Made by a program: the position numbers and the translations under genes
In this document: piece after piece, positions 1 through 64,000 of the stretch
How the letters are laid out: every line of letters begins with the position of its first letter
Position numbering within the stretch: position 1 is the first letter of the stretch
Notes under the pieces: generated by a model
What the model was told of the DNA's origin: nothing
Seen by the model: the letters and a program-made list of their open reading frames with translations, nothing else
Database searches by the model: none
NCBI GenBank assembly: GCA_013177805.1
Contig: JABLXU010000013.1
Location: 1-64,000 of the forward strand
DNA length: 64,000 bases
From: Candidatus Omnitrophota bacterium
GTDB taxonomy: Bacteria; Hinthialibacterota; Hinthialibacteria; Hinthialibacterales; Hinthialibacteraceae
Direction of reading: 5' to 3'

Positions 1-997
1 GGCCGGGGATAATCAGATAATACAACGCGATCCCCGCCAGCCAGGCCCAAACCAGAATCCGGTTGGGAAAGTGAAAACCCACCCGCCACAGTCCGGTGAG
101 AAACGGAATCAAGCCCGCGTAGATCAGGATATCGAAACCGAAGCGGGTGAAGATCAACCGCCGCCAGAATCCGGGATTCAGGTAGACCGCCAGCAGGTTC
201 TCCCGCCATGAGAATCCCTTGAAATGCCACATGAAGGTGGCCCCGCTTTTAAGAAAAAACGTATGCGCGTGCGAGTACCATATGACCATGGGAATCAGCA
301 CGCCGGCCGCGTAGAGCCAAACGGGAAGGGAGGCCGCCAACCGGGTGCCATAACGCCGGTAGAAGACCCAGCCGAGCGGCAGCGCCATCAGCAGGCAGGG
401 CGGTTTGAGCAGTACACCCAACGCCAGCGCCGCGCCCGAGGCGGGCAGCCACCGGTTTTGGTTTTCTCTTTCCCAGCGGAGCAAAAACGCGAGGGAGGAT
501 GTGGAGAGAAAAACCATCATCATGTCCGGCTGGAAGGTCCGGCCGTAATAAATCGAAAGCGGGGCGGCCGCAAACAACGCGGCGGCAAAAACACCCGCCA
601 GCGGATGGCCCAGTTGCCGTCCGATGTCCCACAGCGCCCAGGCCACACCGCCCGAACAGAGGATGGTGACCAACCGTCCCCAGACTTCGTTGGGGCCGAA
701 TCCGCGGTAAAGGGCGGCCACCAAATAGGAATAAAACGGAAACTCCATCTCCGCCTGCCCGCGCGGGCCGCACCAATCGATTTCCGGTTCCCAGAACGGC
801 AGGCGGTCTTCGTAATAATTCCGGGTGATGGCGGCAGTCTCGGTTTGCCGCCAGGCGTTCATGTCGTACAGGGGATTGGTGACGCCATACAAGCGAAACG
901 CCAGCGTGAAGAGCCAAACAACGAAGAAAAGACGGCGGCAGGCCGCGAGGGAAACCGCGGGCTCGTGCCGCAATCGAACCGGATGGGGAAAAGGCAT
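1..997 (-). CDS. GT-C (GT39/ArnT-like) glycosyltransferase, C-terminus cut by window edge
   Basis: An open frame on the minus strand runs without a stop from an ATG at 997 to the window edge, giving about 332 residues. The product is a polytopic membrane protein with hydrophobic helices from about residue 23 onward. Near residue 45 it has YDMNAWRQTETAAI followed by RNYYE, which matches the first periplasmic loop of GT39/PMT-type transferases; these use polyprenyl-phosphate sugars to modify proteins or lipids. The start is supported by GGAG 12 nt upstream; an in-frame TGA lies at 1061-1063. The C-terminal soluble part is missing because the window ends. The acceptor cannot be told from sequence. 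It could equally belong to an ArnT-like lipid-modifying branch. Confidence 0.8.
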   Translation of the reverse strand, partial: MPFPHPVRLRHEPAVSLAACRRLFFVVWLFTLAFRLYGVTNPLYDMNAWRQTETAAITRNYYEDRLPFWEPEIDWCGPRGQAEMEFPFYSYLVAALYRGFGPNEVWGRLVTILCSGGVAWALWDIGRQLGHPLAGVFAAALFAAAPLSIYYGRTFQPDMMMVFLSTSSLAFLLRWERENQNRWLPASGAALALGVLLKPPCLLMALPLGWVFYRRYGTRLAASLPVWLYAAGVLIPMVIWYSHAHTFFLKSGATFMWHFKGFSWRENLLAVYLNPGFWRRLIFTRFGFDILIYAGLIPFLTGLWRVGFHFPNRILVWAWLAGIALYYLIIPG

Positions 998-1060
998 CAG
1001 GAATTCACTCCAACACAGGCAAGACGGGACCGGTTCCACGCGTCCCGGATATACGCCGGA

Positions 1061-2014
1061 TCAGGCTTTGCAAAGCCATTCATAAAAGGAACCGCTGAAT
1101 TTTTCAAGGATGGAAGAGCGGAGGGTGGGCCCAATGGGCTGGTCTTCGGCGTGCTGGATCTGATCCGGCGTCTCGATGTTTTCCAGGATATCTTGGAGGA
1201 AGCAGGCGGCTTCGCCGATCATTCCGCATTCCTCCCGCAGAACGGCAATCTGCCCCCGCAAAGAGTCCTCGATTTGCTGGATGACTAGGCCATTCAGTTT
1301 TCCTTGGATTTTAGGAATCTCCACCCCCCGCTTGCGGATGGCGTCCAAGAGTTGCATGAGCGATTTCAAGTCGTAGGGATTGATCGAGAGGGGATCGGAT
1401 TGCAATTGGGCCAACATGACATCGTTCAGATACGAACAAAGCCGTTCCAGCAACTCCGCCTCGCATTGATAAATCGTCTGCTGGGCCTCCAAAAATTTCA
1501 CCAGCTCTTCCAGATACCCAGAAACCAGCGGCTGGACGGCCGCGTAATCAGGAAGCCCCGTATCCAGAAATTGCAGCAGTTTTTTCTTGATTTCATGAGC
1601 GTGGACCAGGTGTTTCGGGCAACCGTCTTCTTGCCTCCGGAGGATTTCCGAGTAATGGCCGCGTTCGGTCACCCCGAAATGATCATAGCGGGTCACGAAC
1701 AAAAAGTAGCAGATCTTTTTGGAACAACCAAGCGAATGGAGGCTGTCATGATAACAAGCCAGGTCGCTGGTGGTGAGGTAAGCGGGCAGGAGATCGGAGT
1801 CTTCGAGTTGGGAAGATTGCAGGTTCTGAATCCGCTGGGAGAAGATCTTGTGCTTGGCTGACCGGCGGAACACGATTTCGATGTTGTCGAGCAGCAGCTT
1901 GCCGTTTGGGGTTTGCCGGATTGCTTTCCGCGGATCTTCTTCCTGGGAGATTTGCCCGTATTCCGCCAGCAGATCCTCGATGAGTTGTTCCGCCGCCTGC
2001 ATGTAGCCTTTCAT
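1061..2014 (-). CDS. Unknown 317-aa protein, mostly helical
   Basis: I do not recognise this protein. It is predicted soluble, without signal peptide or membrane segment, and looks largely alpha-helical with many charged and Leu-rich stretches. A Cys-rich central part (residues about 85-135) contains LACYHDSLHSLGCSKKICYF and a later GCPKH, so a metal site is possible but no classical zinc-finger spacing is complete. The ATG at 2014 has GGAGAGGAA upstream. It ends 64 bp before the start of the downstream glycosyltransferase on the same strand, so the two may be co-transcribed. Codon usage looks like that of its neighbours, which argues for a real gene. Confidence 0.6.
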   Translation of the reverse strand: MKGYMQAAEQLIEDLLAEYGQISQEEDPRKAIRQTPNGKLLLDNIEIVFRRSAKHKIFSQRIQNLQSSQLEDSDLLPAYLTTSDLACYHDSLHSLGCSKKICYFLFVTRYDHFGVTERGHYSEILRRQEDGCPKHLVHAHEIKKKLLQFLDTGLPDYAAVQPLVSGYLEELVKFLEAQQTIYQCEAELLERLCSYLNDVMLAQLQSDPLSINPYDLKSLMQLLDAIRKRGVEIPKIQGKLNGLVIQQIEDSLRGQIAVLREECGMIGEAACFLQDILENIETPDQIQHAEDQPIGPTLRSSILEKFSGSFYEWLCKA

Positions 2015-2146
2015 CAGTTCGTTCCTCTCCGGATGGGGAATTGAGGCTTGATCCCTATTCAGCGGCCTGCCATGGCATCGAAAAGCGGAAATATTGTAAA
2101 CTACCGGGAGGGGCTTCGGCTAGCTCAAAATTACACAAGCGGATAT

Positions 2147-4477
2147 CTACTTTTTTTTCTTTTTCAGCGCTTCCGCGAAGGCCTCGGCGATCGCGTTGGC
2201 GGGTTTGAACTTGGGATGGGGCTGCTTTTCCCTTGAATCACGCGAACCTTTGGAAGCGGACTCCGGGGATTTCGCGGAGGATCTTCTCTTGTCCTCGGCG
2301 CGGTCCTCCAGCCGCATGGTGAGCGCGATCCGCTTGCGCGGCAGGTCGACTCCCACCACCTTGACCTTCACCACGTCGCCCGCCTTCACCACATCCCGGG
2401 GATCACGGACATATTGATATGACATAGCCGAAATGTGTACCAGGCCGTCCTGATGCACCCCGACATCCACAAACGCCCCGAAGTTGGTGACGTTGGTCAC
2501 CACGCCTTCGAGAATCATCCCCGGCTGCAGGTCTTCCATCGAGACGATATGGTCCTGGAACACGGCGGTTTTGAATTCAGGCCGGGGATCCCGTCCGGGC
2601 TTTTCCAACTCGGCCAGGATGTCCTTCACCGTGGGCACGCCGAATTGCTCGTCGGCGAACTCCTCCGGCGGGAGCGAGCGCAGGAACGCGGTGTCGCCAA
2701 TCAGCGTCCGGATGTCCTTGCCGCTGGCGGCCACGATGCGCTCCACCACGGGGTAGGCTTCCGGATGCACCGCCGAGGCATCCAGCGGATTGTCCCCGTT
2801 CATGATGCGGAGAAAGCCGGCCGCCTGCTCGAAGGTCTTCTCGCCCAAGCGGGGGACTTTCTTTAACTCCAGGCGGTTTTTGAACGGCCCGTTCTGGTTG
2901 CGGTATTCCACGATGTTGCGGGCCAGCGATTGATTCAATCCCGCCACGTAGGTCAGCAGCGAAACCGACGCGGTGTTCACGTCCACCCCCACGGCGTTGA
3001 CGCAATCCTCCACCACGTTGGCCAGGGCGCGGCCGAGCAGGGTCTGGCTGACGTCATGCTGATACTGCCCCACGCCGATCGACTTGGGATCGATCTTCAC
3101 CAGCTCGGCCAGCGGATCCTGGAGCCGCCGCCCGATCGACACCGCCCCGCGCAGCGAGACATCCAGATCGGGAAATTCCTTCGCCGCCAGTTCCGAGGCT
3201 GAATACACCGACGCCCCCGCTTCGGACACCACCAGCTTGGTCAGGTTCAACTCTGGATGGCGTTTCATCAGGTCGTGGACCAGTTTGTCTGTTTCGCGCG
3301 ACGCCGTGCCGTTGCCGATGCTGATGAGCTCGATCCGGTGTCGGCGGCACATCTCCGCCAGCGTGGCGATCGACTCGTCCCACGCGTTGCGCGGCTCGTG
3401 CGGGTAGATGGTCGCCTTCTCGACGAGCTGGCCGGTCCCATCCAGCGCCGCCACCTTGACCCCCGTCCGCAGGCCGGGATCCAGGCCCAAGGCCGGGCGC
3501 GGACCGGCGGGCGCGGCCAGCAGCAGATCGCGCAGGTTGTGGGCGAACACCCGGATCGCCTCCTCTTCCGCCGCCTTCCACAGGCGCATCTTCAGGTCCA
3601 CGTCCAGGTGATTGAAGATCCGCACCTTCCACGCCCAGCGGACGGTTTCCCGCAGCCAGGCGTCCGCGGGCCGCCCCTGGTCCTCGATCCCCTTGTGCCG
3701 GGCAATCATTTCCTGACACAGGGCAACCTCCTTGCGCTCCGCCGCCTCCGCGTCGCGTTCGAGGGACAGGGTGAGTTGCAACACCCCTTCGTTGCGGCCC
3801 CGGAACAAGGCCAGCGCCCGGTGCGACGGGATCTTTTTGAGATCCTCCTGGTAGTCGAAATAATCCGAGAACTTGGCGCCCTCGATCTCTTTCCCCTCGA
3901 TCACCTTCGACCGCAGCACGGCGTTTTCCCACACCGTTTCGCGCAGATTGCCGATCAGCTCGGCGTCTTCGGCGAACTCCTCCATCAGGATCTGCCGCGC
4001 GCCCTCGAGGGCCGCCGCCGCGTCCTCCACCTTCTTTTCGGGATCGATATACTTCGCCGCTTCTGCTTCCGGAACCAGCGTGGGATCGGCCAGCAGGTCA
4101 TGGGCCAGAGGCTCCAGTCCGGCCTCGCGCGCGATCTGGGCCTTGGTGCGCCGCTTGGGTTTGAAGGGCAGATATAGATCTTCCAGGCGGGTTTTGGTGT
4201 CCGCTTCTTGAATGGCGGTTTGGAGCTCGGGTGTGAGCTTGCCTTGCTCTTCGATGCTTTTCAGAATGACGACCCGCCGCTCGTCCAGCTCGCGCAGATA
4301 CCGTAACCGCTCTTCCAGCGCGCGCAGTTGCGTGTCATCCAGTCCGCCGGTCACTTCCTTGCGGTAGCGCGCGATAAAGGGAACCGTGGCCCCCTCGTCC
4401 AGCAGCCGGACCGCCGCCTCGACCTGCTTCTCCTGAACTGCCAATTCGTCCGCGATGCGTGTTTCAATGCTTTTCAT
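2147..4477 (-). CDS. tex: Tex-family RNA-binding transcription accessory protein
   Basis: At 776 aa this matches the normal Tex length. The order of parts is typical: N-terminal helical region with the [16 protein letters not shown] signature (about residues 33-48), a YqgF/RuvX RNase H-like core ([20 protein letters not shown] near residue 325), a helix-hairpin-helix segment ([20 protein letters not shown] near 505), and a C-terminal S1 domain ([20 protein letters not shown] near 645). The last 40 residues are a Lys/Ser-rich tail ending in poly-Lys. Tex binds nucleic acid and influences transcription and translation; its exact role varies between species. It is not in an obvious operon. Confidence 0.96.
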
Positions 4478-4761
4478 ACGCTTGATTGTCCCTCACCGTC
4501 GGCATCTCATCCCCTCGGGGAAACGGCATCCATTGTATTCCAAACCTGGGGGAATCAAGGGAGCGGAGGGAGGTGGGAATTCCCCACTTCGGATTCGGAA
4601 TAAAGGTACACAGAAACAAGAAACGCCCTCAGCGGCTTGAGGTGTTATGCAAGCAAGATGTGTGTGTCGGATTGCTATGTGTGGCTCACCAGGAAAATAC
4701 GTACTTTTTTAGGAGGTGTGATCGATATCCAAATGGACAGACCCGAAAGGTCCACCCCAAT

Positions 4762-4795
4762 CCCCTCTCCTTCTGGGAGAGGGCCAGGGTGAGGG
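4762..4795 (+). repeat. REP-like element, family A
   Basis: First of about fifteen copies in the window. The unit is a hairpin with arms CCCTCTCC(C/T) and GGGAGAGGG around a 3-nt loop, then two to three variable bases and the tail AGGGTGAGGG. Copies lie only between genes, in both orientations. No REP-associated transposase (RAYT) is in the window. Confidence 0.85.
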
Positions 4796-4817
4796 AATCT
4801 TATGAGGTACATTGGCA

Positions 4818-4840
4818 GGGGCGGACCTATATGTCCGCCC
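4818..4840. repeat. Hairpin repeat, family B (GGGCGGACC...GTCCGCCC)
   Basis: Inverted repeat with arms GGGGCGGAC and GTCCGCCC, 22 bp after the family A element. The same A-then-B order recurs at 35917-35984, so the two families can form a composite. Other B-type copies are at 35961, 41582 and 62660. Confidence 0.75.
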
Positions 4841-5051
4841 GATTCGCATCGGATATCTTTTTTACCATTTTGTACACGTCTCTAAGATAAATCCTAAATA
4901 TCGGATTAATTATCTTTTCATTATTCCGTCCTTTTTTGGATACTGTTCGTATTAGTGATTAGGTGGCGTGATCAGCTGGCGCTTGGAAAGTAGACCAACG
5001 GTTTTTCAGCGGTCCATGAGGAGAGGAATGGGGTGAGGTCTTTGGTCTGGC

Positions 5052-5591
5052 ATGTTCGAAAAGCAACCGGTCCTCGAGGAAATCATTCGCCTGACAGGCC
5101 CGGAGGCCGTGAAGCGGGCAAACGAAATCCTGGGTGAATGCGCGGAGACCGAGGATATCGTCCAGGAAGCATTTATAAAAGTATATAAAAGACTGCTTCG
5201 GGATGAATGCATCCGCCATCCCCGCACCTACTTTTTTCGTGTACTCAAAAATCTATACGCGGATTACCGGAGGCAAAGCAGAATCACGGCGCCGGATAGC
5301 GTCCTCACCCCGCGGAGCGATCCAGCTCCCTCGCCCCGGGAACGCATGATCGAGGCGGAGGAGGAAGGATATCTACGGCATTGCGTCGATCGTTTGCCTC
5401 TTAATCAAGGGAAAGCATTGATTCTCTACCACTTCGAGAGAAAAACGTATCGCGAAATCGCCCGGGAAATTGGAAAAACGGAAAAAGCCGTCGAATGCCT
5501 GCTGGCCAAAGCCCGAAAGCGGTTACGGAAAATTTTGGAAAAAGAGAGGGTTTTAGCGGAGGTTTGGCGTCTATTAGATAAAGTTCTTTAA
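5052..5591 (+). CDS. ECF-like RNA polymerase sigma factor
   Basis: This 179-aa protein has region 2 (AETEDIVQEAFIKVYKRL, residues about 31-48, then the DYRRQSR segment of 2.4 near 73) and region 4 (LPLNQGKALILYHFERKTYR followed by EIAREIGKTEKAVECLLAKA, residues about 115-155). An in-frame TGA shortly upstream fixes the start at or after 5052, so region 2.1 is shorter than in most ECF factors. It would redirect RNA polymerase to a specific promoter set. No recognisable anti-sigma factor follows. Instead a possible 43-codon frame starts 3 nt after its stop and a Cys-rich exported protein lies downstream. The coding sequence is more AT-rich than most neighbours. Confidence 0.9.
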   Translation: MFEKQPVLEEIIRLTGPEAVKRANEILGECAETEDIVQEAFIKVYKRLLRDECIRHPRTYFFRVLKNLYADYRRQSRITAPDSVLTPRSDPAPSPRERMIEAEEEGYLRHCVDRLPLNQGKALILYHFERKTYREIAREIGKTEKAVECLLAKARKRLRKILEKERVLAEVWRLLDKVL

Positions 5592-5593
5592 AG

Positions 5594-5725
5594 ATGGAAT
5601 TCGCAGGATTAGAAGGTGTTAGCAAATCATCGGAAATTGATCTATTGAGTAATATTACTAAAGGAGGTGTTTTTTTCGGGAAGCGATCGAAAATCAATCT
5701 GACAGACAAAAATAATCCATTTTAA
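5594..5725 (+). CDS. Possible 43-aa micropeptide after the sigma factor
   Basis: An ATG 3 nt after the sigma-factor stop opens a 43-codon frame ending at TAA 5723-5725. The peptide begins MEFAGLEGVSKSSEID and ends KINLTDKNNPF; it has no membrane segment. The upstream Shine-Dalgarno is weak, so translation would depend on coupling to the sigma gene. It resembles nothing I know. It could be a small anti-sigma or leader peptide, or chance. Confidence 0.35.
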   Translation: MEFAGLEGVSKSSEIDLLSNITKGGVFFGKRSKINLTDKNNPF

Positions 5726-5734
5726 GGAGGTTGT

Positions 5735-5767
5735 ATGAATGGATATTGGATGGCATTCATGAAATAA
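5735..5767 (+). CDS. Possible 10-aa peptide with a perfect Shine-Dalgarno
   Basis: AAGGAGG at 5724-5730 is followed 4 nt later by ATG 5735 and a ten-codon frame, MNGYWMAFMK, then TAA. The ribosome site overlaps the stop of the 43-codon frame before it. The quality of the SD is the only evidence; the peptide may be a leader or the SD may be fortuitous. Confidence 0.25.
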   Translation: MNGYWMAFMK

Positions 5768-5879
5768 AAGGGATTGTAACTATTTACCGGTTTGCAGTAA
5801 AACCTTCGAGCGCCAACGGCGCAGCATGAGTGTAGCCCAGTGCGTAAGCCCTGGAAAAGATAAAAGAATAGTAATTAAT

Positions 5880-5913
5880 CCCCTCTCCCTTTGGGAGAGG
5901 GTTAGGGTGAGGG
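5880..5913 (+). repeat. REP-like element, family A
   Basis: Hairpin CCCTCTCCC/GGGAGAGGG with tail AGGGTGAGGG, extended by AAGCCCTGAAAGGGC. A decayed copy near 54382 has a related extension (AAACCTTGAAAGGGTGC), so the full family unit may be longer than the common core. Confidence 0.85.
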
Positions 5914-5969
5914 AAGCCCTGAAAGGGCGAAATACATAATATACGTGCAATCGGGTAAACAGTTACGAA

Positions 5970-5991
5970 AATAATATTAGTATATATTATT
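5970..5991. promoter_or_regulatory. AT-rich inverted repeat upstream of the Cys-rich gene
   Basis: Perfect 8-bp arms AATAATAT and ATATTATT flank a 6-bp spacer. The site lies 33 bp upstream of the start codon at 6025, where a promoter or operator is expected. No regulator is assigned. Confidence 0.4.
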
Positions 5992-6024
5992 GAAAAATCA
6001 CGGATCCGAAAGGAGAGTGTGACC

Positions 6025-6267
6025 ATGAGTACCAAAATCCTTGATTACGGGAAGTGGAAAGGATGTTTCTTATTATCAGGCCTCTTTCTTTTCCTTTATG
6101 GCGCTTTTGCTTCGTATGACGTATCCGATTCCTATTCCGAGGGTGCATGCCCATCCTGCTCTTCTCAAGATGTCTGGAAAGATGGCTGTGGTGCATTGAA
6201 TCAATGTGTGGATGCAGTGGTTTTTGAAGAATTGGCTTGTTGCTATGGGGTTAATGACATGGGATAG
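6025..6267 (+). CDS. Small Cys-rich exported protein (possibly truncated by frameshift)
   Basis: The start at ATG 6025 is chosen because AGGAGAG lies 10 nt upstream; a GTG six bases earlier is less likely. The product is 80 aa. Residues about 13-30 (KGCFLLSGLFLFLYGAFAS) form a signal-peptide-like hydrophobic stretch. The mature part is Cys-rich: ACPSCSSQ, then DGCGALNQC, then LACC. I do not recognise the family. The frame stops at 6267 while an overlapping +1 frame (6206-6496) carries more Cys-rich sequence, so this is either an intact small gene or the 5' part of a frameshifted one. It follows the sigma-factor gene and precedes another exported protein on the same strand. Confidence 0.5.
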   Translation: MSTKILDYGKWKGCFLLSGLFLFLYGAFASYDVSDSYSEGACPSCSSQDVWKDGCGALNQCVDAVVFEELACCYGVNDMG

Positions 6268-6496
6268 CCAATGCGCAAGCACCGAGACCCCGGTTTGGAC
6301 GGTTTATTGGACACTAACAGGTACTTGTACGGATCCCAATGTATCAAATTGTCCGGGATCATCTAAACCCAATGGATTCGGAGCTCGATGCTTCAATAAA
6401 GCATCATGGAATTATGTTAGCTATCATGGTTGTGGATTATTGCGATTTCAGTTTGAGGTTTTAATTAATTATGTAAAATGTGGGATACCCGTATAA
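6206..6496 (+). CDS. Overlapping Cys-rich frame, likely continuation of the upstream gene
   Basis: This frame overlaps the previous one by 62 bp in +1 phase. After a Trp-rich start of doubtful reality it reads SQCASTETPVWTVYWTLTG, then CTDPNVSNCPGSS and two further single Cys, which looks like genuine secreted-domain sequence rather than a random frame. Most economically it is the 3' half of one gene with a one-base frameshift somewhere in 6206-6267. Alternatives are a separate gene starting at GTG 6206 or ATG 6212, or programmed frameshifting. I see no good ribosome site for an independent start. Confidence 0.4.
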   Translation: MWMQWFLKNWLVAMGLMTWDSQCASTETPVWTVYWTLTGTCTDPNVSNCPGSSKPNGFGARCFNKASWNYVSYHGCGLLRFQFEVLINYVKCGIPV

Positions 6497-6538
6497 ACAA
6501 AATGAATGAAACCCTTGTATCAGAAAAGGAGTCAGATC

Positions 6539-7486
6539 ATGAGAACCATGATTCTTTCACTGGGTGTTTTGAGCAGCTTGTTAGTTTATCCCGCCTTGGG
6601 GATGGACAACCTGTCGATTGTGGAACTGAAATCCTTGATTGAAAGGGAACTCGGCGGTATTCAAGCATTTGAACTGCAGTATGCGGGAACCATGACGGTT
6701 CCACCGGTTCAAGAGTCCAGCGCGATGTCACCGGAATTTTGCCGGGAACAGATCGCTTCATTGAAGCAAACCTTGGAGAAGCGGAAAGCGGGCCTGTTGA
6801 CACCGGATGAGGCGGTTATGCAAGCGGATATCACGGATGATCAAATCGAGGATTCGATTGCCAAACTCGAGAAAATGATCAGCGGCGGCCTGCAATTCGA
6901 GTCGTATTACGTTTTTTCCTGTCTTGGAAACAAAATGCGGGAGGACGTTTTCCGCGCCAATGATACCACGGGTCATCATTATTATCTGTTCGATGGTGAA
7001 AAAGGATATGTCATTTTCCCCGAGAAAAAGCGGATCGATATTTCACCCGGATTCACGCAACGCTGGCGGCTGCCTGTAACCCGTGGCGGATTTGGCTTCA
7101 ACCTGGATTATTTCACTGGTGAGGGTTTCACGATCACCCGCCTGGATCCTCAGTTCCATGTGATCCAAACTGCGCCGGAGAATGGAAATCCGGGTGAACA
7201 ATTCGCTTTTACATTGCTGCGTGATAACCCGGTCTATTGGGAAAAGGCAGAAGCCCTGAATGAGCAAGGTCAGGTGGTCAAGAGGGTGATTTGTGAAAAC
7301 TTTGATCAGACCGGGCCGGTCTGGGTTCCTCAGGTTATCAAGATTCAGGAACGCCAGGGCATAAACTTCCACGATTCCATTTCCTTGACCCTCGTGTCCG
7401 CCAAGTTCAACGACGCTGAATTTCCGCCGAGATTTTTCGAACTTCCACAAAACGACAACTATGTGACAAAAACCTATAACCGGTAA
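6539..7486 (+). CDS. Exported protein of unknown function, 315 aa
   Basis: AAAAGGAG lies 7 nt upstream of ATG 6539, which is preferred over an in-frame ATG at 6506. Residues 1-21 (MRTMILSLGVLSSLLVYPAL) are a Sec signal peptide. The mature protein has an N-terminal helical part (residues about 55-105, Gln/Glu-rich) and then a beta-rich C-terminal part with alternating aromatic strands such as HHYYLFDGEKGYVIFPEKK. The layout recalls LolA/LppX-like lipoprotein-carrier folds, but there is no sequence signature that proves this. It is the last gene of the sigma-factor island and is followed by a strong terminator. Confidence 0.7.
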   Translation: MRTMILSLGVLSSLLVYPALGMDNLSIVELKSLIERELGGIQAFELQYAGTMTVPPVQESSAMSPEFCREQIASLKQTLEKRKAGLLTPDEAVMQADITDDQIEDSIAKLEKMISGGLQFESYYVFSCLGNKMREDVFRANDTTGHHYYLFDGEKGYVIFPEKKRIDISPGFTQRWRLPVTRGGFGFNLDYFTGEGFTITRLDPQFHVIQTAPENGNPGEQFAFTLLRDNPVYWEKAEALNEQGQVVKRVICENFDQTGPVWVPQVIKIQERQGINFHDSISLTLVSAKFNDAEFPPRFFELPQNDNYVTKTYNR

Positions 7487-7510
7487 AGGGACTCCCGACA
7501 GGAAGAAAAC

Positions 7511-7558
7511 TTCTCCCCTCTCCTATCTCCACCTGAGGAGAGGGGAGAAATATTTTTT
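7511..7558 (+). terminator. Rho-independent terminator
   Basis: Perfect 13-bp stem TTCTCCCCTCTCC (7511-7523) with GGAGAGGGGAGAA (7537-7549), followed by TATTTTTT, 25 bp after the stop of the exported protein. The stem may itself derive from a hairpin repeat. Confidence 0.8.
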
Positions 7559-7620
7559 AAACATCCATCATGGATTGGAGTGATAAGTGCGGGCACCCAG
7601 GTCCACTTCTGCAAAAATAC

Positions 7621-7652
7621 CCTCACCCTGGCCCTCTCCCAGAGGGAGAGGG
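7621..7652 (-). repeat. REP-like element, family A, inverted
   Basis: CCTCACCCT tail complement followed by the CCCTCTCCC/GGGAGAGGG hairpin. Confidence 0.85.
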
Positions 7653-7677
7653 AATTCAAGGCCCTGGCTGTGACCCT

Positions 7678-7817
7678 CCCAGGGCTAAAGCCCTGGGCTA
7701 GATTAAACGCTCAGTGGGCGCTCAAAAACTGTTCTGCATACCAGTCAATAGTTACGTTTGATGAAATGAATACTGTTTATTCAAGAGACAATAGCCCAGG
7801 GCAATGCCCTGGGCTAT
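7678..7817. repeat. Two family C hairpins (CCCAGGG...CCCTGGG)
   Basis: Hairpin 7678-7697 has arms CCCAGGGCT and AGCCCTGGG. Hairpin 7791-7817 is a perfect inverted repeat with arms ATAGCCCAGGGC and GCCCTGGGCTAT around AAT. A decayed relative is at 10561-10585 and further copies are at 34119-34264. Confidence 0.75.
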
Positions 7818-7993
7818 CTTATTTCACGCCTTCGGCGCTTTGAAATCAAATCCGAACAGCGTTTAGCAGAACTTGATCTCCCCCAAAATCATCCTCCGCG
7901 CTCTCCGTGCCTCGGCGGAGAAATCGATCAAGGCTTGCTTGCGCGGGGATGACATTCGCGGGTGACTTGTGGGTAAACGTAAAATCGGCCCCT

Positions 7994-10414
7994 TCACTCC
8001 ACAAACTCGAACAACGGAATCGGCTCATCACAATACTGGCAGGGGATGTGCCGCTTGCCTTGTTCCAGGCGGTACTCGATCGCCTGGCGGTTCTCCACCG
8101 TGTGGCCGCATTGCGGGCAACGGTAGATCAGCTCCCGCTTCACCGTTCCCGCTTCCGCCCATTTCTGCAGGTGTTCATGGATGTACCGCAAAAACAGGGC
8201 CTTGGTGTCCATGGTCGCGTTGCGCCCGAAGAAGATCGAAATCAACCCCTGGCCTTCCCCGGGCCGGCTTACGGTGAATCCGCAATCCCGGCCCAGCGGA
8301 TTCCGGAACTCCGCCATGTCCGGCCCCAGGGTCTTGAGTTCGAACGCCCCGCTGGAGCATAACCGCACGAGGAGCGCGGCGTAGATATTTTCCACGGTTC
8401 CCGCGAACCGGTACACCACCTCCACCGGCGGCGTGGCCGGGAGGGCCGGTGTGGAAGGCCGCACGGCAGAGGAAAACACGAGAAACGGCCCTTCCCGCAC
8501 GGCCAGTTCCCGCTTCAGAAACAGATCCACCGCCAAACGCAACATCGCGCTTTCCTGGCCGGGATCGGACAACCGCTCCACCCCGCCGAAATCGATCCGG
8601 CCGTTCAGGACATCCAACTCAGCCACGCAGCCCAATCCCTGGGGATGCCGGCGCGCCGCGTCCAACACCGCCATGGCATACCCGCGCAGCCGTTCCGGTT
8701 GCAACAAGACGTAATCCCCTAACGCGCAAGGCCATGCCAATCCCATCGCCTGCGCCAGGAAAATGCACGCGTCCAACTCCACGTCGGACAACTCCGTGTT
8801 CAGGAAGGTTGACTGGAATTCATCCCGCAAATCCTGCTTCCGGATCAGGATGTCTAACTCCTCCCTGCGCCGCGCCAGGAATTCGTGGAAATTCCAGTTC
8901 GCTTGTGGAGAGGGGATTTCCGGTACACGCTCCCACGGGATATGCTCGAGGATCGCCGGCCGCAACCTTTCCACGCCTTCGCCCGAAAGGGATGCGACAG
9001 GAATCCAATCCACGATGTCCTGTTCCAGGCAGAGCCATTCGCAGTGGCGTTCCATCTCCTGAGTCACCGGGGCGCGGTCGTGGTCCAGGACCAGCAACAG
9101 CGGACAGCCGGGCACGCCCGCCCGTGAGAACGCCTGCCGCCACTCCATGACCTCCAAGGCCAACTCACCGGGTTGAGCCGGATCAATTAGGAGTACTCCC
9201 AATGCGGTTCCGTCCAAGAACAACTGATTGATTGCTTTGTCTCCAGGGGGGCCCGTCAGATCCCACACATAGGTGTCCCGCGTAACCAATCCACCAGGCC
9301 GTGACAACGTTTCGGAATGAAGGAGCCAGAATTTCAAGCCCTCCGCCGGGGGGATTGGTTCGTATGGTTTTCCCAACAAAGCCCGGAGGAGCGTGTATTT
9401 CCCCGGATAGTCATTCCCGGCCAACACGACCTTGGCGGCGGAAATATGGTCACAGGCCGGCCGGGTGGTCGCGTTGATCAGCGCCTCGAAGTCCAGATCC
9501 CAGATCCGGACCGCCTTGTCCTGTTCGCCCAGAATGGCCAGGCTTGGCTCCCGCGGATTGAACGCCAGGCCCGTGGGCCATGATACCGGGTCTTCGAACA
9601 CCGCCACGGTTTCCCAGGTGCCGTAGCGCCAAAGTCGCACGGTTTCGTCGCGCGCCTTGGAAACCAGCAGGCTGCCGTCATGCGAAAAGGAAACGCAATC
9701 CACCGTGTCCTTGTGTCCTTCCAGAACACCCATCGGCTGGCCGGTTTCTGGATTCCACAGCCGGATGGTGTCATCTCCAATCACCGAGGCCAATGTTTTG
9801 CCATTGGGAGACCAGGCCAGGCTGAACACCCATTTTGAAGGCCCGACCGGAATCCGCAGGGACTGGCCTTCCGCAATGTTCCATATCCGGATGGTGTGGT
9901 CCGCGGAGCCCGAGGCGAGGATTTGGCCATTGGGGGACCAGGCGAGGCTATACACCCGGTCCGTGTGTCCTTCCAGAGTCCGCAGGAGTTCACCAGTTCC
10001 CGCGTGGGTCAGGCTGATCTTCCAGTCCCGGAATCCGGAGGCCAGAAGCTGGCCGTCGGGCGACCAGGCCAACGTGAACACCGATTCCTTATGCCCTTTC
10101 AGAACGCGCTTTAAGATGCCGGTTTGCGTGTCCCAAATCCGGATATGATCGCCGCTCGACACCGAGGCCAGCGTTTTGCCGTCTGGTGACCAAGCCAGGC
10201 TGAATACCCGGCCTTCCAGGGTCCGGATCAACCCGCCGCTCCCCGCGTCCCACAACCGGATGGCGTGATCGGCCGAGCCGGCCGCGAGAATCCGCCCATC
10301 AGGCGACCACGCCAGGCAGACAATCCAGCGGGAGGCGCCCCGCAGCGTGTGGCGCAGGCGGAATCCGGCCGGCATGGATTTGACACGGGCCGGCGGCGTT
10401 TTCATCCGAAGCAT
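7994..10414 (-). CDS. WD40 propeller - degenerate Roc-like GTPase - COR-like - zinc ribbon protein
   Basis: This 806-aa protein starts at ATG 10414 with AAAGGAG 8 nt upstream. Residues about 28-325 hold seven WD40 repeats (typical blade VYSLAWSPNGQILASGSADH), enough for one closed propeller. A Roc/Ras-like domain follows (about 335-505): the P-loop reads GNDYPGKYT, with Tyr where Ser/Thr is expected, switch II is WDLTGPPGD, and the usual NKxD is replaced by LDHD. A COR-like winged-helix region follows (CALGDYVLLQPERLRGYA near 590). The end is a zinc ribbon with CPQC at 766-769 and CQYC at 792-795. Related WD40/LRR-GTPase proteins usually act as multi-domain signalling switches; no effector domain (TIR, CHAT, protease) is attached here. 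Nucleotide-binding ability is doubtful. Confidence 0.85.
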   Translation of the reverse strand: MLRMKTPPARVKSMPAGFRLRHTLRGASRWIVCLAWSPDGRILAAGSADHAIRLWDAGSGGLIRTLEGRVFSLAWSPDGKTLASVSSGDHIRIWDTQTGILKRVLKGHKESVFTLAWSPDGQLLASGFRDWKISLTHAGTGELLRTLEGHTDRVYSLAWSPNGQILASGSADHTIRIWNIAEGQSLRIPVGPSKWVFSLAWSPNGKTLASVIGDDTIRLWNPETGQPMGVLEGHKDTVDCVSFSHDGSLLVSKARDETVRLWRYGTWETVAVFEDPVSWPTGLAFNPREPSLAILGEQDKAVRIWDLDFEALINATTRPACDHISAAKVVLAGNDYPGKYTLLRALLGKPYEPIPPAEGLKFWLLHSETLSRPGGLVTRDTYVWDLTGPPGDKAINQLFLDGTALGVLLIDPAQPGELALEVMEWRQAFSRAGVPGCPLLLVLDHDRAPVTQEMERHCEWLCLEQDIVDWIPVASLSGEGVERLRPAILEHIPWERVPEIPSPQANWNFHEFLARRREELDILIRKQDLRDEFQSTFLNTELSDVELDACIFLAQAMGLAWPCALGDYVLLQPERLRGYAMAVLDAARRHPQGLGCVAELDVLNGRIDFGGVERLSDPGQESAMLRLAVDLFLKRELAVREGPFLVFSSAVRPSTPALPATPPVEVVYRFAGTVENIYAALLVRLCSSGAFELKTLGPDMAEFRNPLGRDCGFTVSRPGEGQGLISIFFGRNATMDTKALFLRYIHEHLQKWAEAGTVKRELIYRCPQCGHTVENRQAIEYRLEQGKRHIPCQYCDEPIPLFEFVE

Positions 10415-10880
10415 GAATAGGCTCCTTTGACCTCACGAAGGAAGGACTGTGCATCTGCTAAAATTATAGTCCCTATCCCGCATGCGGAGACAATTATTCA
10501 TATGAATCAAATCATATTAATTCCAGCGGGCCATTCCAGCAAACGGAGGGAGGTGTTAAACCCAGGGTTAAAATTTTGGGCTAGGTTAATGCCGTCCCCA
10601 ATAGGAGACTCCCCGGTTTTGCGAGGTGAAAAATCAGAATGTGGCAAGCCGTGGCGCGGTGAAAGAGCTTTCTTCACCCTGGCCTTCTCCAAAGGGAGAT
10701 GGCGGTCCCAGAGGGAGAAGGAAAATTGGATGTGGTTTTCATCAATCCCATTCGGATAGAAGCGAACCGGCGAGATGACAAAAAAATGCCCGTGCTTACC
10801 GGATGAGCTGAAAAAAACGGCGTCAATGAGGATGGCTTGGCGATGCAGCATCCATTGATGCAACGTCCTCCCATCCGATG
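10415..10880. other. Intergenic region with decayed repeats
   Basis: I see no credible gene in this 466-bp gap. It carries a decayed family C hairpin (10561-10585, CCCAGGGTT...TTTTGGGCTAGG) and a diverged family A element (10672-10722). Confidence 0.6.
10672..10722 (-). repeat. Diverged REP-like element, family A
   Basis: TTCACCCTGGCC followed by CTTCTCC and GAGGGAGAAGG; the hairpin centre is enlarged by about 15 bp compared with other copies. Confidence 0.6.
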
Positions 10881-11216
10881 TTATCCATGGCTTCCGTCCC
10901 GCCGTTTTTGATCGATGACCGCCATTTTCTTCCGGACGGCTTCTGCGAGATCAATCTTCCGTGCGTTGGCGTAATTGAGCAAGGCGATGAACACATCGGC
11001 TGCTTCATCGGCAAAGCGTTCCGGGGAAACCTCCAGATTTTTCCAGGCTTTTTTCTCCAAATTGGCCAGCTCGCCGGCTTCCCCGTTTAACTCCAAGGCA
11101 AAGAAATTCGCCCCCCGAACTGGAAACGCCCGGATCTGGTACTGCTCAAACTCCCGCTGCAAGCCAGCCAGGCTGTCATACTGGGTGGGAAGCCACCGCG
11201 TCACGTCATCGGACAT
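10881..11216 (-). CDS. MazG-like nucleotide pyrophosphohydrolase
   Basis: The start is set at ATG 11216 (MSDDVTRW), which has AAGGAG upstream; a longer in-frame extension to 11381 crosses repeat sequence and is rejected. The 111-aa product has the paired acidic motifs of all-alpha NTP pyrophosphatases: ELNGEAGELANLEKKAWKN (residues about 37-55) and FADEAADVFIALLNY (about 63-77), which bind Mg2+ and hydrolyse a nucleoside triphosphate to the monophosphate. Such single-domain proteins often clean house-keeping nucleotide pools or act on viral or modified nucleotides. It is monocistronic as far as can be seen. Confidence 0.8.
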   Translation of the reverse strand: MSDDVTRWLPTQYDSLAGLQREFEQYQIRAFPVRGANFFALELNGEAGELANLEKKAWKNLEVSPERFADEAADVFIALLNYANARKIDLAEAVRKKMAVIDQKRRDGSHG

Positions 11217-11312
11217 CACTCGTTGTGCTCCTTGAACAAGCTCTAAAGAGATATTGATAATACGCAACGATTCCCTGGATTGAAGAGAAAGGATGAATTT
11301 CGCTTTTTCAAG

Positions 11313-11350
11313 GCCTCCCTCTCCGTAGATCTCTGCCTGAGGGAGAGGGA
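11313..11350. repeat. Partial family A hairpin
   Basis: CCTCCCTCTCC and GAGGGAGAGGGA are present, but the loop is about 15 nt and the GTGAGGG tail is lost. It sits upstream of the MazG-like gene. Confidence 0.5.
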
Positions 11351-11447
11351 ATGATTTAGTGCTCTCTCCTGCGCATATCACAAATTCAGCACAGGGAAAG
11401 TTTCGTATGGGGGGTAAATCATTACCTTGGCATTGAAGGAGGATCTC

Positions 11448-12686
11448 ATGCTTAAAAAAATGGTCTGCATTCTGGTTAGCGCAATGGTGTTCAACTTAGG
11501 AACCTTCGCCGCTGAAACTCCAGCAAAAATCGAGACAGTGGAACAAGCGCTCGCGTGGCTGAAATCTACCTCTACGCGGATGATTCAAGAAAGCCGCCGC
11601 GCCATGGCCGATGGCACGGCCGCGTTTCCTCCGCAGGTGGGCCCGGGTTACGAGGCCTTTTGGCTGCGGGATTACGCGTACATGCTGGAAGGCAATCCCG
11701 GCGCGTTCGAAAACCAGGACCTGCTGAATGCCTGCCGTCTCTTTGTCCAATCCATACGGGAGGATGGAGCGGGAGTCGATTGCGTGAAATTCGACGGCAC
11801 CCCGATATACAAACCGGGCATGGGAAGTATGGGGGAAAATCCCGTGGCTGATGGATCGCAATTCACGATCAAAGTGGCATGGCTCACGTATCAAAAAACC
11901 GGTGACAAGGAGTTGATACTGGAAATTATCGGCCGCCTGGTGTCGTGCCTGAAAGCCTGCCCCCGGCATCCGGAAAGCGGCTTGGTCTACATCGACCCGG
12001 CCCGCGAATACGACCGCTGTCCGTATGGCTTCACCGACACCGTCCGCATGAAAGGCGAGACCTTGTTCTGCAGCCTGTTGTTTGTCGAAGCGGCGCGCGA
12101 ACTGGCCGATTTGTTGCGGGTGGTTGAGCGGCACGAGGAAGCCGAGGAATGGCTGGCGGAATCCCGCCGGGTGGCCGCACAAATCCGGCTGGTTTTTTGG
12201 GATGATGCCATCGGCTTGTTCCGCGCCGCCACGGTCCAATGCAAGGAACCGGACATCTGGGGTTCAGCCTATGCGGTCTATACCGGTGTGGCCGGCGCGG
12301 AGCAATCGAAACGCGTCGCCGCGTATTTGGCTGATCATTATTCGGAGCTTACTCAACACGGCCAGGTCCGGCACACCCCGGCGGGCGTGTATTGGGAGAC
12401 GGCGGGTCCGCGGGACGAGTATCAAAACGGTGGTTATTGGGCTACGCCGGCGGGATGGTTCGCGTATACGTTAAATCTGGCCGATCCCGGCCAAGCGGAC
12501 CGCATGATCATCGAGCTGGTGAATGATCTGCAAAAACGCCACTGCCCTGAATGGATCTTCAACAATCGCACCCAACTGCCCGGCTACAACGCCAGCGCGG
12601 CGCTGCCCATCGCAGGCATCGAGAAGATGCTGCGCTACCGCGAGGCGCAAGCCGGAAAAGCGGGGATTCCAGAAATTCATCACTGA
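11448..12686 (+). CDS. Exported (alpha/alpha)6-barrel protein, glycosidase-like
   Basis: ATG 11448 has AAGGAGG 5 nt upstream. The 412-aa product begins with a Sec signal peptide (KKMVCILVSAMVFNLGTFAA). The body has the helical repeat pattern and aromatic loop motifs of six-hairpin glycosidases: PGYEAFWLRDYAYMLEG (residues about 65-80), EYDRCPYGFTDTVRMKGETL (near 185), and a C-terminal GVYWETAG. These resemble families acting on terminal sugars, such as GH15/GH63/GH78-like proteins, but I cannot assign a family or substrate; candidate catalytic acids are in WLRDY and in YGFTDT/KGE. A pseudopilin gene follows 272 bp downstream on the same strand, after repeat sequence. Confidence 0.7.
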   Translation: MLKKMVCILVSAMVFNLGTFAAETPAKIETVEQALAWLKSTSTRMIQESRRAMADGTAAFPPQVGPGYEAFWLRDYAYMLEGNPGAFENQDLLNACRLFVQSIREDGAGVDCVKFDGTPIYKPGMGSMGENPVADGSQFTIKVAWLTYQKTGDKELILEIIGRLVSCLKACPRHPESGLVYIDPAREYDRCPYGFTDTVRMKGETLFCSLLFVEAARELADLLRVVERHEEAEEWLAESRRVAAQIRLVFWDDAIGLFRAATVQCKEPDIWGSAYAVYTGVAGAEQSKRVAAYLADHYSELTQHGQVRHTPAGVYWETAGPRDEYQNGGYWATPAGWFAYTLNLADPGQADRMIIELVNDLQKRHCPEWIFNNRTQLPGYNASAALPIAGIEKMLRYREAQAGKAGIPEIHH

Positions 12687-12712
12687 GGCGCGGAGGACAC
12701 GGAGAGAAAGAA

Positions 12713-12794
12713 GGGGCACGTCGCCCACGCCCCTGTTCATGCAACGGGCTGTTTCTCGCTCCCTTCTCCCTCGGGGCGAGGGCCAGGGTGAGGG
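12713..12794. repeat. GC hairpin plus REP-like family A element
   Basis: A small GGGGCACG...CGCCCC hairpin (12713-12733) is followed by a forward family A element (12759-12794) in which the stem has changed to GCTCCCTTCTCC / GGGGCGAGGG while the AGGGTGAGGG tail is intact. Confidence 0.65.
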
Positions 12795-12958
12795 AAAACG
12801 GAGAGGGCGCCAGGCAGCCCATCCGTGGACACGGCTCATTCCCTTCTCTCCCGTTCGTCAAATCTGGTTGACACTGAAAACGCAATCATGAGAGAATGAA
12901 TCGAATCATTGGGAAATCCATTTATTTCAATGAGGCTGACTCATCGGGAGGCTCTACA

Positions 12959-13585
12959 ATGCGTATCGCCGGAGATGCCCGCCAGATCCGCCGGGGATTC
13001 ACCCTGATCGAATTGCTGATCGTCGTGGCGATCATCGGCATCTTGGCCGCGATTGCCGTGCCCAATTTTCTGAACGCGCAGGTCCGGTCCAAAGTCGCCA
13101 AGGCCGAGAGCGAAATGAACTCATTCGTGACCGCCTGCGAGATGTACCGGATCGATCACGGCAAGTATTTTCCCCATGCCGGCTATCCTTCCTCCGTTAT
13201 CCATGTCCCATGGCAGAACAAATACCTGACCACTCCCATCGCGTATTTCTCCGCCCAACCCCGTGATCCATTTCAGGACATCACCGTACCCGATCCCAAT
13301 TCCTGGAACCTGACCTTCGGCATGTATCACATGGAATCCATTTTTATGCCCGACGGCTCCTTCTATGCCGGCGGGGCGATGGATCCCAAGTTACGCGTGC
13401 CCAACAATCCCGCCGACGTGGCCCGCGCCTTTGCCAACCGCCCTCATTCGTATGAGTTGTGGAGCGTTGGCCCGAACAACAAACTCGATTACAACGTGGC
13501 GGGCAGCGGGATCACCGGCTTCATTTATTACCGGGCCAGCAACGGCATCCACAGTTTAGGCGACATTGTCTGGATCCGTCCCTGA
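12959..13585 (+). CDS. Type II secretion-style pseudopilin (orphan)
   Basis: ATG 12959 has GGGAG 8 nt upstream; an upstream in-frame ATG at 12896 lacks a site and would bury the prepilin leader. The 208-aa product has a short basic leader ending RRG, then FTLIELLIVVAIIG with the conserved Glu at +5 of the mature protein, the class III signal cut by prepilin peptidase. The helix continues into AAIAVPNFLNAQVRSKVAKA. The globular part ends with ASNGIHSLGDIVWIRP, the C-terminal SxGDI pattern shared with the other pseudopilins here. No secretion ATPase, platform protein, secretin or peptidase gene is nearby. Confidence 0.9.
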   Translation: MRIAGDARQIRRGFTLIELLIVVAIIGILAAIAVPNFLNAQVRSKVAKAESEMNSFVTACEMYRIDHGKYFPHAGYPSSVIHVPWQNKYLTTPIAYFSAQPRDPFQDITVPDPNSWNLTFGMYHMESIFMPDGSFYAGGAMDPKLRVPNNPADVARAFANRPHSYELWSVGPNNKLDYNVAGSGITGFIYYRASNGIHSLGDIVWIRP

Positions 13586-13595
13586 AGGTGCCATC

Positions 13596-14519
13596 GTGAA
13601 CCACTCCTTTAATTTAACCATCAACCGGCGCGGTTTTGTGACGTCCGTATCAACGGCCGCGGCGCTCGCGGGATTCGGTTGCCTGTTCAACAATTCCATG
13701 GGTGCTTCAGTTTCCCCGGCCGATCTCGAATCACGCCTCTTCATCATGGACACCTGGTTTTGGGACAACTCATTGGACGCGTCCCGGCAGGTGGAAATCC
13801 TGAACCGGATCGGGATCCCGCGGGGGAGCGATTGCCGCAACCAGTGGGACACTTTTCCCGGCGTGCTCAAACGGTTCGACCAGGCCGGCGTGGCCATGGC
13901 CGCGGTGTATCTCCGCCTGGATCTCGACGCGGAGGAATTGCCGGCCTTTGTCCCTGCCCTGCTTCAATCGCTGAACGGCCGTGGAACGTTGTTGTGGGTC
14001 AATCCAGCCAGTGGAAAATTCAAGCCATCGGATCCAGCGGGGGATGCGGCCGCTGTGGCTCTCCTGAAAAAACTCGATGCGTTGGCCCGGCCCGCCGGAG
14101 TGCCGGTTTCGTTATATCACCACCGCGGGGACTGGTTGGAGAAGGCCGGCGACGCGTTCCGCGTGGCGGAGAAATCAGGTCTTGAAAACGTGGGGTGCAC
14201 GTTCAACCTGTATCATTGGCTGGCCACCGAGGAACCGGATGATTTGGATACCATCGCCCGGGCCGTGTTGCCTAAATTGAACTGCCTGAACATTAACGGC
14301 GCGATGAAGGATTCCGCCACCCTGGATGTGCGGAAGGCCATCCTGCCCCTGGGCGAGGGCGATTACGATGTCGAGCATTGCGTCCGGACATTCGTGAAAT
14401 TGGGATACCAAGGCCCCATTGGCTTGCAGGGATACGGCATCGGCGGCGACGTGGAAGCCAAACTGATCCAATCCCGCGACGCCTGGCGGGCCATTTGCGC
14501 GCGGATTGCGAAGGGGTAA
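13596..14519 (+). CDS. Tat-exported sugar phosphate isomerase/epimerase-like TIM barrel
   Basis: The start is taken as GTG 13596 with GAAGGTG upstream, 11 nt after the pseudopilin stop, so the two are probably co-transcribed. Residues about 10-35 (INRRGFVTSVSTAAALAGFG) are a twin-arginine signal, possibly with a lipobox Cys at GFGC. The 307-aa rest has the short repeats of an AP-endonuclease-2-type TIM barrel (VSLYHHRGDW, NVGCTFNLYHWLATEEPDD, GPIGLQGYGIGGD). Metal-ligand His/Glu/Asp residues are present, but the reaction and substrate cannot be given. Exported members of this superfamily are common in Planctomycetes-like genomes and are usually annotated only at superfamily level. Confidence 0.75.
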   Translation: MNHSFNLTINRRGFVTSVSTAAALAGFGCLFNNSMGASVSPADLESRLFIMDTWFWDNSLDASRQVEILNRIGIPRGSDCRNQWDTFPGVLKRFDQAGVAMAAVYLRLDLDAEELPAFVPALLQSLNGRGTLLWVNPASGKFKPSDPAGDAAAVALLKKLDALARPAGVPVSLYHHRGDWLEKAGDAFRVAEKSGLENVGCTFNLYHWLATEEPDDLDTIARAVLPKLNCLNINGAMKDSATLDVRKAILPLGEGDYDVEHCVRTFVKLGYQGPIGLQGYGIGGDVEAKLIQSRDAWRAICARIAKG

Positions 14520-14993
14520 ATCTTGAGCCGTAGGGGCACGTGGCCACGTGCCCCTTCAAAAAACGAACATGTAGGATGGATTAGCGAAGCGTTATCCATC
14601 ATAACCCTTCCCTCGCCCTGGCCCGCTCCCCGAGAAAGAGATTTCTTATGTACTCCCATCTTCTATATGCATAACCCCCAATCATGCCATAAGAAATTGC
14701 TGCATTGGAGCAAATTGATTCAAAAACAGGAATGATCATTTAGAGTGAGTTTCCCCGGAAGGGTGTCCCCTCACAAAGGATTACGAAGGTGTTTCCATCC
14801 CGCTACTAAGTTATCCCATCAGCGAAACAGGAATAATAAATTCGATCTATTGATTAATTATTAACCATAGAAATCTATTTCGTCTCTATTTACTTATTTT
14901 AGGTGATAATGGTATATTCATCTCATCTCAATTCGATCTTGATCTTATAAAATCGATCATATGATCGAAAAAATCCGAAAGGAGAGCAGCAGA
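14520..14993. other. Repeat-rich gap and AT-rich leader
   Basis: The first 120 bp hold three repeats: a GGGGCACGTGG/CCACGTGCCCC hairpin (14533-14554), a family D hairpin GATGGAT...ATCCATC (14575-14600) and an inverted family A element (14605-14641). The rest is AT-rich non-coding sequence leading to the LamG gene, with a perfect palindrome listed separately. Confidence 0.7.
14953..14968. promoter_or_regulatory. Perfect 16-bp palindrome upstream of the LamG gene
   Basis: TCGATCAT/ATGATCGA is a perfect palindrome that ends 25 bp before the start codon at 14994, immediately upstream of the AAAGGAGAG ribosome site. It is a good operator candidate; the cognate regulator is unknown. Confidence 0.4.
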
Positions 14994-17018
14994 ATGAAGC
15001 AGCAGTTTTGGATGATTGGCGGGATTGCAGTGGCGGCCCTGGTGATCGGACCCTGGGGCTACACGCAAGAGGCAGGCGATGTCTACATGTGGGAATTCAA
15101 CGAGGGCAGTGGCACTACGGTGACGGATAACAGCGGCCAGTTCACGGCCAGCGTCGGTTTGCCCTTGGATCCCGCGCAGGTTCCAGAATCCCTCGCCGAT
15201 TCTCCCTCCGGTGCGGCGGGCGACCGGGCAGTGCGGGTGAACGGAGGCCTGACGGTCGACGACTCGGATTCCCCGGTGCTGGCCATCGAGTCGGGTCCCA
15301 TCACCATGGAAACCTGGATCAAGCTGGAAGGCCTGAATCAGTACAACGGCGTTCTCTCGTATGGGGCTTCTTACAAGATGGGTATCAACAACGGCGTCTT
15401 CGTTTGGACCTTCTATGGCATCGAGGATGTGAACAGCGGGATTGCCATCGAACCGGACAATGCCTGGCATCATATCGCCATGGCGTGGGAGCCGGGCGTG
15501 GGGGTGCATTTCTACTTGGATGGGGAATCGATGGGCATGGTAGAAACGGCCAATGCCGGCCGGGCGTTGCAAAACCACCTGCTGGATATCGGCAGCGAAA
15601 CGGCCGGCGCCAATCCCCTCCCCGGCCTCCTCGACCGGGTGCGGATCCACAACGCCGTGCTTACCGCCGATCAGCTCGACAGCGACGCGGCCCATCCCAA
15701 GGCGCCGTTGGCTGACACCATTGTGGCCTACGACTTCAACGAAGAACAACTGCCCTACGCGAATGGAGCCGGTGCTATCCGGCCGGCCGTAAGCACAGCC
15801 GAGCGGGCATCCGCCGACACCCGTCCGGATTTCGTGTTGGATTCCCCCACGGGAGCCGCCAACGATTATTCGCTCTATTTCGACGGGAATGACCGGGTCA
15901 TCTTCGTGGATGAGCAAGACATCATGCAGTTCATCGATGAAAGCTTCTCCTTTGAAGCGTGGCTGAAAATCGACGGCACGCAACCCAATAACCGCGCCAT
16001 CCTCTTCGCGTATGGCGTGGGCGGTCAGAACGGGTATTCGTTCTCGTTCCGGGACAACGGTCCCAAGCCCGCGGCGGATCCGGATTCGCCCTCCGGCCAG
16101 GCTGGCGATTACTCGGTCAAGGTGAACCGGGGATTGACCACGGATGATTCGGATAATCCCGTCTTGGCCATCCAGGAAGGCCCCATGACCCTGGAGGCCT
16201 GGATCAAACTGGAACGCTTGAACCAGTTCAATGACATTCTGTCCTACGGTGACACATACAAGATCGGCATCAACAATGGCCAATTCGTTTACACGTTCCG
16301 GACCATCGAAGATGTCAACAGCAATGTGGCCATCACCGCCGACAACCAATGGCATCACATCGCCATGGCCTGGGAACCGGGTGCAGGCGTGACTTTCTAT
16401 TTGGACGGCGTTCAGGCGGCTTATGTGGAAACCGGCAGCGCCCACCGGGAACTGCAGTCGAACATTCTTTATATCGGCACCGGCGCCGGCGGCAGCGCCT
16501 TGCCCGGCTGGATTGACCGCGTGCGGATCCACAACGCCGTGCTCTCCGCGGATCAACTGGACAGCGATCCGGCCCATCCCAAGGCGCCGTTGGCCAGCAC
16601 CGTGGTAGCTTACAATTTCGACGAAGGCCGGCTGCCCTATCAAAACCAGACCGGCACCCTCCGGCCCGCCGACAACCAACAGGGCCGCTTTACGCTGACC
16701 GTCACCACCTATGGGATCCTCGATGCCCATTCGAATGCCGAAATCCCGGATGACGGGCAATGGCATCACGTGGCGGCGGTGCACGACGTCTTCACGGAAC
16801 TGCGCTTCTATATCGACGGCCAGCTGAAAGAAACCAGGCCCTATGAAGGGGGGGTCCAGTTCGCGGAAGTATATGAATTCTTGATCGGCCATGAACGGAA
16901 CGGAGGTTTGCCCTATAAGGGTTCCATGGACCGGATCAAAATCACCCGCGCGGCGTTGACCGAAACCAGCCTTGATTACTTCCCGCCGGTTTCAGTGGAA
17001 GAGTGGTCCTTGTTCTGA
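14994..17018 (+). CDS. Exported multi-LamG protein ending in VEEWSLF
   Basis: ATG 14994 has AAAGGAGAG upstream. The 674-aa protein has a signal peptide (FWMIGGIAVAALVIGPWGY) and concanavalin/LamG-like jelly-roll modules, which commonly bind glycans or surface proteins. Module A1 covers residues about 66-266. Module B starts near 277 but is interrupted at residue 357 by a second A-type module (A2, 357-564), after which B resumes with RFTLTVTTYGILDAHSN to about 665. A1 and A2 share long near-identical strings such as WHHIAMAWEPG and DRVRIHNAVL. The last residues, VSVEEWSLF, match the end of the protein at 41739-44186 (AVDDWSLF). A terminator and then a pseudopilin gene follow directly. Confidence 0.85.
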   Translation: MKQQFWMIGGIAVAALVIGPWGYTQEAGDVYMWEFNEGSGTTVTDNSGQFTASVGLPLDPAQVPESLADSPSGAAGDRAVRVNGGLTVDDSDSPVLAIESGPITMETWIKLEGLNQYNGVLSYGASYKMGINNGVFVWTFYGIEDVNSGIAIEPDNAWHHIAMAWEPGVGVHFYLDGESMGMVETANAGRALQNHLLDIGSETAGANPLPGLLDRVRIHNAVLTADQLDSDAAHPKAPLADTIVAYDFNEEQLPYANGAGAIRPAVSTAERASADTRPDFVLDSPTGAANDYSLYFDGNDRVIFVDEQDIMQFIDESFSFEAWLKIDGTQPNNRAILFAYGVGGQNGYSFSFRDNGPKPAADPDSPSGQAGDYSVKVNRGLTTDDSDNPVLAIQEGPMTLEAWIKLERLNQFNDILSYGDTYKIGINNGQFVYTFRTIEDVNSNVAITADNQWHHIAMAWEPGAGVTFYLDGVQAAYVETGSAHRELQSNILYIGTGAGGSALPGWIDRVRIHNAVLSADQLDSDPAHPKAPLASTVVAYNFDEGRLPYQNQTGTLRPADNQQGRFTLTVTTYGILDAHSNAEIPDDGQWHHVAAVHDVFTELRFYIDGQLKETRPYEGGVQFAEVYEFLIGHERNGGLPYKGSMDRIKITRAALTETSLDYFPPVSVEEWSLF

Positions 17019-17031
17019 TCCTGCAAGGAAT

Positions 17032-17066
17032 GGGAAGGGAGGCCTGGCGTCTCCCTTCCCTTTTTT
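17032..17066 (+). terminator. Rho-independent terminator after the LamG gene
   Basis: Perfect 10-bp stem GGGAAGGGAG/CTCCCTTCCC with a 9-nt loop, followed by TTTTTT. Confidence 0.85.
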
Positions 17067-17148
17067 CTTCTCCTGCTCGGCTTACCTTTCCCCGGCGAGC
17101 AATTACACTTTCACAAGAATACCCAACGGAAGGTCATATGACTCTACG

Positions 17149-17709
17149 ATGAAAAACAGTCTTGGTTTTACACTGATCGAATTGCTGATTGTTGTAGCGA
17201 TTATCGGCATTTTAGCCGCCATTGCCGTGCCCAATTTTCTCAACGCCCAAATCCGCGCCAAGGTCGCTCGCGCCGAGGCCGATGAACGCTCTATCGGCAC
17301 GGCGTTGGAAGCGTACCGGCTGGATCACAACGCTTATCCCCTGGGCGGCGCCACCACCGGGGTGATGTTTGGACTGGACCGGCTGACTTCTCCCACGCCC
17401 TACATGTCCTCGTTGCCTACGGATCCTTTCGAGTTCAAAACCACGGTCACCGCGGGCGGCTACGGCTGGTTTCCGGATGTGATTCCCAACTATGTGTATC
17501 TCTACGCCAAGGGCGGCAGTGAAGCCCTCAGCCGCGATTACTTCTACAACACCGGCCGGATGAAAAGCCCGACTTCCGCTCCGCCTGCCATCGTGGACAT
17601 GTGGCAGCTCCGCAGTCTGGGCCCTAACGGCCAGGGCGATTACGCCTTGGCCTACAGCCCCACCAACGGCTTGGTCAGCATCGGCGATATTTGCCGCTTC
17701 GGACCATAG
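17149..17709 (+). CDS. Type II secretion-style pseudopilin (orphan)
   Basis: The start is ATG 17149 (MKNSLG then FTLIELLIVVAIIG), giving 186 aa with a five-residue leader before the cleavage Gly; a longer frame upstream passes through the terminator. The globular part contains YGWFPDVIPNYVYLYAKGG and the end is SPTNGLVSIGDICRFGP. Just upstream, GGAAGG serves better for a four-codon frame (ATG 17138) whose TGA overlaps this ATG as ATGA, so start-stop coupling is possible. The gene directly follows the LamG/WSLF gene and its terminator, so it is probably expressed from its own signals. Confidence 0.88.
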   Translation: MKNSLGFTLIELLIVVAIIGILAAIAVPNFLNAQIRAKVARAEADERSIGTALEAYRLDHNAYPLGGATTGVMFGLDRLTSPTPYMSSLPTDPFEFKTTVTAGGYGWFPDVIPNYVYLYAKGGSEALSRDYFYNTGRMKSPTSAPPAIVDMWQLRSLGPNGQGDYALAYSPTNGLVSIGDICRFGP

Positions 17710-18180
17710 TGCTCAAGTCGAATGGAGGAGAGGGTCCCCATATAATCCCTCAACCCGGCAATCTCCCATCCCGGCTCCCTATCCCAACTGGGGGAGGGCC
17801 GGAAGAAGGGGAAGCCTTGTCCCCATGGCATGGCTGAACGGATTGGATTGCCATCCCACGAACCCAATTGAGTCTCCTTCAGGGACCGGCTTGACAACCA
17901 CGCGGAGAACCCATCCGGAGCGGCAGCCGGAGATCCGCATTTTTCGCATTATCCAATCGTGCTTGGATTTTGTTTTCCCTTGTCCTCCCCGGCGGATGAC
18001 GCTGGGTTTTCCCTCGGTAAGCGATTGCCCATTTCCCGATAACAGATATACTTCCCCTCGGATTTTTCCCGCCGGCCAAGGGTAGTCCATCACGAACCGT
18101 ATCCTTGCGGAATAGACTCCTTTAACCCGGAATCGAATCCTCCATCACCTGGAAACATGTCATGGAATACAGGAGCGCCT
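17710..18180. other. Non-coding gap before typA
   Basis: I find no convincing gene, repeat family member or RNA here. Frames of up to 104 codons exist on both strands but lack ribosome sites and family features. Confidence 0.5.
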
Positions 18181-20049
18181 ATGAGTTCCGAATCTCAGTT
18201 GCTGGAAACATCCTCCCTCGAGGCTGAAGACACCGCCATGAAAAGCCGGGTTTCAAATCCTGCCATCCGCAATATCGCCATCATCGCCCACGTCGACCAC
18301 GGCAAAACTACCTTGGTGGACTTCATGTTCCGCCAAAGCGGCCTGTTTCGCGCCAACCAGGAGGTCGCCGAGCGGATCATGGACAACCTCGACCTGGAAC
18401 GGGAACGGGGGATCACGATCGCCGCCAAGAACTGCTCGGTGCACTGGGGCGGCGTGAAAATCAACATCCTGGACACGCCCGGACACGCGGACTTCGGAGG
18501 CGAAGTGGAGCGGGCCTTGATGATGGTCGACGGGGCGATCCTGCTGGTGGACGCTTCCGAAGGCCCCCTGCCGCAGACGCGTTTCGTGCTGAAAAAAGCG
18601 CTGGACGCGCGCCTGAAAATCATCGTGGTGATCAACAAGATCGACCGCAAGGACGCGCGGGCGGATCAGGTGTTGAACGAAATTTACGACCTGTTCATTG
18701 ACCTGGACGCCACCGAAGAACAAATCGAATTCCCCATCCTGTACGCCATTGGACGGGAAGGCATCGCGCAACGGTCGCTGCACGAACCAGGAGAAAATCT
18801 CGCCCCTCTCTTCGAAGCGATCCTCAACGAAATCCCCGCTCCGGCCTACGATCCCGCCGAGCCGTTCCAAATGCTGGTGACCGACCTCGATTACTCGGAA
18901 TACCTCGGACGGCTGGCGATCGGAAAAATCTCCAACGGATCCGTCCGCAACCACGACAGCTTGGTGTGCCTGGGCCAGGACGGGAGGATCAGCCCCCTCC
19001 GGGTGACACGGCTGCAGGTCTATGAAGGGATCAACCTCAAAGAAGTCGGCTGCGTCGAGCCGGGGGACATCGCCATCCTGGCGGGGATCGACGAGGTGCA
19101 TATCGGCGACACGATCTGCACGCGGGAGAATCCCAAGGCGTTGCCCCGCATCACGGTGGACGAACCGACGGTCTCGATGAAATTCGGCATCAACAACTCC
19201 CCCTTCGCCGGCAAGGAAGGCAAGATCATCCAATCCACCAAAATCCGCGAACGGCTCCTCAAGGAAACGCTCCGGAACGTGGCCCTCCAGGTGGAAGACA
19301 CAGACGACGCCAACGTGTTTCTGGTGAAAGGGCGCGGTGAGTTCCAGATGGTCATCCTCATCGAGACCCTGCGCCGCGAAGGATTTGAACTGACCGTCGG
19401 CCGCCCCCAGGTGATCTACAAGGAGGTGAACGGCAAGCGGCTGGAACCGGTCGAACACCTGTTTGTCGATTGTGACGAGGCGTTTGTGGGTATCGTCACC
19501 GAAAAACTCTCCGCCCGCAAAGGCCGCATGGTGAACTTGGTCAACCACGGAACCGGACGGGTGCGCATGGAGTTTTCCATCCCTTCGCGCGGCCTGATCG
19601 GCTACCGCAATGAGTTTCTCACCGACACCAAGGGCACCGGCATGATGAATTCCTACCTGCAAGGCTACGAGGAATACCGGGGCGATTTCCCCACGCGCCT
19701 GACCGGCTCCATGGTGGCCGACCGGCAAGGCGTGGCGGTCGCTTACGCGCTTTTTAACCTGGAACCGCGCGGGGTGCTGTTCGTCAATCCGGGAACGCCC
19801 GTGTACGAAGGGATGATCGTCGGCGAACACAACCGCGCCAACGACATGAACGTCAATGTCTGCAAGGAAAAGAAACTCACCAACATGCGCAGTTCGACCA
19901 AGGATGACGGCATCATGCTCACCCCCGTGCTGCCCATGACGCTCGAGAAAGCGATCGAATTCATCCGCGAGGATGAACTGGTCGAGGTAACGCCGAAATC
20001 GATCCGGCTGCGTAAGGCCATCCTCCCCGCCAGCCAACGGAAAGTGTAA
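18181..20049 (+). CDS. typA: GTPase BipA/TypA, ribosome-associated translation factor
   Basis: AGGAG 5 nt upstream of ATG 18181 selects this start, giving 622 aa; the family core begins about 25 residues later ([19 protein letters not shown]). GTPase motifs are complete: AHVDHGKTT (G1), RGITI (G2), [15 protein letters not shown] (G3), NKID (G4). EF-G-like domain II, two ferredoxin-like domains and the BipA-specific C-terminus ([20 protein letters not shown], then [15 protein letters not shown]) follow in the normal order. BipA binds the 70S ribosome and helps 50S assembly and stress or cold growth. The N-terminal extension of about 20 residues is unusual but short. It is convergent with the next gene, 11 bp apart. 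Confidence 0.97.
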
Positions 20050-20060
20050 ACCAGCCCGCC

Positions 20061-21050
20061 CTAGCTGACCCACTCCCGCCGGCGGTTCACCTTCGCCAGC
20101 GCGGCCTGGGCGATTTGCACATCCTCGGCGATCTCGAAATCGAACATCCCCGCCAGAACATGATCGGCCCCGTTGTCGAAGGCGTATTGAAACGCGTCCT
20201 CCGGCGGGATGGCTCCCGCGGCCATGACCTTGAAGGCGATCCATGGCTTGCCTACATCCTTCATGACCTCGATCACTTCGTTCGGATGGCTGCACCAGTA
20301 CCCGGGGAATTCGGTGTAAGGCCCTTGGATCTCCTCCGGCTTCGGCCCGCTGGGATAGTTGTGATGGTGAAAGGTCTTGATGTAGAAATCGGCCCCGGCG
20401 TTGATTTTCTCGCAGGCGGTGATCACCCGCAGATCGTGCGCGCCCACGCCGCAAGGAACACCGAACTCCTTGGCGGTGGCGACCGCCTTAGCGATCAGGT
20501 CAGGGCGGCCCTGCTCCACTAACTGATCGGACCGCACGCCCCACACATACACCGCGTCCACCCCCGCCTCCACGATCTCCCGCACCTGCCGGCGGTATTC
20601 CTCCATCGAATCGTCGATGGGCGCGGTGGGGCAAATGATCCATTGGATCTTCCCGCCGCGCTCATGGCGGTACCGCTGCAGGAAATCCATGACTCCCGGC
20701 GCGGTGTGAATGACCACCGTGTTGACGCCGTGCTTCTCGGCCAGCGCCATGGTTTCCCAAATCTTCTCCACGGTGTTGTAGTGCTTTGCCAGGTTATAGA
20801 CATATTTCAAATCCCGGCTGTGGGTATAGTGGGTGAGCAGGTTGCCGCCCAGCAACAGCCGGCTGACTTGCAGGTCCCCGATTTTCCCCTGAGGCAGCGC
20901 GCCGCCACCCGCGGCCGGCCCCTCCCCGGCTGGTTGCGGCGCGTTTTCAGCCCGCGCCGTTGGGGACAGCGTTTTCACGGCCCAGGCCCCCCCCACGGAC
21001 GTAAGCAGCGAGTTGCGAATGAAAGCACGGCGGTCATAAGCGATTGGCAT
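20061..21050 (-). CDS. Tat-exported TIM-barrel protein related to aldo/keto reductases
   Basis: ATG 21050 is preceded by GGAG. Residues 6-32 (DRRAFIRNSLLTSVGGAWAV) form a twin-arginine signal, followed by a Pro/Ala/Gly-rich linker. The 329-aa protein then has LPQGKIGDLQVSRLLLGGN, the start typical of aldo/keto reductases, and barrel strands such as GVNTVVIHTAP, AGVDAVYVWGVRSDQLVEQG and KPWIAFKVMAAGAI. The usual AKR catalytic Tyr and NADPH-binding tail are not evident, so it may be a non-redox member. The substrate is unknown. It is monocistronic and convergent with typA. Confidence 0.7.
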   Translation of the reverse strand: MPIAYDRRAFIRNSLLTSVGGAWAVKTLSPTARAENAPQPAGEGPAAGGGALPQGKIGDLQVSRLLLGGNLLTHYTHSRDLKYVYNLAKHYNTVEKIWETMALAEKHGVNTVVIHTAPGVMDFLQRYRHERGGKIQWIICPTAPIDDSMEEYRRQVREIVEAGVDAVYVWGVRSDQLVEQGRPDLIAKAVATAKEFGVPCGVGAHDLRVITACEKINAGADFYIKTFHHHNYPSGPKPEEIQGPYTEFPGYWCSHPNEVIEVMKDVGKPWIAFKVMAAGAIPPEDAFQYAFDNGADHVLAGMFDFEIAEDVQIAQAALAKVNRRREWVS

Positions 21051-21528
21051 GGCGGCTCTCCTGTGTTGGATCTGTATATTTTCAGAAGATTCCTATTTTT
21101 CTCCCACTCCTCCGGAAGAACGGCTATGGATAAATGAGTGGCATTGGCCCAATTGTTCAACCCGCCGGGGGAAATACTGTTTTCCATCCGGCGCCGGCAG
21201 CCGCGGTCCTATAGGCAAACTCTCCCCGTTCGGGGGGGTTCTGGAGCCTGGCCACCCAACACCGGTCCCAAGAAATCCGCCAGTTGCCGGGCCTAGGCTT
21301 CAAGACGCTTCCGCAACCAGGCTGGCCGCTGGGTGCAATGCGTCCCGCCATGTACCCCGCGAACACCTGCCGGTGCAGCGGATTCGGGAAGATCATGTGG
21401 GGAACCAGTCCTCCTGTTTCTGGATTCCCACTCCCACTCATACCACGAGTTGAGCTCGGAGTAAATGCTGGATTTGAACAAAAACTTACACCCTTGTTTC
21501 TCCGGCAACCTACTGTTTCTCAATCCGG
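21051..21528. other. Intergenic region, nothing recognised
   Basis: Frames of 85-100 codons occur on both strands, but none has a ribosome site with family-like sequence. A degraded gene remnant cannot be excluded. Confidence 0.45.
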
Positions 21529-22743
21529 TCAGGATCGGCGAGGGGGACAAGTTTCGGGGTCCACTACCGTAATCCGGCCATCCTGAATCGAGAGGGAGCG
21601 GTTGCCGTGGAGGAATTCAATCAGTTCGTGTCCGATCAGGGCGGCGGCTTGAGGCGAAAGTATCCCGGCGGCCACTAAGTCTTCCGGGGACTCCGGGTGG
21701 AGTTGCAGCAAGGTGGAATATTGGCTGGAATCGAGCAAATATTTGGCTGCCACCTCGTGCTCATCGGCCAGCAGATTCACAAAGACCCGGATCAGATCGA
21801 TCACCCGCGATTCCTCAGCGGAAGGGTGCTCTTTCGGTTCCACGCTAAGCGGTTCTCCTTGTTCCCCCCGCCGGATGGCGTCCAAAATGGCTTCTCCTTG
21901 GCGGGAAAGGTCGTTTTTGGAGATGCCCCGGAAGGTCCGTAACTGATCCAGGTTTTGCGGCCGCGCGGCGGCCAGGGTCATCAACGTGCTGTCGTCCGAA
22001 AGCCATTTGCGGGGAACGTTGATCTCCCGAATGCGTTGTTCGCGCCAGCGGACCAGTTCCAGCAAGACCGGGTAATCCTTGGGCGCCAGACGGCCGCTTT
22101 TAAAAAGCCGCCGCGCGATCTCTTCCGGTTTGGGTTCGTACAAGGCGGGATCTTCGTACTGCCGCGACAAGGCCAGGGCCCACTCCCGCCGTCCCCGCTG
22201 GTCCAAACGGTGAAGCAATGCTTTTCCCAGGGCCACGAGATAAATGACATCGGCGTGGGCGTATTCCAACAATTGGGGGGGAAGAGGCCGCAGAGACCAA
22301 TGCGTCCGGGAATGGACCTTTTTCAGTGACACCCGTAACACGGATTTGAGCAGGGTGCCCAATCCTACGCTTTCACCATATCCACACAACGAAGCCGCCA
22401 GGGAGGTATCCAGAATGGGTTTCGGCACGATACCAAAGCTGTGAAATAGGGCTTCCTGGTCGCCATGAGCGGCATGCACGGTCTTAAGGATGGCGGGATT
22501 CTCTAAAACATCCAGCAGGGGACGGAGAGCGGATAAGTTCCCATGATCCGCCTGCAAAAACGCTTGGGCATCGATTAACCAGGATTCCCGCTCCGTGGCG
22601 ATCTGCAGGATTTCCAAAACCGGAAAAAAGGTCTTCTCCCGAATGAATTCCGTATCGAAAGCGATGATGGATTCACGCTGGAGTTTTTCTACAATGGGAG
22701 GCACTTGATGCGCGTCGGCAATCAAACCGGAATGCAGATGCAT
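21529..22743 (-). CDS. rnd: Ribonuclease D (DEDDy 3'-5' exonuclease with HRDC domain)
   Basis: I place the start at ATG 22743 (MHLHSGL); a TTG six codons upstream is possible. The 404-aa protein has Exo I (IAFDTEFIREKTFFPVLEIL, residues about 28-47), Exo II (LKTVHAAHGDQEALFHSFG near 108) and Exo III with YxxxD (YAHADVIYLV near 182), the four acidic residues that bind two metal ions. The HRDC region is around residues 205-300 (LLELVRWREQRIREINVPRK). RNase D trims the 3' ends of tRNA precursors and other small RNAs. The C-terminal 100 residues are family-variable. It stands alone between non-coding stretches. Confidence 0.93.
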   Translation of the reverse strand: MHLHSGLIADAHQVPPIVEKLQRESIIAFDTEFIREKTFFPVLEILQIATERESWLIDAQAFLQADHGNLSALRPLLDVLENPAILKTVHAAHGDQEALFHSFGIVPKPILDTSLAASLCGYGESVGLGTLLKSVLRVSLKKVHSRTHWSLRPLPPQLLEYAHADVIYLVALGKALLHRLDQRGRREWALALSRQYEDPALYEPKPEEIARRLFKSGRLAPKDYPVLLELVRWREQRIREINVPRKWLSDDSTLMTLAAARPQNLDQLRTFRGISKNDLSRQGEAILDAIRRGEQGEPLSVEPKEHPSAEESRVIDLIRVFVNLLADEHEVAAKYLLDSSQYSTLLQLHPESPEDLVAAGILSPQAAALIGHELIEFLHGNRSLSIQDGRITVVDPETCPPRRS

Positions 22744-22909
22744 AAGCGGGGTGGTCCTCAAATTTAGAATGAAATCCTCTCTCGATGCGCTTTTTGGAAT
22801 TCTCTTCTCAAGAAAAGCGTACTCTCTCTTTTAAGGAATACAATACGGAAAATATCATATCGGCTCAGGCGGAGGTTCCCCCTCCCGCTCAACCGCGCTG
22901 GTCCTTTTG

Positions 22910-24295
22910 TTACCGCACATTCGATAACTCAAACACATACGCGTGCCGGGAGTGGATTTCATCCACTTGCAGCCGGGGAACGGAAATCCGCATCCGGCCG
23001 TCTTCGTGCTTCCAAGACAAAGATTGGTTCCACCCCAGGAGACGGACGGTAGTCTGCCCGGAAGGTCGCGGTTTTTCAAGAACCAGTTCGCCCTCGGGCC
23101 ATCGCAAGGAGATGGCGTACACCAAGCCCTCCTTGGTGGTATAGCGGATGGAATCGCCTTCGCCGGTGTAAATCCACGGCCGGGTACCGTAGATCGCCTC
23201 ACCGTTCACCCGCAACCAATCCCCAATATCCAACAGACGTTCCTGCATGATGACTGGAATCCGGCCATCCGCCGTGGGGCCGACATCCAATAGCAGGTTG
23301 CCCCCTTGGCTGACGATATCCACCAACATGTGGATCAATGACGTGGAGGATTTGTAATCCCGCGGGCCTTCCAGGCGGTTGAATCCGTATGACGCGCCGA
23401 TCCCCTGGTTTTCCTCCCATTTGGAGCGCTGGATGGCCTCGCCGGGCTGGGTGTCCAAACCCTGGTATCCGTATTCCGAGGTGTAATATCCGCCATGGAG
23501 GCCTCTCGTGTCCTTGCCCCAACGGTCGTTAACCACCACAACATCCCGCACGGCCGATTCGTTGAACAGCCAGGCCAGCAGTTCCGGGCTGCGCCAGGCT
23601 TCGCTGGTTTGTTCCCACTCGCCGTCCGCGAAAAGGATCCAGGGCTTGTACCGCTCGACCAACTCTTTAAACTGGGGATGGAGATGTTTCTCCACGTATT
23701 CCGGCAAATTATTGCGGTACAAAGGGTTATACCATTCATAGAGCGAGTAGTAGTAGCCCATGATCAAACCCCGGGAACGGACCGCTTCGGTCAGTTCACC
23801 CACCAGGTCGCGATGGGGGCTCAGGTCCACGCTGTTCCAGTTCCAGCTGTACGAACTGGGCCACAGGCAATAGCCATCGTGATAATTGGCGGTCAAGACC
23901 ACATATTTGGCCCCCGATTGCCCGAAGAGCTCGGCCCATGGCTCCGGATCAAACATCTCCGCCGTGAACTTGGGCACGAAATCGGCGTATTGGAAATCCC
24001 TCCCATACGTCTTCTCATGGAAGCGCCGCACCTCGTGATTCTCGATATTCATCCAGTTCCCGTACCATTCCGCGTATTGGCCCTTCGGCGCCCAGGCGGG
24101 CACGGAATAAATGCCCCATACGACAAAAATGCCGAATTTGGCGTCGTCGAACCAAGGCGGGATGGGGCGCTGGTCCAGGGATTGCCAGGTGGGTTGGTAT
24201 TTCACGGCCTGGACCTCCTCCGCCGGGGCCGGGATCGAGAGAATCACGCTCGCGGATAAACATGCCATCCCGGTACGGGAAATTAATTCTTTCAT
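22910..24295 (-). CDS. Exported GH29-like (alpha-L-fucosidase family) enzyme with altered sugar-binding histidines
   Basis: This 461-aa protein has a signal peptide (MACLSASVILSIPAPAEEVQ) and the GH29 fold order: WFDDAKFGIFVVWGIYSVPAWA (residues about 47-69, shown here only in outline), FDPEPWAELFGQSGAKYVVL, NYHDGYCLW and, as nucleophile region, WILFADGEWEQ near residue 215; LLDVGPTADG follows near 330. In characterised GH29 fucosidases the first and third motifs read IHWG and KHHDG; here both lead His residues are replaced (VVWG, NYHDG), while the nucleophile Asp is kept. The fold call is firm, but fucose specificity is not. A C-terminal beta-sandwich ends the protein. No transporter or regulator is adjacent. 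Confidence 0.85.
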   Translation of the reverse strand: MKELISRTGMACLSASVILSIPAPAEEVQAVKYQPTWQSLDQRPIPPWFDDAKFGIFVVWGIYSVPAWAPKGQYAEWYGNWMNIENHEVRRFHEKTYGRDFQYADFVPKFTAEMFDPEPWAELFGQSGAKYVVLTANYHDGYCLWPSSYSWNWNSVDLSPHRDLVGELTEAVRSRGLIMGYYYSLYEWYNPLYRNNLPEYVEKHLHPQFKELVERYKPWILFADGEWEQTSEAWRSPELLAWLFNESAVRDVVVVNDRWGKDTRGLHGGYYTSEYGYQGLDTQPGEAIQRSKWEENQGIGASYGFNRLEGPRDYKSSTSLIHMLVDIVSQGGNLLLDVGPTADGRIPVIMQERLLDIGDWLRVNGEAIYGTRPWIYTGEGDSIRYTTKEGLVYAISLRWPEGELVLEKPRPSGQTTVRLLGWNQSLSWKHEDGRMRISVPRLQVDEIHSRHAYVFELSNVR

Positions 24296-24631
24296 CGACG
24301 CACCTGTTTCAAGCCAACCGGCTGGAGCGAAGGATCAATTGCTCCGGAATTGGAATACCGGAGGACATCCTACCAAAACGTTGCGCTTCGCTCCATCCAG
24401 GGAGAGTAACTTTTGTATCCTTCTGCTCTTGATAGATTCCGGGTATTCAGCCTCCCTGGCATGCATTCCATTCATCTAAGCCGGGGCGTACCCATGGATA
24501 TCTCCTGATATCTCAGGAAAGATCTAGGCGAGCATAAAAACGCAACATCATCCTCCATTGATCCAAAATCGGACGAAATGGGGTTACAATATAAAAAAGC
24601 AGCCGCGCGGAGGGAGGAAGGTTCCAGGGGA
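24296..24631. other. Intergenic region, nothing recognised
   Basis: This gap lies between divergent genes and must hold both promoters, but I could not identify a clear -35/-10 pair, repeat or RNA in it. Confidence 0.45.
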
Positions 24632-25174
24632 ATGATGAAAATCATCGACAAAATCATCCATTGTATACGGGGAAGAGGACAAAACCCCGGCAATCTCATC
24701 ATACCGGGATTCCTGAGTTGGGCCGATTTTAATCACCGCCTCATGCAAGAAAGGGCCCGTGCCGACCGTTCGAATACCCAGTTCACTTTGGTAGTTTTTT
24801 CTTTCACCACGCCCGAATCCATTAAGGGGAATCATGACCGCTTTTGGGAGATTTTGGGTTCTGTGATCCGCGAACGCACCCGTAAAAGCGACATCAAAGG
24901 TTGGCATGGGAAGGAAAACCAAAGACTGGGGATTATCCTCCCCGAGACGGATATAGAAAAATCTTCCAAAGTCATTTCCGAAGTGGAAGACAAATTCCAG
25001 AAAACACTCCACCTTTTGAATTTCCACCAAATTCCGGATCTAACCGCCGATGTGTTTCTCTATCCCACCGGCCGGAATCAAGCGGAATCGGCATCCGGGT
25101 CCGCTGGACATTTACCATCCGAATCCCATCCCCGTGATGTTTCCACTTGCCCCTCCAACCAACAAACCGCTTGA
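24632..25174 (+). CDS. GGDEF-like (degenerate) domain protein
   Basis: The start is put at ATG 24632 (MMKIIDK), below an AGGGAGGAAGG stretch; a frame opening at 24578 is less likely. The 180-aa product has WADFNHRLMQERARADRSNT (residues about 30-50), then FTLVVFSF, ERTRKSDIKGWHGKENQRLG and IILPETDIEKSSKVISEVE. This is the outline of a diguanylate-cyclase fold without the GGDEF signature, so it should not make c-di-GMP. Similar domains are found attached to sugar transferases of exopolysaccharide pathways, but no transferase is fused or adjacent here. The last 45 residues are low complexity. It is convergent with a response regulator gene. Confidence 0.55.
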   Translation: MMKIIDKIIHCIRGRGQNPGNLIIPGFLSWADFNHRLMQERARADRSNTQFTLVVFSFTTPESIKGNHDRFWEILGSVIRERTRKSDIKGWHGKENQRLGIILPETDIEKSSKVISEVEDKFQKTLHLLNFHQIPDLTADVFLYPTGRNQAESASGSAGHLPSESHPRDVSTCPSNQQTA

Positions 25175-25304
25175 AAAAGGGAAACCCCCGTTGAGTGCGG
25201 AAAAATCATCCGCGGCCGGTTCTGCTCATCCGAATGCGATTCATACCCAGACGGCTGGCGGGAGGTGAAAAGGAAACAGGTTTCGCGGGGAACCGGCCGG
25301 AAGT

Positions 25305-26006
25305 TTAGTTGCGCAGGGACTGGCTGTCGTGTATCCATTCCACGGCATAGCGGATCAATTCCGAATTTTTCGTGAGGTTGAGTTTTTTCTTGATATTGGC
25401 GCGGTGGGCTTCGATGGTTTTGACACTGCGCTGGACGCAATGGGCGATGGTCACTGTGCTGAATCCCATGCCGATCATTTCGAGGATTTCCAATTCACGG
25501 TCGGTAAGGACTTCGACCGGCGAGCGGACCGGCAGACGGTTGTCGGAATAATTTTTTTTCAGCATCAGGCTGACCATGCGTTCGCTCAGGTATTTTTTGC
25601 CATTCAGGATTTGGAAAATGGCCTGTACGATTTTGGCCGGTTCTTCCCGTTTGCTGATATAGCCCATGGCGCCGGCGTGCAACACCCGTTCCGCGTACAA
25701 TGCTTCATCGTGCAACGACCAAACCAGCAGTTTGACCGAACCAAAACGCTGCCGGATGGTGCGAATGATTTCGATCCCGCAGCGCTTTTCGAGCGAGATA
25801 TCCAACACGGCCATGTCCGGGCGGACGCGTTCGATCAGCCGCAGGGCTTGGTCAAAATTCGACGCTTCCCCGCAGACATCCAGATTTTTCTCATTCCCTA
25901 AAATTTGGGTTAATCCAAACCGCAAGGTGGGTTCATCGTCCACGATGACGACGCGGGCTTTCCAGTTAATTGGATTGACCGAGTTGTATTCGCTGGAATC
26001 GATCAT
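25305..26006 (-). CDS. NarL/FixJ-type response regulator (orphan)
   Basis: The start is ATG 26006 (MIDSSEYN), with GAGGGAA upstream, in place of an in-frame ATG ten codons earlier. The 233-aa protein has a receiver domain (RVVIVDDEPTLRFG with the acidic pair, phospho-acceptor Asp in MAVLDISLEKRCG near residue 65, Lys in GYISKRE) and a C-terminal LuxR-type helix-turn-helix (LTDRELEILEMIGMGFSTVT followed by VKTIEAHRANIKKKLNL). Phosphorylation would enable DNA binding. No histidine kinase gene is in the window, so the partner is elsewhere. A sigma70-like promoter lies about 280 bp upstream, giving a long leader. Confidence 0.93.
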   Translation of the reverse strand: MIDSSEYNSVNPINWKARVVIVDDEPTLRFGLTQILGNEKNLDVCGEASNFDQALRLIERVRPDMAVLDISLEKRCGIEIIRTIRQRFGSVKLLVWSLHDEALYAERVLHAGAMGYISKREEPAKIVQAIFQILNGKKYLSERMVSLMLKKNYSDNRLPVRSPVEVLTDRELEILEMIGMGFSTVTIAHCVQRSVKTIEAHRANIKKKLNLTKNSELIRYAVEWIHDSQSLRN

Positions 26007-26285
26007 GTGTTCCCTCGTAATTCGGTGTTTCAGCATGAAGCATACCTACAATGCTAAGACAACGTGAGAATGGTTTGCGCATCGCACTTGTCAGTTTTGC
26101 GACCCTTTGAAGATACCCACCTTCTTGAGTCCAAAACGATAACATCCCCCTCTTCGAAGCAGCCATCCTCAACACCGAATGACACGGAAACACAACCACT
26201 AGGAAAACAACCTGATTTTCCCCGAAGAATTAATTCTATAATAGGTTTTCCCAGATTCTTCGTAAAAAACCAGAATGTATCTTAA

Positions 26286-26314
26286 ATTATAACATCGTAC
26301 CTCTGGCCTCGCAA
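26286..26314 (-). promoter_or_regulatory. Sigma70-like promoter for the response regulator gene
   Basis: On the minus strand TTGCGA (26314-26309) is separated by exactly 17 bp from a perfect TATAAT (26291-26286). Transcription would start near 26279, leaving an AT-rich leader of about 270 nt before ATG 26006. Confidence 0.6.
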
Positions 26315-26380
26315 GCACAAATTTTATTCTCTTTCCCGTAAAGATGAGGGTCTCACATTCGACCGGTTGGGTACCGGTTT

Positions 26381-26659
26381 TCAAAGCAGCCAAGCCAGGA
26401 GCCATCCCGCCGCGAGCAGGATCAATCCCAGGCACCCGGCGTACAAACACCCCCCGCACCCGCAGCCTTCCATGCGCATTTCCATGGCCATGACCCGCGG
26501 CGGCAGACCGGCCGGCCGCCGCCCTTCGGACCATTCTGTCTCCAGGGGCGGCCGCGTCTCATCCGGCCACTCCACGATTTCCACCTCCACCGGCCGGAAC
26601 TCGCCGGGAGGAGGGGTGGCATCCGGGGAACCGGGGGAGGATTTAGGCTTGTTTGCCAT
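26381..26659 (-). CDS. Small Cys-rich membrane-anchored protein, unknown function
   Basis: The 92-aa product has a Pro-rich acidic N-terminal half (SSPGSPDATPPPGEFRPVEV) and a C-terminal transmembrane helix (LYAGCLGLILLAAGWLLAWL). Directly before the helix is a cluster of Cys and Gly, GCGCGGCLYAGC. With no signal peptide, it is likely a tail-anchored or single-span inner-membrane protein with its N-terminus in the cytoplasm. The Cys cluster could bind metal or be acylated. It lies 35 bp downstream of the PIG-L gene stop on the same strand, so it may be the last gene of that operon. Confidence 0.5.
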   Translation of the reverse strand: MANKPKSSPGSPDATPPPGEFRPVEVEIVEWPDETRPPLETEWSEGRRPAGLPPRVMAMEMRMEGCGCGGCLYAGCLGLILLAAGWLLAWLL

Positions 26660-26694
26660 GCGAAGCTTCCAACGGATTTGGTATGCCGGATGGT

Positions 26695-27447
26695 TTAGGC
26701 CATCCGCACGTTCCCGGGCGGAAGTAATTGCGCCAGGATGTTCTCTCTCGGATAGGCGTGGCCCTTATGTTGCACGAAACCTTCCCCGTACGCAAATCCG
26801 AATTCCGCGCCCCGTTCCGCCGCCCATTCTTTCATGGAAAGCAAGTATTGATCCACCCCGTGATGTTTCCGCAGCCATTCGCGCTGCGAAGCGTGCGCGG
26901 CCAACATTTGTTCCTTGATCCCCAGGGTCGTGGAGATATCGACACAGAATTCCGGCCGCATGCGCCGCCCCAGGGTGTCGATGCCCTCGAGGGGATCCAT
27001 ATAGTAGAGGGCGGGGATATGGTCCATAACCGGGGCCAAGCCCGTGTAGTAGTTTCGGAGTCCACCCACGAAGGTGGCGTTGCGCACCAGCACCGCCGTG
27101 TTGATGTGGTCGGCCATGTAGTCCTCGGGATAGGCGGTGAGGACGAGATCCGGATTGACGCGCCGGAGGAATTCGGTGACCACGCGGCGCGAGCGGTCGT
27201 CATCGAAGATTTCGAAATCCGGAAACTCAAGGCAATGATATGGGGCGCCCAGGAGGGCGGCGGAGCGCTTGGCCTCCTCGCGGCGGAGGACGGCGATCTC
27301 CTCGCAGCGTTTGTCCGGCGTGCCCTTGTCGCCGTTGGCTACCGTGGCCATGACGATTTCGTGCCCCGCTTCTTTCAACAACGCCAACGTGCCCGCCGCC
27401 AGGAATTCGATATCGTCCGGATGAGCGTGAATCGCGAGAATTTTCAT
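26695..27447 (-). CDS. PIG-L/LmbE family deacetylase
   Basis: The 250-aa protein opens with MKILAIHAHPDDIEFLAAGT; AHPDD is the zinc-binding and catalytic motif of the family, with a further His supplied by DYMADHINTAVL near residue 112. Members remove an acetyl group from N-acetylglucosamine-type substrates, for example in GPI, mycothiol or bacillithiol synthesis, or from glycan breakdown products. The gene begins 10 bp after the stop of a Gfo/Idh-type oxidoreductase on the same strand, so the two form an operon. Together with a divergent NagB-like gene, this suggests amino-sugar processing; the true substrate is not shown by sequence. Confidence 0.88.
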   Translation of the reverse strand: MKILAIHAHPDDIEFLAAGTLALLKEAGHEIVMATVANGDKGTPDKRCEEIAVLRREEAKRSAALLGAPYHCLEFPDFEIFDDDRSRRVVTEFLRRVNPDLVLTAYPEDYMADHINTAVLVRNATFVGGLRNYYTGLAPVMDHIPALYYMDPLEGIDTLGRRMRPEFCVDISTTLGIKEQMLAAHASQREWLRKHHGVDQYLLSMKEWAAERGAEFGFAYGEGFVQHKGHAYPRENILAQLLPPGNVRMA

Positions 27448-27456
27448 GTCCGGCCT

Positions 27457-28483
27457 CTATCCTTCCATCCGGACGCTGCGGCCCGAAAGCGCCGATTCCT
27501 CAGCGGCATAGCAGAGTTCCATGATCCTCGCCGCGTACGCGATAGGCACGCTGGAATCCACCCCGCGCTCCAGGCAATCCACGAAGTGGTTGATCTCGCC
27601 CTGGAAGGGATGGTGGGTGACATCGCCGCTGTCGGGGAGGATGGTGGGAATCGTGGCGAAATTCGTCTGTCCGGGGAGTTTTCTGGACGAATAAAGCTGG
27701 TTGTTGCGAATGGTCCCCTCCGAGCCCAGGAGCAGAATGGGGAACATATAAGGGGCGTTGACCTCGATGCAGCTGGTCACCTTGCCGCAGCGGCCGTCCT
27801 CGAATTGGACCAAGGTGACCAACGTGGGCGCGTATTCATAGGCCATGTAGATGTCCCGCTTCGAACGGGTGGCATAGGCGTGTACTTCGGTGACCGGGGC
27901 TGCCCATGAACCACACGAGGGCGTCCAGGGCGTGGCAGCCGGCCGAGAGAAGGGTGTTTCCGCCCGCGGCCTTGGTTTTGTTCCACTCGTACTGCTTGTA
28001 CCAAGGACCAATTCCGTGATAGTAATCCACCTCGCCGTAGAACAACTCGCCCACCGCGCCGTCATCCAGCAGCGCGCGGATGATCGAAAACAGCGGATTC
28101 CAGCGCAGGACAAAACTCACTACCGACTTGGTCCCGTGCTCCGTAACGGATCGCGTCAACCGGTGGAGATCCTCCCGCGACAAGGCCACCGGCTTCTCCA
28201 TCACCAGCTGCGCGCCGTATTCCACCGCGCACAAGCCATGCTCCACGTGCATCGTGGGGATGGAGGTGATGGAGACGATATCCGGTTTCTCCTGTTGCAT
28301 CATTTTTTCGACGGAATCGTAACAAGGGACGTTCAATCCGTACTCCTCCGCTTTGCGCCGCGCCTCCTCCACGGTCAGCGAGACCAGCGCCGCCACTTCC
28401 GTCTGCGGATGCTTCTTGTAGGCGGCGATGTGCTCGCCCGACACCCATCCGCACCCTACCACGGCTGCCCGGTATGTAGTCAT
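27457..28483 (-). pseudogene. Gfo/Idh/MocA family oxidoreductase, split by a one-base frameshift
   Basis: Two frames together make one normal-length family member of about 340 aa. The first (ATG 28483 to about 27896) carries the Rossmann motif VVGCGWVSGEH and the family signature MEKPVAL. After LVWFMGSP near 27895 the homologous reading continues in another frame as VTEVHAYATRSKRDIYMAYE and runs to the stop at 27457. One extra G in the CCCCGG tract at about 27894-27897 explains the shift. It may be a real mutation or a sequencing/assembly error; the rest of both halves is intact, which favours a recent event or an error. Members use NAD(P) to oxidise or reduce sugars and cyclitols. Confidence 0.85.
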
Positions 28484-28540
28484 CGGTGTTTTTCCTCCTG
28501 GAAGGCTTCAAAATATCAGGGAAATATGAAACAAAAGAAC

Positions 28541-28569
28541 AAGGACTCCGTCCTCTACTATGCTATAAT
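28541..28569 (+). promoter_or_regulatory. Possible promoter of the NagB-like gene
   Basis: A perfect TATAAT at 28564-28569 lies 31 bp before the start codon. The -35 position (AAGGAC) is poor, so the promoter would need an activator or an extended contact. Confidence 0.4.
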
Positions 28570-28599
28570 GCGCCCACTATTGAAAGAAAGGTGAAGATC

Positions 28600-29556
28600 A
28601 TGGCCGCGATCAATCTGTTATCCACAATCAAGGGATCCCTCCTGGAAAATTTTTACCCGCAGGGATGGGACCTGGAGAAGATCGACCGTTGCTGTTCGAA
28701 TCCTCCCGAGTCCATTCTGGACCGGCAACCCTGGTGGCACAAGGACTTCCAACCCGTGCGCTGCGAAACAATCCAGGATTTTGACATGATGATGGGTTTC
28801 GAAATCGCCCAGACCATCCGCGCGTACCGGGAAGAAAAGCGGGAGGTGGTGTTCATTCTGCCGGTCGGCCCGATGGGGATGTACAAGTGGGCTGTCTTTT
28901 TCCTGAAGGCCTGGAACATCAATTGTGATCATTTCCATGGATTCAATATGGACGAATGGTCCGACCAGCAGGGCAACACGCTTGCTCCCGACGCGGTGGG
29001 TTCGTTCCAGCAGGCGATGGAAGAGGCGTTTTACGGCCCGTTGGGTGAGCTCACCGTGCCTCCCGCTCAGCGCCACTTCGCCACCAAGACCGATCTGCCG
29101 GAATATCCCGAACAGATCGCCGCGCTGCGCCGGGCGGGGGCGGCGCTGGTGGTGGTGTTCGGTATCGGCCGGGCCTGCCACATCGCTTTTTGGGAACCGC
29201 AATACGCGGGCGAGTTTTCGGAAAAGGAATGGATGGAGCAGTGCTACCGGCTGGGCGCGCCCCTGCATCCCCTGACGATCGAACAGAATGCCCTCACCAG
29301 CTTCCGGGGCCGTTACACGCTGATTTCGTGCTTCGCCAACACCATCGGGCCGGGATTGTTCCTGAAAGCGGACAAGATCATCGGCGGCTGTGACGGCGCG
29401 TTTCCCAACGGGATGCAGTGGCAAGGCCCCAGTTTGTGGATTACGCTGCGCTACGGGCCCGACCGCTGGCTTCCCTCGACCTTCATGCCCACGCAGCCCG
29501 GCCGCCTGTTCTTCCTGAAAGACCTGGCCGGCCCGCTGGTAGCCGAATGCCACTGA
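28600..29556 (+). CDS. NagB/RpiA-fold protein, glucosamine-6-phosphate isomerase-like
   Basis: ATG 28600 has AAAGGTG upstream; the product is 318 aa, longer than the usual 240-270 of NagB. Family motifs appear in order: [20 protein letters not shown] (phosphate-binding loop, residues about 85-105), [11 protein letters not shown] (general-base Asp region, near 117-127) and [14 protein letters not shown] near 187-200. In true deaminases the last motif is GDGHIAFNEP; here Asp is lost and Asn is Trp, although His is kept. Thus the fold is clear but deamination of glucosamine-6-phosphate is not assured. It is divergent from the Gfo/Idh-PIG-L operon, consistent with a shared amino-sugar theme. Confidence 0.8.
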
Positions 29557-29900
29557 GGCGGTGGAAAAAAAACGGATCCATCACGGAGACGCGGCGGATG
29601 CGGGATAGGGTAGTGGGAGGTGGTTGCGTGAAACCGGGAGGGGCATGATTGGCGTAAGGATTTTCCTTCACCCCAGCCCTCTCCCGGGAGGAGAGGGAGG
29701 AGTAGAGCGGGGGGGATTGTCTGAATCAGGATGGCCTGGATGGACAAGATGTTCGGGATGGTGGTCGAGGATCATGCCCCGGTTTGAAACATGGGGCTAC
29801 TCCCGTACGTCCCTTTTCAGGGCCGGAAGTTAGTTTTTGATTTGGGTGGGCTACGTTTCGCTTTGAGCCCACCCTACTATCGATGGGAGGAGCCCTGGCC
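29557..29900. other. Intergenic region with repeats
   Basis: It holds an inverted family A element (29664-29700, CTTCACCCC then CCCTCTCCC/GGAGAGGG) and a family D hairpin (29844-29875, GGGTGGGCT/AGCCCACCC). No gene seen. Confidence 0.65.
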
Positions 29901-30542
29901 GTGGATAATCGTCCGAGGAATCAGGGCCGTTGGCCGTCCGCGTTTACCTTGATTGAATTGCTGATCGTCGTGGCGATCATCGGCATCCTGGCCGCGATCG
30001 CCGTGCCCAATTTCCTCAACGCGCGGCTCAAGGCCCTGACTTCGCGGGTCCAGGCGGATATGCGGACGGTCAGCAATGCGTACCAGATGTATTATCTGGA
30101 CCGCAACGCCTGGCCGCCCCACTGTGACGGCCCCGCCCAGCATCGCTTCGTCACCACGCCCGTCGCGTACTTGAACATTTCGGCGGAGGATCCCTTCGCC
30201 CAATCGGAAACGGCGAAAGCGGATACGTTGTGGCAGAACACCTGGGGGCAGTATCACCCGGAAGTGGCCATGGCCTGGAATACCAAATCGTATGGTTTTG
30301 AAAACGGCATCCAAAATGATCCGGAGTATTTTCTGGCCAACCAAAACGCCGCTTTTTTCGTCATGAGCTTCGGTCCGGATGGGGATTTGGATTCCCCCCG
30401 GCCCAGCGCCGCCCGGTACGAAGCCAGCAACGGCTTGGTTTCCAACGGCGATTTCCTGACTCCCATCCCCGGCAGTTATGGACATGGGCATCCGTATACC
30501 GGATTCTACGATTGTTCGGGCTATACCGCCGGGGAATTGTAG
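29901..30542 (+). CDS. Type II secretion-style pseudopilin (orphan)
   Basis: GTG 29901 is preferred because GGAGGAG is 8 nt upstream; an ATG at 29883 has no ribosome site. The 213-aa product has FTLIELLIVVAIIG after a leader of about 15 residues with several Arg, but the residue before the Phe is Ala instead of the usual Gly (PSAFTLIE), so processing may be less efficient. The globular domain contains YQMYYLDRNAWPPHCDGPAQ and SFGPDGDLDSPRP; the C-terminus is longer than in its paralogues, past ASNGLVSNGDFL. It is convergent with a beta-helix protein gene 24 bp away. Confidence 0.88.
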   Translation: MDNRPRNQGRWPSAFTLIELLIVVAIIGILAAIAVPNFLNARLKALTSRVQADMRTVSNAYQMYYLDRNAWPPHCDGPAQHRFVTTPVAYLNISAEDPFAQSETAKADTLWQNTWGQYHPEVAMAWNTKSYGFENGIQNDPEYFLANQNAAFFVMSFGPDGDLDSPRPSAARYEASNGLVSNGDFLTPIPGSYGHGHPYTGFYDCSGYTAGEL

Positions 30543-30566
30543 AGATTGATACAATCGTGTAGCGGA

Positions 30567-31664
30567 TCAATATATCAACCACGATGGCGCCGCGGTCCGG
30601 GTGGTTTGGTCCGCGCCGATGTTGATCCCGCCCGCGCCCGCGCCGATGGCGGGAGATCCGGGTTTCAAGATGAAATTCTTGGCATTGATACCGGTCAACA
30701 GCGGATCCATGTTGACGAGGTCCGTGGCGTCCGGCGGTCTTTCCACTTTTTCATTACCTCCGCCGAAATTTCCCGATCCAGTGATCAGCAGATTGTGGTT
30801 TTCCTTAAAAGCCAGCAATTTGTCCCCATGTCCCCAGCAGGCGACCGGGCCGAAGGGCGCGAAGCCCGCGGCGGGGTCCACGTTCCCGCCGGGGATCAGG
30901 ATGGAATTTGTGATTTCCACCTCGATTCCATCCCCGCTCGAATCGGCCAGGGATTGCAGGGAGATCAAGAGCGGCTGGTTCGGGGTTTCGACCGGATAGC
31001 CCACCACCGTGCATTGGTCGATCACCAGTTTGCCGGTCATGCCCGGTTGTCCGCCGAATTGGCCGTAGCGCAGAACCGCCTGCCCGCTCGTGTAATCCAT
31101 GAAACAGCGGCGGAACGTGATGGAAACCGCGTCCAGGTCAATGCGGGCGATCGCGCCCGGTTCGCCCGCGCCGCCGAATCCGGTGAAGACACAATCCTCG
31201 AAGGTCACGTTTTCGATCACGGTTGGGTCTCCATCCGGCTGGTTGGAATTGTCATTTTGCGTATTGCCGAACAGGGCGATGAAAAATCCCGGCGCGTACG
31301 GGGCTTCTCCCACGGGCGCGGCCGTGTCGTTCGCCACGAAACGCAGGTTGCGGATGGTGACATTGTCCGCGAAGACGCCCTCCCACTTGGCGGAATCGAG
31401 CAGGGTGATCGTGCGGGCCGGCCCCGCCGGATCGCTTTCCAACACGATGCTGTTTCCCGTGATGAACGGCAGCACATTGATCCCACCCGGTTCGAACACC
31501 AGGTCTTCCCCGACATAAATGACGTTGTTGGGCACGGATACCGCCGCGGCCAGTTCTTCCGGTGTGGTGACCGTCACGGCTTGGGAATAGGCGGGAAAGG
31601 AGACAGTCAATACCAAAATACAGGCCATTCCCGCGCGCGAGATTGTTTGGCGATTGCGGTTCAT
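30567..31664 (-). CDS. Exported right-handed beta-helix protein
   Basis: ATG 31664 has AAAGGAGAG upstream. The 365-aa product has a signal peptide (GMACILVLTVSFPAYSQA) and then parallel beta-helix coils: repeated short strands with Asn/Val/Ile ladders such as DNVTIRNLRFVAND, PTVIENVTFEDCVF and DAVSITFRRCFMD. Such folds bind or cleave polysaccharides. The C-terminal part (FILKPGSPAIGAGAGGINIG) is typical of choice-of-anchor proteins. It ends APSWLIY, which faintly recalls the WSLF ends of two other exported proteins in the window. No catalytic residues of pectate lyases could be recognised. A pseudopilin gene is convergent with it. Confidence 0.8.
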   Translation of the reverse strand: MNRNRQTISRAGMACILVLTVSFPAYSQAVTVTTPEELAAAVSVPNNVIYVGEDLVFEPGGINVLPFITGNSIVLESDPAGPARTITLLDSAKWEGVFADNVTIRNLRFVANDTAAPVGEAPYAPGFFIALFGNTQNDNSNQPDGDPTVIENVTFEDCVFTGFGGAGEPGAIARIDLDAVSITFRRCFMDYTSGQAVLRYGQFGGQPGMTGKLVIDQCTVVGYPVETPNQPLLISLQSLADSSGDGIEVEITNSILIPGGNVDPAAGFAPFGPVACWGHGDKLLAFKENHNLLITGSGNFGGGNEKVERPPDATDLVNMDPLLTGINAKNFILKPGSPAIGAGAGGINIGADQTTRTAAPSWLIY

Positions 31665-31866
31665 TATGGATTCTCTCCTTTAGTTGGAATGATAGCGATC
31701 TTGTTGCATGCCAGAGGATTTGGATTGGTGAGGCTCCGCGAGTCTCTCTCCATTATCCCCTCACCCTGGCCCTCTCACAAAAGGCTGATTTGTACTCAGA
31801 AGTGAAAGGTGGATGAATTGGCACGCCGGCGCGTAACTCATCAAGCCCGCCACCTCTCTGTTTCCA

Positions 31867-31901
31867 CTCCCTCTCCCTCTGGGAGAGGGCCGGGGTGAGG
31901 G
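31867..31901 (+). repeat. REP-like element, family A
   Basis: CCCTCTCCC/GGGAGAGGG hairpin with tail CGGGGTGAGGG. Confidence 0.85.
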
Positions 31902-31955
31902 AAAATTATACTGAAATGGCAATCTATCGGCTGGCAGAAGAACCTGGTTCTTGAA

Positions 31956-32038
31956 CGGGAGGGCGAGGCTCCTGCCGAGCCGTATGGTTCCGATACACTC
32001 CCTATGTCTAACGGCTCACCAGGAGTTTCGCCCTCCCG
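31956..32038. repeat. Long imperfect inverted repeat, 27-nt arms
   Basis: Arms at 31956-31982 (CGGGAGGGCGAGGCTCCTG and following) and 32012-32038 (CGGCTCACCAGGAGTTTCG and following) pair over 27 positions with about four mismatches, separated by 29 nt. No coding frame runs through it. Confidence 0.7.
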
Positions 32039-32144
32039 GATCAGAACTTGTGAGTGAAGATCAGCCCGAAGGGAGAGGGGAACCATCTGCGTTACGCGTC
32101 GCGCTGGTTCATCCTGCATGGCGTCCAAAATGCAATCCTGCCTA

Positions 32145-32762
32145 TCAATGCCCCATGCGGTACAGGTCGCCGCGGCTGTAGAGGCCGTTGGAAGGCGCGT
32201 AGGCCAGCAGCCAGTCTTTGGCGGTGACACCGGGCAGGTCCTGCTGCCGTTCGCCGTCCGGTCCGCGGCCGAAGAGCACCCACGTGAGGCTTTCGTACCG
32301 CCGTCCGTTGAATACTTCAAACTCTTTCCGGCTGCGCGGCGGGGCCGGCCCGCACCGCAGATACCAGTACGAGTGGATCCACTCAGGAGGCAGCTGGTTC
32401 ATCTTGTTTTCCAGGCTTTCGAACGTGTCGCGGGGCAGGCTGCTGAGATAAGCGATGGGCGAGGTCAATTCATAGTGATGCGAGATGATGGCCAAATTCA
32501 CCCGTGAAAACGAAAAACGCCCGCCGATGGGCCGTTTGCCGGCATCGGGAATGTTCTGATCCTGCCAATCAGGCGGGTAGGCGTTGTTGTCCAACCGGTA
32601 CATCTCCAGCGCGTGGTCGAGGGCCGTGAGATCGGCCTCCGCGCGGGCGATTTGCGACCGGACGCGCGCGTTCAGGAAATTCGGGACCGCGATGGCCGCC
32701 AACACCCCGATGATGGCCACCACGATCAGCAATTCAATCAAGGTAAATGAGCGATCGGTCAT
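32145..32762 (-). CDS. Type II secretion-style pseudopilin (orphan)
   Basis: The 205-aa product starts MTDRS followed by FTLIELLIVVAIIG; the residue at the cleavage site is Ser, not Gly. The helix continues to AAIAVPNFLNARVRSQIARA. The globular domain carries YWYLRCGPAPPRSRKEFEVF and the end is APSNGLYSRGDLYRMGH, the same NG-S-x-GD pattern as its paralogues. It is divergent from the DUF362 protein gene, with about 110 bp between the start codons. Confidence 0.9.
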   Translation of the reverse strand: MTDRSFTLIELLIVVAIIGVLAAIAVPNFLNARVRSQIARAEADLTALDHALEMYRLDNNAYPPDWQDQNIPDAGKRPIGGRFSFSRVNLAIISHHYELTSPIAYLSSLPRDTFESLENKMNQLPPEWIHSYWYLRCGPAPPRSRKEFEVFNGRRYESLTWVLFGRGPDGERQQDLPGVTAKDWLLAYAPSNGLYSRGDLYRMGH

Positions 32763-32874
32763 ACCGGTTAGTTTACTGAAATGAGGATCCTCATCTAGTT
32801 ATTGGAGGGAAAATGGCCTATTTTTATGGGGCAAGGTTTCTCGGACCGCGTATGAAGAAAACAGGAGACGGATC

Positions 32875-34077
32875 GTGGATAAAAAACGCGTGAATGATCA
32901 ATTCGACATGAAACCCATGTACACCTGCAGCCGGCGCGGTTTCTTGCGCTGGGGAGTGGGCATGGCCGTGGCGGGGCCGTGGGCTTTGTCGCACGCCCTG
33001 GAGGCAGAAATCCCAGCCCGGCCAATTCCGGCGGAACACCTGGCCAACGCCAAGGCCGCCATCGCCGAATGCCGGGGTTACGGGCCGGAAGTCAAGGAAT
33101 CCATGAAAAAATGCTTTGACCTGCTGGGCGGCATCGGCTCGCTGGTGAAAAACAAGACGGTCACGGTGAAGGTGAATTTCACCGGCAGCCCGTACGAAAC
33201 GCTGTTCGGCCGGCCGCCGGGGGAAACCTACCTGACTCACGGCGCGACTGCCATCGCGTTGGCCTCCCTTCTACTGGAGGAAGGCGCGAAACGGGTGCGG
33301 TTCGTGGAATGCGCGTACTACCGCAAATCCATGGAAGAGGTCATGGAAATGGTAGGTTGGGATGTGAAAAGCCTGCTGGCGCTCGGCAACGTCGAGGGCG
33401 AAAACACCCGCAATCTGGGATTCGGGAAAAAATATTCGGAGATCAAAGTCCCCGAACCCGGCTATCTCTTCCACTCGTTCCAGTTGAATCATTCGTACGA
33501 AGACACAGACGTGCTGGTTTCGCTGGCCAAACTGAAGAATCACACGATTGCCGGCATCACGCTTTCCATGAAAAACCTGTTCGGCATCACACCATGCTCA
33601 ATCTACGGCGACGACGCGGGCACGGAAGACGCCATCCAGGCGCGCGGCTCCATGCACGGAGGCGGCCGGTGGGGGAAAGAGATTGCCCTGCCGGGACTCA
33701 AGGAAAAACTCAGCCGGGACGCGGGATATGTCGTGCCCCGGGTGATCGTGGATCTGTGCGCGGCGTGTCCGGTGCATCTGGCGGTGATCGATGGCATTAC
33801 GTCGATGAGCGGCGGCGAGGGATTCTGGTCGCGGGGCATCAAGCCGGTGACGCCCGGCGTTCTGATCGCGGGGCTCAATCCGGTCTCGACGGACGCCGTC
33901 GGCTTGGCGGTCATGGGGTATCCCGATCCCCGGGCGGAACGGGGAACCGCGCCCTTCGAGCAAGGCGATAATCATCTCCTGTTGGCCGAACGCGCGGGCC
34001 TGGGCACGGCGGACCTGGCCAAGATCGACGTGCGGGGCTTGCCGATTGAGAAGGTACGGTATCCGTTTCAATCGTAG
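32875..34077 (+). CDS. Tat-exported DUF362 protein
   Basis: GTG 32875 has AGGAG 8 nt upstream. The 400-aa product has a twin-arginine signal (CSRRGFLRWGVGMAVAGPWA, residues about 18-37). The body is a DUF362 domain: KTVTVKVNFTGS, YLTHGATAIALASLLLEEGA, the DVLVSLAKLKNHTIAGITLS core near 205, and HLAVIDGITSMSGGEGFWSR, NPVSTDAVGLAVMGYP near the end. DUF362 proteins are often linked to iron-sulfur or redox modules, but here the Cys are few (LCAACP) and no ferredoxin domain is fused. The function is unknown. A cluster of small hairpins follows its stop. Confidence 0.85.
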   Translation: MDKKRVNDQFDMKPMYTCSRRGFLRWGVGMAVAGPWALSHALEAEIPARPIPAEHLANAKAAIAECRGYGPEVKESMKKCFDLLGGIGSLVKNKTVTVKVNFTGSPYETLFGRPPGETYLTHGATAIALASLLLEEGAKRVRFVECAYYRKSMEEVMEMVGWDVKSLLALGNVEGENTRNLGFGKKYSEIKVPEPGYLFHSFQLNHSYEDTDVLVSLAKLKNHTIAGITLSMKNLFGITPCSIYGDDAGTEDAIQARGSMHGGGRWGKEIALPGLKEKLSRDAGYVVPRVIVDLCAACPVHLAVIDGITSMSGGEGFWSRGIKPVTPGVLIAGLNPVSTDAVGLAVMGYPDPRAERGTAPFEQGDNHLLLAERAGLGTADLAKIDVRGLPIEKVRYPFQS

Positions 34078-34118
34078 AGGAAGGGGATGAAGGCCGCGGG
34101 AACCGTTGGCCGTCAATC

Positions 34119-34264
34119 GCCCAGGGCTGAAGCCCTGAGCGGCTTTAAAGCCGTCCCCTGAAGGGGACTCCAAGATACTCGATAAATTCATGGAAATATT
34201 CGTTCGGTTGATAGCGCCCCTTTCAAGGGGCCGCCGACAGCAGCCCAGGGGGTCAACCCTGGGC
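34119..34264. repeat. Cluster of five short hairpins, family C and relatives
   Basis: GCCCAGGGCTGAAGCCCTGAGC (34119-34140, in two arms of nine), CGGCTTTAAAGCCG (34140-34153), TCCCCTGAAGGGGA (34154-34167), GCCCCTTTCAAGGGGC (34216-34231) and a CCCAGGG/CCCTGGG hairpin (34243-34264). They fill the gap between two genes and may stabilise or terminate the upstream transcript. Confidence 0.7.
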
Positions 34265-34380
34265 CGGTGGCCTGGATCCTCGCTTTCGCGGGGATGACAC
34301 GCTTATCATCCAGGATCATTTTTGCCTCACCCCGGGTTTCATACCCAGGGGAACTCTATGTATCAAAAGGATTCACCATC

Positions 34381-35628
34381 ATGCGTCATCCATGCCATTT
34401 TCTCTCACACCGGCGTTGGCTGATCTGCCTGGCGGTTTTGCCGATCGGGGCCGGATTCGTGAATTCCACTCTGGATGGATTCCCATTCTTTTGGCTGCCC
34501 AGCGAGGCGTCCGCCATGTCTACACCGGATACCGAGTTTTATCTGTTTGTGGGAACGTACACGTCCGGCGGCAGTGAGGGGATTTATGTGTACCGTTTCA
34601 ACGCGGAGACGGGCAAGCTGACTTACGCGAACAAGGCGGCGGGGATTCAAAATCCATCGTACTTGTGTATCGAACCTCGAACGAAATACCTGTACGCCGT
34701 GAATGAAAATTCCCGCTCGGGCGGCGTCAGCGCGTTTTCCATTGATTTGAAAACAGGTGGCCTGACCTTTTTAAACCAGCAATCCACCCAAGGCGGCGCG
34801 CCGTGTTATGTCAGCGTGGACCGCGAGAGCCGCTGGGTGTTCGCGGCGAACTACAGCGGCCGCAACGCCTGCGTCTTTCCCGTCGAGAGCGATGGGAAAC
34901 TGGCCCCCGCGTCGGATGTCGTGCAGCACACCGGATCGGGCGCGGATCCCCGGCGGCAGGAAGGCCCGCATCCCCACGCCATTGTGCTGGACCCGGCGGA
35001 CCGCTTCGTGTTCGTGCCGGATTTGGGCCTCGACAAGATCATGATTTATCAATTCGACCGTGCCCAAGGGAAACTGGTTCCCAATACCCCGCCTTTTGTT
35101 CAAACCGAACCCGCGTCGGGTCCACGCCATTTTGTCTTCCATCCCAACGGCCGGTGGGCATATTCGATTCAGGAACTCGACAACACGATCATCGCGTATT
35201 CATACGATTCCACCACCGGCGCGTTGACGAAAATCCAAACCGTCCCCGCGTTGCCGGCCGATTTCAAGGGAACCAGCTATTGCGCGGATATCCACGTATC
35301 GCCCGACGGGAAATTTCTCTACGGCTCCAACCGCGGGCACAACAGTATCGTCGTTTACCAGATCGATCCGAACACAGGCCACCTGGATTACGTGGGACAT
35401 GAATCGACGCAGGGGAAAACACCCCGTAATTTTGCCCTCGATCCCACGGGACAGTTTCTCCTGGCCGCCAACCAGGATTCCGGCACGGTGGCCACATTCC
35501 GGCGGGACGCCCACACCGGGCGGCTGGAGTTCACGGGCACGCTCACGGAAATCCCCATGCCGGTATGTTTGAAATTCATTCCGGCATCCAATGAACCGGC
35601 CAGTTCCGCAGCCAAGTCGTTGGAGTAA
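34381..35628 (+). CDS. Exported lactonase-family beta-propeller (6-phosphogluconolactonase-like)
   Basis: ATG 34381 has AAAGGA upstream. After a signal-like N-terminus (RRWLICLAVLPIGAGFVNS) the 415-aa protein is a seven-bladed propeller of the Lactonase/PgL type: FYLFVGTYTSGGSEGIYVYR, LYAVNENS, VFAANYSGRNACVFPVE, GPHPHAIVLDPADRFVFVPD, GPRHFVFHPNGRWAYSIQEL and GKTPRNFALDPTGQFLLAAN. The cytosolic PgL hydrolyses 6-phosphogluconolactone; an exported member probably acts on other lactones or has a non-enzymatic role. It has no apparent operon partner and is followed by a 520-bp repeat region. Confidence 0.88.
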   Translation: MRHPCHFLSHRRWLICLAVLPIGAGFVNSTLDGFPFFWLPSEASAMSTPDTEFYLFVGTYTSGGSEGIYVYRFNAETGKLTYANKAAGIQNPSYLCIEPRTKYLYAVNENSRSGGVSAFSIDLKTGGLTFLNQQSTQGGAPCYVSVDRESRWVFAANYSGRNACVFPVESDGKLAPASDVVQHTGSGADPRRQEGPHPHAIVLDPADRFVFVPDLGLDKIMIYQFDRAQGKLVPNTPPFVQTEPASGPRHFVFHPNGRWAYSIQELDNTIIAYSYDSTTGALTKIQTVPALPADFKGTSYCADIHVSPDGKFLYGSNRGHNSIVVYQIDPNTGHLDYVGHESTQGKTPRNFALDPTGQFLLAANQDSGTVATFRRDAHTGRLEFTGTLTEIPMPVCLKFIPASNEPASSAAKSLE

Positions 35629-35785
35629 GTGGTAGGTTGCCGGACGATGTTATTCAGTTAAGGGAAAGCACAAGTATCCATTTTCAACCCCCTCCTAACC
35701 TCCCCCAATCTTCGGGGGAGGAATCGAAGCTGCACCGCAGAGACGCGGAGGGAATAATGCAGGCAAGAAGCCTGCACCACAATGG

Positions 35786-35820
35786 CCCCCTCACCCCCGG
35801 CCCTTCTCCCACAAGGGGAG
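35786..35820 (-). repeat. REP-like element, family A, inverted
   Basis: CCCTCACCCCCGG tail followed by a CCTTCTCCC/AAGGGGAGG hairpin with two stem changes. Confidence 0.75.
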
Positions 35821-35916
35821 GAAATGAGATAAGTAAGGCTCATCCGGCATGTGTATATTTTTTTCAGATGGCCGGTTCATATCTCTTTGAAGAAATCGAT
35901 GCAAACTACCCCAAAA

Positions 35917-35984
35917 TCCCCTCTCCCTCTGGGAGAGGGCTAGGGTGAGGGAATTTTTGTAGGGGCGGACCTTGGTGTCCGCCC
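35917..35984 (+). repeat. Composite A+B repeat
   Basis: A canonical family A element (35917-35951) is followed after 9 bp by a family B hairpin GGGGCGGACC/GTCCGCCC (35961-35984), the same order as at 4762-4840. Confidence 0.85.
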
Positions 35985-36056
35985 TCGCCCCGTAGCGGAT
36001 GGAATCAATTTTACTTCTTCAAGTACGCACTTCTCGGATGAACCATAAGTAAGTTT

Positions 36057-36130
36057 GATGGGTTACGCGCTTTCGCGCTAATCCATCCTACATTTTCCCT
36101 TACCCTGACCCTCTCCCCGAGGGAGAGGGG
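36057..36130. repeat. Family D hairpin plus inverted family A element
   Basis: GATGGGTTACGCG / CGCGCTAATCCATC (36057-36087) is followed by the inverted A unit (36096-36130). The pairing D then A also occurs at 14575-14641. Confidence 0.8.
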
Positions 36131-36149
36131 ATCGCTGATAAAGGATTGT

Positions 36150-38972
36150 TTATTTGCCCTCCGTGGTGTCTTCACAAATGACCGTGACCTTCACGCGGGG
36201 ATTCAAATCCAAATCCGGTTCGCATTGAAACTCGAGGGTATTCATCTCGTTCCGCAACAGAGGCAGGTTTCCCACCGGTTTCACGTTCGCGATAACGTTG
36301 CCATCTTTCCCGTAATGCTTGCAATCAGCAGCGGAGAACATTTCGATGTACTCGCCCGATTGCAGTTCGACCGGGAAGGTGATTTTCGTGTCCCCAACGC
36401 GGACCGTGGGATTCTTGATCGTCATGCTCACCGTGGGCAGGGCCTGGATGGGGCTGATCTGGCATTCCACGGACTGGCCGGCGGGGATGTTGTTAAGCCA
36501 TACATTCAGATGGTCCACCTGGCTGAAGACCAGGTTTTCCCGGTAGGCCGAATACAGCGATCCGTACGGCCAGCGGTAGTCGCTGTAGCGTTCCGATTCC
36601 ATCTCGATCAGTTCGAAATATTTCCAGCCGGTAAAATCGATCACGATGTACCGCTCGCCGTATCCGCCGATCAGGTGCTCGGGACTGCGCAACTGCAGGT
36701 TCAATACTTCGCCCCGCCCGTCACCCTTGACCCACACGCCTAGCGCTTGGTGGCCGTCCAGATTGAGCGGTGTGGAAAATGCCTTCCCGGTCATGGACCA
36801 GGCGGCGGAGGCCTCGGCGACGCCGGTGTTGGCGGCGGTGAGAATCCCGTTGGCCGGTCCCCCTTTTGTCCCTGAGGTAGTGGATCGGAAATTGCCGTTG
36901 ACTCCTTCGGCGGCGGCGCGGTCCGCAAACTCATCTGAATTGGCGCAATCCGTGAGCACGAGGGCCTCCGTGGCGCCGTAGGGCATGGTGGACATGAGGG
37001 CTTCCAGCCGCAGCTGGAGAGGCTGGTCCGCGTAAGGATTGTTCACGTTCCACGTGTTGCTTCCATTCCGCAAGCCTTCCACTTTGTGTTTGATATACAC
37101 ACGCGGGACCAGCTGCCATTCGCCCTTAACGGTTTGCTTGAGGGTGAATTCCTTGCCCGGCTGGCGCAGCTGTTTCTTGGTCTTTTCGCCGAAATAGCCG
37201 GCGTGCCGCAGGTTCTCATACCGCCGGATGATTTCCGAAAACCGCTGGTAGAGAGGTTGATGGCGGTTCTCCGGATGGATGCCCATGATGGACAAGCCCA
37301 CATCGTGGCCCAGGCATTTGCCGCAAAGATATTCGATGTCATCGAAGAAGGTCGGTTCGCCCTGAATGCCGGACCAGGTCTTGATCGCCCACCAGCCCAG
37401 GTGGCCGGGCAGAAACATTTTTTTCAGTTCCTCGTTGGCCTGGCAATGCAGATCGATGAAGCGCTTGTGCCCGCGGGTGGGATGGTCCCATGCGCCCATG
37501 CGGGACCGGACATACCACAGGTGATGATGGAAGGTGCTCATTTCCATCAAGGCCGGCTTTTTCAGGCGGGAGGCCAATTCGAAAACATACTTCGAACCGT
37601 AATGCCAGCTGTGTTCCCAACCGCCGAGGATGCTCTCGCCGTCCAGGGCGTCCAGGTACATCATGTCGAAGCCGCATTCGTTGTACATATCCGCCTGGCG
37701 GGCGGCGACTTCGGCCAGCAAAGTGGAATCCCCATCGGGGGTAAACAAGCCAAAGCATTCCTTGAGGTGATGCACCGGAGCGCCCTGGGGATGGGCAGCG
37801 GCCTTCGTGCCGTACGCGCCCCGCTGGCATTGGGTGAAGGCGTAAGGCGGTTCCTTGTCGATGCCCGCGTAAACGATCAATTCATCCTCGATTTGCAGAG
37901 TCACGCTGTTCTGGACAAAGAATCCTGTGATGGTGGACATGGTTTCCGTGGATTCAATCACCGGCACCGCCGATGCGTCGATAGTCAAATCGGCCGCGAG
38001 GGTGAAAGTGGCGTCCTTGCCCAGCCGGGGATCGGGTACGGGCGTGACCCAGGGGCATTTCTTGTCGATGAAGAACGCGTAGGTGTGTAAACCGGCGGAG
38101 ATGCCGGCTTCATGCAGGCGGTCGATGACGGCCTTGAAACTCGTGCGGCCTTCCGGGTAGGTTTCGGGATTGGGCTCGCAGTCGCCGAAGCGGAACGAAG
38201 AGCCACCGTGGAAATCGATTTGCGTGATACCCAACTGCTTGGCGAGGGCGATCCATTCATCTACCTTGTCAATGGACAGATCCCCGAAGTTAAAAAGGTA
38301 CGATCCCTGGTTGATCGGGGCATCCATGGCCCAGGGGCCGCCGATGGAGGAACGGGGGATCTCCCTCGCCTGGCTGACCACTTCTTTCATGACATCACGC
38401 AATTTCGCAAGGGGACAACCGATCAGGGCCGCTTCCGCTCCAATCAATCCGAAGCGCGAATAAGCGGACGCCCGCAAAAGGCGGTTGGCCTGGGGCAATT
38501 CGGGGACGTTGGTCTGAAGATCGAGGGCGAGGACGCATCCGGCCAATGGCTCGCCGGGATTCACGAGCGGGACATGCAGGAAGGTGAAGGAATCCACTTC
38601 GCCGCCGCTGACCTCCGCCACCTCGAACAAGAAATAGTGATCCCGGATCGTCACCTTCACCGCGGCACGGATGCCGGTGTCCCCAAATTCCAGATTGAGA
38701 TGCTGCCCGTCATACGATGCGGCGGTGGCGGGATGTTCTTGTCCACCCGCCTGAATCGCGGCGCAATGCGAGGGAGAAGAAAGATCACAAAAATCCCGGC
38801 CGGTGGATTGATCAATAAAATAGTGGTTCATCCCATCTGGGCCGATAGCGTACTTCACGTATTGATTTTCCAAGACGATTTCATCCGCCTGGGCGGAGGG
38901 ATAAACGCCAACAAGAAAGAGATAAAAGAAAAGCAGAAGAACGCTCACCACCGGGTGGTTTTTTATCAGCAC
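36150..38972 (-). CDS. Large exported TIM-barrel protein, probable glycoside hydrolase of unassigned family
   Basis: GTG 38972 has GGAGGAGAGG directly upstream; the protein is 940 aa with a signal peptide (VVSVLLLFFYLFLVGVYPS). An N-terminal beta-sandwich (residues about 30-210) precedes a (beta/alpha)8-like region: LAKQLGITQIDFHGGSSFRF, LHEAGISAGLHTYAFFIDKK, NECGFDMMYLDALDGE (near 445, the best candidate for a catalytic Asp) and LKKPALMEMSTFHHHLWYVR. A C-terminal carbohydrate-binding-like sandwich is present (NLDGHQALGVWVKGDGRGEV near 745). The arrangement recalls GH31/GH36-type retaining enzymes, but no family signature is complete. It is likely a periplasmic or secreted polysaccharidase. 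The gene stands alone. Confidence 0.7.
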   Translation of the reverse strand: MLIKNHPVVSVLLLFFYLFLVGVYPSAQADEIVLENQYVKYAIGPDGMNHYFIDQSTGRDFCDLSSPSHCAAIQAGGQEHPATAASYDGQHLNLEFGDTGIRAAVKVTIRDHYFLFEVAEVSGGEVDSFTFLHVPLVNPGEPLAGCVLALDLQTNVPELPQANRLLRASAYSRFGLIGAEAALIGCPLAKLRDVMKEVVSQAREIPRSSIGGPWAMDAPINQGSYLFNFGDLSIDKVDEWIALAKQLGITQIDFHGGSSFRFGDCEPNPETYPEGRTSFKAVIDRLHEAGISAGLHTYAFFIDKKCPWVTPVPDPRLGKDATFTLAADLTIDASAVPVIESTETMSTITGFFVQNSVTLQIEDELIVYAGIDKEPPYAFTQCQRGAYGTKAAAHPQGAPVHHLKECFGLFTPDGDSTLLAEVAARQADMYNECGFDMMYLDALDGESILGGWEHSWHYGSKYVFELASRLKKPALMEMSTFHHHLWYVRSRMGAWDHPTRGHKRFIDLHCQANEELKKMFLPGHLGWWAIKTWSGIQGEPTFFDDIEYLCGKCLGHDVGLSIMGIHPENRHQPLYQRFSEIIRRYENLRHAGYFGEKTKKQLRQPGKEFTLKQTVKGEWQLVPRVYIKHKVEGLRNGSNTWNVNNPYADQPLQLRLEALMSTMPYGATEALVLTDCANSDEFADRAAAEGVNGNFRSTTSGTKGGPANGILTAANTGVAEASAAWSMTGKAFSTPLNLDGHQALGVWVKGDGRGEVLNLQLRSPEHLIGGYGERYIVIDFTGWKYFELIEMESERYSDYRWPYGSLYSAYRENLVFSQVDHLNVWLNNIPAGQSVECQISPIQALPTVSMTIKNPTVRVGDTKITFPVELQSGEYIEMFSAADCKHYGKDGNVIANVKPVGNLPLLRNEMNTLEFQCEPDLDLNPRVKVTVICEDTTEGK

Positions 38973-39008
38973 GGCCTCTCCTCCATTGCCTCGCGTTGCG
39001 GAATGACA

Positions 39009-40634
39009 TCATCCCATGTAAGGATAGCGCCATTGGGTAGGGGGAATGAACGTCTCCTTGATGGTCCGGGGGGAAACCCAGCGTTCCAGGTTGAGCCACG
39101 AGCCGGCTTTGTCGTTCGTGCCCGATGCGCGGCTGCCGCCGAACGGCTGTTGTCCCACGATGGCGCCTGTGGGCTTGTCGTTCACGTAGAAATTCCCGGC
39201 CGCCTGGCGCAGCACGGTCATGGCTTTAACGATGGCGGAACGGTCCAGGGCGAAAATGGAACCGGTCAATCCGTATGGGCTGGTTTTATCGCACAAATCG
39301 AGGGCGGCCTCATACTCTTCGTCGGGATAGACAAAGACGGTCAGAACCGGGCCGAAAATCTCTTCCGTCATCAGCCGGGATTTGGGTTCCAGGCTGCGAA
39401 CGATGGTCGGCTCGATGAAGTATCCCATCGAGGCATCGCAGTTCCCTCCGCAAAGGATTTCATAGATGGGATCGGTCTTGGCGAGTTGAATGTATTCGGA
39501 GATGCTGTCGAACGCCTTCTTATCGATGACCGCCCCCATGAAATTTTTGAAATCGCAGATATCGCCCATGCCGATGTGCGGGATTTCATCCAGCAACCTT
39601 TCCTTTACCCGCGGCCAGAGGGATTGGGGAATATAGGCCCGGCTGGAGGCGGAACATTTTTGTCCCTGGTATTCAAACGATCCGCGGATCAAGGCAGTGA
39701 CCAGGGCCTCGATATCGCATGAAACATGGGCAAAGATGAAATCCTTGCCCCCGGTCTCTCCCACGATCCGGGGATAAGCATGATATTTGCGGATATCCGA
39801 ACCCACAGAAAGCCAGATGGTGGAAAACACATAGGTGCTGCCCGTGAAGTGAATGCCACCCAGGTCCAAATGGTCCAGCGCGGGAGGTGCGACTTTGGGG
39901 CCCGGACCGGGAATCAGGTTGATAACGCCATCCGGCATGCCGGCCTCCTGCAACACTTTCATGATGTAATAGGCCGGCAACACCGCCGCCGAAGCGGGCT
40001 TCCATACGACGGTGTTGCCCATCAGGGCGGGGGCGGTGGGAAGGTTTCCGGCGATGGACGTAAAGTTAAACGGTGTCAGCGCCAGGATGAAACCTTCCAG
40101 GGGGCGGTGTTCCATGTAATTCAACACACCTTTAGTGGACAAGGGTTGATCACCATACACCTCCTCCATGAAATGGGGATTGAACCGCCAAAAGTCAATC
40201 AATTCGCAAGCCGAGTCGATTTCCGCCTGGTGGCAGGTTTTGCTCATGTTGAGCATGGTGGCGGCGTTGAGGGTGGCGCGGTAACGGGTGGATAACAATT
40301 CGGCGGCTTTCAGAAGAATGATCGCCCGCGCGTCCCAGGGCATCGCCGCCCAGGTGTGTTTCGCCTCCAGGGCCGCGGCGATCGCTTGATGTGTGTAATC
40401 CGAGTCCGCCTGATGATAGTGGCCCAGCACCCTATGATGATTGTGCGGGCACCGCATATCCACCAGGTTGCCATTGCGTATTTCTTTTCCCCCGATGATC
40501 ATTGGAACCTCGACGGGATTCTCCATCATTTCCTGGAGTTTGGCTTGCAGTTCCGCCCGTTCCGGCGATCCCGGCGCGTACGAAAGAATCGGTTCATTTT
40601 GCGGTTCGGGGATGCGAAAGATACCGTTAAACAT
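39009..40634 (-). CDS. pruA: 1-pyrroline-5-carboxylate (L-glutamate gamma-semialdehyde) dehydrogenase
   Basis: At 541 aa this fits the stand-alone P5C dehydrogenase branch. The NAD-binding and catalytic parts are intact: FILALTPFNFTSIAGNLPTA and NTVVWKPAS (cofactor pocket), VGETGGKDFIF with the general-base Glu, and FEYQGQKCSASSRAYIP with the nucleophilic Cys near 312; EEIFGPVLTVFVYPDEEY and QPFGGSRASGTNDKAG end the domain. It oxidises glutamate semialdehyde to glutamate, the second step of proline catabolism. ATG 40634 has GGGAG upstream. No proline dehydrogenase gene is nearby, so the first step is encoded elsewhere. Confidence 0.94.
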   Translation of the reverse strand: MFNGIFRIPEPQNEPILSYAPGSPERAELQAKLQEMMENPVEVPMIIGGKEIRNGNLVDMRCPHNHHRVLGHYHQADSDYTHQAIAAALEAKHTWAAMPWDARAIILLKAAELLSTRYRATLNAATMLNMSKTCHQAEIDSACELIDFWRFNPHFMEEVYGDQPLSTKGVLNYMEHRPLEGFILALTPFNFTSIAGNLPTAPALMGNTVVWKPASAAVLPAYYIMKVLQEAGMPDGVINLIPGPGPKVAPPALDHLDLGGIHFTGSTYVFSTIWLSVGSDIRKYHAYPRIVGETGGKDFIFAHVSCDIEALVTALIRGSFEYQGQKCSASSRAYIPQSLWPRVKERLLDEIPHIGMGDICDFKNFMGAVIDKKAFDSISEYIQLAKTDPIYEILCGGNCDASMGYFIEPTIVRSLEPKSRLMTEEIFGPVLTVFVYPDEEYEAALDLCDKTSPYGLTGSIFALDRSAIVKAMTVLRQAAGNFYVNDKPTGAIVGQQPFGGSRASGTNDKAGSWLNLERWVSPRTIKETFIPPTQWRYPYMG

Positions 40635-40928
40635 GGAAGTCTCCCATTTCGCAGTGGATTAAATCAACACAGATGCCCTACCTTCCCAGATTCAATTTCG
40701 CAAGTCAATCGAACCACTCGGGATTCGCCAGTATTCCAGGCAATAATCTCCCCCTTGATCAACGCTCCCTTAGAAGTGGGCGCTTACGCGGCCATGGTCC
40801 CCGATTATTTCACGCTTCCCGATTTTTTTTATGAAAATACCATTCCAAACCGCATGACCTGACGGCTTGATTCATGGTAGAATAGCGAAGGTTGTATATC
40901 TATCCTGTTTTTAAAAGCAGAATTGATC

Positions 40929-41546
40929 ATGAAACAAAACCAATCCTTCACCCTGATTGAATTGCTGATCGTCGTGGCCATTATCGGCGTGTTGGCGGCC
41001 ATCGCGGTCCCGAATTTCCTGAACGCGCAAGTCCGGGCCTTGATCAGCCGTTCCATGGCTGACATCCGGGCGCAGGCGAACGCCATCGACATGTACCGGA
41101 TCGACAACAACTTCATTCCCTTCCGGCCGCCGGGATGGCCGTGCGGCCTGTGCGAAGTCAGCCAACTTTCGCACACGTACAACCTGAGTCCGATCACCAC
41201 TCCAATCGCCTACATGACCCAGATTCCATACGATCCGTTCATCGACATGCCCAGCAACGTGACGATGACCGACGACCGGGGAGACGGCCTGCAGGCGGGG
41301 TGGTATCTATACGTGGGGATCAAGCAGGGATTGGATTCCCTGCATGGGACCTGGTGGGTGTGGGGATGGGGGCCGGACAAGACGCGCCAGGCCTATCCCA
41401 CCCGCCCCTACGATCCCAGCAACGGCCTGAACTCCAAGGGGGACATCATCGCCAGCGAAAAGCAGGGATTCTTGCGGATCGACCTCTCCGGTCCGGCAGG
41501 CGTCCCCTACACCCAAGATAACGAAACCATCAAACTGGGACAATGA
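40929..41546 (+). CDS. Type II secretion-style pseudopilin (orphan)
   Basis: ATG 40929 opens a 205-aa product: MKQNQS then FTLIELLIVVAIIG, with Ser before the Phe. No strong ribosome site is present. The globular domain has a Trp/Pro/Cys-rich segment (FRPPGWPCGLCEVSQLSHTY) and ends beyond the shared NGLNSKGDI motif with a tail of about 30 residues. It is convergent with the gene of the 815-aa exported protein that ends VDDWSLF, with a bidirectional terminator between them. Confidence 0.9.
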   Translation: MKQNQSFTLIELLIVVAIIGVLAAIAVPNFLNAQVRALISRSMADIRAQANAIDMYRIDNNFIPFRPPGWPCGLCEVSQLSHTYNLSPITTPIAYMTQIPYDPFIDMPSNVTMTDDRGDGLQAGWYLYVGIKQGLDSLHGTWWVWGWGPDKTRQAYPTRPYDPSNGLNSKGDIIASEKQGFLRIDLSGPAGVPYTQDNETIKLGQ

Positions 41547-41581
41547 AATGAAAAACTATCATCCTCCCGCTGGCATTCGGC

Positions 41582-41608
41582 CGGGGCGGACCTAGGCATC
41601 CGCCCCGG
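41582..41608. repeat. Family B hairpin
   Basis: CCGGGGCGGA and TCCGCCCCGG arms; located just after the pseudopilin stop. Confidence 0.7.
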
Positions 41609-41646
41609 CCAATCCCCCCGTGGCATGGCCGGCCCGCTGGCATTAT

Positions 41647-41689
41647 AAAAAAATCCCCCCGGAGACCACGATCCCCGGGGGATTTTTTT
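41647..41689. terminator. Bidirectional terminator between convergent genes
   Basis: AAAAAAATCCCCCCGG and CCCCGGGGGATTTTTTT form a long stem around a short loop; the A-run and T-run on either side allow it to stop transcription from both strands. Confidence 0.85.
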
Positions 41690-41738
41690 CCATGATGCCA
41701 TCCAGGACCGGGATGGCACCGGTCCTGGAAAGCAATGC

Positions 41739-44186
41739 TTAGAACAAGGACCAGTCATCCACCGCGGTCGGCTCACCGGCCGGGTAGCACCAAATGTCGT
41801 AGAGATTGAAGGCCACGGCCCCGCCGTTCTGGCTCTTTTCCAGATCCAGTTCCAGCGTGACGGAGACAAGCACCTTGTCCGGATTGACCGGCGCGGCGTG
41901 TTCGTTGACTGCCGGATCGTTGGCATCGGCGAAGAGGCTGGAACCGTCGAGCCGGTCCATGCCGTTGATCAGCAAGGTCACGTCATCCCACATCCAGGTG
42001 GCATCCCCGGGATCGCGGAACCAATCGTCGGCGTGGATTTCGGTCTGCTCGGACGTGCCATCTTGATAATGCAACGTGCATTTCAGGACACCATAGCCGT
42101 TGCCTACGGTCATCGCCGCCCGCAATTCGCTGTACTGGCCGGGCGGAACCACGTTGAAGGTGAACGGCCCGCGCTGCGCGGCGGCGTTATTGAACTTGAT
42201 CGAGTTTTTCAGGCCCAACTCTTCGAACGCGTTGTTATAGGGTCCCAGGATGTGGCCATTGAGGCCGCTCATGCGGTCGGGCGGCAGACCATTGGCCACA
42301 AACGCGGTGCCGGCCGCGTTGTAGTACAGATACCCCGCGACGATGAGATAGTAATTGTTGCCGATGTCATGTCCGAAACCCGGCTGGCCCGTAATTCCGT
42401 CGTCATACTGATCGACCGAAATGACATCCCACACCGGGAGGTTGGGATCACGGTTGGGATCGTTAAAGGTCAGGTCCACGCGTCCCGCCCCCGCCGGAGG
42501 CAAGGCCGGATCGGAGCTGATCCAGATGTTGTCGAAATACGCGGAACCCGAGCCCGAGCCGCGGCGCAAGCGGATTTCCGCGATGTCGCTGATTTCATCG
42601 TTGTTGGGTCCGCCGGCATCGTAGGTATCCATCCGGTCGGATTCATCGGGATTGATCCACAGATACACGCTGTCGTTCTGTCCCGAACCTGAATTCAGGA
42701 CATAACGGACCAGGTAATGATTCGCCACGGTATAATTGGCCTGGGTCAAGCTATCCCCGCCCGGCAGGTTGCCGATGCCCGCTTTATCGGCGTTGTAGGG
42801 TTTGCCGACGAAGCTGGATTCAGAACCGTTGGAAGCGAACAGGGTCAGTCCTGCCCAATGGTCGGCCGCGGGGCCTTCATCCAGAAAGACGAATGACACC
42901 CACAGCTCACCCGTGGAGACCGGTTCAAATTTGCGGCCGACGCCGTTATCCGCGCTTCCGGTCACCCGGACCGAAAATCCGCCAGGATTGTATTCAGCCG
43001 GTTGATTCTGCACCAAACCGGCTTCGAGGATTTTGGTATCCAGGGCGTTCGGCGATAAAGCGCCTGAATTGGCCCAACCCGATGCCCAGCCGAATCCGCC
43101 TTGTTGCTGCAGGTTGGCCAAAGCGGTGCCGGCTTGTTCCAGCGGATAGGAAAATGTCTCATAAATATTGAACCTCCGGAGAGGAACCGAAGAGGCCATG
43201 GGAACAGTTAAAGTGCCGTCCGTGGCCTCACCCGTGAAATTGATGTTCCCGTAGGAAGTCCGGGTCGGGGCCTGCAAATCATACGTCAAGGAAGCCGAGC
43301 CGGTGACGTTGCTCAACGTCCATGTGATGACGCCATTGGCCATGGTGAAGTTTCCCGCGGTGGCGTTCACGTTGCTGACCGCCAGATCGGCTGGAAGCGT
43401 TTCTTTCACCGTGAGATTGGCCACCGTCTGGCCTTCCCGCACGTCCACCCTCACGGTGATCCCCTGTATGCTCTGCCCGAGAGAATAGGATTGCACCGGC
43501 ACAATCCGGCTGGCCGACCAGGGATATTCCTGGAGAACCACGTTTTGGAAATAACCCGTGCTGATCTGACCGTTGTTATGCGACGTCACCGCCAAGCCCA
43601 CGTACACCGGATCCTGAAGACCGGGCACCACATGGGTCAAATGCAAGACCCGCTGGCCGGTTTCGAGATTCACGTAATAAAAGTTCAACGTGGTGCCAAC
43701 CCGTTCCACTTCCACGTTGCCCTCTTGGACACCCGTCCCGTCAATCCCGCCAACCAGGGTAGCGTCGCCACCCCAGTCCGCCTCGGCACCTTGCGTATTC
43801 CGCCATTGCGGAGCAAAATCCTGCCCGCTGGACCGGATCATGGCGAATCCAAAGGGCGAACCCGGTGTCAGATTGTCCCGCACCATCAGGCCGGCCTTGG
43901 TCCAGGTGGCGTCCCCGCCTCCAACCTCCGCATAGACCTTGCCCTTGATCGTGAAGGCCCCGGTCATTTCCTTGTAGAGGAAATGAAAGCCATCCGCCGT
44001 GCCCCAGATATCGGCCCCACTGCCTTCAATGATGTACTCATCGTTCTCGAGTTTGGCGCTGCCCGCCGCACCCACATCGCCGATGTCCTGGGACTGGGTA
44101 AAAATCCCAATCTGCGCGTGGGACGGGGCAGCAACCCAGAGAACAACGGCTACCCAAAATCCGTATTGCGTGATTTTCCTCATCAT
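41739..44186 (-). CDS. Exported multi-domain beta-sandwich protein ending in VDDWSLF
   Basis: ATG 44186 has GGGAGGTAAGG upstream. The 815-aa product has a signal peptide (GFWVAVVLWVAAPSHAQ). Residues about 25-210 form a DUF1349-like concanavalin domain (GADIWGTADGFHFLYKEMTG, SHNNGQISTGYFQNVVLQEY). Residues about 215-330 look like a DUF11-type conserved repeat (VKETLPADLAVSNVNATAGN). A LamG-like module follows (340-560) and then a jelly-roll with WDVISVDQYDDGITGQPGFG and HYQDGTSEQTEIHADDWF. The final AVDDWSLF is almost identical to the end of the LamG protein at 14994-17018. It is probably a surface or secreted glycan-binding protein. The convergent neighbour is a pseudopilin. Confidence 0.85.
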   Translation of the reverse strand: MMRKITQYGFWVAVVLWVAAPSHAQIGIFTQSQDIGDVGAAGSAKLENDEYIIEGSGADIWGTADGFHFLYKEMTGAFTIKGKVYAEVGGGDATWTKAGLMVRDNLTPGSPFGFAMIRSSGQDFAPQWRNTQGAEADWGGDATLVGGIDGTGVQEGNVEVERVGTTLNFYYVNLETGQRVLHLTHVVPGLQDPVYVGLAVTSHNNGQISTGYFQNVVLQEYPWSASRIVPVQSYSLGQSIQGITVRVDVREGQTVANLTVKETLPADLAVSNVNATAGNFTMANGVITWTLSNVTGSASLTYDLQAPTRTSYGNINFTGEATDGTLTVPMASSVPLRRFNIYETFSYPLEQAGTALANLQQQGGFGWASGWANSGALSPNALDTKILEAGLVQNQPAEYNPGGFSVRVTGSADNGVGRKFEPVSTGELWVSFVFLDEGPAADHWAGLTLFASNGSESSFVGKPYNADKAGIGNLPGGDSLTQANYTVANHYLVRYVLNSGSGQNDSVYLWINPDESDRMDTYDAGGPNNDEISDIAEIRLRRGSGSGSAYFDNIWISSDPALPPAGAGRVDLTFNDPNRDPNLPVWDVISVDQYDDGITGQPGFGHDIGNNYYLIVAGYLYYNAAGTAFVANGLPPDRMSGLNGHILGPYNNAFEELGLKNSIKFNNAAAQRGPFTFNVVPPGQYSELRAAMTVGNGYGVLKCTLHYQDGTSEQTEIHADDWFRDPGDATWMWDDVTLLINGMDRLDGSSLFADANDPAVNEHAAPVNPDKVLVSVTLELDLEKSQNGGAVAFNLYDIWCYPAGEPTAVDDWSLF

Positions 44187-44394
44187 GCCTTACCTCCCTG
44201 CATTCAATGTGTTAATGGATTAATCCAATGTTTGGCTACCTTACCACAATCCTATAAAAAAATAAAGAGGCCATCGGTTTGAATAATAAAACATGGCTAA
44301 ATCGAAATGAACGTGCGGGGGGATTCCCCGGGGCGGACGGGAGGAATTACGTCAAGGACTTCGGACACTGGGCGAAGGAAAGGGACTGGAAAAG

Positions 44395-45378
44395 TTAAAT
44401 CAGGTGGGTCAACACGAGGGTGATCAGGAAGGAGAGCACGGCACAGAGGGGGAACGTGATCACCCAGGCCAGGACGATGTTGCCCACGATGTTCCATCTC
44501 ACGCCACGGATGTTCTTGGCGGCGGCCACGCCCATGATGGCGGTGGTGATCGTGTGGGTGGTGCTGAGGGGGATGCCTCCCAGCGAGGCCCCGAAGATCA
44601 CGCCGGAAGCGGAGGTTTCCGCCGCGAAACCTTGCCATGGGCGGATGTCCACCATGCGCATGCCGACGTTTTTGATGATCTTCCAGCCCCCCACCATGGT
44701 GCCCGCGCCCATGGTGAACGCGCAGAGCAGGATCACCCATAGGGGAACATAAAAGTGGGGCAGGACATTGGCCACGACCAGGGTCATCGAAAAGATACCG
44801 ATGAATTTTTGTCCGTCATTCATGCCGTGATTCAACGCCATGAGCATCGAGGAGACGATTTGCAATTTGCCGAACACGAATTTGGCAGTGCAGGGGGTGA
44901 TTTCCCGGCAACCCGCGATGATGCATTTCGCCATGATGAAACTGATCACAAAGCCAAAAAAACTGGAGAGAATCAATCCCCAAAATACTTTCACCCAGCC
45001 GGCGGCCACCAAAGCCGAGGGGCCGGCCACCGCCAGGGCGGCCCCGGACATCCCGGCCACCAGTTCATGGGATTTGCTGGTGGGAATGCCGAAATGCACC
45101 GTGACGCAACTCCAGAGGATGATGCTGATCATGGTGGCTATGATGATATCGGGATTCATGGAGGCTAAATCCACGATGCCCTTCCCGATGGTTTCGGCGA
45201 CGGCCGTGCCGCACAGGGTGCCGAGCATGTTGAAGAAGGTGGCAAGCACCACGGCGGCGCGGGGCGTCATGACCCGGGTGGAGACGACGGTGGCGATAGC
45301 ATTGGGAGCGTCTGTCCAGCCGTTGACGAATTCCGCACCCAAGACCAACGCCAACACCAGCAGGAGATGCCAATCCAT
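44395..45378 (-). CDS. pit: PiT-family inorganic phosphate transporter
   Basis: The 327-aa polytopic protein begins with the PiT signature FVNGWTDAPNAIATVVSTRV (residues about 18-37) and has its inverted repeat near the C-terminus (GGIPLSTTHTITTAIMGVAA). It would import phosphate with a cation across the inner membrane, at low affinity. ATG 45378 lies 15 bp after the stop of the DUF47 gene, so the two are one operon, as in many genomes. Length is at the short end for PiT proteins, but both signature repeats are present. Confidence 0.93.
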   Translation of the reverse strand: MDWHLLLVLALVLGAEFVNGWTDAPNAIATVVSTRVMTPRAAVVLATFFNMLGTLCGTAVAETIGKGIVDLASMNPDIIIATMISIILWSCVTVHFGIPTSKSHELVAGMSGAALAVAGPSALVAAGWVKVFWGLILSSFFGFVISFIMAKCIIAGCREITPCTAKFVFGKLQIVSSMLMALNHGMNDGQKFIGIFSMTLVVANVLPHFYVPLWVILLCAFTMGAGTMVGGWKIIKNVGMRMVDIRPWQGFAAETSASGVIFGASLGGIPLSTTHTITTAIMGVAAAKNIRGVRWNIVGNIVLAWVITFPLCAVLSFLITLVLTHLI

Positions 45379-45393
45379 GGTGCGAAGGTCCTT

Positions 45394-46053
45394 CTATTGC
45401 GCGGCGCGGGCGATGGAGAGCATGGTGTCGGCGATGTCCCGTTCGTGGTCCGTGATGCGTTCCAATCCCTGAAAGATGCGCTCCCACTTGATGACGGTCA
45501 GCGGATTGGCGCTCTCCTCCTGCCACAGGGCGCTGACCGCGATGGCGTACAACTCATCCGCTTCCGATTCCAACTTGCCGATTTCCGGATTGCGGGCCGA
45601 TAGGAGGTCGAAGTGGGCATTGCGTAAATCCTCGATCATTTTAGGAATTTCCTGGGCCATGTGAACGATGCAATTGAGAAGCAACCGGACCTGGGGGCGG
45701 ATGGAATCGATCTGGTAGATATGCATGTGCTTGGCCACCCGCCGCATGGCGCGCAGGCAACTGTCCAGTCCGTTGGCGAGGAGCGTGGCTTCGGCCTTGT
45801 CAATCCAGCTGATGATGAAGGACTTATCGAGAATTTCGTTGAGCCGGCGCTTCAACTGGTCCCCCTCTTCTTTGAACCGGGCGATCCGTTGCGCGTGAAT
45901 GAAACGTTCCTCTTTCCCGGCGGCAAATAAAGGATTCAATTCCCGGGCACACGACTCCACCAGGTTCGAATATTGCCCGAACAAATCCTGGAGATCGTTA
46001 TCGGTGCGGTTTTGGAAGATCGTTTTGAAAAAGCGGGAAAAATAGGCAAACAT
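45394..46053 (-). CDS. DUF47 (PhoU-like) partner of the Pit transporter
   Basis: The 219-aa helical protein matches DUF47: ARELNPLFAAGKEERFIHAQ, EGDQLKRRLNEILDKSFI, IDKAEATLLANGLDSCLRAM, SEADELYAIAVSALWQEE and a closing RITDHERDIADTMLSIARAA. PhoU-like three-helix bundles bind metal clusters and tune phosphate uptake; DUF47 members are typically encoded just before pit, as here. It is cytoplasmic and is the first gene of the operon. AGGAG is 15 nt upstream of ATG 46053, a little distant. Confidence 0.9.
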   Translation of the reverse strand: MFAYFSRFFKTIFQNRTDNDLQDLFGQYSNLVESCARELNPLFAAGKEERFIHAQRIARFKEEGDQLKRRLNEILDKSFIISWIDKAEATLLANGLDSCLRAMRRVAKHMHIYQIDSIRPQVRLLLNCIVHMAQEIPKMIEDLRNAHFDLLSARNPEIGKLESEADELYAIAVSALWQEESANPLTVIKWERIFQGLERITDHERDIADTMLSIARAAQ

Positions 46054-46367
46054 TCGTTTTTCGGAATCTCCTGATGGACGGTTGAACCAGATTCATGAAA
46101 AACCCTATCCATGACCGGAAAAAGAAAAACCAGGGTAGACTAACCCAGTTTACTAGATCGATCCGGCATTTTAGAGCCCTGCGCGTCATCGGCATGGAAA
46201 TTCAAAAGGAGATCCATTAGCCCAAAAGATTTCTTGACTCAGCCTGGCTAAAGGGGAGTGATTTCGTTGACAGGTTTCGAACAAGCGTGGGATAATCGCC
46301 TCCCATGGGGAAGTTCCAAACCGGAATGAGCAATCATCGGAATACACAAGGAAGGACGGCCAAACAC

Positions 46368-47696
46368 ATGCGGTACAATCCCAATCCGAAGGCGTGGGCC
46401 TGGTTGAGTCTGGCCAGTTGCTGTCTCGTCTGTATAGGCGGGGCCGCCTCATCCTCCCTCGCGGGGGAAGCGGAATCCCAAGCGGCAGTGGAAGGGATTT
46501 TTTCCGTGCGGGATTTCGGGGCGGCGGGCGATGGGCAGACCGATGACACCGCCGCCATCCAGAAAGCCATCGACGCCGCGGCAGTCAAAGGCGGACAGGT
46601 GTACCTCCCGCCGGCCCGGTACGTGGTGCGGGGCAGTTTGAACGTTAAAACAGGCGTGGTGGTGACCGGAGCGCACGAGGCGCCGTTGGCCATCGAACCG
46701 CTGATTGGCACGGTCATTCTGGCCATGGGCGGACGGGACGATGAATCCGCTCCCGCGCTCTTCGAAATGGGCCACTCCAGCACGGTCAAGGGACTGACAG
46801 TCTGGTATCCGGAACAAAAACCGGAGGACATCCATCCGTATCCCTGGACGTTCCATCTCACCGGATTCGACAACACGGTGGAGAATGTCACACTCATCAA
46901 TAGTTACAACGGCATCCGGACGGGACCGGAAAACAATGTGCGCCACCGCGTCCGCAGCGTGTACGGATGCGTGCTGCGGCGGGGATTGTTTGTGGACAAT
47001 TGCACGGATATCGGCCGGGTGGAGAACGTGCAGTTTCATTGCCATTGGTGGTCGGCGGCCTCGGTGGGCGGCAACTGGGATCCGGTGTACAAATACATGT
47101 ACGAAAATCTTGAAGCATTTATCTTCGGACGCACGGATTGGGAATACGCATCCAACAACTTTGTGTTTCCCGCCAAAATTGGCTGGCGGTTCATCCAAAC
47201 CGAAAACGGGGCCTGCAACGGGCAATTCACCGGGATCGGGGCGGACGCGTGCGAAACCGCCGTGCGGGTGGACGCCATCCAACCCATGGGCCTGCTGATC
47301 ACCGGCGGGCAATTCGTTTCGTTCAACGGCCCATTCCCCGTGGAATTGATCGTCAGCCCGGGCTGCAACGGCAGCGTCCGGCTCGTGAACTGCGCCTTTT
47401 GGGGCCCGGCGCTGCACAATGCGGTCGTCGAGGGAAACGGTTTCGTTTCGTTCAGCGATTGCTATTTTAGCAGTTGGAACAAGGAGACACCGGACAATCC
47501 CTTGGTGGTCGTCAAATCCGGCCGCGTGCAGATCCACAACTCCAGTTTCGCCACGCCGCAGCCCAGCGTGGAACTGGGGGAGAACGTGAAGCACGCCATC
47601 ATCCGGGGCAACAACGGCGTCAACGGTGTGCGGATCATCAACCATGCGAAGGAAGTCATCATCGAGGGAAACGAAGAGGCGAAGGATAGGAAGTGA
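46368..47696 (+). CDS. Exported pectate-lyase-superfamily (GH28-like) beta-helix protein
   Basis: ATG 46368 (with AAGGAAGGA upstream) gives a 442-aa protein with a signal peptide (WLSLASCCLVCIGGAASSSL). VRDFGAAGDGQTDDTAAIQK followed by GGQVYLPPARYVVRG is the standard opening of the pectate-lyase-3/rhamnogalacturonase beta-helix. Coils continue through TVENVTLINSYNGIRTGPEN, RVENVQFHCHWWSAASVGGN and VIIEGNEE. Proteins of this kind cleave or bind acidic plant or algal polysaccharides; the catalytic Asp cluster of GH28 is not obvious, so activity is uncertain. Nothing in the surroundings names the substrate. Confidence 0.82.
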   Translation: MRYNPNPKAWAWLSLASCCLVCIGGAASSSLAGEAESQAAVEGIFSVRDFGAAGDGQTDDTAAIQKAIDAAAVKGGQVYLPPARYVVRGSLNVKTGVVVTGAHEAPLAIEPLIGTVILAMGGRDDESAPALFEMGHSSTVKGLTVWYPEQKPEDIHPYPWTFHLTGFDNTVENVTLINSYNGIRTGPENNVRHRVRSVYGCVLRRGLFVDNCTDIGRVENVQFHCHWWSAASVGGNWDPVYKYMYENLEAFIFGRTDWEYASNNFVFPAKIGWRFIQTENGACNGQFTGIGADACETAVRVDAIQPMGLLITGGQFVSFNGPFPVELIVSPGCNGSVRLVNCAFWGPALHNAVVEGNGFVSFSDCYFSSWNKETPDNPLVVVKSGRVQIHNSSFATPQPSVELGENVKHAIIRGNNGVNGVRIINHAKEVIIEGNEEAKDRK

Positions 47697-48071
47697 AAAT
47701 TATCCACCCTGGAACCCTGGATGGAAATCCCGGGCTCTGGAGTTTGGTTGTCCGGAAGCATAAAAAAACCGCGAAATCCAGCGAATCTTCCAATTACGGC
47801 CGCTTCAGGCGCGGGGGAATGCGGAGCACTCGTTACATAACTCATAGAACTCACAGATGATAAAGAAGTCGAAAATTAAGCCAAAATTTGAAAACTATCA
47901 GAGGATTTTGCCATGCTCCCTGGTGTAAGGGCCAATCTCCGGATCTTCTTCCTCTGGAAGAGGGACAGGGTGAAGAGAAGCCATGGACGAATGGATAACG
48001 GTTGCGCCTTTATCGCATACGATGGATTCGATATGATCGTTGTCTCAATGATCTCCCTGGATTCTTGAACC
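47697..48071. other. Intergenic region with one decayed repeat
   Basis: It contains a decayed forward family A element at 47948-47977 (TTCCTCT/AGAGGGACAGGGTGAAG). Otherwise nothing recognisable. Confidence 0.5.
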
Positions 48072-49112
48072 ATGGACCGTACCCGTTTGCACGAAATCTT
48101 ATCCCAATATCCGAATCACCGAATTTTAGTCTTCGGAGACTTTTTTCTCGACCGGTACCTGGTGATCGATCCCGCGTTGGATGAAATCTCCCTCGAGACC
48201 GGTAAAACCGCGTACCAAGTCACCGCCAAACGTTCGCAGCCAGGGGCAGCCGGCACGGTGGTCAACAACCTCCGGGCCCTCGAGGTAGGGCACATCACCG
48301 CGCTGACGGTCATCGGCGACGACGGCGAAGGCTACGAACTGCGGCAGGGACTGACCCGCCAGGGCGTGAACATCGACTCGATTCTCATCACCCCGGACCG
48401 CTTCACTCCCACCTACACCAAGCCCATGCGCAAGACCAACGGCGGCGAGGAGGAGATGAACCGCCAGGACATCAAGAACCGCGTCCCCCTCACCGAAGCG
48501 ATGGAAACCGAATTGCTAAAACGCTTGGACGCATTATTGCCCGCCGTGGACGCGGTGATCATCGCCGACCAGGTGCAAGAACGGGACTGCGGCGTCATCA
48601 CCGGCCGGGTGCGCGGCACTCTGGCCCGGCTCGCCACGGAACATCCCCGGATTTTATTCTTTGCTGATTCCCGTGAACGGATCGGCGAGTTTCACAACGT
48701 CTTGGTCAAACCCAACCGCTTCGAGACGGTCAAAGCCATCCATCCCGGCCATCGGGACGAATGCCCCACGCCCTTCGCCCTGGAATGCGCCGAAACGCTG
48801 CGGAAACGTACCGGCCGGCCGGTTTTCCTGACCTTGGACAAGGAAGGGATTTGCCCCGTTTCCGGGCAGGGCCAGACGATCATCCCCTGCCCTCCCGTCA
48901 CGGGGCCGATCGACATCGTCGGCGCGGGTGACAGCGTCACGGCGGGGATTGTTTCTTCACTGATTTCCGGCGCGCAACTGACCGAGGCGGCGGTCATCGG
49001 CAACCTGGTGGCCTCGATCACCATCCGCCAGTTGGGAACCACGGGAACCGCCACGCGCCAACAAGTCCAGGATGCCTTCGATGCCCATGAATCCCTCTAC
49101 GCCCACGTCTGA
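48072..49112 (+). CDS. PfkB-family kinase, RfaE/HldE N-terminal-like
   Basis: The 346-aa protein has the ribokinase fold with RILVFGDFFLDRYL at the start, SQPGAAGTVVNNLRALEVGH (substrate loop, residues about 57-77), VLVKPNRFE near 220 and the catalytic anion-hole motif DIVGAGDSVTAGIV near 287. The pattern is closest to the heptose-7-phosphate kinase half of HldE, which makes ADP-heptose for lipopolysaccharide; the nucleotidyltransferase half is absent. Substrate identity is therefore likely but not proved. Its 3' end overlaps the next gene, an ABC-2 permease, which supports a role in surface polysaccharide synthesis. Confidence 0.85.
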   Translation: MDRTRLHEILSQYPNHRILVFGDFFLDRYLVIDPALDEISLETGKTAYQVTAKRSQPGAAGTVVNNLRALEVGHITALTVIGDDGEGYELRQGLTRQGVNIDSILITPDRFTPTYTKPMRKTNGGEEEMNRQDIKNRVPLTEAMETELLKRLDALLPAVDAVIIADQVQERDCGVITGRVRGTLARLATEHPRILFFADSRERIGEFHNVLVKPNRFETVKAIHPGHRDECPTPFALECAETLRKRTGRPVFLTLDKEGICPVSGQGQTIIPCPPVTGPIDIVGAGDSVTAGIVSSLISGAQLTEAAVIGNLVASITIRQLGTTGTATRQQVQDAFDAHESLYAHV

Positions 49113-49998
49113 GGCAATCACTGAAAAACCGGACATCCAATGGCGGAACGCGGCGCCCCTCTCCGAACTGTGGGCTTACCGCCGGTTGATCCGGCAGTTG
49201 GCAGAGCGGGACCTCAAGGCCCGGTACAAGGTGTCGGTGTTGGGATTCTTTTGGAGCCTGCTGCGCCCGCTGCTGACCATCGCGGTGCTCGCCTTGGTCT
49301 TTTCGTTTATTATGGGCTTCGAAAGCCCGCGGTATGCGGTTCCGTATTATGTCCTGCTGCTGGTCACCTACATGCCGTGGTTTTATTTCTCGACCGCCCT
49401 CCTCGAAGGGACCCACTCCATCCTGGCCAACAGTCACCTCATCAAAAAAGTTTATTGCCCACGCGCCGTGTATCCCGCGGCGGTGGTGCTGGCCAATGGG
49501 GTGAATTTTGTGTTCTCGCTAGTGGTGCTGATCCCGCTGGTTTACATTCTGAGTGGTTCCAGTCCTTCATGGACCGTTCTGCAACTTCCCTTGGTGATCG
49601 GTTTCCATACCGCCTTGATTCTGGGAATAGGCTTCGCGGTATCCGTGTTGAACGTCCTCTTCCGCGACACCACCCAGATGATGGAGTTTCTCGTTTTCGT
49701 GTGGTTCTATCTCTCGCCGGTGTTGTATGATGTGTACGAGGTGTATCAACGCGTGGAGGGCGGATGGCGGTGGCTGTATTTTCTCAATCCGATGGCGGGA
49801 ATCTTGGAATGGTACCGCTACGCCTTGCTGGCTTCCCGCCTGCGGGTGGAAGACGCGGCCTTCCCCGGCTTGGCTGAGTTACGCCAGCTGGTATTTTACG
49901 GGGCGGTCCCCTACGCGGCCGCGGTATCCGTGATTGGGCTCCTTGCGGGATACGCCATTCTCAAACGGTTGGAAACCCGGGCGGTCGACGCCTTGTGA
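49081..49998 (+). CDS. ABC-2 type permease, polysaccharide exporter (Wzm-like)
   Basis: The start is uncertain among ATGs at 49072, 49081 and 49087; all overlap the kinase gene by about 30 bp, implying translational coupling. The product of about 305 aa has the Wzm/TagG signature ELWAYRRLIRQLAERDLKAR followed by YKVSVLGFFWSLLRPLL, then six hydrophobic segments, with FRDTTQMMEFLVFVWFYLSP in the middle. Such permeases carry undecaprenyl-linked polysaccharides across the inner membrane, but need an ATPase (Wzt). No ATPase gene is adjacent; the next gene is a methyltransferase, so the partner must be elsewhere. Confidence 0.88.
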   Translation: MPMNPSTPTSEAITEKPDIQWRNAAPLSELWAYRRLIRQLAERDLKARYKVSVLGFFWSLLRPLLTIAVLALVFSFIMGFESPRYAVPYYVLLLVTYMPWFYFSTALLEGTHSILANSHLIKKVYCPRAVYPAAVVLANGVNFVFSLVVLIPLVYILSGSSPSWTVLQLPLVIGFHTALILGIGFAVSVLNVLFRDTTQMMEFLVFVWFYLSPVLYDVYEVYQRVEGGWRWLYFLNPMAGILEWYRYALLASRLRVEDAAFPGLAELRQLVFYGAVPYAAAVSVIGLLAGYAILKRLETRAVDAL

Positions 49999-50017
49999 CC
50001 TTCCCCTGATCGATGCC

Positions 50018-50773
50018 ATGCAGCCGGCAGCCTACGCACTCAATTACGAGCATGAAGAATCTCACTGGTGGTTCCTCGCCCGCCGCGAAATCATTGTGTC
50101 CATCCTCCACGCGCTGATGGTTGCGGAAACGCGGTCCGGTGCTCCCCGGCTTTCCATTCTCGATTACGGCTGCGGAACGGGCGGACTGACCCTGGCCCTC
50201 GCCCCTTTCGGGGAAGTCACCGGGGTGGATGAAAGCGGGCAAGCCATCGCCTGGTGCCATAAACGGGGGATGAACAACGTCCGGCGGATCGTAACGCCCC
50301 AGGAGTTGCCATCCGGCGCGTACGATTGGATCACGTGTTTCGACGTGTTGGAACATGTCGAGGACGATGGGAACCTCCTGCGCGAGTTCCGGCGCGTGTT
50401 GAAGCCCGGCGGACGGCTGCTGCTCACCGTTCCCGCTCTGCCCATCCTCTGGGGAGGCGAAGACGAGGTATCGCGCCATGTCCGCCGGTATACGAAACGG
50501 AATCTGCTCCACAAACTCCAAGCGGCCGGCTTCGAAGTTCATAAGATTTCGTATTTCAACACCTTGCTGTTTCCCGCCGTCTTGACGCTCCGGTTGTTCA
50601 ACCGCTGGTTCCGGCCGTCCTCATGGAAGGAATCAGACTTAAAATCCGCCAACCCCCTTCTGAATTCGCTTCTCTACCGGATCTTTGCCCTGGAGCGGCA
50701 CGTCCTGCGCTATGGATCTCTGCCCATCGGGGTGTCGCTGCTGGCGGTGGGAAAATCGTCCACCTGGCCATGA
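50018..50773 (+). CDS. SAM-dependent methyltransferase (class I)
   Basis: ATG 50018 lies 20 bp after the permease stop. The 251-aa protein has motif I LDYGCGTGGLTLALAPFG (residues about 48-65), an acidic VTGVDES, YDWITCFDVLEHVEDD and motif III LKPGGRLLLTVPA. The N-terminal EESHWWFLARREII is typical of methyltransferases in surface-glycan and sphingolipid-like clusters. It may methylate a sugar of the exported polysaccharide or a lipid carrier. The C-terminal part has a hydrophobic stretch (TLLFPAVLTLRLF) that could attach it to the membrane. Context, not sequence, suggests the substrate class. Confidence 0.87.
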   Translation: MQPAAYALNYEHEESHWWFLARREIIVSILHALMVAETRSGAPRLSILDYGCGTGGLTLALAPFGEVTGVDESGQAIAWCHKRGMNNVRRIVTPQELPSGAYDWITCFDVLEHVEDDGNLLREFRRVLKPGGRLLLTVPALPILWGGEDEVSRHVRRYTKRNLLHKLQAAGFEVHKISYFNTLLFPAVLTLRLFNRWFRPSSWKESDLKSANPLLNSLLYRIFALERHVLRYGSLPIGVSLLAVGKSSTWP

Positions 50774-50901
50774 TTTCCTCCCTTCTCTTCCTCTATACAC
50801 TCCTGGCCGGTTTGGGTTAGGATATATCGCATCAAACGGCAACCCCGTAACATCACGGTGATGATTTCGTATTGGTTCAATAAAAATCCGGAGGAGTTCA
50901 C

Positions 50902-52008
50902 ATGGCATCCAAAGACGAACTGAAAAAATTGCTGGAAAAGCCTGTGTATCTGGCGCCCAACACCTATCTCCATTTCTACAACGGTGGAAAATTACGCGCC
51001 AAGTTCATGGGGGAACCCGATCCCAAGGACGATTTCCGGTCCGAGGAATGGATTTTCTCCACCAACCGGGCCATCACGCCGGGCCGCGACAATCCCCCCG
51101 ACAAGGGCATCAGCCGGGTCATACTGCCCAATGGAGAGACCGCTCTGCTCACCGAACTGCTGGAAGCCTTTCCCGAAGAAACCCTAGGACGGAAGCATTA
51201 CGAAAAATTCGGGGCGAAACTAGGCGTGTTGCTCAAGATTTTCGACGTCGGCGATGACGCCCATATCCCCGTCCATTGGCACCCCTCCCCGAAATTTTCG
51301 TCGGAACACCTCAATTCGCCCTTCGGCAAAAATGAGGCCTGGATCGTCATCGACACCCGGCCCGGCGCCAAGGCGTGGGTAGGTTTCAAGCGGGACATCA
51401 CCAAACAGGAATTCAAGCAATGGATGGAAGCGCAGGATGTCGAAACCATGCGCCAACATATGCACGTGATCGAACCCAAGGCCGGGGATGTGATCTACCT
51501 GACCGACGGCTGGGTGCACTCGCTGGGCGCGGGCTTGTGCATCCTCGAACCGCAGGAACCTACCGATTGGAACATTCTGGCCGAATGGGAAGGGTATCCC
51601 TATGGACGGGAGGACGCGGCCTGCGGTCTGGATTGGGACACCGCCCTCGACGCCGCCCGCTTCGAGGCCATGCCGGAGGAGTACTTGAACAAATACGTCA
51701 AGCGCACTCCTAAGGTGGTCCGGGAACAAAATGGAAGCGTCGTCGAACAACTGGTTCCCGACGAAGCCAAAAAGTATTTCTGGGTCAATCGCTTGCGCGT
51801 GAACAAAGAACTCGACATGCCGGGCGGCCAAGGCTTCCATTGCCTGGTTCCCACGCAGGGTAAAGGGATTCTTCGCGGTCCCTTCGGAGACGTGGAAATC
51901 GCTAAAAGCCGGTCGGTCTTCATCCCGGCTTGCCTGCCAGGTTATACGATTGTCAATACCGGCACGGAAAATCTGGAAATCACCGCCTGCTATCCGCCGG
52001 AACTATAA
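50902..52008 (+). CDS. manA: Class I mannose-6-phosphate isomerase-like cupin enzyme
   Basis: GGAGGAG 8 nt upstream supports ATG 50902. The 368-aa protein has the type I phosphomannose isomerase layout: LGVLLKIFDVGDDAHIPVHW, HPSPKFSSEHLNSPFGKNEA (zinc ligands His/Glu, residues about 120-145), VIEPKAGDVIYLTDGWVHSL near 190 and GFHCLVPTQGKGILRGPFGD in the C-terminal cupin. It should interconvert fructose-6-phosphate and mannose-6-phosphate or a related aldose-ketose pair. It heads a three-gene run with an epimerase and a zinc dehydrogenase, so a catabolic sugar different from mannose is possible. Confidence 0.85.
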   Translation: MASKDELKKLLEKPVYLAPNTYLHFYNGGKLRAKFMGEPDPKDDFRSEEWIFSTNRAITPGRDNPPDKGISRVILPNGETALLTELLEAFPEETLGRKHYEKFGAKLGVLLKIFDVGDDAHIPVHWHPSPKFSSEHLNSPFGKNEAWIVIDTRPGAKAWVGFKRDITKQEFKQWMEAQDVETMRQHMHVIEPKAGDVIYLTDGWVHSLGAGLCILEPQEPTDWNILAEWEGYPYGREDAACGLDWDTALDAARFEAMPEEYLNKYVKRTPKVVREQNGSVVEQLVPDEAKKYFWVNRLRVNKELDMPGGQGFHCLVPTQGKGILRGPFGDVEIAKSRSVFIPACLPGYTIVNTGTENLEITACYPPEL

Positions 52009-52112
52009 AACAGGAAGGAATCGAGGCTGGTTTAAACATTCTCCCGGCCCGGTTCCGCAAAAAACCAGAGAAATTCGTTTCAATCCAACAGATTGGGGAG
52101 GTACGGCAAGCC

Positions 52113-53027
52113 ATGTCAGTCAAGCTATCCATCGGTTCGTGGGCGTATGCCTTCGGCCCCTATGAATCCAATCCGGTCCCCTTTGACACCGTGGTCCGCC
52201 AGCTGGGCGCTTACGGCTTCGATGGCATCGAGATCGGCGCGTTCCGGCCGCATGTCCATCCGGACGATTATCCCATGAAGGCCGACCGCGAAAAAATCAA
52301 AAATCTCATCCGCGCCAATGGCCTGGAAGTCTCCGGCATGGCCGCCGACTTCTGGGCGTACCCGGGTCCAGGCACCGACGAAGCGCAGAAGAATGATTCC
52401 TACATCAAACTCTTCAAAAAGAATCTCCAACTGGCCCTTGACCTGGGTGCCCCGGCCCTACGCGTGGATTGTGTCAACGGGCCGGACGGCATTCCCGGCG
52501 TGGAGCGGCAAGTGGCCTTCGACCGGATCGTTTCACTGTGGCGGAAATGCGCCCAGATCGCCGAGGACTTCGGCGTGAAATTGGTCTGGGAATTCGAACC
52601 AGGCTTCCTGTTCAATAAACCCAGCGAAGTGGTGAATCTGGTGAAGGCCGTCGATCATCCCAATTTTTCCGTCCTGTTCGACACCTGCCACGCGTACATG
52701 TGCGCCGTGGTGGGCGCGCGCCAACCGGGTCAAAAGGAAACCCTGCCTGGTGGCGTAGCCGAATTCGCGCGGATGCTCAAAGGCCATATCGGCCACGTTC
52801 ATCTAATCGATTCGGACGGAACCTTGCACGGTAACGAAACCAGCACCCACCGGCCGTTTGGCGAAGGCAAGATCAATTTCGACGAAGCCCTGACCGCCAT
52901 CATGAAAGACGCCGAATTCACCGGAAAATGGTGGACCATTGACCTGTGTTTCTGGCCGGAAGCTTGGGAAGTCACCCGCAAGGCCCAGGAATTTTTAAAG
53001 CCCTATCTTCAGAAATACGGCCGGTAA
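52113..53027 (+). CDS. Sugar phosphate isomerase/epimerase-family TIM barrel
   Basis: GGGGAGG upstream selects ATG 52113; the product is 304 aa and cytoplasmic. It shows the AP-endonuclease-2 barrel: LSIGSWAYAFGPYESNPVPF, GFDGIEIGAFRPHVHPDDYP, ALRVDCVNGPDGIPG, FGVKLVWEFEPGFLFNKPSE (metal ligand Glu), FSVLFDTCHAYMCAVVG (Asp/His) and GHIGHVHLIDSDGTLHGNET (His). The metal site Glu-Asp-His-Glu is thus complete, as in xylose or hydroxypyruvate isomerase-like enzymes. It sits between the ManA-like isomerase and the dehydrogenase with gaps of about 100 and 80 bp, consistent with one transcript. Confidence 0.88.
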   Translation: MSVKLSIGSWAYAFGPYESNPVPFDTVVRQLGAYGFDGIEIGAFRPHVHPDDYPMKADREKIKNLIRANGLEVSGMAADFWAYPGPGTDEAQKNDSYIKLFKKNLQLALDLGAPALRVDCVNGPDGIPGVERQVAFDRIVSLWRKCAQIAEDFGVKLVWEFEPGFLFNKPSEVVNLVKAVDHPNFSVLFDTCHAYMCAVVGARQPGQKETLPGGVAEFARMLKGHIGHVHLIDSDGTLHGNETSTHRPFGEGKINFDEALTAIMKDAEFTGKWWTIDLCFWPEAWEVTRKAQEFLKPYLQKYGR

Positions 53028-53105
53028 AGGACCACCGCGGAAACAGAACGACGGATCCGCGCGGCAAAAACAACGTTTAAGAAATATTGAAAACGAGGTG
53101 TTATC

Positions 53106-54179
53106 ATGGTAACCATGGCTGCTCAAGTCTTCTACGAGCCGGAAAAGATGGAACTGGAAAGTGTCAACGTTCCCGCTCCCGGCCCGGATCAAATTCTGGT
53201 GCGCGTGAAAGCTTGCGGCATCTGCGGTTCGGATGTCGCTTATTACTACGGCCAAAGCTCCCTCGAAACCCCCACGGGCAAAGGTCCTTTGATTCTCGGT
53301 CACGAGTTCACGGGGGAGGTCGCCGAAGTGGGTGCCATCCCCGAAAAATTGGGGTTGTTCCAAAAAGGCGACCGGGTGGTGATCGATCCGGTGCAGTATT
53401 GCAACGCGTGTGAAATCTGCAAACGTGGCATGCCCAACCTCTGCGAAAAGAAACAGGTGCTGGGCGTCTCCAGCAATGGCGCGTTCGCGGAATATTGCGT
53501 CTCCCACTACACCGGCGTCCACAAAATCCCGGCCAACGTGACCTACGAACAAGCCGCCATGACCGAACCGTTGGCCTGCGCCACCTACGGGGTCTCTAAA
53601 ATGAGCATTCAACTCGGCGACTTCGCCGTCGTCCTGGGCGCGGGCGTGATCGGCGCGATGATGCTGCAACTGATCAAGTCAAGCGGCGCGGGTCAGGTGG
53701 CCGTTGTCGATACCTTGGATTACCGGCTCGACATCGCCAAAAAAGTCGGCGCCCAACTGCTTTACAACACCGCGGACAAGAATTCTCCCTACTACACGCC
53801 CGATCTCAAAAAAGAAATCGAAAAACTGACCAACGGCAAGTTCGCCGACGCTTGCATCGTCGCCACCGGCGCGGTGCCCGCCATGGAGCAAGCCCTGGAG
53901 ATCACCGGCCGCCGCGCCCGGATCGTCTATTTCGGCTTGCCCGCCGACGACGCGGTGGTCCGGCTTCCCGCGCTGAAATCCATCTTCTGGGACAAAACCA
54001 TCCTCTTCTCCTGGCTGGCTCCCCTCACCTGGCCGACCGCCCTCCAAGCCATCGCCAACGGCTTGGTGAACGTGGATCTGCTGCGTACCCATGACGTTCC
54101 CCTGTCCGAATTGCGTGAGACTATTGCCTTAGTGCGCGACCGCAGGGGCAATCCCATTAAAGCGGTCGTTCATCCCTAG
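53106..54179 (+). CDS. Zinc-dependent medium-chain dehydrogenase (sorbitol/threonine dehydrogenase-like)
   Basis: The 357-aa protein has the MDR plan: ACGICGSDVAYYYG (catalytic zinc Cys), LILGHEFTGEVAEVG (His/Glu), a structural-zinc lobe YCNACEICKRGMPNLCEKK with four Cys, and the Rossmann loop VVLGAGVIGAMMLQLIKSSG. Members oxidise polyols or secondary alcohols with NAD(P). As the last gene of the ManA-epimerase run it probably oxidises a sugar or polyol whose product the isomerases then handle. GAGGTG lies just upstream of ATG 53106. A terminator follows. Confidence 0.92.
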   Translation: MVTMAAQVFYEPEKMELESVNVPAPGPDQILVRVKACGICGSDVAYYYGQSSLETPTGKGPLILGHEFTGEVAEVGAIPEKLGLFQKGDRVVIDPVQYCNACEICKRGMPNLCEKKQVLGVSSNGAFAEYCVSHYTGVHKIPANVTYEQAAMTEPLACATYGVSKMSIQLGDFAVVLGAGVIGAMMLQLIKSSGAGQVAVVDTLDYRLDIAKKVGAQLLYNTADKNSPYYTPDLKKEIEKLTNGKFADACIVATGAVPAMEQALEITGRRARIVYFGLPADDAVVRLPALKSIFWDKTILFSWLAPLTWPTALQAIANGLVNVDLLRTHDVPLSELRETIALVRDRRGNPIKAVVHP

Positions 54180-54201
54180 CAGCATTTGGGAATGGTGTGG
54201 A

Positions 54202-54240
54202 AAGCCTCTTCCTCCCCGCTTGGGGAAGAGGCTTTTTCTT
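54202..54240 (+). terminator. Rho-independent terminator after the dehydrogenase operon
   Basis: AAGCCTCTTCC (54202-54212) pairs with GGAAGAGGCTT (54224-54234), followed by TTTCTT. Confidence 0.85.
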
Positions 54241-54511
54241 TGACCTTACGCCATTTCTTGCTCCGAACAAAAAGGAGCAAAGGATTCTTCCTTTATTTTG
54301 ATTATTGTAATTATTTAGATATTTAGAATATGCATATTCCTTGATTTGTATGATGCAGACCGATGGAAGCAATGAAATTTTTTCCCTTAGAAGGAGCGTC
54401 AGGGTGAGGAAAACCTTGAAAGGGTGCAATTCTCAGCGAATGAGTACAATGTTACAAAAAAAACAATTTTTTTGCTTTCCGACTTCTTCTTTTTTTGTTT
54501 ATCGGCTGTCC
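54241..54511. other. AT-rich intergenic stretch with one decayed repeat
   Basis: A remnant of a family A element is visible at 54382-54410 (CCCTTAGAAGGAG then AGGGTGAGG). Poly-A and poly-T runs near 54455-54505 lie just beyond the end of the bacterioferritin gene and may end its transcript. No gene is seen. Confidence 0.5.
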
Positions 54512-55009
54512 TTACTCCGCCGGTGCGCCCGCGGCCCGGGTTTTGCTCCGCTCGATCGACTGCAAGGCCAGGTACCGTTCCCCGAATTTGGCAATATTCT
54601 CGAGTTCGGTGTCGAACTGATCGAAATGGCGTTCCTCGTCGGTCACTAGATCCTCAAACACTTTCTTGGAAGCCGAATCGGCGTTCTGCGCGCATTCATT
54701 CGCCCAGAGGTTATAATCCTTCACCGCTTGCTGCTCCGACTTCACCCCGAATTCCAGCATGGCCTGGACATCCTGAATGGGATCCACTTCCGCCGAGGCT
54801 TTCAAGATCACGTCGCCTTTCAAAAACAAAATGCGTTCCGCGATGCGCTCGATGTGCAACATTTCCTCAATGGCCGTCCGTTTGAACAGGGCCGCAAGCA
54901 AATCGTATCCCTGATCGTCGCAATGAAAATGAAAATACATGTACTGGTGCACGGCGGCCAGTTCATCCGCCACGGCTTTGTTCAGTAGTTCAATGCTTTT
55001 TTGATACAT
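54512..55009 (-). CDS. bfr: Bacterioferritin
   Basis: The 165-aa four-helix protein has ferroxidase ligands in the expected places: ADELAAVHQYMYFHFHCDD (Glu in helix A), FKRTAIEEMLHIERIAERIL (Glu, His and the family Met52-type haem ligand) and a C-terminal TDEERHFDQFDTELENI (Glu/His). It stores iron in a 24-mer shell and consumes peroxide or oxygen as oxidant. ATG 55009 has GGAGGAG upstream. It is divergent from the PerR/Fur-family gene and the peroxidase, forming an iron/peroxide group. The last 15 residues are an Ala-rich tail. Confidence 0.92.
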   Translation of the reverse strand: MYQKSIELLNKAVADELAAVHQYMYFHFHCDDQGYDLLAALFKRTAIEEMLHIERIAERILFLKGDVILKASAEVDPIQDVQAMLEFGVKSEQQAVKDYNLWANECAQNADSASKKVFEDLVTDEERHFDQFDTELENIAKFGERYLALQSIERSKTRAAGAPAE

Positions 55010-55141
55010 GAGAGCTCCTCCAGTCGATTTCCTGAAACTCGATGATACTCCTTTTTCCGCGCGGCGTCATTCCCCAGGCCAAGATAATACCAGGCCTCCT
55101 TGCCCAACGGTCCATACGCCTTTGCTCCCAACCATCCAAAA

Positions 55142-55181
55142 AAAGTAATTTTCCCGCGCCCAAAGTAATTTTCCCGCGCCC
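55142..55181. repeat. Exact tandem duplication of a 20-bp unit
   Basis: AAAGTAATTTTCCCGCGCCC occurs twice in direct succession (55142-55161, 55162-55181) upstream of bfr. It is not found elsewhere that I noticed. It could be a doubled regulator site or a replication slip. Confidence 0.8.
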
Positions 55182-55226
55182 GGATTCACCCCAAAAATCC
55201 GGAACAGAAATTCTTATTCACGGTTC

Positions 55227-55295
55227 TTATTCATGGGAGGCGGCAGACTTGGCTTTCACCTCCAACAGCTTCTTGAATGTTTTGTGAGTGGTCAT
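55227..55295 (-). CDS. Possible 22-aa leader peptide upstream of bfr
   Basis: GAGAGGGA lies just upstream of ATG 55295, opening a 22-codon frame (MTTHKTFKKLLEVKAKSAAS and two more) that ends at TAA 55227-55229, in the direction of bfr. Only the ribosome site and position support it. Confidence 0.25.
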   Translation of the reverse strand: MTTHKTFKKLLEVKAKSAASHE

Positions 55296-55321
55296 GATGT
55301 CCCTCTCTCATTCAATTAAAA

Positions 55322-55360
55322 GTGGACAAAAATGATAAATAGAATTATTATTAAAGAATA
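55322..55360. promoter_or_regulatory. AT-rich site between bfr and the PerR/Fur gene
   Basis: TGATAAATAGAATTATTATTA lies in two halves resembling half of a Fur or PerR box (GATAAT-like half-site plus ATTATTA). It matches neither consensus well. Its position between divergent iron-related genes is the main argument. Confidence 0.3.
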
Positions 55361-55505
55361 GAAATCAGAGCATCGAGATCACTCAGCTCAATCCATAACA
55401 CCGCCCCAAACCGCGAAATAAGGAAACCTCCTGTTACGGGATGTCCTGGGATCGTGAAAATCCCATTCCGGCGGATTCATAAAAAGAAGACGGCTTCGTA
55501 TGTGA

Positions 55506-55534
55506 TTGACTGAAAGCCGGAAGGCCGTTATTCT
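55506..55534 (+). promoter_or_regulatory. Sigma70-like promoter of the PerR/Fur gene
   Basis: TTGACT (55506-55511), exactly 17 bp, then TATTCT (55529-55534). Transcription would start near 55541, giving a leader of about 33 nt. Confidence 0.6.
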
Positions 55535-55573
55535 CAATGGGCGGCGTACAAAACGCCCAGGAGACTAAAATCC

Positions 55574-56035
55574 GTGAAAACTCGTCCGCAATCCGAAATC
55601 GAGGGACGGATCGGCCAATTCACTGCTCTCTGCCGGGAACGCGGTTTGAAGGTCACCCATCAACGGCTGATGATTTTCCACTCCCTGCTGGATACCATCG
55701 ACCATCCCACGGCGGAAGAGGTCTTCTCCCGGATCCATCTGAAACTGCCTACCCTCTCGCTCGATACCGTGTATCGGACTCTTTCCTTATTTGAAGACTA
55801 CGGCCTCATTTCCCGGGTGCAATGCTTGTCGGACAAGGGACGGTATGACGCGAATATGGATCATCACCATCATTTTATTTGTCTAAAATGTAAAAGTATC
55901 GAGGATTTTTACTGGCCGGAATTCGATCAACTCGAACTTCCCCCCATCACCCACACCTTCGGGAAAATCAATCTGAAAAAAGTGGAATTGCGAGGAATCT
56001 GCCAGGAATGTGAAAAAAATAATCATTCCCAATAG
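55574..56035 (+). CDS. Fur-superfamily regulator, PerR-like
   Basis: GTG 55574 has AGGAG 10 nt upstream. The 153-aa protein has the winged helix (KVTHQRLMIFHSLLDTIDHP, SLDTVYRTLSLFEDYGLISR) and a dimerisation domain with RYDANMDHHHHFICLKCKSI and a C-terminal CQEC, i.e. both pairs of the structural zinc site. Where ferric uptake regulators carry Glu, peroxide sensors carry Asp; the IEDF segment after CKS offers an Asp, which leans toward PerR. The neighbours, a peroxidase downstream and bacterioferritin upstream, fit a peroxide-sensing regulon. The distinction from Fur remains an inference. Confidence 0.88.
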   Translation: MKTRPQSEIEGRIGQFTALCRERGLKVTHQRLMIFHSLLDTIDHPTAEEVFSRIHLKLPTLSLDTVYRTLSLFEDYGLISRVQCLSDKGRYDANMDHHHHFICLKCKSIEDFYWPEFDQLELPPITHTFGKINLKKVELRGICQECEKNNHSQ

Positions 56036-56189
56036 CGCCTTTTATATTGACAAAGCCCCTTTTTTTTGCTTTCATCTTACGAAAGATTCTTATTTATGAT
56101 TAAGTAGCATTTAGGAAATGATCCCATCCCTGGCAGTGTTTTTCCGCTTGTGGAGGGGACATCCAATCTCAAGAAGCAGGTGACCACAC

Positions 56190-57356
56190 ATGGACGCGCA
56201 GCGACATACACGGATTCGCGTTGGTACGCTTCTGTGCCTGGCCGCTTTCCTCGGCGTGCCAGACGGAAGCGGCGGATTGCAGGCCGCCGCCTCCGGCGGG
56301 GCGGCAGAAATCGGAGCGGTTCCCCTGGGATTGCCTCCGGTTGAATACCCGGCGGATAATCCCCAAACTCCCGCGAAGATTGCCTTGGGGGAAAAGCTAT
56401 TCATGGATGCCCGGTTCAGTTCCACCGGGGAAGTCAGTTGTTCCACATGCCACGATCCTAAAAAAGTTTTCACGGACAGTCCCCTGAAAGTGTCGGAAGG
56501 GATCTTCAAACTGACCGGTACCCGCAACGCTCCTACCGTGGTGAACGCGGCCTATATGCAGACGCAATTCTGGGACGGCCGTTCCCCCTCCCTGGAAGAC
56601 CAGGCGCTGCACCCCCCGGTCAATCCGGTGGAAATGGGATTAAAAGATCATCAACCCATTCTGGATATCGTGCGGACGGATCCAGAGTATGTCCAGCAAT
56701 TCAAGGAAGTCTTCGGCAAAAGCGGAGAAGCCGTCACCATGACGGAGGTGACACAAGCCATCGCCGCGTTTGAGCGGACCATCATCTCGGGCAACTCGCC
56801 GTTCGACCGGTGGTTCTTTGGCGGAGAGGCGGACGCCATGACCCCCCAGCAAATCCAGGGGTATCACCTTTTCGTGAACGAAGGACGCTGCGTTTCCTGC
56901 CATGTCATCGAACAAACCCAGGCCTTGTTCACCGACAACCGGTTTCACAATATCGGCGTGGGAATCAACGCCATCCAGGACCAAATCCCCAAACTGGCGC
57001 GCGAGTTTTTGAAGGCCGAAGCCACGGCTTCGGAGGTGGACAAGAAAGTGTTGACCGACAAGCGGACCTCGGAATTGGGCCGGTTTGCGATCAGCCGGAA
57101 ACTCGATGACATTGGTTCGTTTAAAACGCCCACGCTGCGCAACGTCGCCAAAACCGCTCCTTACATGCACGACGGCAGCCTGGCGACGTTGCGGGAAGTC
57201 ATGGAGCATTATAACAACGGCGGGGTGACCGAGCCCGGAGACCCGGTCAATGATTTTCTCAGCAGCGGAATCCGCCCGCTGAACCTGAACGACGAAGAAA
57301 TCGATGCCCTGGTCGCCTTCATGGAAGCGCTGACCAGCCCGGAATACGCCCAATAA
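56190..57356 (+). CDS. Di-heme cytochrome c peroxidase (MauG/CcpA family)
   Basis: The 388-aa protein has a signal peptide (VGTLLCLAAFLGVPDGSGG) and two c-type haem sites: CSTCHDP near residue 86 and CVSCHVIEQ near 233. Family segments LGEKLFMDARFSSTGEVS, RNAPTVVNAAYMQTQFWDGR, TDNRFHNIGVG and FKTPTLRNVAKTAPYMHDGS are all present. It is a periplasmic enzyme that reduces H2O2 with electrons from cytochromes. It follows the PerR-like gene by 154 bp and precedes the phosphoesterase/beta-helix gene by only 35 bp, so the latter may be in the same transcript. TTGACA at 56047 lies in the gap but lacks a clear -10 partner. Confidence 0.93.
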   Translation: MDAQRHTRIRVGTLLCLAAFLGVPDGSGGLQAAASGGAAEIGAVPLGLPPVEYPADNPQTPAKIALGEKLFMDARFSSTGEVSCSTCHDPKKVFTDSPLKVSEGIFKLTGTRNAPTVVNAAYMQTQFWDGRSPSLEDQALHPPVNPVEMGLKDHQPILDIVRTDPEYVQQFKEVFGKSGEAVTMTEVTQAIAAFERTIISGNSPFDRWFFGGEADAMTPQQIQGYHLFVNEGRCVSCHVIEQTQALFTDNRFHNIGVGINAIQDQIPKLAREFLKAEATASEVDKKVLTDKRTSELGRFAISRKLDDIGSFKTPTLRNVAKTAPYMHDGSLATLREVMEHYNNGGVTEPGDPVNDFLSSGIRPLNLNDEEIDALVAFMEALTSPEYAQ

Positions 57357-57391
57357 ACCAAAGGGAGCGTTCCCTGCCAAAGGAGGCTATC

Positions 57392-60300
57392 ATGACCGCA
57401 ACCTGTCTATCCCGCCGCGATTTTCTCAAAGGCGCGGCCGCCTTGGGAGCGTTGCCGCTCACCATGGTGGAATTATCCTTCGCCGATTCGAGCAAGAATT
57501 TCACCTTCGCGCACATCTCGGATTCGCACATCCAGCAGATCCAGGGATCGAATTTCGTATACAACTGGGACCGCGGGCTGATCCGGGCAGTGGCCGAGAC
57601 CAACCTGCTTACTCCCAAACCCGATTTCGTCGTCTTCGGCGGCGACCTGGCTCAGTTGGGTAAGAAAGAAGAGCTGGACCACGGAGCCGAAATGCTTTCC
57701 AAACTCAACTACAAGGTGCGCTGCGTGATGGGGGAACATGATTATTACCTGGACCTTGGAGAATACTGGTCCAAATTGTTCGGTCCCCATTACTATAGTT
57801 GGGATCATAAAGGTGTGCATTTCATTACTTTGAACAGCGTGCTCACGTATGACGAATGGACCCACAACCGGTGGCCCACTGCCGAACAACGCATGCTGGA
57901 GATGGCGGGCCTCGACAATCCCAACGGTTCGCCCTTCATGGTCGGCGAAGAACAACGGAAATGGCTCCAAAAAGATCTCGCGAAGGTGAAAAAGGACACC
58001 CCCATTGTGGTGTTCTCGCATTCCCCTATCCAGAAGATTTATAAAGGATGGAATTTCTGGACCGAGGACGCGGACGAAGTGCAAGCGCTCCTCCAGCCGT
58101 TCGAAACCGTCACCGTGGTGTACGGGCATGTCCACCAGATCCAATACAACCAGATCGGGAACATCAGCTTCAATTCCGTAATGGCGACCGCCTGGCCTTG
58201 GCCCTATCCCCAGAGTTACGCGCAAGCCGAAAGCCATTTGCCCAAACTCACCGTCCCCATGAACCGGGCCGATCCGTTCTTTGAACGGGACGCCACGGGC
58301 TGGCAACTCATCGATCTGAATACGGGACGCGTGACTCTGCGCTACAATCTCTGGAACAACACCAACCGCACGGTGGCCTATAATCCAGAAACAAAACAAC
58401 CCGAGGACACGGTGTATCGCTCGGGGGCCGATTCCACCATTCTCCAGGGCAACGGGACCGGCCCAGGAATTTTGTGTGCGGGAGCCGGTCCGGAAACCCA
58501 GGCCGCGGGATTCACGATCACGAATTTCGCGGTGGGCATCCATTGCCAAAACGCCTCTCCGCAAATCTGGGAGAATGTGATCACCAACATCAATCTGGGA
58601 TCGACGGCAGGGAACGGCATCCGTCTGGAAAATTCCTCGCCCCAGATCCGGAACAATGTGATCGCCCGGGTCGGCGGGATGGGAATCAGCGGCGAGGGAA
58701 CCAGCGCGCCGTCCATCATCAATAACACGATTTACGACTACCGCTATTACGCGGGGATCTCCTTCGCCGCCTTGAATATCGGCGCGGTCTCGCCGGTCAT
58801 TAAAAACAACATTATTCAGCGCGGCAATACCCTGCCGGTCGGGGGGATTTTGTGGAAGATCCCGGCGGCGCCGGTGATCTCCTACAACGATGTCTTCGAT
58901 GTCGCCAACGTCACCGGCACCGGCTCCTACTACGCGCGGTCTGACGGCGCCACGTGGACCGAAATGCCCGGCGGCTCGGGGGCCTTGTCGGTGGATCCCC
59001 GCTTTGTGGACGCCGCGAACGGGTATTTCTATCTGCTGCCCATTTCTCCCTGCATCGACGCGGGCGACCCCGATCCATCCTACAACGACAACGATGGAAG
59101 CCGCAATGACATGGGAGCTTACGGCGGGCAGCGGTACGACCTGGGCGGCACCGCCCACGCCGGTTCCGGCTTCATTTTCACCTCGGTTGGCCGCATCCCC
59201 GTTACGGAAATCGTTCAGGTTTCCAGCGATCCGTCCTTTGGGCTGGCCCGGGTTTCAGCCGCCGCAGCCCACGATTTCTCCATTCCCCAATACCAGGATT
59301 CCCCATTCGGCGGATATCTGTGGCTCCGGGGGCTCTTCGGCGCGTCGGACAATGTGGACTATTATCAGATCATCGCCACCTCGGAAGACGGATCCGAGGA
59401 ATTTGCCTTGAGCGATCCCCTGGTCAAGACCCTGACAACCATTCAGCCCGATGGGTCAACCACCTCGGTCAACATTCAGCTGGGGCCGCAAACCATCGGG
59501 GGAGTGCAAAACCTCTATCAGTTGAACAAGTCCGGATATTGGAGCCAGCAGGATCTCCGCATGATTTGGAACACCGGCGGCCGGAACGGACGCTACCGCC
59601 TCCACTGCAAAGCCTTCCAGCTAGCCGGTGTAAGTTCGGTCACGGAAGTGAGCCTTCCGCCCAATGCCTATGACCATCTCACGTTGTGGCTCGACAACTC
59701 ACCCCTCAATGTCAAAATCAATCAGGTGTTGTACGCGAATGGAGATGGAATTGAGGAATGCCAGGACATCACCTTCCCGCATGCCGGCAGCTCGCAACTC
59801 TTGTTCAACATCACGGCCCATCACGCCAACGGCTTCCTCCGGTATTACGTGTTGGACAGCTACTGGGGGCATCACCGTTTCGGCGGCCGGTTCGAGTACG
59901 ATCAATATGCAGGCTCCCACGACGCGCCGCCTCCCTTGTGGACAGGTGTGCTGAACCAGATGCTTCCTCCTCTCTCGCCCACCAGTTTGAGCGGGGATCA
60001 CTTGCCGTGGGAGGATTGCGCCTACCGGTTCTACTTGGAAGCGGGATCACGCACCACGGATGGTTTCGTCTATCTGCAATACGGCACATACAGCGTGTAT
60101 CATTCGGTCACCAGCGGCACGGTTACCGCCATGAAGACAAGCGGGGCGGACTGGACCTCCCGTTCCGCTTCCCTTACTTCGGCGGCTCCTCCCGAACCGA
60201 TCGATTCCCCGCAAGTGCCAAGCGTTTCCGTGCGGCCGCCGCGGAGGGAAACCGTAGCGCAAATTATTTCCCCTCTCCCGACGATCCGGATCACGCCGAT

Positions 60301-62578
60301 TATCATCCCGACCATCCCGATTCTGCCGACGATCAAACCCACACCCATTATCGTGGGGCCGATCATCGATGTGACGTTCATCCCCTTGGTCACCGCGGAG
60401 AGTTTTGTGGGCGAGTGGGTCAACGCCGATCCCGACACGGGCGGCATGACCCATATTCGCATCAACCGGGACGGATCCCAGATGACCCTTCACGCCTACG
60501 GCAAATGCGTGCCCACGGATTGCGATTGGGGGGAGATCACGGTTCCTTACACCGGCAATCCGTTTACCGCGGTGTATGAATTCGGTTTCCAAACCCGGAC
60601 CCTTACACTTAAAATGAGCAGCGCTTCGGTTTTGGAAATCCATGACAACGTGGTCTTCGCGGCCGGGGGCGGTTATGAGGCCGATTATTTGCTCGTGCCC
60701 CGCGACATCTGGGTGGACGACGACAACACCACGGGAGTGGAGGATGGCACGCCAGGCCATCCGTACAATACCATCGCCGAAGGCATCAGCACCGGAATCC
60801 CCCGGCAGACCGTCCGGGTTATGCCAGGTCATTACAACGAAAAGGTCGTAATGAAAAACGGCCTGAGTGTCCTGGGTTCCGGCGCGGACACGACCATCAT
60901 TGACGCGGGCGGGGCCGCCCGGGCAGTGGATTGCATTGGCATCGGCTCCGATACGATTTTCGGCGGCTTTACGGTCCGCAATGCCGGTTTGGGGGTTTAT
61001 TGCCATACATCGTTTTTGACGATCCGTGAAAACTTAATCACCGGCATGGATCTCGATTCCCTCGGCGCGGACGGCATCCGCTTGGATGATTCGTCTCCCG
61101 TGATCCAGAACAATGTGATTTACCGGGTAGGCGGCATGGGCATTCGCGCGCAAGGCAATTGCCAACCCACCATCCGCAACAACACGATCTACGATTACCG
61201 GTATTATGCCGGCATTTCGTTCGCCGCCCTCAATATCGGCGCGGTTTCGCCCGTGATCATGAACAATATCATCGTGCGGGGGAATAACGAACCGGTCGGC
61301 GGTATCCTGTGGCGGACCCCGGCCACCCCGTTGATCTCGTACAACGATGTGTACGATCCCGCCAACGTCACAGGCGGCGGCTCCTATTACGCGGTCAGCG
61401 ATGGGACGGTCTGGCATGAAGTAAGCGGCGGAACCGGCGCTATATCCGCCGATCCCGTTTTCGTGGATGCCGCGAACGGCTACTTCTACCTCGCCTCGAC
61501 CTCCCCCTGCATCGATGCCGGCAATCCCGCCCCACAATACAATGACAACGATGGCACCCGCAATGATATGGGGGCCTACGGCGGCAACCGGCTCGATCTC
61601 GGTGGTTCTCAGGCTTTGGCCAGCGGCTTTGTCTTCACGAGTATCGGCAAGATCCCCATTACCGAGATCGTGAAAGACAAGACGCATCCCTCCCATGGGC
61701 TGCTGCGGGTCTCCGACAGCGTGGCGCACGATCTGCACGTGCCGAAATACACCGACACCGCGTTCGGAGGCGTCCTCTGGATCCGCGGGCTGTTCGGTGA
61801 ATCCGATCCGGTGGATTATTATCAGATCGTGGCCGCGCCCTATGGCTCATCGGCCACCGCCGCGCTGAGCGATCCCTTGACCAAGTACAAGTTCACCATC
61901 AATCCCGATGGTTCCGTCACGACGGCCACCGTGAAAATGGGACCGCACACCATCGGCGGCGTGCCGAACCTGTACCTTCTAAACAAAGAAGGATATTGGA
62001 CTTTCACCGACCTGCGGATGATCTGGAACACCTCCGGCCTCAACGGAAAATACAGCGTGGGCGTTAAGGCCTACCGTCTGACGGGGCCCGACTCGGTGGA
62101 GGAGGTCTCCCTGCCCCGCAACGCCTCGGACCGCTTCACCATCGTGATCAACAACCGGCCCGTGGAGGCGAGAATCGACGAAATCACCTACGCGGACGGA
62201 ACGGAAATCCTGGAATGCGAGAGAGTCACCCTCCCGCACAAGGGGAATTCCAACCTCATCTTCACCATCACGGCGTGGCATCCCGACGGCTTCCTGATGA
62301 ATTACCGGCTGAACTGCTTCTGGGGCAACAACCGTTACGGCGGCCAGTTTGCCTACGATCAATATACCGGTTCGCACGATAGCACCCCGCCGGTCTGGAA
62401 CGGCTTATCGGGCTACACCCTGCCCGCGCTACCGCCGGTGGACGCCAACGGGGACATCATGCCTTGGGTCACATGCCCCTACCATTTCTACCTGGAGGTC
62501 TGGGCGAGAATCACGGACGGCGTGCAATACCTGGTTTGGGGCACGGACAGCGTGTATCAGTCCATCATCGCCCCGTAA
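57392..62578 (+). CDS. Tat-exported metallophosphoesterase fused to two beta-helix/beta-sandwich units
   Basis: AAAGGAGG lies just upstream of ATG 57392; the product is 1728 aa. Residues 7-30 (SRRDFLKGAAALGALPLTMV) are a twin-arginine signal. A calcineurin-like phosphoesterase follows (about 38-250) with all metal motifs: FAHISDSH, VVFGGDLAQ, VMGEHDYY, VVFSHSP, VVYGHVHQ. Then come a parallel beta-helix (341-586), a beta-sandwich (586-907), a Pro/Ile linker (about 955-1000), a small domain with KCVPTDCDWG (1004-1105), a second beta-helix (1110-1405) and a second sandwich (to the end). The second helix-sandwich unit is a diverged copy of the first. It is presumably a periplasmic or surface phosphoesterase; its substrate is unknown. 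Confidence 0.88.
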   Translation: MTATCLSRRDFLKGAAALGALPLTMVELSFADSSKNFTFAHISDSHIQQIQGSNFVYNWDRGLIRAVAETNLLTPKPDFVVFGGDLAQLGKKEELDHGAEMLSKLNYKVRCVMGEHDYYLDLGEYWSKLFGPHYYSWDHKGVHFITLNSVLTYDEWTHNRWPTAEQRMLEMAGLDNPNGSPFMVGEEQRKWLQKDLAKVKKDTPIVVFSHSPIQKIYKGWNFWTEDADEVQALLQPFETVTVVYGHVHQIQYNQIGNISFNSVMATAWPWPYPQSYAQAESHLPKLTVPMNRADPFFERDATGWQLIDLNTGRVTLRYNLWNNTNRTVAYNPETKQPEDTVYRSGADSTILQGNGTGPGILCAGAGPETQAAGFTITNFAVGIHCQNASPQIWENVITNINLGSTAGNGIRLENSSPQIRNNVIARVGGMGISGEGTSAPSIINNTIYDYRYYAGISFAALNIGAVSPVIKNNIIQRGNTLPVGGILWKIPAAPVISYNDVFDVANVTGTGSYYARSDGATWTEMPGGSGALSVDPRFVDAANGYFYLLPISPCIDAGDPDPSYNDNDGSRNDMGAYGGQRYDLGGTAHAGSGFIFTSVGRIPVTEIVQVSSDPSFGLARVSAAAAHDFSIPQYQDSPFGGYLWLRGLFGASDNVDYYQIIATSEDGSEEFALSDPLVKTLTTIQPDGSTTSVNIQLGPQTIGGVQNLYQLNKSGYWSQQDLRMIWNTGGRNGRYRLHCKAFQLAGVSSVTEVSLPPNAYDHLTLWLDNSPLNVKINQVLYANGDGIEECQDITFPHAGSSQLLFNITAHHANGFLRYYVLDSYWGHHRFGGRFEYDQYAGSHDAPPPLWTGVLNQMLPPLSPTSLSGDHLPWEDCAYRFYLEAGSRTTDGFVYLQYGTYSVYHSVTSGTVTAMKTSGADWTSRSASLTSAAPPEPIDSPQVPSVSVRPPRRETVAQIISPLPTIRITPIIIPTIPILPTIKPTPIIVGPIIDVTFIPLVTAESFVGEWVNADPDTGGMTHIRINRDGSQMTLHAYGKCVPTDCDWGEITVPYTGNPFTAVYEFGFQTRTLTLKMSSASVLEIHDNVVFAAGGGYEADYLLVPRDIWVDDDNTTGVEDGTPGHPYNTIAEGISTGIPRQTVRVMPGHYNEKVVMKNGLSVLGSGADTTIIDAGGAARAVDCIGIGSDTIFGGFTVRNAGLGVYCHTSFLTIRENLITGMDLDSLGADGIRLDDSSPVIQNNVIYRVGGMGIRAQGNCQPTIRNNTIYDYRYYAGISFAALNIGAVSPVIMNNIIVRGNNEPVGGILWRTPATPLISYNDVYDPANVTGGGSYYAVSDGTVWHEVSGGTGAISADPVFVDAANGYFYLASTSPCIDAGNPAPQYNDNDGTRNDMGAYGGNRLDLGGSQALASGFVFTSIGKIPITEIVKDKTHPSHGLLRVSDSVAHDLHVPKYTDTAFGGVLWIRGLFGESDPVDYYQIVAAPYGSSATAALSDPLTKYKFTINPDGSVTTATVKMGPHTIGGVPNLYLLNKEGYWTFTDLRMIWNTSGLNGKYSVGVKAYRLTGPDSVEEVSLPRNASDRFTIVINNRPVEARIDEITYADGTEILECERVTLPHKGNSNLIFTITAWHPDGFLMNYRLNCFWGNNRYGGQFAYDQYTGSHDSTPPVWNGLSGYTLPALPPVDANGDIMPWVTCPYHFYLEVWARITDGVQYLVWGTDSVYQSIIAP

Positions 62579-62659
62579 CCGGCCCTGCGGTTTCGATGGA
62601 GTTATTGATGATTAATCGATGCCTCGGGTCGTAGCGCAGGTCTCACGCCTGCCTCGTGA

Positions 62660-62694
62660 AAGGGGCGGACTCCCAAGTCCGTCCCTTTCTTTTC
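62660..62694 (+). terminator. Terminator built on a family B hairpin
   Basis: AAAGGGGCGGACT pairs with AGTCCGTCCCTTT around a short loop and is followed by CTTTTCTTTTC. It lies about 80 bp after the phosphoesterase stop. Confidence 0.65.
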
Positions 62695-62862
62695 TGATGT
62701 AAAATCAGGCCATTCGAATTCAGATCCCCAACCCAACCACTCCCTCGCTTTCCGCAAAAATCCTTCACCAATCCGCGCGTTGAAACTCAAAATTCCCCAA
62801 CGGTTATGATATGGTAACGCCAGCAATTCGATCTGACGGCACAAGATCAGGGGGCAACACCG

Positions 62863-64000
62863 ATGGCTGACACGATGGAACAACGGTATCAAGAACGGCT
62901 GAAACGGTATGTCACCGCCATGCGCAATGAAAAACCGGACCGGATTCCCATCCGTCCCTTCGCGGCGGAATTCGCCGGCAAATACGCGGGGTATACCTGT
63001 CAACAAGTCACCCATGATATGGATCTGGCCTTCGCGGCGGTGCGGAAATGCGCGGCGGAATTCGACTGGGACGCGACAGTCGGCAACATGGTCTATGTCT
63101 GGACTGGGCTGGTGGACGCCGTGGGACTGAAATACTACCTCAAACCGGGAATCGACGGACCGCCTGACAGCGGTTTTCAATACCTGGAACCGAAAGACGA
63201 ACAAAACGCCCACATGAAGGCGGACGAATACGATCTCTTGATCGAGGATCCCACGGGATTCCTGGCCAACGTCTGGATGCCCCGCGTCAACCGCGACGCA
63301 CGTGGCCCCGGACAGCCCAACACCTACCGCAACAACCTTTCCTGGCTCAAGGGCGGAATGGGCATGTTGACGTATTTCAACAAGTTCGGGGAACAGAACG
63401 CGCGGCTGCGAAAGGAATCGGGAACTGTTTCGGCGATTGCCGGCTGCTTGAAGGCTCCCTTCGATATTCTCGCCGACAAGCTGCGCGGATTCGTCCCCCT
63501 GTGCATGGATCTGTACAGCCAGCCGGAGAAGGTCAAGGCCGCGTGCGAAGCGTTGATGCCTCACATGATGTACAACGCCTTGGCCGGCGCCGATCCCGAA
63601 AAACATGTTCCCATCGCGCTGTGGATGCACCGCGGATGTGTGCCTTTTCTCTCCCCCCTGCAATTCGAGCAATTTTATTGGCCCACGTTGAAACAAATGA
63701 TTCTGGAAATTTGGAAACTTGGTTACCAGGTCTTGTTCTACGCGGAAGGCAATTGGGATCCGCATCTGAAATATTTCGCCGAATTGCCGGACCAATCCAT
63801 TATCTTTCACGTGGACCGGGGCGATATTTTCAAGGCAAATGAGATACTCGGACATAAATTCTGCCTGAGTGGCGGAATCCCGAACGAACTCTTGGCTCTG
63901 GGCACCCCCGATGAGGTGAGAGAATACTGTAAAAAAGTCATCGACGGGGTTGCGCGGGAAGGAGGATACATCATGGACGCGGGAGCGATTATGCAGGATG
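62863..64000 (+). CDS. Uroporphyrinogen decarboxylase-family protein, 3' end outside the window
   Basis: An open frame from ATG 62863 (AGGGGG upstream) runs unbroken to the window edge, at least 379 codons. Segments RYVTAMRNEKPDRIPIRPFA, VPLCMDLYSQPEKVKAACEA, LFYAEGNWDPHLKYFAELPD, FCLSGGIPNELLALGTPDEV and GGYIMDAGAIM are typical of the UroD superfamily, and the length and lack of the haem-branch N-terminal signature favour the methyltransferase-like members (MtaA/MtbA, CmuA type) that move methyl groups to corrinoids or coenzymes. No corrinoid-binding partner is visible inside the window. The opposite strand has a long open frame here, which is a shadow. Confidence 0.88.
   Translation, partial: MADTMEQRYQERLKRYVTAMRNEKPDRIPIRPFAAEFAGKYAGYTCQQVTHDMDLAFAAVRKCAAEFDWDATVGNMVYVWTGLVDAVGLKYYLKPGIDGPPDSGFQYLEPKDEQNAHMKADEYDLLIEDPTGFLANVWMPRVNRDARGPGQPNTYRNNLSWLKGGMGMLTYFNKFGEQNARLRKESGTVSAIAGCLKAPFDILADKLRGFVPLCMDLYSQPEKVKAACEALMPHMMYNALAGADPEKHVPIALWMHRGCVPFLSPLQFEQFYWPTLKQMILEIWKLGYQVLFYAEGNWDPHLKYFAELPDQSIIFHVDRGDIFKANEILGHKFCLSGGIPNELLALGTPDEVREYCKKVIDGVAREGGYIMDAGAIMQD

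Follow-up and report, generated by a model that had tools for sequence, protein, structure and literature searches.

Why should two otherwise unrelated exported proteins end in almost the same residues? The question is raised by a stretch of 64,000 nucleotides, hereafter the window, from a genome of the phylum Hinthialibacterota (G000; 5.58 Mb in 93 contigs, with the window at C5:1-64000). Here, the protein encoded at 14994-17018 (+) ends in PPVSVEEWSLF and the one at 41739-44186 (-) in EPTAVDDWSLF, each followed directly by the stop codon, which bears out the shared WSLF ending that a preliminary description of this DNA had reported. The same description held the two proteins to be unrelated, and the comparison agrees: Pfam recognizes LamG domains in the first and a weak DUF11 alone in the second, and the top local BLASTP match between the 674-aa and the 815-aa protein is the last 10 residues (E 0.40), with no convincing alignment outside them. 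A third ending, APSWLIY, had been named as a weaker relative; as TAAPSWLIY, it fits the relaxed motif (Table 1). In an AlphaFold2 model of the 815-aa protein that is poor overall (mean pLDDT 54), the last strand (793-802) is followed by residues 805-815 with a pLDDT below 50, and the tag is predicted to be unstructured. The two WSLF proteins are 2 of about 40 tagged proteins so far in the analysed part of this genome. Antisense to the LamG gene runs a 654-aa open frame (14928-16892, minus strand), which is probably a by-product of codon bias.

Table 1. Tagged genes, their C-terminal tags and pseudopilin-like genes in the window
Feature	Position	Strand	Remarks
Tagged exported protein 1, multi-LamG (Laminin_G_3), 674 aa, Sec signal peptide	14994..17018	+	Tag at end
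Tag PVSVEEWSLF + stop	16986..17018	+	C-terminal on tagged protein 1
Tagged exported protein 2, 815 aa, Sec signal peptide, DUF11-like middle	41739..44186	-	Tag at end
Tag PTAVDDWSLF + stop	41739..41771	-	On tagged protein 2; predicted unstructured, poor model
Third tagged exported protein, 365 aa	30567..31664	-	Relaxed tag TAAPSWLIY; beta-helix according to the preliminary description; no Pfam match
Relaxed C-terminal tag TAAPSWLIY + stop	30567..30596	-	On third tagged protein
Pseudopilin-like gene (N_methyl, T2SSG)	17149..17709	+	Same strand, 131 bp after tagged protein 1
Pseudopilin-like gene (N_methyl)	40929..41546	+	Convergent with tagged protein 2, 193 bp away
Pseudopilin-like gene	29901..30542	+	Convergent with third tagged gene, 25 bp
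Pseudopilin-like gene	32145..32762	-	Upstream of third tagged gene, same strand, 481 bp
N_methyl-type pseudopilin gene	12959-13585		

A nine-residue tail on exported proteins

Collected from 81 tagged proteins, the tail has the consensus [TAS]-x-V-x-[DEN]-W-S-[LI]-[YF]-stop, about nine residues preceded by a linker rich in Pro, Gly and Ala. While W at -4 (81 proteins) was fixed by the search, the preferences at -9 (T 39, A 18, V 11, S 11) and -5 (D 44, E 14, N 8) were not imposed by the regular expression used for collecting; V stands at -7 in 70 proteins, L (73) or I (8) at -2, and Y (52) or F (28) at -1. Position -3 is S in 52 and S or T in 56 of the 81 tails, and otherwise E, A, M, P, R, D and others, and six tails carry one extra residue at the end. 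WSLF-type tails are far more frequent than expected by chance. In the whole genome, the degenerate DNA pattern V-x-x-W-[ST]-L-[FY]-stop has 22 matches and the reversed pattern none, almost all of the 22 being ends of long, codon-biased open reading frames (ORFs), and a relaxed pattern (T/A at -9, V at -7, W-x-L-[FY]-stop) yields 26 matches against one in the control. The 1,623 called proteins (606,138 residues) contain [TASV].V.[DEN]W.[LI][FY] 71 times at the C terminus and once internally.

Are the tagged proteins exported? The preliminary description had proposed to test for an enrichment of the tag among proteins with signal peptides, and within-genome tests of modest size find it. In 800 kb of the same genome, chosen irrespective of the tag and minus stretches already taken for it, a relaxed tail W-x-[LIM]-[FYM] ends 10 of the 220 genes for which a signal peptide is predicted, compared with 1 of the 329 without one (p=7e-4); this exception is an ORF truncated at the edge of a stretch. 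Signal peptides occur on 20 of the 22 strict-tagged genes of this genome, and on 26/26 tagged versus 62/169 untagged genes at 20 loci sampled in five further genera of the family (G001-G005), with several loci picked for holding tags; the absolute rates are approximate, because both the signal-peptide rule and the caller that set the gene starts were simple and home-made.

The carriers are diverse. Homology groups the 81 tagged proteins into 45 clusters, a number that rises to 52 when the similarity must extend to the last 40 residues. The domains of these proteins (CBM9, LamG, golvesin, LTD, CotH, NAGPA, M23, amidase, fn3, GH57) are those of surface or extracellular proteins. Conserved tail residues use all synonymous codons (six for Ser, six for Leu, four for Val), and selection therefore acts on the protein. 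Exported proteins thus almost certainly share a real C-terminal tag that had not been described before and on which selection acts at the protein level. No NCBIfam model was found that covers it, our literature search returned no description of the motif (DWSLF-type text matches were unrelated by title), and neither a Hydrogenedentota/Sumerlaeota genome paper nor a Sumerlaeota genome paper mentions sorting tags.

Distribution among genomes

The tag is nearly confined to two phyla, Hinthialibacterota and Sumerlaeota. In a scan of 84,980 named genomes, which may lack the closest records to the window, the strict pattern matched 43 stretches. In 13 of these the tag ends an ORF of at least 250 aa (seven Sumerlaeota, five Hinthialibacterota-type, one UBP4), and the remaining matches sit on ORFs of at most 65 aa. 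Within a sample of 386 genomes, those of the family have 10-31 relaxed matches compared with 0-3 in controls, and about 370 other genomes are at control level. Tagged relatives include Candidatus Hinthialibacteria bacterium OLB16 (G010), bacterium RI_285 (G004) and an 'Omnitrophota' MAG (G006); a second tagged group, f17 (G025, G173, G312), is Sumerlaeota, G173 being BRC1/Sumerlaeota HGW-BRC1-1. For these two uncultured phyla, the tail provides a sequence rule for predicting the surface and secreted proteome.

One member of the class, G011, has no tag matches, although type II secretion system (T2SS) loci with GspF are found there; in a search for the reader of the tag, it offers a natural point of comparison. 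Outside both phyla, a lone long ORF of 773 aa in UBP4 bacterium UBA6127 (L153, 5679-8000, minus strand) ends in VVDWSLF, which may be chance or a third lineage.

Pseudopilin neighbours and a candidate reader

If the tail is a signal, what reads it? The preliminary description had hoped for a dedicated partner gene, and none emerged: in an all-against-all comparison of the genes around tagged loci, no partner recurred except pseudopilins. In the window, each of the three tagged genes has a pseudopilin neighbour. Such neighbours are easy to find, because this genome of 5.6 Mb holds about 129 genes whose products have a type IV pilin/pseudopilin N terminus (N_methyl), yet within-genome tests, again of modest size, show them to be over-represented beside tagged genes. 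An immediate pseudopilin neighbour accompanies 7/22 strict-tagged genes versus 11/197 random exported genes of this genome (p=6e-4), a result replicated in other genera (6/26 tagged versus 11/169, p=0.014; same strand in 6/6), and a pseudopilin starts within 400 bp downstream on the same strand of 5/34 tagged versus 9/524 random genes (p=8e-4). A pseudopilin neighbour is lacking beside most tagged genes, including all those sampled from Sumerlaeota and from the f2 order. Many of the N_methyl genes encode about 200 aa, start with FTLIELLIVVAIIGILAAIAVPNF and have ends like SPTNGLVSxGDI; most lie outside T2SS operons.

T2SS genes themselves are abundant. GspF loci occur in 17/17 genomes, most of which have about 5-8 of them, and the loci examined hold full GspE-F-G-H-I-J-K-L-M operons and a GspD secretin. 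The genome of the window has at least two separate T2SS operons, L207 (G000:C7:2429-22428) and L208 (G000:C54:5920-25919), in which the proteins at the GspC position have about 180-210 aa and match no Pfam family. Clustering of tags at core T2SS loci (G173 L069, G006 L078, G010 L076, G012 L080) looked striking at first and was dropped, because most genomes have about 5-8 GspF loci and 20 GspF-bearing loci hold only 3 tagged genes, compared with about 7 expected from the rate in unselected DNA.

Taken together, the tail is very probably a sorting or anchoring signal, and its best explanation, which we consider probable, is a genuine linear sorting tag at the C terminus that serves secretion across the outer membrane or display on the surface. 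In such a mechanism, Sec would carry tagged proteins through the inner membrane, their tail being a flexible linear peptide, and a periplasmic or outer-membrane receptor would bind the V/W/L/aromatic face of the tail. A protein bound in this way would be chosen for transport through the outer membrane or for attachment there, which would place adhesins, carbohydrate-binding proteins and proteins acting on the wall outside the cell. Since pseudopilin genes often adjoin tagged genes and complete T2SS operons are present in the genomes, the leading candidate for the reader is the T2SS (pseudopilus) machine, a possible lead in which our confidence is low. Against it speak the shortfall of tagged genes at GspF-bearing loci, the many tagged genes that lack a pseudopilin beside them, the GspC-position proteins without a PDZ match, and G011, where GspF loci occur without tags. 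We know of no general linear signal for T2SS substrates. The tagged proteins resemble these substrates as folded, Sec-exported exoproteins (with the signal-peptide counts given above for this genome and for G001-G005) in genomes with complete T2SS operons, and in their pseudopilin neighbours. Recognition by the T2SS has been ascribed to Ig/Fn3-type domains and loops, and selection has been called poorly understood (PMC12369372). The most specific proposal, rather unlikely as a whole, is that this helix-free, transferable tail is the substrate address for the T2SS or another outer-membrane translocator in Hinthialibacterota and Sumerlaeota, with the co-encoded pseudopilins as adaptors. If it were true, a system with undefined substrate signals would gain a simple sequence signal; and if it is the T2SS that reads the tail, substrate recognition would become testable with a nine-residue peptide.

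Could the tail be an anchor and not an address? After an unrelated secretion step, it might dock in a surface receptor, or insert its W/L/aromatic tip into the outer-membrane interface, and so retain the protein on the cell. The aromatic-rich tip W-x-L-[YF], the surface-type domains and the tail predicted to be disordered in one poor model are consistent with this idea, as are the NCBIfam matches of some tagged members to the choice-of-anchor J, X and GloVer families, which agree equally with a sorting tag. Choice-of-anchor domains by definition precede varied C-terminal anchoring signals; among the NCBIfam families listed for tagged proteins, none is a model of the tail itself. However, the fixed V at -7, [DEN] at -5 and T/A/S at -9 favour a specific binding groove over general membrane affinity. 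A membrane-spanning anchor is contradicted by the hydropathy of the tails: in the last 45 residues of the 81 proteins, no 17-residue stretch exceeds a mean of 1.46. We regard an anchor of this kind as unlikely, and a sorting tag as the preferred reading.

Comparison with known sorting systems

As a short, lineage-restricted C-terminal signature on many unrelated Sec-exported proteins, the tail is reminiscent of PEP-CTERM/exosortase (TIGR02595, PF09721). Phyletic restriction and many-to-one tagging also recall GlyGly-CTERM/rhombosortase and MYXO-CTERM/myxosortase, which are phylum- or lineage-specific as well. The tail might therefore be the substrate of a new exosortase-, sortase- or rhombosortase-like enzyme that cuts or lipidates it. 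However, the PEP-CTERM tail is tripartite (motif, transmembrane helix, basic cluster), and so are the GlyGly-CTERM and MYXO-CTERM tails (motif, membrane helix, basic tail), which are cut by intramembrane proteases. The tail described here ends at the motif, with almost nothing left to cleave. It has neither helix nor basic cluster, as the preliminary description had said: besides the low hydropathy, K and R make up 1.7% of the last 12 residues of the 81 tails. Judged on the tails, the Gly/Ser motif, helix and basic end of GlyGly-CTERM do not match, with helix and basic end missing, and the logo lacks the conserved Cys and helix that, with an Arg-rich end, are the hallmarks of MYXO-CTERM. Proteins with these two tags also reach the surface via the T2SS (PMC6219818, PMC11980579).

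Exosortase PF09721 is absent in G000-G008, G025 and G312 and present in G009, G010, G012, G013 and G173, and none of G000, G005 and G025 has PEP-CTERM tails. The IPTL-CTERM family (TIGR04174) has the signature IPTLSEWG.., which resembles T-x-V-S-[DE]-W-S at matching positions, a likeness that is only a lead; in contrast to IPTL-CTERM, no helix follows in the tail here, and TIGR04174 matched in 0/17 genomes. Exosortase, PEP-CTERM and IPTL-CTERM were accordingly rejected as the tag system, being absent from the tag-rich genomes searched for them, and processing by a sortase-like enzyme is very unlikely. Family f4 (G010, G012, G013) has exosortase and PEP-CTERM proteins alongside the new tag, so one tag system does not depend on the other. 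No swapping of the tag with PEP-CTERM was seen between homologues. The tail thus adds to the exosortase-, sortase- and rhombosortase-type tags a C-terminal sorting tag without their membrane helix.

Other C-terminal signals share single features. The type IX secretion C-terminal domain is likewise an address on Sec-exported surface proteins. Type IX signals are Ig-like domains of about 80 residues, whereas the 45 unrelated clusters have no homologous Ig-like C-terminal domain; no type IX tail family is among the 25 most frequent Pfam/NCBIfam families listed, and a search of the 17 genomes for SprA_N (PF14349), run without a positive control, returned no match. Type I secretion signals and outer-membrane beta-signals also have an extreme C terminus that is acidic then hydrophobic, or aromatic-ended. 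Unlike the tagged proteins, however, type I substrates lack Sec signal peptides, and the beta-signal has hydrophobic residues at -1, -3, -5 and -7, the tail at -1, -2, -4 and -7.

Might the tail instead regulate turnover, as a PDZ-type C-terminal ligand recognized by a periplasmic quality-control system or protease? Its free hydrophobic C terminus would suit this, and with S/T at -3 and an aromatic last residue many members look like class I PDZ ligands. Yet the 81 tails do not keep [ST]-x-hydrophobic-COOH at a fixed register, since -3 is also E, A, M, P, R or D and the tails with an extra residue shift the frame, and a self-destruction signal is unlikely to be conserved so strongly on structural proteins. 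Such a role is highly improbable. Reading of the tail by GspC through a PDZ domain was likewise rejected, as the GspC-position proteins have no PDZ match and position -3 is loose.

The probability that the tail spread through common ancestry of the last domain, or as a DNA repeat, is negligible: there are paralogues among the tagged proteins, in clusters of up to 16, but the shared last domain that the preliminary description had named as a possible explanation fails with 45 unrelated clusters (52 by last-40-residue homology), every synonymous codon is used, and there is no similarity upstream of the tail. Within families, the linker varies and the tail is constant, for example in DIWCYPAGEPTAVDDWSLF, DIWALPAEGATGVADWSLF and DIWAVPADSGTPVSDWSLF; in the P0002 family, too, the tag is fixed and the linker differs.

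Follow-up and report, generated by a model that had tools for sequence, protein, structure and literature searches.

The 64,000-nucleotide stretch of DNA analysed here (the window) carries an open reading frame of 685 aa (14961-17018, + strand) that encodes a protein composed of LamG modules. The ATG at 14994 is the likelier start, judged by eye from the AGGAG 5' of it and the typical signal peptide that follows; this putative signal peptide (MKQQFWMIGGIAVAALVIGPWGYTQ, 14994-15065, +) would leave a mature protein beginning at about Q36. Residue numbers for the mature protein and the host pieces (Q36, 36-69, 285-365, 578-675) are counted from the 14961 reading frame, and residue 356 of the original prediction, counted from the ATG at 14994, corresponds to residue 367 in this numbering.

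On the same strand, the signal peptide is followed by an N-terminal strand region (VYMWEFNEGSGTTVTDNSG..., 15066-15167; pLDDT 48-67), assigned by structural alignment and distance co-variation as the putative first piece of a host LamG domain, and by module A1 (15168-15812, +), a LamG body with the C-terminal strand IVAYDFNEE, delimited by structural alignment and Pfam. The first half of module B, up to GYSFSFR (15813-16055, +), and its second half, from LTVTTYGILDAHSN... to VS (16692-16994, +), are the putative second and third host pieces, both placed using relatives, profile halves and a structural model. Between them lies module A2 (16056-16691, +), a LamG body with the C-terminal strand TVVAYNFDEG, placed by the predicted fold of the isolated module, structural alignment and Pfam, with borders that are uncertain by about 8 residues. 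The chain terminates in the tail VEEWSLF and a stop codon (16995-17018, +), recognised by pattern search.

Upstream of the LamG gene are a T2SS protein G-like pseudopilin gene (12896-13585) and a TIM-barrel gene, while a second such pseudopilin gene (17149-17709, +; PF07963 9.3e-9, PF08334 2.6e-5) lies downstream, followed further on by BipA/TypA. An antisense open frame of 654 aa (14928-16892, -) most likely results from codon composition.

Module A2 and the uninterrupted relatives

The reading frame and the interruption of module B were both found where the original prediction had placed them. Pfam finds Laminin_G_3 (PF13385) four times in the protein, which scores 215.9 bits as a whole; against a curated cut-off of 27.6 bits, A1 reaches 74.5 bits (1.3e-20, 15180-15809) and A2 77.6 bits (1.5e-21). 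The protein thus resembles other bacterial Laminin_G_3 proteins in that all modules are well over the cut-off, but differs from them in that its host appears to be interrupted twice by modules of its own superfamily. The A1 and A2 units share 67% protein and 70% DNA identity (198 codons), as expected for the paralogues they were proposed to be, and a repeat search returns contiguous direct repeats at 15198-15497/16083-16382 (70%) and 15603-15757/16485-16639 (79%).

The two B pieces match different, complementary parts of the same A-type LamG profile, with positions 2-67 matched at residues ~294-358 of P0001 and positions 70-162 at ~580-672 (P0001 numbering starts six residues upstream), and A2 occupies the turn that links two neighbouring strands of module B. 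The nesting of a complete A-type module is therefore upheld, but not the borders first given for it (16062-16685). The copied unit begins at the LamG body (DSPSG) and not at a first strand of its own, extends past the A-type body through a copy of the next strand (TVVAYNFDEGRLPYQN...RPA), and ends after that strand (YNFDE...RPA); since the insert includes a copy of the following strand, the unit that was copied spans about nt 15190-15790. The repeat CCGCCGACAACCAA, at 16336-16349 and 16666-16679, was considered as a junction-repeat trace of the mechanism and rejected; as the corresponding stretch in genome G005 has other letters, we treat it as a chance occurrence.

Matches of any kind occur in 16 of 61 genomes, and a family of six genera holds 15 A-B proteins. 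Four of these, in three of the six genera, carry the A2 insert (one each in genomes G000 and G005, two in G002), and 11 lack it, namely four paralogues in the genome of the window and seven proteins in five family genomes. A scan of the genome contigs returned 10 loci, including the two nested copies of G002 and two uninterrupted ones. In the relatives without the insert, B runs unbroken (for example GGYSFSVTNDPRKVFVTTYGILD) across the join GYSFSV-x5-6-VFVTTYGILD, which confirms that the halves join when the insert is absent. The complementary profile halves, B itself in these relatives and the host tree together indicate that the pieces form one domain where the insert is missing. The family also includes two free-standing single-module proteins of 281-284 aa, L035 (1360-2211) and L026 (G003:C10), both of which consist of the A unit with the C-terminal strand and without the N-terminal one; in the relatives, the N-type and post-A strands were assigned by eye from the sequences. 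The alignments and trees do not include the weaker LamG matches outside the family or G002:C49, G003:C31, G004:C58, C64 and C76:61023. Also among the 10 contig loci is a protein of a Verrucomicrobia MAG (L049:302-5200) in which other sequence lies between three A-B LamG pairs, with a pseudopilin-like ORF directly downstream.

Phylogeny and history of the copies

A tree of 42 modules separates A and B into two clades (100/99), and the B modules of the four proteins with A2, joined across the insert, form one clade (100/100) within the B clade. The A1 and A2 copies, in contrast, group by genome and not by position: they pair in G000 (99/92) and in G002 (99/96), whereas in G005 A1 groups with G000 and A2 does not. 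AU tests reject A1 as one clade and A2 as one clade (p 0.00029 each), and the eight A1/A2 modules together occupy one side of a weakly supported branch (70/94). Within G002, identity is 0.73 for the N piece, 0.77 for the middle and 0.78 for the C piece; it is lower, at 0.53, for A1.

Clustering by genome and not by position is consistent with a single old insertion and later gene conversion, and this is the simplest reading of the A1/A2 history that the sequences suggest. Alternatively, the lineages of G000, G005 and G002 may have gained the insert in two or three separate events, with the resident A1 as the source in each case. The pairing of A1 with A2 in G000 and G002 would be expected from such repeated events, as would the linker letters at the insert ends, which vary among lineages. 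However, all four proteins agree in the host turn and the unit borders, their host is monophyletic (100/100), and the G005 pattern is more simply explained by conversion, so that repeated insertion seems rather unlikely to us.

The insertion had been proposed to be recent. It is found at the same place in four proteins of three genera, with A1 and A2 only 50-67% identical within each protein, and an insert shared in this way is neither an artefact nor recent. The accompanying proposal of recombination between paralogues fares better, in that the conversion-like pattern points to continued exchange between the copies; it is the recent date that does not hold.

Predicted structures and the placement of A1

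When the A2 insert was modelled alone, AlphaFold2 returned a confident jelly-roll (pLDDT 88.9, pTM 0.88) with an ordered C-terminal strand. The model aligns end-to-end, from residue 1 or 8-19 to 209-212 and with Z of 15-20, to pentraxin-type domains (PTX3, SAP, CRP, the LamG of PAPP-A) and to the N-terminal domain of dimethylformamidase; examples are 8s50_A (Z 18.9, model 9-210) and 6lvb_A (Z 19.8, model 1-210). Since these alignments include the C-terminal strand, the predicted insert fits the pentraxin strand order, in which the last strand lies at the C-terminus, although identity to these domains is only about 15%. The Pentraxin profile (PF00354, cut-off 25 bits) falls short in P0001 (20.7 bits) and lists neither A1 nor A2 alone at 0.01; the other family members scanned are below the cut-off or, in L002, at it (25 vs 25 bits). 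Matches to clostridial neurotoxin binding domains and Toxin_R_bind_N were set aside as reflecting a shared jelly-roll only (Pfam below cut-off, about 8-16% identity in the structural rows).

The full-length model, the structure prediction called for by the original prediction, predicts three closed jelly-rolls (Z by VIA-align up to 20 across the AlphaFold2 models), at low confidence: mean pLDDT is 75.3, pTM 0.50 and the N-terminal strand 48-67, from only 5 sequences. The closest short solved domain to the predicted host is AbnA domain 4 (5hon_A), a CBM-like LamG of a GH43 arabinanase that also scores best by sequence against the A profile (3.4e-5). It aligns over 195 of 206 residues (chain 640-845, Z 19.9) to model residues 1-639 and, unlike the host here, is uninterrupted in its crystal chain. 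To A2 alone, LamG/CBM domains of this kind align only partially, with their first 35 residues unmatched (5hon_A: chain 675-845, model 1-171). Other single jelly-rolls align to the full-length model from residue 1-5 to 639-646, while matches to A1 run from 35-52 to 246-249 and those to A2 from 339-348 to 539-540. These ranges record the first and last aligned residue only, so that membership of the middle host piece is indirect. Foldseek on the whole model returned only multi-LamG proteins, the best rows having an rmsd of about 20-29, and its output was disregarded.

A solved jelly-roll of 206 residues that spans model residues 1 to 639 suggests that the N-terminal strand belongs to B, and that A1, too, is nested. 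Among the 15 proteins (105 pairs), identity in the N-terminal strand tracks that in B (r 0.87; partial r given A 0.79) and not that in A (partial r given B -0.22); a jackknife over proteins gives 0.76-0.82 for B and -0.28 to -0.12 for A. The post-A strand co-varies about equally with A (0.24) and B (0.21). Model and co-variation both favour A1 as a putative further insert in a host closed by the N-terminal strand, albeit one of pLDDT 48-67.

This departs from the original topology, in which A1 was an ordinary first module that used the N-terminal strand, B began at IVAYDFNEE and only A2 was nested. LamG domains commonly begin with such an N-terminal strand, the strand here immediately precedes A1, and the model is of low confidence at its N-terminus, all of which would suit a sequential A1. 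Yet this arrangement would deprive A2 and the two free-standing proteins of a first strand and would have each of them followed by a strand with no domain to join, and it disagrees both with the structural ranges of A1 (35-249) and the host (1-639) and with the partial correlations; we regard it as unlikely.

It is very improbable that A2 is a degenerate insert devoid of fold or function. It is slightly less conserved than the C piece of its host (52% against 62% between G000 and G005), but its frame is open in all four nested proteins, differences are about twice as frequent at third as at second codon positions (0.58 vs 0.26, G000/G005), and on its own it is predicted with high confidence to fold autonomously. 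An assembly or annotation artefact, a concern raised for the insert borders, is next to inconceivable, nothing having been found in its favour: the copies are 70% and not near-identical in DNA, and the same architecture appears in contigs of three assemblies, in one of them on two separate contigs.

A proposed nested LamG array and its C-terminal tail

We therefore favour, with a probability of roughly four in five, a single LamG host that two copies of one module, of which the relatives carry one, divide into residues 36-69, 285-365 and about 578-675. A1 would separate the first host strand from the remainder, and A2 would occupy a hairpin turn. The ancestor of the family would have had A1 only; an entire A unit, comprising the body and the C-terminal strand that goes with it, may then have been copied once into a second host loop before genera G000, G002 and G005 separated, and recombination would since have made the two copies more alike. 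A pentraxin-ordered LamG has its two ends near each other, so that such a unit can fit in a turn without breaking the host, and a strand order with adjacent ends explains why nested growth works. With less assurance, though thinking it on balance probable, we hold a more general proposition: a LamG host takes up copies of a pentraxin-ordered module in one loop after another, so that the array grows by nesting and not in tandem. The ancestor would have had one such copy against two here, relatives also have the module as a free-standing protein, and the copies would be subject to conversion.

The product would be a secreted surface or matrix protein with three jelly-rolls in one chain, which may bind extracellular carbohydrate or matrix polymer as a compact trivalent unit; export, binding and multivalency are all inferred. 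Repeat proteins usually grow in tandem, whereas this family appears to grow by nesting modules inside a module of their own superfamily, a conserved form that is unusual yet understandable, as it would pack three putative binding domains into one chain. Living relatives display the states before and after (free module, one insert, two inserts), and the step lends itself to folding experiments. Automatic domain borders, which read A and then B, are probably wrong for all proteins of this family.

The rarity claimed for such nesting is relative. An ECOD-based survey counts 48,551 domain-insertion events, 65.8% of them between different homologous groups and hence, by subtraction, about a third within one group (PMC13114784). 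The A1-B-A2 insertion architectures in the accessible part of that survey are alike in that one domain interrupts another, and insert and host of the same group do occur; the terms 'same superfamily', 'self-insertion' and 'jelly' were not found in that part (PMC13114784). A literature search, confined to listings apart from this survey, found no paper on a LamG nested in a LamG or on the LamG proteins of this lineage.

The tail of the protein follows the pattern Vx[DE]W[SA]x[YF]-stop, which has 21 matches in its own genome, 16995-17018 (+) and 41739-41762 (-) among them, and occurs at 106 places in 10 of 14 genomes of the phylum; the reversed control has 0 in all 14. In the own genome, 20 of the tails were examined: each closes an ORF of at least 361 aa, 17 of the 20 ORFs have a crude signal-peptide match, and by blastp the 20 fall into 11 unrelated groups. 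The 21st is the paralogue L037. NCBIfam returned no C-terminal sorting family for five tail proteins, and a literature search on the tail letters found nothing relevant. The tail is a candidate for a new, lineage-specific C-terminal sorting signal.

The own genome has 127 N-methyl (pseudopilin) motifs, and 8 of the 21 tail genes have such a motif within 2 kb, where 1.8 would be expected under uniform density (binomial 2e-4). Pseudopilin places near tail genes include 12896-13585, 17149-17709 and 40929-41009. The free-standing proteins L035 and L026 carry related C-terminal tails, VWEIYP and QWDLFR.
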